A DNA stretch of 35,857 nt from a virus: the IMG/VR virus record IMGVR_UViG_3300025141_000338, positions 1-35,857 of that record; one strand, 5' to 3'. A program made the position numbers and the translations under genes. The notes under the pieces were generated by a model. The model was given only the letters and a program-made list of their open reading frames with translations. It was not told the DNA's origin and searched no databases. Positions 1 through 35,857 of the stretch are shown piece after piece. How positions within the stretch are numbered: the stretch's first letter is position 1; the number at the start of each line of letters is the position of its first letter.

Positions 1-3000
1 CGTCTTAAACAAGAGCCCAACTTCAAACGGGATTGGCAGCTTGACCGGCGTCCCTGATGCCGTGGGAATAATAAAGTTTAAGTCTTTGACTTCATCCGAC
101 TGGTTCTTGTACTGCTCGTCATCACTGACCAGCATATAGTAAAAGCCAGTCAGGGCCGCAAGCATGCTGCTTCTTACTACTGCAGACTGCATGGCTTGGC
201 TCTTGCTGAGAGACTTGTTCGCCGTATAGTTGCCCGTGTAGGCACGGTAGAACAAATCAAGACCCTGCATTCTTGCATTTAAGAAAGGAATCGCGGCAGT
301 AATAACCCGCATGAGCGGGTTAGTCCCACGCCTTGAGAAGTTAATTACTTCCAATGCCTGAAACGCAGCCTCAGCCTCGTTCCCTGTTCTGGCAAGGACA
401 TCCTCGTATACGGCATTCCTTGTGGCAGCATCCGACCTAGTTGTGGCGTTACCAAGAGCGTCCCAAACAGCAGTAAAAGGCTTGAATATTGCCGCACTAC
501 CACCATCGGCATTCATCTTAATGCCTTTCTTCGCGGCTTCTCTCTCCGAGAACTTAACCACATCCTTTGGGTCATTAGTGAAGTCGTATCCACCAACAAC
601 TCCAAACCTTTCAAGCTGATCCATGCCGTCAGCAAAACCCTTGAGGGTATCTACGACCGGGGTAAAGCTTGATCCAGATGTTGTCCAAGCCGACAAGGTA
701 TCCCGAAGCATGTTAACTAACATGAAGCCGGGGTCTCTCGTCACAGTTTCTCGCAACAGATTAGCTGGCATGCCCAGATACTTAATCATCGTCTGGGTCA
801 GGTCACCATCCGATAGCGCCTGCATTGACTCATAAACCAGCGGGTCAGCAATAATGTATTCCAGAGTCTTTCCATCAACTCGGAACTTGACTGTCGGCAA
901 TCCAGATTTGCCGCGAGGCGCTTCTCTGGCGAGGCCAAGCTTCACCATGTCTCTGGTGATTCTTTGCTGGGCAACATTCTTCATGCCCATCTCAATAGCC
1001 ATTGACAGGTTTCTGGTTATTGCCTCCATGAGAGGAACGTTGATTGCTTTCTCGCCGCCTGTTAACGCCTTGAACTCTGCGGCTGCTGTAAGACCAGAAA
1101 ATATTTTAGGGTATCTCCCGCCTAACTCTTGCCCTTCTGCCTGCTTATAGAACGGCACATAGTCAGACATGTCCCGCCAGTCTTCTGCGGTCTGCTCATC
1201 CAACACGCCTGTGTTTCTCAGGAAGTTAATCGTGTTGTTGTTGTATGCCTGCCAAGCGGAATACCATTCTTTAACTATTGATTTCCCAGTTTCGGGATTA
1301 ACGTAGCGATCAACGATTTCATTGATCTGATCTAAGTCACCTTCTTCTACCGGAGTGCGTATCCCTTTCGCCCGAAGCCTTTCGGCACGCATCGAGATTG
1401 CATATGCCTGAGCTATCTCTTCAAGAGATTTACCGTATTGGTTATCAAATAGGGGTGCCATAACCTCAAGCAAGCCACGATACGACTTGCCGTTATGCAC
1501 AAATTCTTGAACCTTGGTTACGCCCCCTTCATAGCTAATAGCTCCAGACTTAATTGCTGAGGCGAGGATTCCTTTAGACCTGTCTGCCATCAGGGCGGCA
1601 GCAATACTACTAGTGTCTGCAAGATTCCCGCGAAGCTGAGGAACTTGATTTAGCTTTTCAAGACGAGCGTATCTGTTTATGAATCCTTGCTTAGCTTTGC
1701 CAAGGAAATAACTAAGCTTGCTGTCACCCGTAACAGACATATACGTCTGCCCCGGCGTCTCATTCTCGGGGGGAGACGTAACGATGCCGGATATTAAAGA
1801 CTGCTCTTCAGGATCGAGGTCGGGAGTATTTGCCCTTGAATACCTATCAAGGGGAACCGGGTCTGCGTAGTCAGATTGATCGGGATTTTGAGCAACGTAC
1901 TGAGATTCTGGCGCGGCAGTAAAACTATATCTGGGCATGGTGCCTGATGAGGCATCAAGCGCAGATAACTCATTCTGCTCTACTGCGTTGTTAGCTTGAG
2001 AGGTGCTGATCGAGAATCTGTTAGTAGGCGAAGGGTATTCATCATCAACAGGTTCTACTTCAATGCCTTCTGACCAAGTCCAGCTAGGCATTAACCCTGT
2101 CTTTTGTTCGGCAAAGACAGTGTCTTCTACTTTAGCTGTTCTGTTGGTATCACCATAAGGTCCGTAATTTAACCAACTATTTTGTCCCCTTGTTTCAGTG
2201 GTCAGGGCATGAAGCGCGGGTCCGGTAAATAATCTAGCATGAGCTTGCCAAGCATTTTCTTCCCCTCGACCTCTAAATCCAGCGCCCTCCAACCCATGGC
2301 CAAACGCATCGTGAACGGCTCGGAATAAATCATTAGCTGTAACAATCTGCTCGACACCTTCCTGATCCCTCCACCGAAGTCCAGTGTCCCTTAGCATTGG
2401 ACTGTCTTCTACTTCAGCCTCCGTTAGCCCCTCAGTGCCAAAACCATCGTATGTTCCATACACCGCCATTCGTTTGTTGTTGCGGAGATCACGCATCGCA
2501 TTGAATGGATTGCCATCATATGGGTCTGATTCAGAATCAAAGAAAGAAAACTCGTACCCGGCCTCAACAAGAGCTTCGTACTGATTACGAGTCTGCTCTA
2601 TTAAGTCATCATAAGCCTTAAGAACCGCAGGATTCTTAGGGTCATGCCGCATATCCTCGTAAGCTTTAGCTATCCTGCGCGCCCGATCTTTTTTTACCTT
2701 GACGTAGGATTCCTGCCTTCTGAAGGGGATTCCGTACTCTTCGGCGTATTCTTCTGCAACTGAGACAAGTTCGGGGTCTGGACCCGTGGCCCCTTGGATA
2801 ACCGGCGCACCATCAAGCGGCGTAAAGCTTCTGCCCTGTAGCCGTCTTCTTCTGTCTCTATCTCGTCCTCGTAATCGTCTTCTATAGACATTTTCTGAGT
2901 CACTCGTAGTAATATCTTTGTCTAGTGTATCATCTTTCTTCTTTGAGTATAGAGTAGGGAATACTCTCCCGTCCGGCAAAACATTTTTCGTGGCATTCTT

Positions 3001-6000
3001 TGCCAGAACAAGCGGACCAATTTGAACAACTTCTTCAGCAAAAGTTACAGGCTCCCCTGTTTTCCTGTCGTAAAAATAAGAATGCCTTCTAGGATCAAAG
3101 CCAACTTGTATCCAGTCTGGAGAGTTAATCGCTTCTTTAGCAATTCTTTTATTTTCTGCCGTGCTGCTTTTAATAAAGTTGCCCATAATTTGGGCAAAAG
3201 GAAACTTCTTTTTTCCTTCCATTACATCTTTGGAATACTCTTGCAGATTGATAGAACCTTTTCCTTTCCTTTCTGCCGTCATCGTAAAATCTGCACCGCT
3301 AATTCTAGCGGTTGCTTGATGAGATATAGGAGACTTGCCTTTGTGGATTGTAGGAACCCAAGTGCCATAGTTTTTGTAAGCGTTTATATCTAAACGCAAA
3401 CCAACAAACATGCCATCTTCAACAGGCGCATTTACTTTGTCTTTTTGACTTTGCATCGCCAAAGCATCAGACATTTCCTGCGTAGTCGCGGGGCGTGGAA
3501 CAAAATCATATTCACTAATTGTTCCAAGGACGACGGCGTCATAATCTTCCCTGCTTATCTCTCCATCTTGAAAACGCCGATAAGCATTAGCAACCTCTGG
3601 CCTCACTCTTGTGTCAGGGGCACCAACCTCTCTCTCCCTTACGCTCGCCTTATCAATTACCGCAGCCTCTTGCTCATCATCTTGAGCCTGCCGGTTGGGA
3701 TCATAAAAATCTGGCTGAGCGCCGGACGGACCACGGGCAGCAGCCCCCTGAATCCTTTCTCTTAGTTCGGCCTCTTGCTCTGCATCCCTGAACGTTCTTA
3801 TTACTCCGGTACGGGTCGTCCGGGTCGCTGTAGAGGTAGGTGTAGGATCGTAAACGGTCGTGGAAGTTGTCTCTCCGCGCTCACGGCCACCGATCTCACC
3901 TGACTCAATGCTTTCAACGATCCCGCTAAAACTCTGAAAGCCATTAAGCCGAAGGAAATTACGAAGCCTCTCAAAGAAATCAGATATTCTGTTCAGCAGA
4001 TTCTTTGGCTTGCCCGATACAACCGAGGAATCTTTTCTGGCGTCCTTGGTTAATTCGGCAACAGCCTCTTCGATCTGAACAGAGGGAAGACTTCCACTGT
4101 AGTCTTTGCGAGCTTGATCTAAATAGGTGACTCCGTTGCTGTTCTTTCGCTTAGCAACAACTCTCGACAAAAGCTTCCACTCTTTATCAGTAAACAGATC
4201 AAGCTCTCGCATTGCATGAATCTGTTCATGATTAATAATGCCGATCAAATGATCTTGCTGTTGTTCAGGCGTCATGCCTGCAGGAAGACGATCTATCGCT
4301 GCAAATATTTGACCAACATACGGAGAATAGAAACCCTCTACCGACTGATCAGGAGATGTCTCTACAACAATATCGCTGTCGCCACCCAAGAAGATAGTTG
4401 AGTCCGGGTCATCCCCCGGAAGCCTCCTTCTAACTCCGTAGACAATCTCCCCTTCAGCGTTCCTGAGAGCATTATTTAATGCCCGTCCAATATTTACGCC
4501 GACATCTTTCAGGCCAACCTTATCCATAGCCGCTTCAGCAGCAGCTTGAAGCTTTACCTGAAAATCATCTGGCCCGGGCAGGGCAAGTACAGGAGTCTCG
4601 ACCTCCTCTTGAACCTGTTCTTCTTTCTTAAATGATCCCTGACTCTCTAAGTCAGACATCAATGCGTCAAGCTTCCTTTGCCCCCGCTCTGTGGAAGTAT
4701 CTATTCCTACTTCAGAGGCAATGTAATCTTTTGTTGAGCCTTCGGCTGGGGAAGTCTTGGCCGACTCAACGCCCTGCTGGAACTGTGCTCTGGAATAGGG
4801 CTTGAGCCGAAAATCTACAAGGTTTGTAGGAGAGTCAAACCTCGGAAGAGACCTCAGCTTTTGATAGAAAACCTTAAGCTCAGCAGGAGAAAAATCTGAA
4901 ATCTTTTTCCTGCCCTTTGCCGAGACGCCGGTAAATAGTTCGGCCAGAGTCCTGACTTCAGGAGAACCTATTGGAGACGAAATATTCTTGCTTCTCAGCA
5001 GGCTCTGAATTAGAGAAATATTTACTTCTTTTTCTGAAAAAACAGACTCGTCAACAAGGCCAATGTCTTTGTTCTTATTGAGGGCGTTGGCATACTTACG
5101 GGCCTCGCCCATAGTTACCAACTTGATCTTAGAGGGAGCCCTTTTGCCAGCTTCTCTTGCCTGCTGCTTTTCTAGCGCAGTTGCTGGCCTTGAATTGATA
5201 ACCTCTCCAGAAGAACTAACAACTACAAAGTTACCTTTGTTCCTGCCCTTCTTGAGCTTCCTTGTTGTGTACGTCTCTGTTTCAATCTCGCTGGGTTTGT
5301 CAGCAAGCTTCCCGAAGTTCTTTCCAAGAACTGACTTAGCCTCTTGAACAGTAAACGTTGTTGTCTCTGGTAGACCTTGCTGAAGACGCTTAGCATTTAT
5401 CCTCTGGGCAGCAGTCATTTTGCGGGGAGACGTGCCCAGAGCAATCATTTCTTTTAAGACGCTTTTACCATTGGCGTCATAATTGTTTTCGCTGAACCCC
5501 TCAGCAATTGTCGTACCTGCCGCGCTGTTAACTTCAGCTATGGTGTACGTGTTTTCATCTGGATGAAGCGCCCTGAAACCATAGAGCATCATTGTTCTGG
5601 CGGCTTCTGGGGACAGAGACTGATCGGAAATATCCAGAATTGTTACCAATCCATTAATGATATTCCTGTCTATGATCTCGTCGTTTAAGACACCAGCGAG
5701 CTTTACTGCCTCCTCATAAGAGGGGAGGTTTGTTCCGTAGTTGTCTCCCTTGGAATCAACTACCCTGAACTGAGGCATCCCGTTTCTATCAAGACCTTCT
5801 TGCTTTACAGAAAAGCTGCCGGGTTCAAAGTCAAAGTTATCGCCCATCGTTCTGGCGATATGCCGACCATAGGCAACAGTCTTATCTACAGGTCTTGCCT
5901 CAACGAACGATTCCGGGGGTGCCTGAATCTCATTGATCGAAAGGTCTAGCTGAGGATTTTGAACCCCATCAACAGACAACACCTTCTCGACAAACGTGCC

Positions 6001-7260
6001 ATCTTCTTCCGGGGCTAGGATGTACTTAACTTCTTTAGACTCCCCCCTCGATCTGAGAGTCTTTGTACGCTCCTCTGCTTGGAAGGAATTACCTTCTATG
6101 TCGGTAGCCAGAACTATTCTGTTGGGGGCTCCAAGCCCTGTAGGGCCGATCTGATCTGGATCAGGGGGAAGTATCTGAGAAGGGTCTACCCGCGCACCTA
6201 CTTCCGGCTCAACTCCCGGCTCTGCTTGCGCGGCCTGAGCCGCCTGAGCCGCAGTCAATTTCTGCTCAGAATCTTCTATTGCCTTGCTTCTTCTTGCTCT
6301 TGCTTCCCTTTCTTTCTCTAGCGTTATCTCGCCTTCAAGATTCTTTCTTCTTCCAGCAACAGCATTAAGTACCAAATCTGCGCCTGTACCTATTGCGCCA
6401 CCAACCGTAAAGTCATCAAGTAGAGATTCATTGCTTGGCAGGTTTTCATTATAAATGCCACGCTCAATGGCATCCTGAGAAATACTTGCAACAACTTCCT
6501 GAGTCCCTTCTGCTGCACCTGTCAGCAACGCACCCTTAAGTTGGTCAGATAAATTCTTCCTAAACTGAGCATCTGCTGTCTTAGAGACTCGACTAAGCAA
6601 CCTGTTTACAGGGGCAAGCTCTGACAAGCCAACAACTGCGCCCCCTAATATTGCTAAATCCTCTTCACCTTGAGATACATCAAGCCCTCGATCTTTTGCG
6701 GCCTGTACTCTTTGGGCCTGCTCTCCCGTCCCAGTGCCAACAGCTAAAGTTCCTGTTACCGCAGCCTCTGTAGCACCCATCCCGCCCAACTTAGGGATTA
6801 CTTTCCCGGCCAAGCCAGTAAGTCTCAGGGCACCCGCAGGAGTTAAGAACGAAGCAAACGATCCGATGCCTTCGCCAAACTTGGTCATCCAAGTATCGTT
6901 GTAGGCAACATCTGACCCAAGATATTCATTGATAAAGTTGCGTCCCTCTCGGGAAGCTCTTACGAGTTCATTCTCCTCACCGGAATCAATGAGGTCATCC
7001 ATGCCGACAGCGTTGGTCGCGGCATCAGCTAACTCAGCGATACCTTCGCCTGCTGTTAAGAATGAGTTGGCAAATCCTCTAGGGACGCCTTTAAGAAATT
7101 CTGCCGCCTGACCAGATACCGTCCTTTGCTCAGCAAAGAAGTCTTCAAAATCTGACGCTGAAGCAACGTTGTTCTTTATAGACAGTCTCGCAAGTTCATC
7201 ACGAGACATATCATCGGGAACATCCGTAACCAGAACACCATTCGGAAGCCTTACATTCAT
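1..7260 (-). CDS. Giant polyvalent phage protein (C-terminus beyond window)
   Basis: One uninterrupted frame of 2,420 codons runs from ATG at 7260 to base 1 with no stop, so the gene is cut by the window edge. The start overlaps the upstream stop as ATGA. Seen: an N-terminus MNVRLPNGVLVTDVPDD; a Gly/Ala-rich hydrophobic stretch at about residues 130-310 that could act on membranes; a zinc-peptidase-like HEQIH at residues 1011-1015 followed by IEEAVAE at 1063-1069, where a glutamate could be the third ligand; a conserved block with HDAFGHG at 1650-1656 followed by RGEENAWQAH; and near residue 2305 INFSRRGTNPLMRVITAAIP then PFLNARMQGLD, which I recognise as like LPD38 of large polyvalent proteins. 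Such proteins in phages are thought to be packaged and delivered into the host. Position after the other large virion genes suggests an ejection protein like T7 gp16; this is inference. Confidence 0.9.
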   Translation of the reverse strand, partial: MNVRLPNGVLVTDVPDDMSRDELARLSIKNNVASASDFEDFFAEQRTVSGQAAEFLKGVPRGFANSFLTAGEGIAELADAATNAVGMDDLIDSGEENELVRASREGRNFINEYLGSDVAYNDTWMTKFGEGIGSFASFLTPAGALRLTGLAGKVIPKLGGMGATEAAVTGTLAVGTGTGEQAQRVQAAKDRGLDVSQGEEDLAILGGAVVGLSELAPVNRLLSRVSKTADAQFRKNLSDQLKGALLTGAAEGTQEVVASISQDAIERGIYNENLPSNESLLDDFTVGGAIGTGADLVLNAVAGRRKNLEGEITLEKEREARARRSKAIEDSEQKLTAAQAAQAAQAEPGVEPEVGARVDPSQILPPDPDQIGPTGLGAPNRIVLATDIEGNSFQAEERTKTLRSRGESKEVKYILAPEEDGTFVEKVLSVDGVQNPQLDLSINEIQAPPESFVEARPVDKTVAYGRHIARTMGDNFDFEPGSFSVKQEGLDRNGMPQFRVVDSKGDNYGTNLPSYEEAVKLAGVLNDEIIDRNIINGLVTILDISDQSLSPEAARTMMLYGFRALHPDENTYTIAEVNSAAGTTIAEGFSENNYDANGKSVLKEMIALGTSPRKMTAAQRINAKRLQQGLPETTTFTVQEAKSVLGKNFGKLADKPSEIETETYTTRKLKKGRNKGNFVVVSSSGEVINSRPATALEKQQAREAGKRAPSKIKLVTMGEARKYANALNKNKDIGLVDESVFSEKEVNISLIQSLLRSKNISSPIGSPEVRTLAELFTGVSAKGRKKISDFSPAELKVFYQKLRSLPRFDSPTNLVDFRLKPYSRAQFQQGVESAKTSPAEGSTKDYIASEVGIDTSTERGQRKLDALMSDLESQGSFKKEEQVQEEVETPVLALPGPDDFQVKLQAAAEAAMDKVGLKDVGVNIGRALNNALRNAEGEIVYGVRRRLPGDDPDSTIFLGGDSDIVVETSPDQSVEGFYSPYVGQIFAAIDRLPAGMTPEQQQDHLIGIINHEQIHAMRELDLFTDKEWKLLSRVVAKRKNSNGVTYLDQARKDYSGSLPSVQIEEAVAELTKDARKDSSVVSGKPKNLLNRISDFFERLRNFLRLNGFQSFSGIVESIESGEIGGRERGETTSTTVYDPTPTSTATRTTRTGVIRTFRDAEQEAELRERIQGAAARGPSGAQPDFYDPNRQAQDDEQEAAVIDKASVREREVGAPDTRVRPEVANAYRRFQDGEISREDYDAVVLGTISEYDFVPRPATTQEMSDALAMQSQKDKVNAPVEDGMFVGLRLDINAYKNYGTWVPTIHKGKSPISHQATARISGADFTMTAERKGKGSINLQEYSKDVMEGKKKFPFAQIMGNFIKSSTAENKRIAKEAINSPDWIQVGFDPRRHSYFYDRKTGEPVTFAEEVVQIGPLVLAKNATKNVLPDGRVFPTLYSKKKDDTLDKDITTSDSENVYRRRLRGRDRDRRRRLQGRSFTPLDGAPVIQGATGPDPELVSVAEEYAEEYGIPFRRQESYVKVKKDRARRIAKAYEDMRHDPKNPAVLKAYDDLIEQTRNQYEALVEAGYEFSFFDSESDPYDGNPFNAMRDLRNNKRMAVYGTYDGFGTEGLTEAEVEDSPMLRDTGLRWRDQEGVEQIVTANDLFRAVHDAFGHGLEGAGFRGRGEENAWQAHARLFTGPALHALTTETRGQNSWLNYGPYGDTNRTAKVEDTVFAEQKTGLMPSWTWSEGIEVEPVDDEYPSPTNRFSISTSQANNAVEQNELSALDASSGTMPRYSFTAAPESQYVAQNPDQSDYADPVPLDRYSRANTPDLDPEEQSLISGIVTSPPENETPGQTYMSVTGDSKLSYFLGKAKQGFINRYARLEKLNQVPQLRGNLADTSSIAAALMADRSKGILASAIKSGAISYEGGVTKVQEFVHNGKSYRGLLEVMAPLFDNQYGKSLEEIAQAYAISMRAERLRAKGIRTPVEEGDLDQINEIVDRYVNPETGKSIVKEWYSAWQAYNNNTINFLRNTGVLDEQTAEDWRDMSDYVPFYKQAEGQELGGRYPKIFSGLTAAAEFKALTGGEKAINVPLMEAITRNLSMAIEMGMKNVAQQRITRDMVKLGLAREAPRGKSGLPTVKFRVDGKTLEYIIADPLVYESMQALSDGDLTQTMIKYLGMPANLLRETVTRDPGFMLVNMLRDTLSAWTTSGSSFTPVVDTLKGFADGMDQLERFGVVGGYDFTNDPKDVVKFSEREAAKKGIKMNADGGSAAIFKPFTAVWDALGNATTRSDAATRNAVYEDVLARTGNEAEAAFQALEVINFSRRGTNPLMRVITAAIPFLNARMQGLDLFYRAYTGNYTANKSLSKSQAMQSAVVRSSMLAALTGFYYMLVSDDEQYKNQSDEVKDLNFIIPTASGTPVKLPIPFEVGLLFKT

Positions 7261-9728
7261 TCAACATTCCAGTTTTGAAAAGACACCTCATCCCCGCCAC
7301 CGCCACGATCTCCCGACATTGTCACTACGCTGGCCATATCCGAAAGAGGTACTCCTGCTGCCGCAGCATATTGACGGATCAAATGCTCTCGGTACTTAGC
7401 TATTGAGCCATACGCAGCTTTAATTTCTTGAAGAGTCCCAATATCTAAGCTTTCAATCTGATCATCAACCGTCTCTAAAATTTCCACCGGAGTGGTGCTG
7501 GCCAAAGCCTCATACCTAGCAGCCTGAGCAGACGTTAGCTTCTCTCTGAGGTCTAGGAGCTTTTCAGATTGCCTTTGTTTCAAGGCAGCTTCTCCTGCCT
7601 TAGCTATACCGCCAGCTACATCTCCCTCAGCTATGCCCTTGCCAAGCTGCATTAAAGCCAACGCGGCTGCATCATCCATCCCGGATATGCCTTCCTTAAT
7701 ACCCGCCAACAAACCTTTTGGCTTCGCGATAGGAGCAAAATTACGAGACTCAGAAGCACTTCCATCCTGCGTCGGACCCTCCTCTTCTTGTCGGTCCCGG
7801 GAATCGACCTGATCTTCCAAATCTCCTCCAAGCAGACCCAAATGATCTGGAAGGGGATTTCGGGCACTGCTTCCTCTAAGCAGACCCAAATGATCTGGAA
7901 GGGGATTTCGGGCACTGCTTGGCCTTGATTCGTCCGCATCGGGCGGACGGTGGCCAGCCCCTCGCTGATTCTCAATCAAACGAAATTGCTCTAAGTTTTT
8001 TGAACTTATTGCAGGAGGTTGATCGAGTGAAAGCCCAAGGGATGGCATTAGGTTGCCAGCCCCTCGCTCATGCTCAATCAAACCAAATTGCTTTAAGTTT
8101 TCCGCGCTCATCGCAGGACGCGGCTCACGTATATCTGCGTCCCTAAACTCCCCGATAACATTCGCCGGGTCTACAGGCAGACCTTCCCTCTTAACCTCTT
8201 GATCTGCCAAGGCAGGGTTTATCTGCCGCAGCAATTCATCAAGACTGCTATTGTCTCGCTTCCCGGTAACAACCGTTTCAGGAATCTGTAAATCAGGAAC
8301 AGGAGGCTGCTGAGGCGGTCGCGGTCTAGGCCCCTGAATCCTCAAGTCTGAGGGAGGGTCAATAATTTGCATTTCAGGATTAATCGAAGGCGCAACGTAG
8401 TTTGAATACTCAGGGCCAAATACATATGCGTCTTGATCTGGAGCCCCTGCGCCAGTCAAATCCGGGAAAGTTCTTCTTAGGAGATCATCAAGACTTCCAG
8501 TGTTTCTCCCTCCCTTAACAACTGTCTCTGGAATGCGGACAGGGCTAGCCGCAACCTGCCTTGGCCCAAAATCTACGGGCTCAATAGGGAGATTTATTTC
8601 AGGAAGATTTGGCGAAATTTCAGTGACAACAGAGGTAATTAGTTCATTAAAAGTTTTGTCTCCTACAATTGCCTGCGGATCAACTTTTTCAGCATCAACT
8701 TTAACCGCGTTAGGAAGGCCGCGATTACCAGAGGCCATGTTTACTAACTGCTCTCGTTTTTTTGCATCCTTATACGGGTTGTCATCTGGAACGGGAGCGG
8801 GTGTATACGCCAAGGCAGGGGCATTGGGATTAATGTTTAACTCTGGAGACCCTTCTCTTAAAGAAGCAATCTGAGCCAATACCTCTTGAGGACTGATCTC
8901 TGTTCTTGACTCCAGCATGGCCATAGGCGATAGGAGTCTGGCTCTAAGCTCTGGGTCTTGAAGATCAATTTCCTCTGACTGACCTATTCCTGTCTTTCCT
9001 GACACAAAATCTATGTACGCTTGTGTAGGGTTATCATCAGAAGGAGGGGCGTACCTAGATATTACGTCCTCGATTGTGTCGATTCCGTAATCTCTCCCAT
9101 AGGTGCTAAGAACTTTGTCTGCTGCGCGAACGCCATACCTCGGGTCTTCAAATTTTATAAAAGAATCTTCTTCACCTACGTCACCCTCAAACCCTTGCCC
9201 ATACTGCCTGACATTTAAGGGGTTATTTATTCTTTGTCCGATAATTGACGTAGATTGAGGAACGGAACCGGGCGGGTAGGTCGCCTGCCTACCACTTTGC
9301 ATACGAACAACACCCCCAGCAGCCATGCCTTGGGGAGGCATTGGCCCTTGCGGTCCCGGAGGCATTGGCATCGGCTGTTGCGGAGCAGGCATCTGCGGAG
9401 GCATCCCCATAGGAGGCATTCCTCCGGGTTGAGGCATCCCCATAGGAGGCATACCTCCCGGCTGTGGAGGCATTCCACCAAACTGGGGCGGCGGCTGCTG
9501 AGGCTGTTGATCCCCCATAGCCGCTATGCCGCTAAGTATTTGATCCTTAACAGTACCTTGCGGAGTCTCTTGGTTCTCAGCAGAAAACCTTTTCCTCATG
9601 TCTTGTCGTCTCTGTATTTCAGAAACAACCAGATACTGAGGAAGCTGCCCAGAAGGCTGTTGAGCCTCCCTCATTAAAGCCTGATCAGGCAAACCTTTTA
9701 TGAGGTCTTCTTGCTCAAATATATTCAT
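7257..9728 (-). CDS. 823-aa virion protein with Pro/Gly/Met-rich N-terminus and lysozyme-like segment
   Basis: Residues about 74-140 are a low-complexity run of GGMPPMGMP-type repeats, probably disordered. Residues about 165-255 (RINNPLNVRQ, then FEDPRYGVRAADKVLSTYG, then SRYAPPSDDNPTQAYIDFV) resemble a domain I know from phage virion-associated muralytic proteins of the PM2 P5 type, where NNPxNxR and RxAPPxxNxTxxYI are hallmarks. The role would be local peptidoglycan opening during entry; no catalytic residue can be assigned by eye. Two copies of a segment beginning IPETVV (near residues 400 and 485) and a perfect 16-aa duplication near residue 610 show internal repetition. The C-terminal 130 residues are helical. 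The ATG overlaps the upstream TAA by one base, and the stop overlaps the giant gene by four. The gene call is secure; the function is a family-level inference. Confidence 0.85.
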   Translation of the reverse strand: MNIFEQEDLIKGLPDQALMREAQQPSGQLPQYLVVSEIQRRQDMRKRFSAENQETPQGTVKDQILSGIAAMGDQQPQQPPPQFGGMPPQPGGMPPMGMPQPGGMPPMGMPPQMPAPQQPMPMPPGPQGPMPPQGMAAGGVVRMQSGRQATYPPGSVPQSTSIIGQRINNPLNVRQYGQGFEGDVGEEDSFIKFEDPRYGVRAADKVLSTYGRDYGIDTIEDVISRYAPPSDDNPTQAYIDFVSGKTGIGQSEEIDLQDPELRARLLSPMAMLESRTEISPQEVLAQIASLREGSPELNINPNAPALAYTPAPVPDDNPYKDAKKREQLVNMASGNRGLPNAVKVDAEKVDPQAIVGDKTFNELITSVVTEISPNLPEINLPIEPVDFGPRQVAASPVRIPETVVKGGRNTGSLDDLLRRTFPDLTGAGAPDQDAYVFGPEYSNYVAPSINPEMQIIDPPSDLRIQGPRPRPPQQPPVPDLQIPETVVTGKRDNSSLDELLRQINPALADQEVKREGLPVDPANVIGEFRDADIREPRPAMSAENLKQFGLIEHERGAGNLMPSLGLSLDQPPAISSKNLEQFRLIENQRGAGHRPPDADESRPSSARNPLPDHLGLLRGSSARNPLPDHLGLLGGDLEDQVDSRDRQEEEGPTQDGSASESRNFAPIAKPKGLLAGIKEGISGMDDAAALALMQLGKGIAEGDVAGGIAKAGEAALKQRQSEKLLDLREKLTSAQAARYEALASTTPVEILETVDDQIESLDIGTLQEIKAAYGSIAKYREHLIRQYAAAAGVPLSDMASVVTMSGDRGGGGDEVSFQNWNVE
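7830..7920 (-). repeat. Two exact 43-bp direct repeats, 48-bp period
   Basis: Bases 7830-7872 and 7878-7920 are identical. The period is 48 bp, so the repeat stays in frame and encodes SSARNPLPDHLGLL-type units of 16 residues within the 823-aa protein. Perfect nucleotide identity implies a recent duplication. Confidence 0.95.
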
Positions 9729-12700
9729 TAACCTAATCCAGCTAGTGCCCTATAAAGGCCAACGCCACCTATACCCGCGCCTAAAGCCTGAGACGCAGGG
9801 CTCACTGAAGGACCATATGCAGCCCTAGTCTGCCCCGGCTCAACAGGCAGGCCCCTGAGAATATTGCTAAAGAATGACAATTGCTCCCTCGGGAACGCCT
9901 GCTGTCTCAGGAAATCCTGATAGCCCATATCCATGCCGCGCTGACCCATTCCTCGCTGAATCTCACCCGCCGCTTGCAGGTTACGCAACCTTTCATAGGC
10001 CATTGCTTGCTCTCGCTCACCAAGGTCACCGAGCATTCCGGCAGCACGAAGCTGTTGGTCTCTGGTGGCTTGGTCCGCACCAAGGCCAGCAAGTCCGAGT
10101 CGTGCTGCAGTTTCAGCGGAACTGACATTAAACTTATCAGCAGACATCCGCATTTCATTTGCCGCTCGACGCGCACTGTCTTCCTGTTGCTGGGCATTAA
10201 GACCTAAGCGTGCGGCTTCTTGTCTGGCCCTTTCTGCAGCCTGATAGACGTTTGTCTCTTCTCGCTGCTGAGCAAGTCTGAGTTCTTCGTTCTGGGCAAA
10301 CTGCCTTTGACTGAACTCTTCTGCCGCCCTGTTAGCTGAATCCTCTTGCTCTTGGGCAGTAAGACCAAGTCTCGCAGCTTCCTGTCGAGCATCTTCCTGT
10401 ATCTGGAATCTTTGTTGCTCAAACTGCTGATACTGCTGACGCCCTTCTTCAGTGATTTGGAAAGCAGATTGCTTGTATTGCTCAGCAGCCTGCCTTGAAG
10501 CCTGCTCTTGCTCTTGTTCGCTAAGCCCAAGCCTTGCCGCTTCTTGCCTTGCTTGCTCTCCAGCGTTAAAGGCTGCTTGCTGGAATTGCTCCTGCGTTTG
10601 TCGTCCAGCTTCAGTCTGCTGAAAAGCCGCCTGCCTAAACTCTTCTTCCGCCCTACGAGCAGCTTCCTCTTGCTCTTGAGCATTCAGGCCCAGTCGAGCT
10701 GCTTCTTGCCTAGCCTGCTCTCTAGCATTGAACGCATCTAAGTTAATTCTTTCTTGTTGAACCTCGGCCTCAAGACGCTGCCCTTCTGCACTTTGTCTGA
10801 ACTGTTCTTGAGCACGCCTAGAGGCATCTTCTTGCTCTTGAGCAGACAACCCAAGACGAGCGGCCTCCTGACGGGCCTGCTCACCAACCTGATAAACCTG
10901 ATTGGTTAACTCTTGCTGAACTACACGACCTGCCTCAGTCTCCCGATACGCAGCTTGCCTAAATTCTTCTGTAGCACGGCGAGAAGCTTCCTCTTGTTCC
11001 TGAGCAGAAAGCCCCAATCTCGCGGCCTCTTGTCTTGCCGCCTCTCCTGCTTGATAAGCTTGGGCATCTAATTCTTGCTGCCTAACCCTTCCAGCTTCCG
11101 TCTGCTGAAACGCAGTCTGTCTAAACTCTTCTTCCGCTCTACGTGCCGCGTCCCCTTGTTCCTGTGCACTCAACCCTAAACGAGCAGCTTCTTGTCTTGC
11201 TGCTTCCCCAGCATTAAAAGCATCTATGTCAATTCTTTCTTGCGCTACCTGAGCCTCAAGTTGCTGACCTTCTGCGCTCTGCCTGAATTGCTCTTGAGCC
11301 TGTCGAGCCGCGTCTGCTTGTTCCTGAGCACTTAATCCTAAATCAGCAGCCCGTTGGCGAGCACTTTCTCCAGCCTCGTAGGACCGGATTGCCATGTTCT
11401 GCTGCTCTTGCCTAGCTTGCTCAGATGTCTGAAAAGCAGATTGCCTTAATCCTTCTGCCTCTCTTTTTGCCTGATCCTGAGCTTGAGCTTTGCTAAGCCC
11501 AAAGTCAGATTCTTGCAGCCTAGCCGCCCTGTCCGCCTCAAACGTCTGAAGGGCCTGTTGATAAGCAGCCTGACCGCCTCTTGCTTGTATATCGGCTAAC
11601 TGCTCGCCAAGATTTCTTTCCCTTTCCGACTGCATGATGGCTTCTCTGTAACCACCTAAGCCACCGGCAGATGCTGCCTGTTGAGATATTTGGCTCCCAG
11701 TAATATCAGACTGGCGGCGAGCCTCTCTCTTTTCTATATCCGTAACCAACTGCTGATACGGATTCATGTACCTTTCTAATGTTTCAGCATCAGCAACCGT
11801 GCCAGCTTCAAAATCTTTGACAGGACCAAGGTCGCCTGCATACTTGCTTTCTAACTCTGTAGCCGTGTAATCCTGACCAAGCTCCTTTGCAACGTATCCC
11901 GGGGCAAAAGTGCCAGCTTCATATTCAGAAGCTTTCGGCACATCTATTATTCCGGCAGAAATTTCTCCCGCTTCGTAGCCGGGAACAAAATCCCGGGCTC
12001 TATATTCAGACCCCAAATCTCTGGCTTGATAGCCTTGATCAAGTTCTCTCGCGTCGTATCCGGGATCAAATTTCGAGGGACCAAACTCAGAGGTCAAATC
12101 CCTAGCTCTATAATCCTGAGATATATCACCGGGCAAGTAACCCGGATCAAACCTTCTTCCTTTGTACTCAGAGAGCCCCGGGGTACTTAGTCTCCCTTCA
12201 AGAAAATCTCCCGCATCGTATCCAGAATCAATATCGCCAGCACGATACCGGGAAAATAAATTCCGCGCCCGGTATCTTGGGTCTCTTTGCTGGGCCTCGT
12301 AGTCCATAGAAAAATCTGTAGGACGGAGTCGACTAGCAAGTCTCCCGGGGCGATAGGACTGACCAACCCTGCCAGCTTCGTACCCTGAATCAAACTCAGC
12401 AGGGTCATAGCCAGACTGCCGCTGATCCGCTTCGTATCCTTGACCCAACCTTCCAGCCGCATACCCCGGATCGAAAGTGCCAGCTTGATAATCCGAACGA
12501 ATCTGTTGGGGGTTAAACCCACCAGCAATGTTCATCCCCATATTGCTGTCTTGATAACCTATTTGAGACGCAATATCTGAGGCCATCCCCAACTGGGGAG
12601 GTGCCCCTGCAGCGGCCATGTCATACATGCCCCGCATGCCCATCTGCTCATAGGGCGTAAAGTCAGCAATTCTTTGCCCCGAATACAGATCATAAGGACG

Positions 12701-12817
12701 AATAGTCTCATAGACTGTCCGGCCCAGCATTTCCTCAAAATACGGACGAGCGTATTCCGGGAGATTTGTGGTTATCTGAGTAACTTCTGATGGACCGCCG
12801 CTGCCGCCTTTACTCAT
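9728..12817 (-). CDS. 1,029-aa two-array repeat protein of the virion
   Basis: The sequence falls into four parts. Residues 1-109 are a unique head (MSKGGSGGPSEVTQITTNLP, then PYFEEMLGRTVYETIRPYD). Residues 110-325 are exactly 24 nonapeptides of the form YxAxx(F/L)xxG. Residues 326-485 are a helical linker. Residues 486 to about 917 are eight 54-residue units containing ARQEAARLGLSAQEQ, rich in Ala, Gln, Glu and Arg and surely a long coiled coil. The C-terminal about 110 residues include QAFPREQLSFFSNILRGLP, a motif I recognise from proteins of uncultured marine podoviruses. Function is unknown. A long helical rod plus a possible beta-solenoid next to other large virion genes suggests an internal or tail structural component, perhaps replacing T7 gp15. 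The start is ATG in an ATGA overlap with the upstream gene. Confidence 0.88.
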   Translation of the reverse strand: MSKGGSGGPSEVTQITTNLPEYARPYFEEMLGRTVYETIRPYDLYSGQRIADFTPYEQMGMRGMYDMAAAGAPPQLGMASDIASQIGYQDSNMGMNIAGGFNPQQIRSDYQAGTFDPGYAAGRLGQGYEADQRQSGYDPAEFDSGYEAGRVGQSYRPGRLASRLRPTDFSMDYEAQQRDPRYRARNLFSRYRAGDIDSGYDAGDFLEGRLSTPGLSEYKGRRFDPGYLPGDISQDYRARDLTSEFGPSKFDPGYDARELDQGYQARDLGSEYRARDFVPGYEAGEISAGIIDVPKASEYEAGTFAPGYVAKELGQDYTATELESKYAGDLGPVKDFEAGTVADAETLERYMNPYQQLVTDIEKREARRQSDITGSQISQQAASAGGLGGYREAIMQSERERNLGEQLADIQARGGQAAYQQALQTFEADRAARLQESDFGLSKAQAQDQAKREAEGLRQSAFQTSEQARQEQQNMAIRSYEAGESARQRAADLGLSAQEQADAARQAQEQFRQSAEGQQLEAQVAQERIDIDAFNAGEAARQEAARLGLSAQEQGDAARRAEEEFRQTAFQQTEAGRVRQQELDAQAYQAGEAARQEAARLGLSAQEQEEASRRATEEFRQAAYRETEAGRVVQQELTNQVYQVGEQARQEAARLGLSAQEQEDASRRAQEQFRQSAEGQRLEAEVQQERINLDAFNAREQARQEAARLGLNAQEQEEAARRAEEEFRQAAFQQTEAGRQTQEQFQQAAFNAGEQARQEAARLGLSEQEQEQASRQAAEQYKQSAFQITEEGRQQYQQFEQQRFQIQEDARQEAARLGLTAQEQEDSANRAAEEFSQRQFAQNEELRLAQQREETNVYQAAERARQEAARLGLNAQQQEDSARRAANEMRMSADKFNVSSAETAARLGLAGLGADQATRDQQLRAAGMLGDLGEREQAMAYERLRNLQAAGEIQRGMGQRGMDMGYQDFLRQQAFPREQLSFFSNILRGLPVEPGQTRAAYGPSVSPASQALGAGIGGVGLYRALAGLG
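10067..11362 (-). repeat. Eight tandem 54-residue (162-bp) coiled-coil repeats
   Basis: Core ARQ(E/R)AA(R/D)LGL recurs every 162 bp from 11362 downwards, eight times, without a length change. Units 1 and 4 share a SAEGQ(Q/R)LEA type second half; units 2, 3, 5 and 6 carry a TEAGR type. The last unit decays after its first half. Confidence 0.92.
11843..12490 (-). repeat. 24 tandem nonapeptides (27 bp) forming eight 27-residue super-repeats
   Basis: From 12490 to 11843 the frame divides exactly into 24 units of 27 bp. Each starts with Tyr (rarely another residue), usually has Ala or Pro at position 3 and a hydrophobic or aromatic residue at position 6. The unit ends cycle through FDPG-, LGQG- and LxSE-type endings, giving a 27-residue (81-bp) higher-order period repeated eight times. 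The DNA copies are strongly diverged. Confidence 0.9.
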
Positions 12818-13329
12818 TGATCAAACCTCTTCTCATAAACGACATAAGCCCTGTCGTAATCATCTTGCTTAAGCCATTGCCAGAATCCCATTCTGGCGGT
12901 GGCCTCAATACCTTGGCAGTTATTGTCTCTTGCCCAGCTATCGAATCTGTCAAGAATGTCCCAGACCCAATCGTTAAAATTATCCCCGCCTAAAAACTGA
13001 ATCGCGAGCATTCTTTTGTGTGGGTAATCAACAAGTTCTGTTGTACCAACACCGTCAATCTCTTTGTCTTTATTGAATGCAACCCAAAGATGCTGATGTC
13101 CATTCAGGATGGCAGAGTACAAAACCTCCATACTCCACCTGCCGTTTGACCTTGCTACCGCCCTAGCTAATTGCTCGCGTACATCAGGCCACAAGGTATT
13201 TAGGTAATTACTGGGAACAAGCGCGATTGTGTGAGTTTGCTCCCCCCTTTCTGACCGGGGCCTAACTTTTGGTTCTCTCGATATGTCTTTGATGTGCAAA
13301 AGATCAGCGGCTTTTACTGGCTCATTCAT
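12814..13329 (-). CDS. GNAT-fold-like phage protein (possible T7 gp13 equivalent)
   Basis: The 171-residue product contains YLNTLWPDVREQLARAVARS, a central beta region (HLWVAFNKDKEIDGVG) and a C-terminal helix and strand (GIEATARMGFWQWLKQDDYD). This layout resembles small phage proteins with a GNAT acetyltransferase fold, including T7 internal virion protein gp13. The usual acetyl-CoA loop (Q/RxxGxG/A) is not obvious, so an active enzyme is doubtful. It starts with ATG inside an ATGA overlap with the 767-aa gene and overlaps the 1,029-aa gene by four bases, so the three are translationally coupled. Position just before the large internal-type proteins fits gp13. The fold is inferred from pattern only. 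Confidence 0.65.
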   Translation of the reverse strand: MNEPVKAADLLHIKDISREPKVRPRSERGEQTHTIALVPSNYLNTLWPDVREQLARAVARSNGRWSMEVLYSAILNGHQHLWVAFNKDKEIDGVGTTELVDYPHKRMLAIQFLGGDNFNDWVWDILDRFDSWARDNNCQGIEATARMGFWQWLKQDDYDRAYVVYEKRFDQ

Positions 13330-15629
13330 GCTGGCATTACTCCCCCAGAGCGCATGGGCTGAGGCTGCCTCATGGTCCCGGTTCTTTCCATCCTGACTCG
13401 ATCCAGCATTCCATCAAGCTCCCGAACCCCAGCATCTGTGCTGCCGTCTCCAATGCCGGAAACAACGTCAGCGGGAACAATGTACTCCCCGGGGCTAACA
13501 GCAACTGGCTGATCTGCACCGATCATTCCCGGAACGCGATCATCCATTCCGCCACCAGAGCCAACAATTTCTCCCTCAGTCTGAGCGTTCGGGACTATCT
13601 CCTGTAGCACTTTTTCACGCAGCATCTGGAATGCTTCAGGGCCAAACTCATCAACGAATCTGGCAATCACAACTTCAGCTTCTTCTTCAGCGAGGCGACC
13701 AGAGATAGCCATAACTGCTCGATCAATTAGCAACTGACCATTAGCCTCCATCGTGTCACTCATGGCAGAGTCAGAAGTATTACCACCTTCCCTCATGCCC
13801 GGTCCGTCAAGTGACGGGACAGACCCAGTGCTATTTATTACTTCGCGCAAAATATTTATTTCGGCCTGCTGCTCAGGGGTCAATTCCTCGGTAGGAATAT
13901 CTGTAGGGGGGTTTATTGGGTTATTTGCATTCAAAATTACCTGCTCCACAAGAGCAGGATCAGAGCCGGGGTCAATCATCTGATCCATTCTAGGCTCAGC
14001 AGTAAAGTCACCCGGGCCGGAATCTTCAGTACGAAGACTTGTTATTCCCCCTGTAGTCTCCGTGTTATTTGTCACTGGAATATCCTCAAACCCCGTTATT
14101 CCCCCTGTAGTCCCTGTGTTATTTGTCACTGGAATACCGTCATGCCCCGGGCCTCCCCCCATGTCGATAGCGCCATCTCCTGCATTTTCAGGAGGAAGAT
14201 CCTCTTCATTTGCCGGAGGATAATTGCCGCCGGTAAAAGGAGGGGGCGCAGGTGGCCTAAAGTATGAAATCTCAGCATCAAAACCCGGGCGATAACCTGC
14301 CAATTCTTCACGACTTATTACCTGAGAAGGACGAATGCCTGACTGTCTTAACGCAGCATCAGCCCCTCGTTGATATGCCGTGCCTGTTTGCTCAGCCGCT
14401 TCACGAATAACTCGGCCAAAAATACCATCGTCCAAGTGGGATGTTGCGGAGTCATGGGCAAGATTCCCTGCCGCATCAATTGCCCCTGCAAGCGCATCTT
14501 GGCTTTCAGCCACAGGATTATTAGATTCTATTCCCGAATCACCATACCGATATGTCGTTCCACCTACAGTGATTGAAGAGTTTGGATTGTTTCTTAAGAG
14601 ATTAGCGATGCCCCTCTGGTTAGGATTGATCTCGCCACCGTCATTCATCCTCACGACAGACTGACCTTTAATCATGTCTTGCAGGCCATTGAGGCTTCTT
14701 CCGTAATGGGCAGGATCTATAGAGGTAACACCGCCCCCTGCCGCCACCTTACGAGGAATTTTGTATCCCGGGTAATCCCTTTCAAGCTGCTCAAAAGAGC
14801 GATTCATGATGCCAACGTTTCTTAGATAATCTTCCTCACGCTCTCGCTCAAAGCGTCGGCCTTCCTCCTCAAATTCTTCTTGAGCAGTTAACGCAGCCTG
14901 CTGGCCTTCACCTACGCCAATAGCTGCTAATGAACTAGGCTTAACCAATGCTTTTCCAAACGCGCCCGGTTCCTTAAAGGGAGCGGTAAATCGGTCTCCA
15001 ATACTTTGGTCTTCTCTCAACTTATCCAAAGTATTTTCTAAAGTAGAAACCCTTGTGTTTGCACCCGTCTGAGTTAGACGGGCCGCGTCCGCTGCCGTCT
15101 GAGCAGCCTCCAACGCATCAGTAGCAACATCAGGGGTAGCCTGCAAAGCTGTGAGGTCTGCTCCCGCAGTAGCGGCATCTACTCCTGCTTCAGAAGCTGC
15201 CGTCTGAGCAGCGTCAAGAGCCGCAGATGTATCTCCTATCGCTGGATCAAGAGCGTCTGATGCAGCACCCAAAGCTTTACCAAGACCAAAGCCGGTAATG
15301 CCAGACAACAGACCCTTCTTAATGTCGCCAGTCACAGCCGTCGTCGCAAGACCCGACCCAATAGCAGAGGCTAATGCTGTCTTCCCGGCCAAAGCAGGAA
15401 TTACTGACGGCAACACAGACGCCCCCAAAGTGCTGCCTAGTATGGAAGCAAGAAAAGGCAGAAACGCTTCAGGCTGGCCCGTTACCGGGTTAATTGTCAG
15501 AGACCCCGTAGGAGACAATGCCGCAATTCCCTGAACCTCTACAGGGTTCATATGCACAAGCATCGAATCGCCATAGCGTCCATGCTGCGCCATCTCATCC
15601 ATAAAGGGCTTTGCTGGATATTGGTTCAT
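13326..15629 (-). CDS. 767-aa virion protein of unknown function
   Basis: The N-terminus (MAQHGRYGDSMLVHMNPVEV, then SLTINPVTGQPEAFLPFL) is one I recognise from uncultured marine phages. Residues about 58-125 are hydrophobic and Gly/Ala-rich and may contact membrane. Residues about 125-215 are an Ala-rich coiled coil. A variable acidic Pro/Asn/Gly-rich middle follows, including an 18-residue tandem duplication. The C-terminus carries SPGEYIVPADVVSGIGDGS, which I also know from this phage group and which is probably a conserved folding or assembly unit. I cannot assign a biochemical role; location between the nozzle-type gene and the large repeat protein argues for an internal or ejected virion protein. 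The stop overlaps the next start (ATGA). Confidence 0.85.
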   Translation of the reverse strand: MNQYPAKPFMDEMAQHGRYGDSMLVHMNPVEVQGIAALSPTGSLTINPVTGQPEAFLPFLASILGSTLGASVLPSVIPALAGKTALASAIGSGLATTAVTGDIKKGLLSGITGFGLGKALGAASDALDPAIGDTSAALDAAQTAASEAGVDAATAGADLTALQATPDVATDALEAAQTAADAARLTQTGANTRVSTLENTLDKLREDQSIGDRFTAPFKEPGAFGKALVKPSSLAAIGVGEGQQAALTAQEEFEEEGRRFEREREEDYLRNVGIMNRSFEQLERDYPGYKIPRKVAAGGGVTSIDPAHYGRSLNGLQDMIKGQSVVRMNDGGEINPNQRGIANLLRNNPNSSITVGGTTYRYGDSGIESNNPVAESQDALAGAIDAAGNLAHDSATSHLDDGIFGRVIREAAEQTGTAYQRGADAALRQSGIRPSQVISREELAGYRPGFDAEISYFRPPAPPPFTGGNYPPANEEDLPPENAGDGAIDMGGGPGHDGIPVTNNTGTTGGITGFEDIPVTNNTETTGGITSLRTEDSGPGDFTAEPRMDQMIDPGSDPALVEQVILNANNPINPPTDIPTEELTPEQQAEINILREVINSTGSVPSLDGPGMREGGNTSDSAMSDTMEANGQLLIDRAVMAISGRLAEEEAEVVIARFVDEFGPEAFQMLREKVLQEIVPNAQTEGEIVGSGGGMDDRVPGMIGADQPVAVSPGEYIVPADVVSGIGDGSTDAGVRELDGMLDRVRMERTGTMRQPQPMRSGGVMPA
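14041..14136 (-). repeat. 54-bp tandem duplication
   Basis: GTTATTCCCCCTGTAGT at 14041 recurs at 14095. The unit is 54 bp (18 residues, IPVTNNT...TTGGIT) and is nearly identical in both copies, differing at a couple of bases. It lies in the disordered middle of the 767-aa protein. Confidence 0.9.
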
Positions 15630-15631
15630 AA

Positions 15632-15961
15632 CTAACTTGTCTCTACGCCGAATAAGTTAAAGCTGACATTGGCCGCGCTTGAATAAACCTTTACTACGTC
15701 TTTCTGACCTAAGCACAAGCCAATCACCACAGTTCTTGTTGTGGTGGCCGCCAAGTCTTCGTCATAAAAAATAAACTGCTTATCATCTGCCGAGGCATTG
15801 TTAACGTGCACGCTAACCCGGAACGTAATTCCGGACCCTCCTCTGTTACATACAACAAGAGAACTGCAGGTAGTCTGAGTGAGGTCAGGGACTGAATACA
15901 GGGTGGTTGTCGTAGTTGCGCTTACATCAACTTGTCCGAGAACCTTGATTACATCAGCCAC
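15632..15961 (-). CDS. Small beta-rich virion protein
   Basis: The 109-residue product (start GQVDVSATTTTTLYSVPDLT; core VVCNRGGSGITFRVSVHV) belongs to a family seen next to tail and capsid genes in many phages, with alternating hydrophobic residues and Thr/Ser/Val bias typical of a jelly-roll or Ig-like surface protein. The start is GTG at 15961, chosen because GGGAG lies a few bases upstream and the frame reads MADVIKVLGQ. It overlaps the end of the 67-aa gene by eight bases. The exact role (tail accessory or decoration) is unknown. Confidence 0.8.
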   Translation of the reverse strand: MADVIKVLGQVDVSATTTTTLYSVPDLTQTTCSSLVVCNRGGSGITFRVSVHVNNASADDKQFIFYDEDLAATTTRTVVIGLCLGQKDVVKVYSSAANVSFNLFGVETS

Positions 15962-16157
15962 CTGATGCTCCCATCAAAAGAAACTGAAACCGACGCATTG
16001 CCAAAGAACCGGGCTTGTCACCCTGCGTCTTTGCAAGTTCTATGTCGTTTTCTAGTGTCTGAAAAGTAAACTCTATTGTCCTTCTAGTGACTGCCTCATT
16101 CTCTTCAGCGTACTCCAGAGCAGGCGCGGGCAAGGGAATTGTTCTTCTGGTTGCCAT
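15954..16157 (-). CDS. Small conserved phage protein (67 aa)
   Basis: A short, charged, probably helical protein (TRRTIEFTFQTLENDIELAK, then SLAMRRFQFLLMGASGG). The ATG overlaps the stop of the 616-aa gene by one base, so it is coupled to the nozzle-type gene. I recognise the RRFQFLLMGA ending from marine phages, but no function is known to me. It could be a small connector or chaperone-like partner of the neighbouring tail gene; that is speculation. Confidence 0.7.
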   Translation of the reverse strand: MATRRTIPLPAPALEYAEENEAVTRRTIEFTFQTLENDIELAKTQGDKPGSLAMRRFQFLLMGASGG

Positions 16158-18007
16158 TAACGTCTCCCGTCAGGCCGCATATCAAATCTGAGGTCGCCAA
16201 GCCTCCAACCATACCCGGACCCAGAACTTTCTACCCGGACAATTGAATGCCTTGCTCTGTTCCTGACATAAGACTGGGTGCTGCTTGGCGTTATAGTCGA
16301 CGTTGATAGCGTGGCATCGGTCTCAAGCGGGAAATCGCTACCCTTAATGACTATATTTGCCGAAGCGTCTGTCTGGCTTCCATTGAATGTAAAGTCAGGA
16401 ACGATCCGGCTCATAAACATAAAGAACTCGCCTTCAGATAATTCCAGATCACCTGACTCAATGAACGCAGTCATAGCCTCTCCGTCTGCGTCATAGCCAA
16501 CTTCATGCTCGTAAAGGTAGTTGCTCCCGCCATCTATAGCCGTGGCAGCTAAAGGATATTGCCTCGTCGTACCGCCAGCCCAAGAACCCCTAGATAAAGT
16601 CCCAACAGACCACAGGTTCTCTTCGTAATTAAACGTCACATAATTAGTGATCTCTGTGTTTCCTGACCCCACAGGATAAAACCAGCTAACTTCGTTGTAG
16701 TCAGTATTTTCCGCAGCAAAGACCTTGAACGCCTGATCTTGATTCAGGTTGGAAAACACATGCTCCTTGACGGAGCAGGGCACTGGTTGAACAGAACCGT
16801 TGTAAACATAGAAGTTTCTTCTGTCCATGAAATAGACAACACCGCGAGCGTTGACAGCGGCATTCGGGGAAATCATGGATACGTCTGAGCTTAGGCGCGT
16901 AAATTCAAATATAAACGGAGCGCCAATAAACCTCATAGAATGCAGGCTTACGTCAGTCCAGATAAGTATCTCCTGCCTTGTCTGAACAGCCCCAATAATT
17001 TCAGAACCAGAGTTAATCCTCACGCCGCCAGCAGTGTTAGTTGCTGTAGGAGTCCAATCGGCAGCATTTTCCTGATCAGAAAACCTTACAAACAATGGGT
17101 CTATATTTGATGAACCAATGGGATTAACGCCAAAGGCGATAACGTGCTGATCTGTATCTGAGACCATTGTTTGGAGCGCAATAGTTGGAGCGTCTGAAGC
17201 CCCGCTAAGGCTTGTGATATTGACAGCTCTGGCTCCGGTTCCACTAGACTCGTCCCAGTAATAAATGCCGCCGCCCCGAACATTAAGTATTAGGTCTTCA
17301 CCAAAGTTATCCTGACTCCACAAGCGCAATTGGTTTCTTGAAGCTACAGAGCTTGAGCTTCCCCAAGTTCCCGAACCCCAAGGCTCAGCGCCCCAACCAG
17401 TGCCACTAACAAAAGCATTCAGTCCTGTATTGATTTGATAGGCACCAACTACACTAGAACCACCATTGCCAGAATCTGAAGCATTCGCTGTAACGGAATC
17501 CCCGCTCGTATCCTTAGCTTCAATTGTGTAAGTGTTGGTCGTTGGGACGGTGGCAATCTGGTATTCCTGATTTAGAACCGCAGCAATAATATTGCCGCCC
17601 AAAGATGCAGCATCGCTAAATGTGACAAAGTCATTAACAACAGCGCCGTGCGCTGTATCTGTCACAGTTATGGTTGAAGACCCATTTGTTGCCGCAAACG
17701 TTACATCGCCCGCTGAAGTTGTAGCCCGAAGCGGAGTTACGTCATTGAAGCCGCTGCCTTCAGCAATATAAAACTTAAGGTTCGTCCCCAAGGCAATATA
17801 TTTGATTGACTCCAAGGAAGCCCAGTCATGTATTGACCGGCAAATACCTAAGAAGGAATCTTCGGCAAACTTCCGCCAGCCACCTATTTTTTCAGGGCGA
17901 CCTTTCCTGAACCGAATCTTGTCGGAGTCAAACCACCCGGCGTCGGCTGTGTACTCAGTCCCTTCTTTATTGACGCCCGGGGCAAACTGTATCTTCGTTA
18001 ATGGCAT
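16157..18007 (-). CDS. Nozzle / tail tubular B-like (DNA-stabilisation type) protein
   Basis: The 616-residue product opens with MPLTKIQFAPGVNKEGTEYT, then DAGWFDSDKIRFRKGRPEKI and GGWRKF. This N-terminus is widely shared by phage proteins annotated as tail nozzle, tail tubular protein B or P22 gp10-type stabilisation proteins. The rest is beta-strand rich with repeated WG and short loop motifs, as expected of a beta-propeller tail-nozzle protein. Such proteins sit below the connector and hold packaged DNA in the short tail. It follows the Pro/Gly-rich gene after a 12-base gap and is coupled to the 67-aa gene. The nozzle assignment is by family resemblance and gene order. Confidence 0.8.
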   Translation of the reverse strand: MPLTKIQFAPGVNKEGTEYTADAGWFDSDKIRFRKGRPEKIGGWRKFAEDSFLGICRSIHDWASLESIKYIALGTNLKFYIAEGSGFNDVTPLRATTSAGDVTFAATNGSSTITVTDTAHGAVVNDFVTFSDAASLGGNIIAAVLNQEYQIATVPTTNTYTIEAKDTSGDSVTANASDSGNGGSSVVGAYQINTGLNAFVSGTGWGAEPWGSGTWGSSSSVASRNQLRLWSQDNFGEDLILNVRGGGIYYWDESSGTGARAVNITSLSGASDAPTIALQTMVSDTDQHVIAFGVNPIGSSNIDPLFVRFSDQENAADWTPTATNTAGGVRINSGSEIIGAVQTRQEILIWTDVSLHSMRFIGAPFIFEFTRLSSDVSMISPNAAVNARGVVYFMDRRNFYVYNGSVQPVPCSVKEHVFSNLNQDQAFKVFAAENTDYNEVSWFYPVGSGNTEITNYVTFNYEENLWSVGTLSRGSWAGGTTRQYPLAATAIDGGSNYLYEHEVGYDADGEAMTAFIESGDLELSEGEFFMFMSRIVPDFTFNGSQTDASANIVIKGSDFPLETDATLSTSTITPSSTQSYVRNRARHSIVRVESSGSGYGWRLGDLRFDMRPDGRR

Positions 18008-18019
18008 TAACTGCGCCTA

Positions 18020-19378
18020 CTAAAAACCAAGGCCACTGTAGCCGCCAAAGAAATTAGAACCAAAACCTCCGCGTCCGGGTAATCCTATGTTGGGCTGAAT
18101 AAAAGTCGGCGGTTGCTGCGGACCCATTGGCTGATACATGCCCCCGGATGCCGTGGGGATGGTGACACCCGCAGCAGGGGGATTGGCAGGACTGCCGGAG
18201 GAGCGATGTGGGTCATCTGGAGTCTGAAATGAGGCCCCGGGGGGTCGATATGGGTCACCCGGAAGCTGAGGTTCTGGCTGATACGGCTCAGGGCCAGTCT
18301 GCATCAAAGGAGCAGGGGGAGTATATGGCTGGTAATGTGGGAACTGAAAGGTGTCTGTCATGTTTTGTGGAATGCCATAGCCAGCAAACCTATTAGCAGT
18401 ATTTTGCATTTGCCCGTAGCCCGGAGACATTATCGGCGCGTTATAGCTAGGCGGTGCTGAAAACGGAGGAATCCCTGCGTCAGGGTATGAAGGAGAACTT
18501 GGAGGCTGAGGGTAATACCCTCCCGGCTGGGGCATGTTCTGCCTTCCTTTACCGGGCATAGATGGTCCTCTGCCTTTACCGGGACCAGACGGGCCTCTGC
18601 CTTTACCGGGGCTTGGGAATCCCGGAGACCCTATTGGGCCTCTACCTTTACCCGGGCCAGATGGACCCCTACCTTTCCCCGGACTCGGAAAACCCGGGGA
18701 GCCCATTATTGGACCCCTGCCTTTGCCCGGGCCAGATGGACCCCTGCCCCTACCCGGTTCCGGAAACCCCGGCATGTAAGGAGGGGGCACAGGCGTGGGA
18801 ATACTTGCTACCGGACCCAATGGCAGGGGGGAGATTGGCTCCCTGCCACCCGGCATGCCCGGTCTCTGACCTATTCGCCCCTGATGACCGGGAAGTTGAA
18901 CTTCTCCTGAAGCAATGGCACCGGAGCCGCGAGGATCAAATGGAGGTGGAGGCTGTCGGAACAGATTTTGCCTGTAGTTCTGGGACGGGCGAGCCTTCTG
19001 TATTCCAGACCGAAGTGCTCCCTGAAGGGCTCTATTGAAGTTGCCCATAGAAGGAGGCACGTTCCCAATATTTCTTAGCGGATCAAGAGGTTGGCGGGAC
19101 GGACCCCCACCTTTCCCCGGACCAGATGGTCCTCTGCCTTTTCCCGGACTACGTTGGTATCCCGGGATATTAGGCACTATCCTTCTTCCAGCCGGTCGAT
19201 TAATTTCTCTGCCCCCTCTGTGCGTTCTCCCCTGATTTGCACCCATTCTTAGGCGATCTACCAAGCTCAAATTCCGATTAACCCCGGGCGTCATGTCCCG
19301 CCTCGGATCGTATTGGGCGAAAGGATCGTGCCTTCTTCGCAGATAAACCGAGCCTATATCTCCGGGAAACTGAGACAT
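18020..19378 (-). CDS. Pro/Gly-rich, collagen-like disordered protein (452 aa)
   Basis: The product begins MSQFPGDIGSVYLRRRHDPF and is dominated by Pro, Gly, Arg, Lys and Tyr. Residues about 80-100 and 210-290 hold repeats of PGKGRGPSGPGKGRGP. No enzymatic domain is visible and the protein is predicted to be largely disordered and basic. The start is taken at 19378 because AGGAGA sits six bases upstream at 19385-19390; a longer in-frame start at 19408 would lie inside the endolysin gene and lacks this support. It follows the endolysin stop by one base. Role unknown; basic Gly/Arg-rich stretches could bind nucleic acid or form a flexible virion component. Confidence 0.78.
   Translation of the reverse strand: MSQFPGDIGSVYLRRRHDPFAQYDPRRDMTPGVNRNLSLVDRLRMGANQGRTHRGGREINRPAGRRIVPNIPGYQRSPGKGRGPSGPGKGGGPSRQPLDPLRNIGNVPPSMGNFNRALQGALRSGIQKARPSQNYRQNLFRQPPPPFDPRGSGAIASGEVQLPGHQGRIGQRPGMPGGREPISPLPLGPVASIPTPVPPPYMPGFPEPGRGRGPSGPGKGRGPIMGSPGFPSPGKGRGPSGPGKGRGPIGSPGFPSPGKGRGPSGPGKGRGPSMPGKGRQNMPQPGGYYPQPPSSPSYPDAGIPPFSAPPSYNAPIMSPGYGQMQNTANRFAGYGIPQNMTDTFQFPHYQPYTPPAPLMQTGPEPYQPEPQLPGDPYRPPGASFQTPDDPHRSSGSPANPPAAGVTIPTASGGMYQPMGPQQPPTFIQPNIGLPGRGGFGSNFFGGYSGLGF
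18540..18780 (-). repeat. GKGRGPSGP-coding repeats
   Basis: Tandem, imperfect units coding SPGFPSPGKGRGPSGPGKG, about 24 residues (72 bp) each, with further isolated copies near 19110-19150. On the plus strand they read as alternating CCTTTACCGGG and CCAGATGG blocks. Confidence 0.85.
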
Positions 19379-19379
19379 G

Positions 19380-19808
19380 CTATCTCTCCTGATATTCGCC
19401 AGACTCAATCATCTGGCATATTTCTAAGGCTCGATCACCCACTTGGGTTGCCCATTTGCTGTCGTAAAATTCTTTGCTGGCCTCAGTATAGTTACCGTCA
19501 GCCATATGACCTAATGCCTTCACAAACCCACGAAGCCTTGTCTGGCCAATATTAAATGACAAATCTATAAGGGCGTCTCGCCTTACGATGTCCAGATCGT
19601 CAAACCATTCATACTCAGAAGTAAGTTCTTTTCGACAACGACTGACATCATTATCCAGCAAGAAATCTATCTCTTCTTCGCTAAGACCAAGAGAACCCTC
19701 GGCAAGACACCGCCCAACACCAATCGTGGTTAGACCAAGATGGTCTTCGTAAGCATGGGTCTTTACGCCTTCATGGCGCTTCAACATCTTCTTCAGTCGA
19801 TAACTCAT
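19380..19808 (-). CDS. Endolysin, T4-type lysozyme (GH24)
   Basis: The 142-residue product carries the T4 lysozyme catalytic pattern: Glu13 in RHEG, Asp22 in YED and Thr28 in TTIGVG, with the same 9- and 6-residue spacing as Glu11, Asp20 and Thr26 of T4. Downstream, RRDALIDLSFNIGQTRLRGF matches the conserved second half of the family. It cleaves the MurNAc-GlcNAc bond of host peptidoglycan at lysis. There is no signal peptide, so a holin would be needed for release. The start overlaps the o-spanin gene by 38 bases; an internal Met8 is an alternative start. Assignment is firm. Confidence 0.95.
   Translation of the reverse strand: MSYRLKKMLKRHEGVKTHAYEDHLGLTTIGVGRCLAEGSLGLSEEEIDFLLDNDVSRCRKELTSEYEWFDDLDIVRRDALIDLSFNIGQTRLRGFVKALGHMADGNYTEASKEFYDSKWATQVGDRALEICQMIESGEYQER
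19385..19390 (-). promoter_or_regulatory. Shine-Dalgarno deciding the start of the Pro/Gly-rich gene
   Basis: AGGAGA on the minus strand, six bases before ATG at 19378. It lies within the last codons of the endolysin gene. Confidence 0.75.
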
Positions 19809-20166
19809 CTTCGTCCAAGTCTCTGTAATACTTAATGATGCTTAATGCTTGTCGAATGTAACGCTTAACTTCGGCTATGTTTGTACTTAGATTTTCGTAA
19901 CCCTTCGGGGTCAGTCCGTAATAGGCATCAACTGGAGCATTTCCCGCCTCAAGGGCATCTAAATATTCCTGCATCGTCTCCGGGGTCAGAACCTTCCATT
20001 CAACAAGGAGCGGGTTTATTTGATTAGGCAGCGGCGGATGGTACACCGGAGCGGGTTTTTCAATCGTAATAACCTCAACCTGCTTTACATCAGGAACCGG
20101 GGTCGGTCTTACTAATGCACAGCTAGTTAAACTGATCAGGATTAGTAATAGAGGCAAGCTCTTCAT
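19771..20166 (-). CDS. Putative o-spanin (Rz1-like outer-membrane lipoprotein)
   Basis: The N-terminus MKSLPLLLILISLTSC is a classic lipoprotein signal with lipobox LTSC and acylated Cys16. Residues about 20-50 are Pro-rich, as in Rz1 proteins, followed by a helical, acidic C-terminus. At 131 residues it is longer than lambda Rz1. The start lies 44 bases inside the preceding TM/coiled-coil gene in another frame, the typical overlapping arrangement of spanin pairs, and the endolysin follows at once. It would bridge to the inner-membrane subunit and fuse the membranes at the last step of lysis. The spanin call rests on architecture and context. Confidence 0.78.
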   Translation of the reverse strand: MKSLPLLLILISLTSCALVRPTPVPDVKQVEVITIEKPAPVYHPPLPNQINPLLVEWKVLTPETMQEYLDALEAGNAPVDAYYGLTPKGYENLSTNIAEVKRYIRQALSIIKYYRDLDEDELSTEEDVEAP

Positions 20167-20530
20167 TGACCCTTAACGTTCCTTTGTTAATTACCTTTTG
20201 GATTAAACCCGGCTTCTTTATCGAAAGCATGTTCAAATTGTGCTTGGCAAACGTCCTTCTCATGTCGGCTACTTGAGTTTCTGCAGCCCTTGCCGCATCA
20301 GAAAGCTCACTAATCCTTTGAAAGTTTTGCTTTTCTGTTTCTATTCGATCAAGGATTTCCTTGTTTTGAGAACTAATTGTTCCTTCCAAAACAGCTTGAT
20401 TGTTTATTGCCACTTGAAGCTCAGTCTTTAAGGCAGCTTTTTCGGCTTCTGATCTATCGTAATAAACCTTAAAAGAAATCCCGCACATGACCAGTGCGGC
20501 TCCTAGGACTCCCGCAACCTGCCACATCAT
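20123..20530 (-). CDS. Putative i-spanin (Rz-like)
   Basis: The 135-residue product has one N-terminal membrane helix (WQVAGVLGAALVMCGISF, residues 3-20), then a long helical coiled-coil region rich in Glu, Lys and Gln through about residue 95, the N-in, C-out layout of Rz. It overlaps the lipoprotein gene by 44 bases. ATG at 20530 overlaps the upstream stop as ATGA; a second ATG directly follows at 20527. Function in outer-membrane disruption is inferred from the pairing with the lipoprotein and the lysozyme next door. Confidence 0.78.
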   Translation of the reverse strand: MMWQVAGVLGAALVMCGISFKVYYDRSEAEKAALKTELQVAINNQAVLEGTISSQNKEILDRIETEKQNFQRISELSDAARAAETQVADMRRTFAKHNLNMLSIKKPGLIQKVINKGTLRVNEELASITNPDQFN

Positions 20531-20844
20531 TTCCTAGCCATATACGCAGTCGCGCCGAAATAAAGACCAACGACCGATGCCTGAGAAAGAAATAACATAT
20601 CACTCAGGCTTGCGAGCGTAGCTAGCCGTGCTTCAGGTACAAAAGGCATCAGGGGCAGGATCGCAAAGATGCACATGGAGCACATCGCTACCCACGCCAT
20701 GCGGCGCTGGGTGTCAGCCTTTTCCTCTCGCATCTCCAACTCAAGCATATCTTGCGAGCGGCGAATCTCGTCATCTGTAACCGTGCCATCCCCGTCCAAA
20801 TCAAACTCGGCGTACTGAGATTTGGGTTCCAGTTTTTTAGCCAC
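20527..20844 (-). CDS. Holin-like membrane protein with an EF-hand loop
   Basis: Residues 15-26 form a textbook 12-residue EF-hand calcium loop, DLDGDGTVTDDE, with acidic residues at positions 1, 3, 5 and Glu at 12. After a charged helix come two hydrophobic segments (about residues 49-70 and 78-100). A small two-helix membrane protein just before the spanins and lysozyme is a good holin candidate, and the calcium loop would be cytoplasmic or periplasmic depending on topology. The start is GTG at 20844, with GGAGG seven bases upstream. Only one EF-hand is visible, whereas calcium sensors usually use pairs. The holin role is inference. Confidence 0.75.
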   Translation of the reverse strand: MAKKLEPKSQYAEFDLDGDGTVTDDEIRRSQDMLELEMREEKADTQRRMAWVAMCSMCIFAILPLMPFVPEARLATLASLSDMLFLSQASVVGLYFGATAYMARK

Positions 20845-21318
20845 TTAATCGCCTCCATAGTAAAAAAGAAAAAACAACCAAAGAGCGACCATCGACATTA
20901 AGAAAACGCCGACCATGATGCTTAGCACCTGCCCAACATCCTTCCAGAATGCAATCCGCTTTTTCCGTCGAGCTTTAATTCGCGCCACTTCCTTAGCGGC
21001 GTTTGCCTCAGCTTCGGCCATCCTAGCCTTAATCGCCTTATAGAGATCCCCTTGGCCTTGGAGTAAGCACACGTCGTGCAGCATTCTGTCGTAATTTGCC
21101 ACTTGCCTAGACACGCTCTCAAGCCGCAAAGCCTCGGAATAGCTCATTTTCCCAGCGGCCTGAATCTTTTCGCACTCTTTAGCCGCCATAGCGGCTTCGC
21201 TCCACGAACCGAGAATACTTCCGAGATCACGACCGTGGCCGTGGGCGTCCCTAAGACTTTGAATGCCTTCGTTTACGGCCTTGAGCGCGGCGAACGCTGC
21301 TGAGAGTTCTGCGATCAT
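20845..21318 (-). CDS. Coiled-coil protein with C-terminal membrane anchor
   Basis: The 157-residue product is helical throughout: Ala-rich at residues 1-60, strongly charged with many Ala/Lys/Arg at 85-122, then one membrane helix (LSIMVGVFLMSMVALWLFFL) near the C-terminus. Its ATG overlaps the preceding stop (TGATG). It lies in a run of small membrane proteins before the lysis genes, so it may be an antiholin, a holin or a membrane-tethered tail accessory. I recognise similar proteins in uncultured marine phages but know no function. Confidence 0.72.
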   Translation of the reverse strand: MIAELSAAFAALKAVNEGIQSLRDAHGHGRDLGSILGSWSEAAMAAKECEKIQAAGKMSYSEALRLESVSRQVANYDRMLHDVCLLQGQGDLYKAIKARMAEAEANAAKEVARIKARRKKRIAFWKDVGQVLSIMVGVFLMSMVALWLFFLFYYGGD

Positions 21319-21536
21319 CAGTCGAACGTCTGGACGTTGGAAGGCACGCGGCGGGGAATGCAGTAAGCCGTGACATTTCCGCGATGCCGTAGGTATGAAA
21401 AACGTCTGGCCTTATCGAAGCTCCCCGTGGAAATCCAATGAGCAAACTGATTGCATCGCTTTACGTCACGGAAATAAATTCCGTCGTCAGCGAGCGGCTC
21501 ACCGTTTACGACTACCACCAATATGAAGGCCAGCAT
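21318..21536 (-). CDS. Small exported protein (72 aa)
   Basis: The N-terminus MLAFILVVVVNGEPLADDG is a short hydrophobic signal-like segment. The rest holds two cysteines, in KRCNQFAHW and TAYCIPRR, which could form a disulfide after export. ATG at 21536 is preferred; a GTG one codon earlier (21539) is possible. It is coupled to the next gene by a TGATG overlap. Function unknown. Confidence 0.68.
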   Translation of the reverse strand: MLAFILVVVVNGEPLADDGIYFRDVKRCNQFAHWISTGSFDKARRFSYLRHRGNVTAYCIPRRVPSNVQTFD

Positions 21537-21538
21537 CA

Positions 21539-21760
21539 CTAGACTTTTATATCTATAGTGGACATCGACCGGCTAATGTCGGTAACAAGCATTTTGTTCC
21601 CGCGTAGCTGGTAAAGCTGAGTCTCAGAAACCTCTGTGACTTTTTTGACAGGAGCGCCGTCAGACGCCATGACCAACTCTTGCATCTGACGATTGGCAAC
21701 CCGCCTCCACGCAATTGCTGGTGGATTCCCGGTCGTTTGGTCGATGCTGTTGATAGCCAT
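21539..21760 (-). CDS. Small hypothetical phage protein (73 aa)
   Basis: A soluble, mixed-charge protein (IAWRRVANRQMQELVMASDG). No membrane segment or motif is seen. It sits one base from its neighbour in the run of short genes between the fibre genes and the lysis cassette, which is the main support for it being real. Function unknown. Confidence 0.65.
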   Translation of the reverse strand: MAINSIDQTTGNPPAIAWRRVANRQMQELVMASDGAPVKKVTEVSETQLYQLRGNKMLVTDISRSMSTIDIKV

Positions 21761-21761
21761 A

Positions 21762-21965
21762 TTAAGTCACAAGTTTTAAAACCTGCGGGAAAATCACTGC
21801 TGCGATCAAGGCTCCGTAGATGCCCCAGATCATGTTTTCGAGTTTGTCGAACCGTTTCGAGCCACGCTCAAGACTCTCTTCAATCGCTTCGTATCTAAGC
21901 CGACACTCTCGTTCGTGGGCCTCAATTTCAACAAGAGCTTTATTGGCGGGGTCTAACTCGCTCAT
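21762..21965 (-). CDS. Small C-terminal membrane-anchored protein (67 aa)
   Basis: Residues 1-45 form a charged helix with ECRLRYEAIEESLERGSKRF; residues 46-64 (WGIYGALIAAVIFPQVL) are one membrane helix. Helix-plus-anchor proteins of this kind are common near phage lysis genes and may be holin or antiholin partners. It is one base from the gene before it. No homologue with a known role is recognised. Confidence 0.68.
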   Translation of the reverse strand: MSELDPANKALVEIEAHERECRLRYEAIEESLERGSKRFDKLENMIWGIYGALIAAVIFPQVLKLVT

Positions 21966-21966
21966 C

Positions 21967-22293
21967 TTAATTCGCTTCGGTTATCCAAGGTGTGCCAGAT
22001 TTAATGGGTGAACTCGCTGATGCAGTGAGCGCATCTGCCACCTTCGTTTCGATCTCATTTTTGTTTAGTTTTGCATACACCCATTCAAGACACTTCGATT
22101 CACTCAAATTAGCATAAGCGATAAATCCAGCCGCATCGGCTGTTATCCCGTCAAGCGCGATAGAACCATGCTCGTCTGCCGTGTACAGCTTCCCGTCAGC
22201 CTCTGCTGAACCAAAACACCGCCAATGGGCCTGCGTGACGATCTTGTCGGCGTTGTTTTGGTACTTCAACGTTTCAATTTGCCACGTAGCCAT
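21967..22293 (-). CDS. Phage tail-region protein (108 aa)
   Basis: The product (MATWQIETLKYQ, then THROUGH a beta-rich core ending in CLEWVYAKLNKNEIETKV) resembles a family I know from directly after tail-fibre genes in many phages, with an N-terminal MATW, AHW and a C-terminal helix ending in Pro-Trp. It may act as a fibre partner or chaperone, which is unproven. ATG at 22293 is chosen: GGAG lies eight bases upstream, and the GTG one codon earlier overlaps the fibre stop. Confidence 0.72.
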   Translation of the reverse strand: MATWQIETLKYQNNADKIVTQAHWRCFGSAEADGKLYTADEHGSIALDGITADAAGFIAYANLSESKCLEWVYAKLNKNEIETKVADALTASASSPIKSGTPWITEAN

Positions 22294-22295
22294 CA

Positions 22296-24257
22296 CTAAT
22301 TCTCCAATTCCTCGACACGTTTTGTCAGAGCTTGAATCTGGGCACTTTGCTCTTTGATTGCTTGCACAAGCAGACCCACGGTGTTGCCGTATCTCACAGT
22401 CAGAAAATCACCGCTGTCGTCAACAAGCTCCGGCAAGACTGGGGCGACATCCTGAGCGATCAAGCCTGTGCGCTTTTCTCCTGTGTCTTTACGCGTAAAC
22501 GTGACTCCACGCAGGGCGCTCACCTTCGCAAGCGCGTCAGGAATGACCTCAATGTTCTCTTTGAGCCGTTCGTCCGACCCTTCAGTCAGGCTGCCGAGAA
22601 TCGTCATGTTGCCGGACGTATCCATGATCAATTCGTCGCTGCCCGAATTGTTGTAATTGATTCGGAACGAATCGTCGGTGTGCGTGTAGAGCGCGTAGTA
22701 GTTCGCCTGATCGTCGGTGGTGTAGAGGTACAGCTTGCCGTTCAGGTTGAATGATGTGGTTCCTTGAAACCTCGCGATCTCCGTTCCGTCATCTTGGAAT
22801 AAGAGGTTCCCACCTTTAATGTTGATATACCCGTTTGCAGCATTGCTAGGCGGCGAAAACTGTAGCTGGCGGCTTGACGAATTGGCTTCGAGGATTAGCG
22901 TACCATTGCCGCTGGGTTCGCCATTCTCCTGAACGTGCAACCGCACGTCTGGTGACGTGCCTACACCGAGTTTTGCCGCACCGGCGAGGATAAGATCATC
23001 CTCAGATTCATCCCAATGCATGTAAGCACTAGCGGTGGCCCCGAAAAACTTAACGTCATAACCAGTGTCGTCTACGCCTACCGTGACTGTGTTATCAATC
23101 TGGACAGCACCATCAATATCTACGGCGTCGAGGTTAGTCGTGCCGTCTACGTCGATATCACCAGCAACAGTTAATCCTGCGGCTCCTACCAGCTTCAAGT
23201 CATCGGCACTTTCGTCCCAGAGCATGTAAGCCCCAGATGTAGCACCAAAGAATTTAACGTCATAGCCGGTGTCGTCTACGCCTACGGTCACTGTGCTATC
23301 AATCTGGACAGCGCCGTCTATGTCGACAGCATCAAGATTGGTTGTTCCGTCTACGTCGATATTGCCGCTTATATCTAGCGAAGCCGCTACAACTTCCCCG
23401 GCAAACGTAGCCTGAGTCGTCCCGGTTGCGATAGACATAACTGTCGCATCAGCGTCGTTTTTAATCGTGACATCCGTGCTGCTACCTTGGCCGGTAATAA
23501 TGATGCCTTCTGCGCTGGTGTAGCCAATTGCAGCGTCGTCCCCGGCAGCGGTATCGCCGGTAGCCTGCAGCGTGCCTGCAGTAATAATGTCCCCGACAAC
23601 TGTTACATTCGTTGTCCCGGTTGGAATCTCAAGAACATCGGCATCAGCGTCGTTCTTGATCGTCACATCATTTGTACTGCCTTGGCCCGTAAGGATCAGA
23701 CCTTCTGCGCTGGTGTAACCCATTGCCGCATTGTCGCCAGCGGAGGTGTCTCCAGTTGCCTCAAGAGTAGCCGCAGTAACTACGCCAGACACGGTCACCG
23801 TAGCCGCAGTCGTTGTACCCGTCAGATCAAGGTCAACCAGCGCATCTTGAACAGCGGCACCTGATCCGGCTCCATCGAGATAAAGAACCTTAACGGCCCC
23901 ATTGCCTACATTGACCGTATTGCCAGAACCCTGCTTGATCGTAATTATTTGAGACCCAGTAGTTGCGTTCTCAATGATCATGACGCGACTAACAGTATTG
24001 GGGGCAATAGTTAGCTCACGCGTTGCACTCAACGTCGCGGAAGAAGTGATCTTAAAGTACATGGCCCGCGCGGGGTCCGTCGCACCATCCGCTACCGTGG
24101 TCGTAGCATTCGCATCAGAACCAAAACAGTCTTGAGTTCCGTACCCCAGAGCCTCGCCAATAAGCTCAAGGTTAGTATTTGTGCTTGTTCCCCAAGTTCC
24201 GCTTTCATCACCAGTGGCAATTTCTTTGAGTCGGAGATCATTTACATAAGTTGCCAT
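22296..24257 (-). CDS. Tail fibre with C-terminal S74 intramolecular chaperone
   Basis: The 653-residue protein begins MATYVNDLRLKEIATGDES, then GTWGTSTNTN, an N-terminus I know from marine phage fibres. The middle is repetitive beta structure with two sets of tandem duplications (65- and 68-residue units), as in trimeric fibre shafts. From about residue 561 comes GSDERLKENI, the peptidase S74 signature with its Ser-Lys dyad, then GLIAQDVAPVLPELVD and a final leucine-zipper-like helix. S74 domains trimerise the fibre and then cleave themselves off. The start at 24257 is preferred over 24281 because GAGG lies a few bases upstream and the upstream gene ends two bases before it. This is the likely host-recognition protein. 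Confidence 0.92.
   Translation of the reverse strand: MATYVNDLRLKEIATGDESGTWGTSTNTNLELIGEALGYGTQDCFGSDANATTTVADGATDPARAMYFKITSSATLSATRELTIAPNTVSRVMIIENATTGSQIITIKQGSGNTVNVGNGAVKVLYLDGAGSGAAVQDALVDLDLTGTTTAATVTVSGVVTAATLEATGDTSAGDNAAMGYTSAEGLILTGQGSTNDVTIKNDADADVLEIPTGTTNVTVVGDIITAGTLQATGDTAAGDDAAIGYTSAEGIIITGQGSSTDVTIKNDADATVMSIATGTTQATFAGEVVAASLDISGNIDVDGTTNLDAVDIDGAVQIDSTVTVGVDDTGYDVKFFGATSGAYMLWDESADDLKLVGAAGLTVAGDIDVDGTTNLDAVDIDGAVQIDNTVTVGVDDTGYDVKFFGATASAYMHWDESEDDLILAGAAKLGVGTSPDVRLHVQENGEPSGNGTLILEANSSSRQLQFSPPSNAANGYINIKGGNLLFQDDGTEIARFQGTTSFNLNGKLYLYTTDDQANYYALYTHTDDSFRINYNNSGSDELIMDTSGNMTILGSLTEGSDERLKENIEVIPDALAKVSALRGVTFTRKDTGEKRTGLIAQDVAPVLPELVDDSGDFLTVRYGNTVGLLVQAIKEQSAQIQALTKRVEELEN
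22956..23363 (-). repeat. Tandem 204-bp duplication in the fibre shaft
   Basis: Two 68-residue units starting (N/D)IDVDGTTNLDAVDIDG. The 204-bp period is exact between CCGTCTAC at 23143 and at 23347. Both units carry DDTGYDVKFFGAT and WDES. Confidence 0.9.
23379..23759 (-). repeat. Tandem 195-bp duplication in the fibre shaft
   Basis: Two 65-residue units starting ATGDT(S/A)AGD and containing GYTSAEG and DVTIKNDADA. GCATCAGCG at 23446 and 23641 marks the 195-bp period. The second copy is slightly shorter. Confidence 0.88.
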
Positions 24258-24259
24258 TT

Positions 24260-24898
24260 CTAAACTACCTCTTCTTCCCAAGTAGCAACTTGAGAGCTAC
24301 TAATTTCAGACCAACCCGGCGTCTGACTTGTCGAAACGCTAGTCCAAGATGGTGTTTGAGATTCACTAATTGCCGCCCAAGACGGGGTTTGGCTACTAGA
24401 TATTTGCGACCAATCTGGTGTTTGGCTGTCATCAACTTTTGCCCAAACCAGCGCAATAGATGTTTCACCCTCTGCCGACACTCCAGTAACAGAGACAACT
24501 GCCTTAGCGACAACCGAAACACTTCCGACAAATCCTGTGCCAGAGAGGCCAGTCGCCTCCACAGTAGCGATGCCAGATACAGAAACAGACCCAACAGCGC
24601 CACTAGCACTAAGACCAGTTTCGGCAACAACTGCTGCGCCTGTAGTCGTAACCGAGCCAACAGAGGCAGTACCTGCCGCGCCAGTAACTGAGACAGTAAC
24701 TCCTGTCCCTGCTGTAACTGTGACTGAGCCGACCGAACCAGTCGCTGCAACACCGGACGCTGAAACATCTGCGCCTGCAGTGACTGTTTCAGAGCCAACG
24801 CTACCTGTCCCGGCAACACCAGTAACCTCGACAGGTATTGGCGAGCCCCAAGTGCCTTGACCCCAAGTCCCTCTGCCCCAGCCGGAAACATTAGCCAA
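24260..24898 (-). CDS. Repetitive virion protein (212 aa)
   Basis: After WGRGTWGQGTWGSPIP the protein has about six copies of a 22-24 residue unit with (T/S)Gxxxx(G/A)xVGSxxV, rich in Val, Ser, Thr, Gly and Ala, likely a beta-solenoid or fibrous stem. The last 55 residues are five 11-residue units SQTPSWxxISx. The best start is TTG at 24898, just after AGGAGG; an ATG at 24891 belongs to a different frame that destroys the repeats. It precedes the S74 fibre by two bases, so it may form part of the fibre or its attachment. Function is inferred from position and repeats. Confidence 0.78.
   Translation of the reverse strand: MANVSGWGRGTWGQGTWGSPIPVEVTGVAGTGSVGSETVTAGADVSASGVAATGSVGSVTVTAGTGVTVSVTGAAGTASVGSVTTTGAAVVAETGLSASGAVGSVSVSGIATVEATGLSGTGFVGSVSVVAKAVVSVTGVSAEGETSIALVWAKVDDSQTPDWSQISSSQTPSWAAISESQTPSWTSVSTSQTPGWSEISSSQVATWEEEVV
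24263..24427 (-). repeat. Five 11-residue SQTPSW repeats
   Basis: SQTP(D/S/G)Wxx(I/V)Sx occurs four times in a row at a 33-bp period, plus a fifth degenerate copy (SQVATW), filling the last 55 codons of the gene. Confidence 0.9.
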
Positions 24899-24906
24899 CG
24901 CTCCTC

Positions 24907-25338
24907 CTAAGCAATTCTTATAATTGCGTTAGAAGCATCTGCCGTTGGGAACTGAATCGTAAAATCGCCAGCAGTAGATGTCTTGTCTGCGCCAAAGTCC
25001 AGTATGGCGACAGCAGGGTCTCCACTAGCAGAGTCATTAAAAATCATTGCGCCTCTCGCAGTAATCGTGGCGCTACTCCATGTGGTATCAGCAAAGTCCG
25101 TAAAGCCAGTGGTCCCAGACGAGCTAGGATCAACACGGGTAAGAGTATTTCCCTTCGCTGTATAATTCGTTCCGCTAACCTCATTGCTTGTCGTATACGC
25201 CGTTGTTGCCGCCCCAAGAGAGGCGCTACTGGTATACAAAGCAATGTTAAATGTGCTTCCGCCAGAGTTTTTGAAATTATGCACCGCTTCAAGAAGTTCT
25301 TTCTTAAAGCTAGTAGCCATAGCTTGCGTAATAGCCAT
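24907..25338 (-). CDS. Beta-rich virion structural protein (143 aa)
   Basis: The product starts MAITQAMATSFKKELLEAVH and ends GDFTIQFPTADASNAIIRIA, both strongly conserved in proteins from uncultured marine phages. The middle (NIALYTSSASLGAATTAYTT, then FNDSASGDPAVAILDFG) is beta-rich and Thr/Ser/Ala-heavy like a capsid or tail surface protein. It directly follows the 94-aa gene (TAG then ATG). A virion location is inferred from the family and neighbours. Confidence 0.82.
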   Translation of the reverse strand: MAITQAMATSFKKELLEAVHNFKNSGGSTFNIALYTSSASLGAATTAYTTSNEVSGTNYTAKGNTLTRVDPSSSGTTGFTDFADTTWSSATITARGAMIFNDSASGDPAVAILDFGADKTSTAGDFTIQFPTADASNAIIRIA

Positions 25339-25623
25339 CTACATCTTCCTCAAAATTTCAGCTAATTCAGTTTCCCCAGCAAACACTAGCTCAGCTATCA
25401 AGCTGGACTTGCTGCTCTCAACAGCTTGAGCCATGTAATACCTGACAACGTTTCTGACATCGTCCTTAAACGCTTCGGCTTGTGCTGCCACAAGTGGATG
25501 ACTGTTACGCCCAACAGAGACAATAGTATTCGTAGCCCTGTCGGCCCAATGGTCAATAGACAGCCCACCATCTTTCGTGGTCTGAACAGAAACAGAGCCA
25601 ACAACACCTTCCATCAATGACAT
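25339..25623 (-). CDS. Small virion-region protein (94 aa)
   Basis: The first half is beta-type (GVVGSVSVQTTKDGGLSIDH) and the second helical (QAEAFKDDVRNVVRYYMAQA, then LIAELVFAGETELAEILRKM). The ATG overlaps the preceding stop by one base (TAATG). It lies between the adaptor and structural genes. I know similar proteins from marine phages but no function. Confidence 0.75.
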   Translation of the reverse strand: MSLMEGVVGSVSVQTTKDGGLSIDHWADRATNTIVSVGRNSHPLVAAQAEAFKDDVRNVVRYYMAQAVESSKSSLIAELVFAGETELAEILRKM

Positions 25624-26264
25624 TACTGCCTCGCAGCCAGAACAGAACCAGAACGATAACTGTCGGTAGTGCTGTAGCCTTCACCAAGAGCTTTAAGCTT
25701 AAGCAAGGCGTCCTCATACCTTCCGGCATAAAGTTGCAGCATGTCAGGGTCGCCTTTCATAAAGGTGTACGCCTCATAAAGACAGCCATACAACAAAGTG
25801 CTTTCTGCATTTGTTCCCAGCCAACTAGTCCCAGAAGAGGCTGCGGTAATAGACTCGGGTTTATAAAAGTAATGAAGCTCAACCGAGTAATTACTGTTTG
25901 GGGTAGGGCCTAGCAAAAAAGACGAGTCAGTAAAGATCGCGTAATACTTCGGAACCGCTTGAGTGGAAGCGTCAGGATAAGCCTCCCTAATCAAATTAAC
26001 GTCTTTGAACAACAAATACTCATAGCCCGAGTTGTCTACTGCCAAAGAGTATGGTGCCAAAAAGTCATCAGGCATCGACAAATACTTGTTGCCGCTTGTT
26101 GTCGTGCCGGTCGAGTTCTTCCTAAAGTCAGGCAATTGAGCAGACTTAAGGATTCTGTCCTCTGCCTGCTTGATGATTACCGACAAATTGTTAACGAAAG
26201 TTGTTTCGCTATTTTGCGTGTAATCCTGAATCGCCTGCTTCAGCGTGGTAAATGTCCAAGCCAT
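25623..26264 (-). CDS. Adaptor / connector-like protein (213 aa)
   Basis: MAWTFTTLKQAIQDYTQNSE, then NNLSVIIKQAEDRILKSAQL, LPDFRKNSTG and MPDDFLAPYSLAV are features of the phage adaptor family (SU10-adaptor or T7 gp11-like): an alpha-helical N-terminal part, a beta insertion and a C-terminal helix bundle (ESTLLYGCLYEAYTFMKGDP). Such proteins form the ring between portal and tail nozzle. The start overlaps the 112-aa gene by one base. A second protein of similar general plan lies upstream (26599-27291), so which is the true adaptor ring is not settled. Confidence 0.78.
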   Translation of the reverse strand: MAWTFTTLKQAIQDYTQNSETTFVNNLSVIIKQAEDRILKSAQLPDFRKNSTGTTTSGNKYLSMPDDFLAPYSLAVDNSGYEYLLFKDVNLIREAYPDASTQAVPKYYAIFTDSSFLLGPTPNSNYSVELHYFYKPESITAASSGTSWLGTNAESTLLYGCLYEAYTFMKGDPDMLQLYAGRYEDALLKLKALGEGYSTTDSYRSGSVLAARQ

Positions 26265-26602
26265 TAAGTTACAACCGTTACTGTTCCAACTTTGCCAGTC
26301 ATGTCCAGCCCCACAGTCCGACTACCAAGTTCGGTAATACCGCCCCCGACAGGGTTCCAAGCAAAGAACTGCCTGCTTTCTTCCATAGACTGATCTGGTC
26401 TTGGATTCCTTAAAGCCTCCGGGTCATCAACCCTAACCCGGCCTAGTTGCAACTGAGGTTGATCTTCGTCAACCACATCCTTACCAACTAGTAAGCCGGT
26501 TGGCCTTTGATTAACAATTTGAGGAACCAAGTCTTTTTTCGGGTACCGAAACCCCGTTCGGTCACAGTACCCAAAAGCATATTTGCCGCTTGCGTAACTC
26601 AA
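26264..26602 (-). CDS. Virion-region protein with a decayed zinc-ribbon-like start (112 aa)
   Basis: The start is TTG at 26602, giving SYASGKYAFGYCDRTGFRYP, with TTGA overlapping the upstream stop by four bases. Members of this family that I recall have CxxC pairs here; this one keeps only Cys12, with CDRT and LVGKDVVD where cysteine pairs might be. The rest (DQPQLQLGRVRVDDPEALRN, then PRPDQS) is the conserved core. It lies between two adaptor-like genes and may bind one of them. Function unknown; the zinc-ribbon ancestry is inference from memory. Confidence 0.75.
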   Translation of the reverse strand: MSYASGKYAFGYCDRTGFRYPKKDLVPQIVNQRPTGLLVGKDVVDEDQPQLQLGRVRVDDPEALRNPRPDQSMEESRQFFAWNPVGGGITELGSRTVGLDMTGKVGTVTVVT

Positions 26603-27291
26603 AGCCGATACCCTCCGGGCGTCACAAACAATGATGCCTTTTCTCTGGAAGCGTCAGCCGCCAAGTTCCAATGCTCTTCATATTCACTCTTGAGCAAGGT
26701 TGACCTGTCGGATACTTCTGGATATTTCACAGAAAGGTTGTAAGCCAATCCCGCAACCAGACACGGCAAATATCTTGCCGGGACATCCATATTGTTGCTG
26801 GCTGGCTTGCCTGCGTCCTCTATCCTCTCCATGTAGTAATAACCAAAGGTATATGTTTCTTGGCTATCAGGAGCGGGCCAGAGGTTAATTACTATGCCGG
26901 TGGGAGTTCTTTCCACATAGTATTCAAGGGGCTTTGATTGAGTCAGCTTGTTAGATAGATGAGCATACTGACTAACCGAGATGCGGGTCATGCTTTGGTC
27001 AAACTGGCTGTCTGTGTCTCCAGCATCTGTACGCAGAAAAGCTTCTACGATGTCAAAAATCTTGCCGTCCAGCGTATACGCACTAGTCCCAGCAGTTAAA
27101 GCTTGGGTGCCAAACTTAACAGTCCAGAGGTTTAATCCACGGTTTTGCCATTCCAGCATCAACAGGTCGATGCTTCTTCTGGCCGTCTTGTAATCGTAAC
27201 CACTGCGAAGCTCTAGGCCAGCGCGCTCAAACGCCTCCTCTATGGCATCGCCTAAATCCAAGTTAAACGTGAATGTTCCGCTGGTAGCCAT
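26599..27291 (-). CDS. Head-to-tail connector, tail tubular protein A-like (230 aa)
   Basis: The sequence DAIEEAFERAGLELRSGYDY, then TARRSIDLLMLEWQNRGLNL, WTVKFGTQAL, and later PARYLPCLVAGLAYNLSVKY matches a widespread phage connector family related to T7 gp11 (gatekeeper ring that docks on the portal). The mixed helical and beta organisation and about 200-230 residues fit the family. The ATG at 27291 immediately follows the TAG of the 25-codon micro-gene, suggesting coupled translation. Confidence is good for a connector role, lower for the exact ring. Confidence 0.83.
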   Translation of the reverse strand: MATSGTFTFNLDLGDAIEEAFERAGLELRSGYDYKTARRSIDLLMLEWQNRGLNLWTVKFGTQALTAGTSAYTLDGKIFDIVEAFLRTDAGDTDSQFDQSMTRISVSQYAHLSNKLTQSKPLEYYVERTPTGIVINLWPAPDSQETYTFGYYYMERIEDAGKPASNNMDVPARYLPCLVAGLAYNLSVKYPEVSDRSTLLKSEYEEHWNLAADASREKASLFVTPGGYRL

Positions 27292-27369
27292 CTAAACAAT
27301 GCGCCCCTTGGTTTTACCCTTAACGGCGGCCGGTAGAGCACCCCCGGCAAGAACATCTTTAAGTTTCAT
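27292..27369 (-). CDS. 25-codon micro-gene before the connector gene
   Basis: ATG at 27367-27369 opens a 25-residue frame starting MKLKDVLAGGALPAAVKGK and ending at TAG 27292-27294, exactly next to the connector ATG. A perfect GGAGGT lies seven bases upstream. The encoded peptide is basic and Gly/Ala/Lys-rich like the four small proteins before it. It may be a true small protein or a leader that couples translation of the connector; both are inference. Confidence 0.6.
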   Translation of the reverse strand: MKLKDVLAGGALPAAVKGKTKGRIV

Positions 27370-27371
27370 TA

Positions 27372-27587
27372 CTAAGACCTCCGAGAGCTACGCTTTCTTT
27401 TGCCTGCTGCTTCACTAAGCGCAATAGCAATTGCCTGTTTTCGATTCTTAACCTTCTTCCCGGAACCGCCAGACTTAAGCTTCCCCGCCTTAAACTCTTT
27501 CATCACCTTGGAAACCTTCGCCTGCTTTTTCTTCTTGGATGAAGAATTTTTAATCTGCTTGCCCATCTGTGCCCGACTAATAGCCAT
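27372..27587 (-). CDS. Small lysine-rich protein (71 aa) with MAISRAQM start
   Basis: The product MAISRAQMGKQIKNSSSKKK continues with KVMKEFKAGKLKSGGSGKKV and KNRKQAIAIALSEAAGKR. The latter matches a small phage and bacterial family I recall as DUF6496. It is extremely basic, with no membrane segment, and probably binds nucleic acid or an acidic virion surface. Its first eight residues equal those of the major capsid protein. It is the last of four basic genes in tandem, all overlapping or abutting. Confidence 0.78.
   Translation of the reverse strand: MAISRAQMGKQIKNSSSKKKKQAKVSKVMKEFKAGKLKSGGSGKKVKNRKQAIAIALSEAAGKRKRSSRRS
27377..27382 (-). promoter_or_regulatory. Perfect Shine-Dalgarno of the micro-gene
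   Basis: GGAGGT on the minus strand, separated by seven bases from the ATG at 27369. It is one of the strongest ribosome-binding sites in the window and lies inside the end of the 71-aa gene. Confidence 0.75.
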
Positions 27588-27919
27588 TAGCCCTTACCAA
27601 ACTTTTGTTTCTGGCTTTTTGGTGGGCTCTTCTTGCTCCCGCCTTTCCCTGACCAGAAAACCTTGTTTGCCCAATATGCGGCAGAGGTAGGGCCTTTCTT
27701 TATATTCTTAGCATGCCTCGCCTTAAAGGACTTGCGAGCCTCTGCCGAATAATTGTGCCCCATCTTCTGATCACCAAACCGAATGATCTTTACTTTGCCA
27801 CTATCTCTTACGGCCACCACACCTTTCTTCGTAGGATGCTTGGGCGTTCTTTTAGGCTTATTTAGACCGCTAAGACCAGCCTTCTTTAGCCTATTCTTTT
27901 CAGCGTCAGTTAAGCTCAT
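27587..27919 (-). CDS. Lysine-rich phage protein (110 aa)
   Basis: Contains KKAGLSGLNKPKRTPKHPTK, VKIIRFGDQKMGHNY, KSFKARHAKNIKKGPTSAAY and WANKVFW. I recognise this as a conserved phage family (recalled as DUF6321) of unknown function. Strongly basic; the ordered core is probably residues 30-95. The start overlaps the preceding gene (ATGA) and the stop overlaps the next ATG. Possible DNA-binding internal virion protein; inference only. Confidence 0.78.
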   Translation of the reverse strand: MSLTDAEKNRLKKAGLSGLNKPKRTPKHPTKKGVVAVRDSGKVKIIRFGDQKMGHNYSAEARKSFKARHAKNIKKGPTSAAYWANKVFWSGKGGSKKSPPKSQKQKFGKG

Positions 27920-28170
27920 TTGCGATGCCTCGCCGTCTTCTTGGCTATCTTCTTTGGCTGCTTAGAATGTTGCTTTCCTTTCTTGGTATCGGACCTTTTT
28001 TTCCTTGAGGTCGCCGCATACTCTTTGTCGCTAAGAGCCTCTCTGGCTTTCTTTGGCAGGTACCTCTCTCCAGTAGCCTTTTTGCCCTGAGTGGAGGGCT
28101 TTCCAGACTTGGTCCCCCACTCCTGCTTAGTCCACTTCTTAAGAGACTTCTGGGATTTCTTGAGGGCCAT
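27916..28170 (-). CDS. Lysine-rich phage protein (84 aa)
   Basis: MALKKSQKSLKKWTKQEWGT, then GERYLPKKAREALSDKEYAA and TSRKKRSDTKKGKQHSKQPK. About a third of residues are Lys or Arg. It belongs to a small conserved phage family of unknown function (possibly DUF5872, from memory). It is coupled to both neighbours by short overlaps. Confidence 0.76.
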   Translation of the reverse strand: MALKKSQKSLKKWTKQEWGTKSGKPSTQGKKATGERYLPKKAREALSDKEYAATSRKKRSDTKKGKQHSKQPKKIAKKTARHRK

Positions 28171-28373
28171 TAGTCTTTATAGCCCCCGCCAGCATCTTTA
28201 TAACGCTTAGCCAACATCTGGGCTTTACGAGCAGACCACTGCCCGGGCTTGCCGCCCTTCCCGCCCGACTTTATCTCGCTAAAGAGCCTCTTGCGTAAGG
28301 CTGGCTTCGTATAGTTGCCAGCCTCATTTACGCGAGATTTAGCCTTTTTCTTAGCTTTCTTTTTTGCTGCCAT
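28170..28373 (-). CDS. Lysine-rich phage protein (67 aa)
   Basis: A Lys/Ala tail (AAKKKAKKKAKSR) precedes VNEAGNYTKPALRKRLFSEI and GGKGGKPGQWSARKAQMLAK, a conserved small-protein core found in marine phages. No catalytic motif. First of four basic genes that follow the capsid-surface genes. Function unknown; nucleic-acid binding is plausible from charge. Confidence 0.76.
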   Translation of the reverse strand: MAAKKKAKKKAKSRVNEAGNYTKPALRKRLFSEIKSGGKGGKPGQWSARKAQMLAKRYKDAGGGYKD

Positions 28374-28780
28374 TAGCCGTAGCTTTTCGACACTTCCATG
28401 ACGATGTTGTAAACATCGCCACTGCTATGTCCTACAGTTGTAAAGGCAATGTCTCCTGTTTTCCCGGACCCCGAGTTATTCGGGACGCCAGAAAAATCAG
28501 AGAAATCTAGGGTGTCGCTCCAGTCGGCATTCAATTGCCATGCAAGTACGTCAGTAGTCGCGTCAAAGAAAATCTTCACCCCCATACCAATGGTTGAGTA
28601 ATAAATCTTCCGAATGCTTACCGACGTACAAGATGCCTTTGTTAAAGGGTCTGCCGACAAGGAAGAAACGTCGATCTTCACAACCGCCGATTCTCCCGTG
28701 CCATCGCTTACATTCGTAAAGCGAAATATGGCTGTGCGACCATCATCCTGAATTGTTTGAGTAGCTACTGCATCAGCCAT
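28373..28780 (-). CDS. Beta-rich virion protein (135 aa)
   Basis: The sequence ATQTIQDDGRTAIFRFTNVS, SDGTGESAVVKIDVSSL, GMGVKIFFDATTDVLAW and SGSGKTGDIAFTT identifies a phage structural family I know from marine phages and from next to capsid genes. It is strand-rich, with no enzyme motif. It starts 12 bases after the 174-aa gene with a good GGAGG. Likely capsid decoration or a minor head protein. Confidence 0.8.
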   Translation of the reverse strand: MADAVATQTIQDDGRTAIFRFTNVSDGTGESAVVKIDVSSLSADPLTKASCTSVSIRKIYYSTIGMGVKIFFDATTDVLAWQLNADWSDTLDFSDFSGVPNNSGSGKTGDIAFTTVGHSSGDVYNIVMEVSKSYG

Positions 28781-28792
28781 GTATGCCTCCTA

Positions 28793-29317
28793 TTATTGGT
28801 CAGCAAATGCTGGAGCAGTTGCGCCAGTCACGGTCCCAAAGATTTGATAGTTCGTACTATCAAGACCAATGATCGTAATGTCGAAAGCTGCAGGAACATT
28901 GATCTGAATGCTGCTATTAGAGTTCCCGTCAGAAAACACAACACTTACTTCGTTGTCCGTGTCCAAGAAGGTCACGCCACCTTTGTAAAAGTTTGTGTTA
29001 CCGGGGGTAACAATAAGCGCATCAGTGGCATCTGCCGCAGCGCCTGCGTAAACAAAACGATAAAAAACACCAGCCGAAGGGGCCGGAAGCGTATAAGTGC
29101 TGTCTTGGCTGTTATCGCCAATCAGATTAATACGCCCACCATTTACGGCAGCAGTCAGTGATGTGGAAGCGGCATCGGCCAAAGAGACCGGAGTAACCTG
29201 CATTCCAGACCCATCAAGGGTAAAGGACGTGGTAAACGCTCCGGTTGTGCTGTTTTTTGAAACGACATCGAAGCCGTTTTCAGACCGGACTGCTCCGGTG
29301 AAGGTGGTGTTAGCCAT
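28793..29317 (-). CDS. Capsid-surface-type virion protein (174 aa)
   Basis: ANTTFTGAVRSENGFDVVSK opens a Thr/Ser/Ala-rich beta protein with NSQDSTYTLPAPSAGVFYRF and a C-terminal half of hydrophobic strands. Proteins with the VRSENGF start follow the capsid gene in many uncultured marine phages. AGGAGA lies upstream of the ATG. It is the first gene after the terminator and parS-like site, so it needs either read-through or its own promoter; I could not see a convincing promoter. Confidence 0.8.
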   Translation of the reverse strand: MANTTFTGAVRSENGFDVVSKNSTTGAFTTSFTLDGSGMQVTPVSLADAASTSLTAAVNGGRINLIGDNSQDSTYTLPAPSAGVFYRFVYAGAAADATDALIVTPGNTNFYKGGVTFLDTDNEVSVVFSDGNSNSSIQINVPAAFDITIIGLDSTNYQIFGTVTGATAPAFADQ

Positions 29318-29405
29318 GTGTTTCTCCTGTCTTGGCTAGTGTCTGTTAATGCTCTAGTTGGAACATTACAGTCAGGGGAAAGATATTAAAAGAACAAGCG
29401 ACCAA

Positions 29406-29421
29406 TGTTTCACGTGGAACA
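29406..29421. promoter_or_regulatory. parS-like 16-bp palindrome (ParB binding site match)
   Basis: Plus strand reads TGTTTCACGTGGAACA; the minus strand reads TGTTCCACGTGAAACA, which is the bacterial chromosomal parS consensus. The dyad extends imperfectly to 24 bp (29402-29425, 10 of 12 pairs). It lies in the 157-bp gap between the major capsid gene terminator and the 174-aa gene. Binding of ParB is an inference from the match. Confidence 0.7.
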
Positions 29422-29443
29422 CTGGACCAAAAGAAAGGTTACA

Positions 29444-29469
29444 ACAAAAAGGGGGCTTTCGCCCCCTTT
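29444..29469 (-). terminator. Rho-independent terminator after the major capsid gene
   Basis: In the transcript direction AAAGGGGGC, loop GAAA, GCCCCCTTT form a perfect 9-bp stem (29448-29456 with 29461-29469) followed by T's. It starts a few bases after the capsid stop codon. GNRA loop and GC stem make it very stable. Confidence 0.92.
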
Positions 29470-29474
29470 CCGTT

Positions 29475-30413
29475 TTAGCTTGCGCCGGGTGATCCGTAGA
29501 TACCCAGCGGGTCAGACACACCGAAACTGTAACGAGCGCGAGCTTTGTAGCGCACGTTGCCAGTATCGAAGTCTCCGTCCATCGAGGTTTCCAGTTCGGT
29601 CCGCTCGAAATGCTTCATACCGTTAGGTACGTCCGTAATCAGGAAGAAAGCATTGCTGTCCGTCAGGTAATGATTAACGCTGTACCCTTCAGGGATTGCA
29701 CCCATGTTGCGGATAGCGTTGAGATCATTGTCTGCCGTGCCAACACGCTGAGTTGTTTCAAGCAGGCGATCTGCCGTAAACATCAAAGCGGGAGGAACGA
29801 TCAGGCGACGAGGACGAGCAGCAATCAACAGACCACGTTCGTCAGTGAAGGCCGCAATATCAATAATTGCATTCTCCAGAGACGTTTCGTTGAGGTCAGC
29901 AGCCGTAGAAGGCCGATTGCTGTTTTTCCCGCCATTGACGAGGGGGTGACCGTCACCACCAGTTACGCCGTCACCAGATGCGGTAAACAGGTTTACCCCG
30001 TCACCTGACTGGTAACTATTCGTGAAGCCATTGTTAAGCGGGTTAACCGCCTTAACTTGCTTGGTGTAGGCCATAGCCCGAGCAAGAGCTTTGGTGTAAC
30101 GAGCAGACAAAGAGTCATACAAGTTATCTTCCATAGCCTCTTCGGTAATGGCAAAGCCCATAGCGATGGTTTCGTGGTTGTAACGAGCCGTGAAAGATTC
30201 CTGTGCGGAGTCATAGCTGATGGCAGCGCCCTCAGCTTTAACCGGCGCAGCAGCAAATCCTGACAGCTTCACCTCTTCCTCGAAAGAACGATCAGAGCTT
30301 TCCGTCTCATAAATGAGAGTGTGCTCATCTTCGTACTTCTCATACTCCAAACCAAAAAGAGCATTAAGCCCCGGCAGGAGTTCTTTGAGCATTTGCGCTC
30401 TTGAAATTGCCAT
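29475..30413 (-). CDS. Major capsid protein
   Basis: The 312-residue protein (AISRAQMLKELLPGLNALFG, then EYEKYEDEHTLIYETESSDR) has the length and pattern of HK97-fold capsid proteins of the Mu-like gpT group: an E-loop region with EEEVKLSGFAAAPVKAEG, ETIAMGFAITEEAMEDNLYD before the spine helix, and RRLIVPPALMFTADRLLETT in the P domain. The C-terminus (KARARYSFGVSDPLGIYGSP) is also typical. It lies after the scaffold and a decoration-type gene and before a strong terminator, a layout suited to high, separately tuned expression. No prohead protease is seen nearby. Confidence 0.92.
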   Translation of the reverse strand: MAISRAQMLKELLPGLNALFGLEYEKYEDEHTLIYETESSDRSFEEEVKLSGFAAAPVKAEGAAISYDSAQESFTARYNHETIAMGFAITEEAMEDNLYDSLSARYTKALARAMAYTKQVKAVNPLNNGFTNSYQSGDGVNLFTASGDGVTGGDGHPLVNGGKNSNRPSTAADLNETSLENAIIDIAAFTDERGLLIAARPRRLIVPPALMFTADRLLETTQRVGTADNDLNAIRNMGAIPEGYSVNHYLTDSNAFFLITDVPNGMKHFERTELETSMDGDFDTGNVRYKARARYSFGVSDPLGIYGSPGAS

Positions 30414-30426
30414 TGCTTAGTTCTCC

Positions 30427-31014
30427 TTAAACGCCGAGCTTGGTTTCATAAGCATGGCTAAGCGGCAAATAAGTAACGATACAATCAGTGTATGCGTCAC
30501 CCACAGTGCTGCTTGGCCCGTCTACGAAATCAATGACACGCAGTGGTAGTGAGTTGGTCGTAGCAATCGAACCGCCATCAAGGGCGTTCTTGCTTCGGCC
30601 AATAGAAGTTGATCCAGCAGTGTTAACTGCAGAGATGTTGTTTCCAAGCCCGGTTTGAGCAACAGCCTCGTCGGCCTGCATGCGGAACAACAGCTTAGGA
30701 TCATCAACCACATAACCGACAATATCGCTTGCTGCGGTAGATGCCGGGAATTGCTGGTTGAACGTCTTTTGGTTGGTGCTGGGGTCCGTGTAGGCACAAC
30801 CTACAAAGATACCAACAGTGCCCGCAACGACAGCCGTCGTCACTGCAGCCTTTTCCAACGTACCGGCAGCAACTAGTTTCACGAAATCACCGTAAAAAAT
30901 AGCCGTACCGTACCCACTGGCAATCTTGATATGCCGAACCTTGCCCGTAAAAGAGCCGCTGGCACTCAGAGTATCAGTAGGTTCTGCCCCCATAGGGGTT
31001 GCAGATGTAGCCAT
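30427..31014 (-). CDS. Capsid decoration / head-associated protein (195 aa)
   Basis: The protein is beta-rich: GKVRHIKIASGYGTAIFYGD, FVKLVAAGTL, VAGTVGIFVGCAYTDPSTNQ and YVVDDPKLLFRMQADEAV. This pattern (sugar-free Gly/Thr/Val-rich, DDP-x-x-x-FR/E-x-Q) recurs in proteins encoded directly before phage major capsid genes and is thought to be a capsid-associated structural protein. AAGGAGG lies six bases before the ATG, a strong site suited to high output. Separated from the capsid gene by 13 bases. Confidence 0.8.
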   Translation of the reverse strand: MATSATPMGAEPTDTLSASGSFTGKVRHIKIASGYGTAIFYGDFVKLVAAGTLEKAAVTTAVVAGTVGIFVGCAYTDPSTNQKTFNQQFPASTAASDIVGYVVDDPKLLFRMQADEAVAQTGLGNNISAVNTAGSTSIGRSKNALDGGSIATTNSLPLRVIDFVDGPSSTVGDAYTDCIVTYLPLSHAYETKLGV

Positions 31015-31054
31015 TAGTGGCCTCCTTACTAATTAGAAGCCAACCCCTCTGGGT

Positions 31055-31510
31055 TTAACTTCTGCCAAATGTTGTTCTCGTATTCCTTTCGGGTGCCGAA
31101 AGGGGCATACGAGGGTCATTTTCACGCATGAAGTTATTGTCAACGGACTCCATCTGGTTCGCAGAAACTCTTTGGAAGTGCTCGGTTCGTGACCTGATCT
31201 TCTCCTCTGGAGCTTTACAGAGCAGCAAACCGCCAACCTCGACGTTACCTTGAAACCTAGAGTTAAAATCTGACTGAATTTCCAGTTCAGGGTGGTCTTC
31301 CGCCTTTACAGGTATCCAACCTTCCCGCATAGACCTAGAAACGTTTGTGTTGTCAGACTGCCCTAAAATGCTTGTCCGAATCCAACGGAACACCCAGCCA
31401 TCTTGAGGTTTGGGAGTCGGCAATATAGATGCCGGATTCCAACTATCATCCTGCCGGAACTGTTCCTCTTCTCGCGTTTCACTTTCTCTCGGGGTGCGCT
31501 CTGTTGCCAT
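31055..31510 (-). CDS. Virion-associated protein (151 aa)
   Basis: After an acidic start, PQDGWVFRWIRTSILGQSDN, SMREGWIPVKAEDHPELEI and GNVEVGGLLLCKAPEEKI form a conserved core known from many phages between scaffold and capsid genes. No enzymatic motif is apparent; a head-assembly role is likely from position. A 40-base gap with a small AACCC/GGGTT hairpin follows before the next gene. Confidence 0.78.
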   Translation of the reverse strand: MATERTPRESETREEEQFRQDDSWNPASILPTPKPQDGWVFRWIRTSILGQSDNTNVSRSMREGWIPVKAEDHPELEIQSDFNSRFQGNVEVGGLLLCKAPEEKIRSRTEHFQRVSANQMESVDNNFMRENDPRMPLSAPERNTRTTFGRS

Positions 31511-31522
31511 TACCTATCTCCT

Positions 31523-32587
31523 TTAGAGCATTTCGGCATGTTGGGCATACTGTTCATTTGTCAATCCAAGCCGCTTGGCGAGGGCAACTTGGGTAGCCGT
31601 TAACCGTACTTTGCGCGGTTTGGCACCATTGTTCCTTGCGGAAGGTGCCACCACCGTCGAGGGCTTACTAGCAGTCACGGACGCGCCACGGCTATATGTA
31701 TCGCCTTGATCCTGCCAGTCATAATTAGGAAATTGTTCTCTCATGGCAGAGTCGATGTAGTCAAAGTATTCGTTTGACCTAACGTCAATGCCATTGCGGA
31801 CAGCTTCTTCGTGCGCCCCATAAGCGGCTCCGGTCATTCTTTCATGACCCTCCGCCATGAACCACGGATTATTCCCTGCCCATTCTTTCGCCTCCGGGGT
31901 AACTTCCACTTGAGGCTGTTGAACTTGTTGCGAACGCTGGGCAGCGACATCGTGTGCCGCCCTCCTAGCAACGTCCTGCTGGTAAGCCTGTTGCTGATAA
32001 GCCAAGGCTTGTTGATTCTGAGACTGCAGATTGTTGTGATAACGCTCTATCTCAGATAGCTCAGCTTGAGCCTTTACCATCTGCTCTTGAGTATTTACCA
32101 CGCCATCGGTATCGCCTTCTTCATAAGCTTTCCGATAACCTTGCTTTGCAGCGTCAAGGTGAGCCTGAGCACGCTCCCTGATCTGATCAACCAAAGCAGC
32201 TTCGCCCCTAGAAATCAGAGACTCTTGCTCCTGATTCTTAGCGGCATACTGCTGAGCAACCTTGACAGCCTCTTCCCGCATTCGCTCTGCGGCTTCACGC
32301 TGTCTGCGCTCTTCATGGTAATCAAACTTGAGCTTGTTTAGCCTTTTCTGAACCTTCTCAGAATACTGACCAAGTTCCTCATCATTGTCGCTTTCATTGG
32401 AACCGGAAGCCTTAGCGGGTCTCCTGTCTTCGGGAGGACGGTCGTCAATTATTTCAAACTCGTACTCACCAGACTCAGAGCCCCCTTCGGCATCCTTGTT
32501 CTTTGTATGCGTAGTCTTTACGCCAAAGAACTTCTCTTCCGCAGAAGCGGGTACATCTTCAAAGACTGCGTCAGTTGCTTCGCTCAT
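31523..32587 (-). CDS. Scaffolding protein
   Basis: The 354-residue product is acidic at the N-terminus, then a long coiled coil from about residue 75 to 225 (QKRLNKLKFDYHEERRQREA; later Gln-rich YQQQAYQQDVARRAAHD), then NPWFMAEGHERMTGAAYGAH and a basic C-terminus with KPRKVRLTATQVALAKRLGL. This acid-coil-basic layout, with a C-terminal capsid-binding segment, fits phage scaffolds of the T7 gp9 type, and the gene precedes the capsid gene. It overlaps the co-chaperonin stop by four bases. Confidence 0.86.
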   Translation of the reverse strand: MSEATDAVFEDVPASAEEKFFGVKTTHTKNKDAEGGSESGEYEFEIIDDRPPEDRRPAKASGSNESDNDEELGQYSEKVQKRLNKLKFDYHEERRQREAAERMREEAVKVAQQYAAKNQEQESLISRGEAALVDQIRERAQAHLDAAKQGYRKAYEEGDTDGVVNTQEQMVKAQAELSEIERYHNNLQSQNQQALAYQQQAYQQDVARRAAHDVAAQRSQQVQQPQVEVTPEAKEWAGNNPWFMAEGHERMTGAAYGAHEEAVRNGIDVRSNEYFDYIDSAMREQFPNYDWQDQGDTYSRGASVTASKPSTVVAPSARNNGAKPRKVRLTATQVALAKRLGLTNEQYAQHAEML

Positions 32588-32964
32588 GCCTTAACAATTC
32601 CCCGTGGGTCTTCAACCACAGCTTCTACGCTGTCGTCGTTGATCAAACGAAACTCTTTGCCATGAACTTTGAATCGAGTGCCCGAATAAGACCTCATAAT
32701 GATCCAATCGCCCTCTTTGCAAAAAGAACCGGACGGAAACCTGTTAGGGTCTTTATAGCAATCTGGACCCATCTTCAAAACCATCCCACAAATAGAGCCA
32801 AGCTCTTCTTCTTGAATGGTTTTTTTCGACTTAATAATCCCGCCCTCGTATTCCGAGTCAGGATTAGGGAGCGCAATCAATATCTTGTACCCCTTGGGGT
32901 CAGGAAGTTGATTTGCGTTGCGAGACTCTTCAGTCTCTTCTAGTTGCTGAGCAGCTTCGCTCAT
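32584..32964 (-). CDS. GroES-like co-chaperonin
   Basis: The 126-residue protein has the GroES beta-barrel pattern: PKGYKILIALPNPDSEYEGG with a mobile-loop-like GGII at about residues 41-44, then LGSICGMVLKMGPDCYKD, and a C-terminal half GDWIIMRSYSGTRFKVHGKE, FRLINDDSVEAVVEDP corresponding to GDxVxFxxYxGTxxxxxGxEYxxxxExDxLAxxE of GroES. It would cap the host GroEL to fold phage proteins, most likely the capsid, as T4 gp31 does. No GroEL is seen here. It lies between portal and scaffold genes, with AAGGAG upstream and a tandem hairpin before it. Confidence 0.85.
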   Translation of the reverse strand: MSEAAQQLEETEESRNANQLPDPKGYKILIALPNPDSEYEGGIIKSKKTIQEEELGSICGMVLKMGPDCYKDPNRFPSGSFCKEGDWIIMRSYSGTRFKVHGKEFRLINDDSVEAVVEDPRGIVKA

Positions 32965-32973
32965 TATTTCTCC

Positions 32974-33026
32974 TTTGCATCGGGATAACGCCCGAAGTCG
33001 TTTGCACTGGGTAACGCCCAGAGTCG
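32974..33026 (-). repeat. Tandem hairpin repeat before the co-chaperonin gene
   Basis: Two abutting copies, 32974-33000 and 33001-33026, on the plus strand TTTGCA + stem + loop + stem + AGTCG. Copy A stem TCGGG/CCCGA around ATAACG; copy B stem CTGGG/CCCAG around TAACG. Two pairs differ in compensatory fashion. Copy A ends nine bases before the ATG region of the GroES-like gene. Confidence 0.85.
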
Positions 33027-33044
33027 CTTGACTCTTACACTACT

Positions 33045-33242
33045 TCACTGCGCCTGCTCATATCGAGCCTTGGCGTCAAGGATTTCTCGCTCTGCTTGAG
33101 CCAGACCCTGAATTATTCCACAACACTTTGTGTATTCTGCGTAATCTTTACATCCGCCGCCACTAAGGTGGTCAACAGCGTCATTCATCTGGTCCATTAT
33201 ATTGGACCGCAAATAATTAAAGATGTCTAGTTCTTTGGTCAC
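33045..33242 (-). CDS. Small helical phage protein (65 aa)
   Basis: The product TKELDIFNYLRSNIMDQMND, then DHLSGGGCKDYAEYTKCCGI and IQGLAQAEREILDAKARYEQ is a small helical protein found next to the portal in many phages. It starts with GTG at 33242, overlapping the portal stop as GTGA; no strong ribosome site is visible, so translation is probably coupled to the portal. Function unknown; portal assembly partner is one possibility. Confidence 0.75.
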   Translation of the reverse strand: MTKELDIFNYLRSNIMDQMNDAVDHLSGGGCKDYAEYTKCCGIIQGLAQAEREILDAKARYEQAQ

Positions 33243-35710
33243 TTGTCGCCCATGAACTCTTTGGCGATCTCTATGCCCAGCTTAGCGCCCTCTAATTGGT
33301 CTTGGGATGCTATGCGTGCACTCTCCAATTCTTCCTTTGTATTGGTTTCAGCGACCTTAACACCCAGCTTAGCCTGCTCAATCCTTTCCTGCTGATCCAG
33401 TTTCTCTCTATCCAGATCAGCCTTCGCGGCAAGCTTCTGCATATCAAGCTGAATCTTCGCCATTTCTGCCTGAGCTTTTTGCTGAACCTCTTGTTGCTTA
33501 ATTTGAAGCTCTTGTTGTTGCATTTGAATGACAGGGTCTTGCATTTGCTGCTGAATTTGCTGAGCCTGCTGTTCCTGAGCCGCTTTGCCTGTTACCTGAG
33601 CCGCCGCAGGAGCAACAAGTTTAGAAATCCTAAACTCGATATCTTCTGGCAACGACTCATCAGGCGCAGGAAGTTCCACACCAAGCTCTTTTTCGATTTC
33701 TTGACGGTAACTGAACGCCAAATGCTCCTGAACATGCGCCGCTAATTCCGCCTGAGCCTTCTGAGCATTGGGACTCCTGCTCAAAATCTCCATGATCTTC
33801 GGATTTTGGGTAACCGACATGTGGGTTTGGATATGGGCCTCATGATCTTGGTAAATAAACGCCTTAACCGGCTTACCATTGATGATGTCCATGTTTTCAC
33901 TGACAGGATCGGTCGGCTTCATGTCCTTTTCGGTAGGAACAATCTGATCTGCGTCCTGAATACCCAAAACATCCAGCATTTGCCGGTGCAAAAGAGGCAT
34001 GTCGTACATTTGCGGAGCCTGTGCCGCCAATTGCAGCGCCGCTTGGTACTGCATAATGCGCTGAGCCATCGTTCCAGCGTTCGGATCGCTAACCGGAATG
34101 ATGTCAACGCGGTCATCGAAGTCTTCGGCCACCAAATCCTTGCTATCTTCAAGGTATGGGTACTTTTCGGGGCCAAAATCGCGGACCAAGTTGCTTAATA
34201 TCCGCAATTCAACGCGCATAGAGGCATGCAAACGGGCCTGAATGGCGCTCATGACCTTCATTGACCGCTCAAGTATGGCCAACGTGGTCCCAACCGGGGC
34301 CTCGGCGTTCATATCTGCAGCTTTTACGTCTGCTGCAGAGGCAAATCGACGCCCTTCCTCTACAATATCGCCCATCAACTGATACAAAACGTTGCTTGGT
34401 TCTTTGTAGGGCAAGAAACTGATGTTGTCCCGTATTGCGCCACCCGGAACATCCACATCCCGGAACTCCCCGGGCATGATTGGGGTGTCATCCCCCTTAA
34501 TTCGGAGCCCTCTCGACTTCAAACCACCCGGAAGATTGGACAATGTGCCTGCATCGACCAGTTGTCGCAGCAATGACGTGGCAGATTTAGCTAATCCGCC
34601 GATCATGTGGATCAATCCGAAGCCATAAAAGCCCAATCCGGGGATATATTGGTAGTGAACGAAGTGCTCACGCTTGGTTTTCAGGCTATCGCCCTCATAC
34701 CAATTCCGCCGAATCGACAAAATCTCCCTAGAACCAAGGTCAATAGACACCACATAAGGCAGCGCAATGCCTGTTGGCTCTCCAGCCTCTTCGTCCTCAA
34801 ACCCCGGGAGGTCTAAATTAACCTGAATTTCTAAAATCGTGTGACGGGAATCAAGTTCATAGCTCGCACTATCCCCCGTCAGGCGGTTGTACTTCTCTTC
34901 TACCCGGTCAACGTCTGAAGACGGAGCGCCAAGTTCTATATCCCGGTAGAAACCAGACACCTGAAGCTTACGGACATCATTAGTGGTGCGCTTCATGATG
35001 TGCGTTGCACGCTCACAGGTCGTCAAATCGGACGCCCCATAGCTCACAACAAAGTCTTCTGCCGGTACAAACATGCTGCACGGGCGTCCCATGCTGGGAT
35101 CGAAGTAGACTTTTCTAAAGGCGCTGCCTGCTAAAGGCAGGGAGAACAGCATCTTTTCTGTTTCTGACCGATACTCGGTCATCTTCTCCGTAAGGAGATA
35201 GTTCAGGTAATCCTGAACCCTGTGGGCCTGACCTTCTTTTTCATCGGTCAGCTTGCCGACAACAGAAGTCTTAACCGGGCCGCTGGCAGGAAATAGTTCC
35301 TGAATAGCTTGGGACTGAAACTTAATTACTGACTCTGACAGGAGTGGGTGAAAAACACCGCAAGCCCCGTCCCAAGGCGTGGTCCTGTCTTCATGCTTAA
35401 GGCCAAGCAAATCCAAACCATCAACATAAGCACGCTCCCAGTCTGCACGACTTTCCTTGTCAGACTTGAAGAGACCCACCAACTCAGACGCGATGATGTT
35501 TAGCTCACCCTCATCAACTACCTCTGCAAGGTTAGCGTCATGCGGAAGCATCCCCAACGAAGCCAATGTGCTTGCGTCCGGGTCGAAATCAATGATTACC
35601 CCGCCATCTTCTGTTTCTATTGATACAGATTCAGGGTTTTCAATTTCAACCTCGACCCCCGGGCCGTTCCCAACCAGCGGGTTGGAGCGAATGGTTCGGT
35701 CAATAGCCAT
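33239..35710 (-). CDS. Portal protein
   Basis: The 823-residue product has portal-type sequence: LFKSDKESRADWERAYVDGL, TTPWDGACGVFHPLLSESVI, KFQSQAIQELFPASGPV, then FVPAEDFVVSYGASDLTTCE and a stem-crown region with EGRRFASAADVKAADMNAEA and GTTLAILERSMKVMSAIQAR. The last about 125 residues are a Gln/Glu/Lys-rich coiled coil, as in podovirus portal barrel extensions. It forms the 12-fold vertex for packaging and ejection. The start ATG overlaps the stop of an upstream gene (TGATG). Assignment is firm from length, motifs and position before scaffold and capsid. Confidence 0.93.
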   Translation of the reverse strand: MAIDRTIRSNPLVGNGPGVEVEIENPESVSIETEDGGVIIDFDPDASTLASLGMLPHDANLAEVVDEGELNIIASELVGLFKSDKESRADWERAYVDGLDLLGLKHEDRTTPWDGACGVFHPLLSESVIKFQSQAIQELFPASGPVKTSVVGKLTDEKEGQAHRVQDYLNYLLTEKMTEYRSETEKMLFSLPLAGSAFRKVYFDPSMGRPCSMFVPAEDFVVSYGASDLTTCERATHIMKRTTNDVRKLQVSGFYRDIELGAPSSDVDRVEEKYNRLTGDSASYELDSRHTILEIQVNLDLPGFEDEEAGEPTGIALPYVVSIDLGSREILSIRRNWYEGDSLKTKREHFVHYQYIPGLGFYGFGLIHMIGGLAKSATSLLRQLVDAGTLSNLPGGLKSRGLRIKGDDTPIMPGEFRDVDVPGGAIRDNISFLPYKEPSNVLYQLMGDIVEEGRRFASAADVKAADMNAEAPVGTTLAILERSMKVMSAIQARLHASMRVELRILSNLVRDFGPEKYPYLEDSKDLVAEDFDDRVDIIPVSDPNAGTMAQRIMQYQAALQLAAQAPQMYDMPLLHRQMLDVLGIQDADQIVPTEKDMKPTDPVSENMDIINGKPVKAFIYQDHEAHIQTHMSVTQNPKIMEILSRSPNAQKAQAELAAHVQEHLAFSYRQEIEKELGVELPAPDESLPEDIEFRISKLVAPAAAQVTGKAAQEQQAQQIQQQMQDPVIQMQQQELQIKQQEVQQKAQAEMAKIQLDMQKLAAKADLDREKLDQQERIEQAKLGVKVAETNTKEELESARIASQDQLEGAKLGIEIAKEFMGDK

Positions 35711-35857
35711 CAGCCATTCTTTCTAAAAGGTTGGGGCCTTGCTGCACCACTGCCACGCGCAACATTTGCCTTAGCATTGTCACGCTTGACCGCACCTGTC
35801 GGACCACCGTTCGCCATCATCTTGGGACTCATGCGAATTTTGCCGCCACCAGCGTTG
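35710..35857 (-). CDS. C-terminal end of a small Gly/basic-rich protein (5' end beyond window)
   Basis: The open frame ends NAGGGKIRMSPKMMANGG, then ARGSGAARPQPFRKNG and TGA overlapping the portal ATG by one base. The ARPQPFRKNG end is one I know from small genes directly before marine phage portal genes. Function unknown; the start may be ATG inside the window (at MSPKMM) or further upstream. Confidence 0.65.
   Translation of the reverse strand, partial: NAGGGKIRMSPKMMANGGPTGAVKRDNAKANVARGSGAARPQPFRKNG

Follow-up and report, generated by a model that had tools for sequence, protein, structure and literature searches.

A gap between the major capsid gene and the following gene in a family of apparently lytic marine phages carries a 16-bp palindrome that is probably a captured chromosomal-type parS, nucleating host ParB on the phage DNA. 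Its sequence and distribution suggest that a marine phage family without a recognisable ParB gene recruits the ParB of its host to viral DNA. The observed basis consists of the conservation of the element, its position, its pattern of variation, the avoidance of CACGTG and the lack of a detectable ParB. From these we infer that ParB binds the site and that the phage benefits.

The Site and Its Surroundings

The window is the whole stretch of DNA that was analysed, a viral record of 35,857 bases. Its major capsid gene is separated from the next gene by a gap of 157 bases (29318-29474). Along the direction of transcription, this gap contains an intrinsic terminator, the dyad and a Mu-gpT-DE RNA, in that order (Table 1). 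The 16-mer is an exact match to the chromosomal-type parS consensus TGTTYCACGTGRAACA. An exact parS on the minus strand, within a 24-bp imperfect dyad, had been claimed in an earlier sequence-only reading, and direct matching confirms it. That reading also held a chance match to be very unlikely, and this stands. By arithmetic, an exact match to one given 16-mer in the window has a chance of ~2e-5, or ~1e-4 with both degenerate parS positions free, and the site recurs in homologous gaps. There is no second site at three or fewer mismatches elsewhere in the 35,857-base record, dinucleotide shuffles give a mean of 0.27 matches at three or fewer mismatches, and the sequence CACGTG occurs exactly once in the 35.9 kb, as the core of the 16-mer.

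Table 1. Features in and around the capsid-to-cement gap of the window.
Feature	Position	Strand	Basis or remark
parS-type 16-mer TGTTCCACGTGAAACA	29406..29421	-	Direct sequence match; conserved in relatives
Imperfect 24-bp dyad extending the 16-mer	29402..29425	.	Plus strand reads CCAATGTTTCACGTGGAACACTGG
Major capsid protein, Mu gpT-like	29475..30413	-	PHROG 371
Downstream gene	28793..29317	-	Syntenic with gene annotated 'cement protein' in phage DSL-LC04
Capsid-gene intrinsic terminator, GGGGGCGAAAGCCCCC + T-run	~29446..29466	-	Read directly from sequence
Mu-gpT-DE RNA (Rfam RF03012), cement mRNA leader hairpin	29315..29377	-	51.5 bits, E 3e-9
Lone half-site TGTTCCA in the Mu-gpT-DE hairpin	29359..29365	-	Read from sequence

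The strong terminator behind which the site had been placed is indeed there; it is absent from the list produced by a consensus scanner. The earlier account of the gap was right about the terminator and the parS sequence, but it overlooked the Mu-gpT-DE element, which exceeds the Rfam gathering cut-off of 49 bits and does not overlap the 16-mer of the window. We know of no function for Mu-gpT-DE. In folds of the leaders of relatives, a CCUG in the leader is able to pair with the CAGG of the cement ribosome-binding site, and translation of the cement protein may be controlled by this pairing. Elsewhere in the window (1-7250), the first 7 kb contains no ORF longer than 124 aa, unlike the remaining record.

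Presence and Place of the Site in Relatives

Eighty viral loci were retrieved by capsid protein alone, and the same gap was excised from these and from later sets. The unbiased set consists of 185 distinct homologous gaps that were retrieved by capsid protein or by the Mu-gpT-DE pattern, and not by the 16-mer. Scored by the closest approach of each gap to TGTTYCANNTGRAACA, the set divides into 22 gaps that match perfectly, 3 with a single mismatch and 160 with at least three; no gap has two mismatches. The 16-mer at zero or one mismatch is thus found in 25 of the 185 gaps, and the other gaps resemble random sequence. Since no gap falls at two mismatches and 160 lie in the random-like range, the element is either intact or absent. 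Among gaps selected by capsid protein alone, presence by capsid identity is 1/1 at 95% or above, 9/13 at 90-95%, 5/10 at 85-90%, 2/12 at 80-85% and 0/52 below 80%; in the set selected by Mu-gpT-DE, some carriers are found at 61-65% capsid identity. Because many close relatives are without it, the element is accessory, with gains and losses, and dispensable. The 11 long records, some of them fragments, contain exactly one site in nine cases and none in two.

The site occupies three locations in the gap. In most carriers, the palindrome is the apical stem of Mu-gpT-DE. It lies between the terminator and the leader in the window and in four other loci (L006, L016, L410 and L419), and after the capsid stop codon but before the terminator in six (L378, L394, L369, L354, L360 and L385). 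L267 and L221, which are closest to the window (~96% capsid identity), carry the palindrome inside Mu-gpT-DE. The lone half-site in the hairpin of the window is perhaps a relic of a palindrome lost from the hairpin and retained nearby.

The sequence-only reading had proposed looking for the site at the syntenic position in close relatives. The outcome is mixed: the gap of many of them contains the site, but it is often absent, or occupies another spot in the gap, including the hairpin of Mu-gpT-DE. Across relatives, the position of the parS-type site is conserved at the level of this common gap, and its being there is no accident. The earlier claim of a parS sequence in a capsid module is borne out to the extent that a conserved, host-type sequence recurs in the capsid-to-cement gap of relatives.

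The patchy presence could also be that of a chance match, or of a parS fragment acquired once and passively inherited without function, and a common origin of most copies is possible. We consider such a relic very unlikely. The flanks are free to vary and the 16-mer is not; presence and absence change at least 17 times on the capsid tree (FastTree, many weak branches), to which are added several shifts of place; and the centre of the palindrome stays restricted under repeated change.

Cultured relatives with identified hosts, among those read, have no element in the capsid-to-cement gap. In nine whole records of cultured relatives, the site is found only in Alcaligenes phage QDWS535 and Pelagibacter phage HTVC027P, in both cases outside this gap. 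In QDWS535 (L576, OK172329.1:47934), an exact site falls inside a short ORF prediction, in a stretch that is otherwise open, and in HTVC027P (L577, MN698241.1:16412), a site with one mismatch is intergenic. The capsids of both phages are related to that of the window.

DNA or RNA Constraint

The arms of the palindrome are nearly invariant save at position 5/12, which is the degenerate position of parS; that is, the positions conserved in parS are kept in the relatives and the degenerate one is free. On the capsid tree, about 30 changes fall in the centre, 17 at position 5/12 and 3 at all other pairs together. These counts are partly biased by loci that were retrieved with fixed arms, and the unselected loci give the same picture. 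Arms that are fixed save at 5/12, together with a restricted, unpaired centre, are what a protein reading TGTTYCAC half-sites would produce, and not what a stem or loop would.

The reading favoured initially was one of RNA alone. In it, the palindrome is a hairpin of the cement mRNA leader, a stem with a stabilising or regulatory role that belongs to Mu-gpT-DE, and its likeness to parS is coincidental. This reading accords with the location of most copies in the apical stem, and it has one observation that only RNA pairing can explain. In the copies located within Mu-gpT-DE, the transcribed strand shows C-G, U-A or U.G at pair 5/12, and never C.A (U.G versus C.A, 17 versus 0 copies; 13 versus 0 distinct sites, p 2e-4), although the U.G and C.A forms are reverse complements and hence equivalent at a DNA site. 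RNA pairing is therefore under selection where the palindrome sits inside Mu-gpT-DE. As the whole story, this reading was dropped, because the 16-mer is also found before the terminator and between the terminator and Mu-gpT-DE, and because no compensatory change is seen at any stem pair other than 5/12. Ordinary Mu-gpT-DE hairpins comprise 86 different stem sequences; the particular sequence of the palindrome is therefore no requirement of the RNA element. The restriction of the unpaired centre to CG, CA or TG is likewise against it, as is the copy in the window, whose 24-bp dyad contains a single C.A mismatch and a single G.U on the transcribed strand and has an unremarkable fold (-9.5 kcal/mol, z -1.57). 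A coincidental RNA hairpin thus seems to us improbable.

A DNA-binding protein other than ParB, either a phage regulator or a host factor, might read the half-site as TGTTYCAY and use it as an operator for late transcription at the capsid-cement boundary. The constant gap beside a terminator would suit such an operator, and extended -10-like sequences were noted there by eye in some relatives that have no palindrome. The sequence and its pattern of variation, however, match the chromosomal parS of Pseudomonadota, there is a single copy per genome with no second operator, the location shifts relative to the leader, and a consensus promoter search at the window site found none. We regard an operator of this kind as a rather remote prospect and prefer a parS-type site read by ParB.

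The Centre of the Palindrome

The exact CACGTG core described in the sequence-only reading is true of the window, but most relatives, which that reading overlooked, carry CACATG or CATGTG, one core base off parS. A search that left the central bases open counted, in the Mu-gpT-DE context, 40 CA, 21 TG, 13 CG and 1 TA. Over 58 distinct sites, about 9 TA centres are expected under independence and 1 is seen (Fisher 3e-6). The phages with CA or TG centres have no CACGTG at all, against 60.9 expected (686 kb, both strands). Other 6-bp palindromes containing G+C are also rare in them, and CATATG is not avoided (O/E 0.78).

CACGTG is the restriction site of Eco72I/PmlI. One C to T change destroys it and leaves one parS half-site whole, whereas a TA centre would break both halves. 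Since CACGTG is avoided genome-wide and TA centres are almost missing, restriction avoidance combined with the keeping of one intact half-site would explain the centre. Decay of CpG as the source of the CA and TG centres was set aside because of the genome-wide avoidance of CACGTG and of other G+C-containing 6-bp palindromes, and also because of the missing TA centres.

Eco72I has been listed for parS sites (PMC4368675). The ParB of P. aeruginosa favours sites that retain one perfect arm over those altered in both (PMC4368675), and it binds the lone half-sites GTTCCAC and GTTTCAC (PMC7022226). An intact CACGTG core matters for its affinity (PMC4368675). For this reason, the majority of the phage sites may bind ParB weakly.

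Phage Genes, Lifestyle and Host

The window and ten long relatives (11 records, some of them fragments) were searched for the proteins of a partition system. No match was found to the ParB N-terminal domain (PF02195) or to the ParA-type ATPase (PF13614), nor was the tyrosine integrase (PF00589) matched in the same 11 records. A self-encoded phage parABS is disfavoured on this ground, and the phage-encoded ParB that had earlier been offered as an option is not among the proteins detected in these records. Given that some records are fragments, the absence of ParB, ParA and tyrosine integrase genes is no more than suggestive. Host assignment was tried through MAG contigs bearing relatives of the capsid gene; it was unusable because the bins span many phyla, and the phage contigs in them are probably misbinned.

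Chromosomal and Other Viral parS Sites

In chromosomal parS, the CACGTG centre is the rule. Among 299 Pseudomonadota genomes, the CA-centred 16-mer nevertheless occurs 30 times in 29 genomes, and a reversed control 16-mer does not occur. A Porticoccaceae MAG has a CATGTG site and a CACGTG site paired inside recF, between dnaN and gyrB. The motif is found in 69/77 genomes of the order to which this MAG belongs, commonly paired at ~630 bases apart. From the CA-centred 16-mers in Pseudomonadota and the pair in recF, the CA- and TG-centred sites are a minor variant that occurs naturally among chromosomal parS sites.

Other viral contigs were retrieved by the parS 16-mer alone, so that misassigned contigs and phage-plasmids with their own ParB are still included. 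Among the matches listed, the 16-mer lies outside ORFs of at least 300 nt in 47/110 and a centre-swapped control palindrome in 5/92 (Fisher 3e-10), a comparison of location only, in which frequencies carry no meaning. Given this intergenic bias in unrelated viral contigs, the carriage of parS may extend wider among viruses. Several individual contigs may be described. In L131, L159 and L172, large-terminase-like genes have exact 16-mers in their vicinity or upstream of them, as judged by eye. Three to five exact 16-mers lie within a few kb in L111, L110 and L094, which are possible phage-plasmids or misplaced host DNA. The palindrome is directly behind a terminator in L088 (288-303) and L102 (5343-5358), and TGTTCCACGTGAAACA, the form in the window, stands shortly before a GACAGGAGG ribosome-binding site in L135 (2048-2063) and L230, where Mu-gpT-DE is lacking.

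Proposed Use of Host ParB

We propose that a chromosomal-type parS was captured by the phage and has been kept by selection on its DNA sequence. The ParB of the infected host would nucleate with CTP at the 16-mer on viral DNA. Since neither ParB nor ParA is detected in the phages, which bring only the site, it would be the proteins of the host that are used. The core broken in most of the phages, with one TGTTYCAC half-site left whole, would balance the binding of ParB against exposure to restriction. Palindromes located in the leader hairpin of Mu-gpT-DE must additionally pair as RNA. Stated in full, the proposal is that apparently lytic phages of several lineages load host ParB, with SMC or ParA, through a host-type parS in which half of the core has been sacrificed against restriction. 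This full version is plausible, though we lean slightly against it.

What the phage might gain can be named only tentatively. Tethering, condensation or segregation of viral DNA in cis through host ParB and SMC is conceivable but doubtful. It is unlikely that the site acts locally on transcription between the capsid and cement genes, and quite improbable that it serves as a decoy, pulling ParB away from the origin of the host while the phage replicates. If host ParB does bind, these phages would exploit or disturb chromosome segregation through one small DNA site, without a protein of their own. The proposal is directly testable.

Relation to Known Systems

In the open-access literature, subscription papers and preprints aside, no report of a lytic phage bearing a chromosomal-type parS came to light. 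The nearest sequence likeness is to the chromosomal parS of ParABS systems (Pseudomonas-type TGTTCCACGTGGAACA), which has the same 16-mer and the same degenerate position, with CA and TG variants occurring in chromosomes too. The phage site differs in being single, in having no parA or parB found with it, in its mostly broken core and in its place in a capsid module. Mu-gpT-DE (RF03012) contains the palindrome in most carriers, whereas in the window the palindrome lies outside it. The usual members of this RNA family have unrelated stems, and the palindrome is an added element.

Phage-plasmids and extrachromosomal prophages, such as P1 and the mycobacterial prophages, have their own ParA and ParB as well as their own centromere. 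They resemble the present phages in bearing a centromere on phage DNA, and differ in that no ParA or ParB was found here. The closest known case is SGI1, a mobile element that bears sites for the ParB of another replicon, its parS-like sites using the ParB of the IncC plasmid (PMC10954446). SGI1 is an integrative element that mimics a plasmid parS, whereas here an apparently lytic phage would be mimicking the parS of a chromosome.
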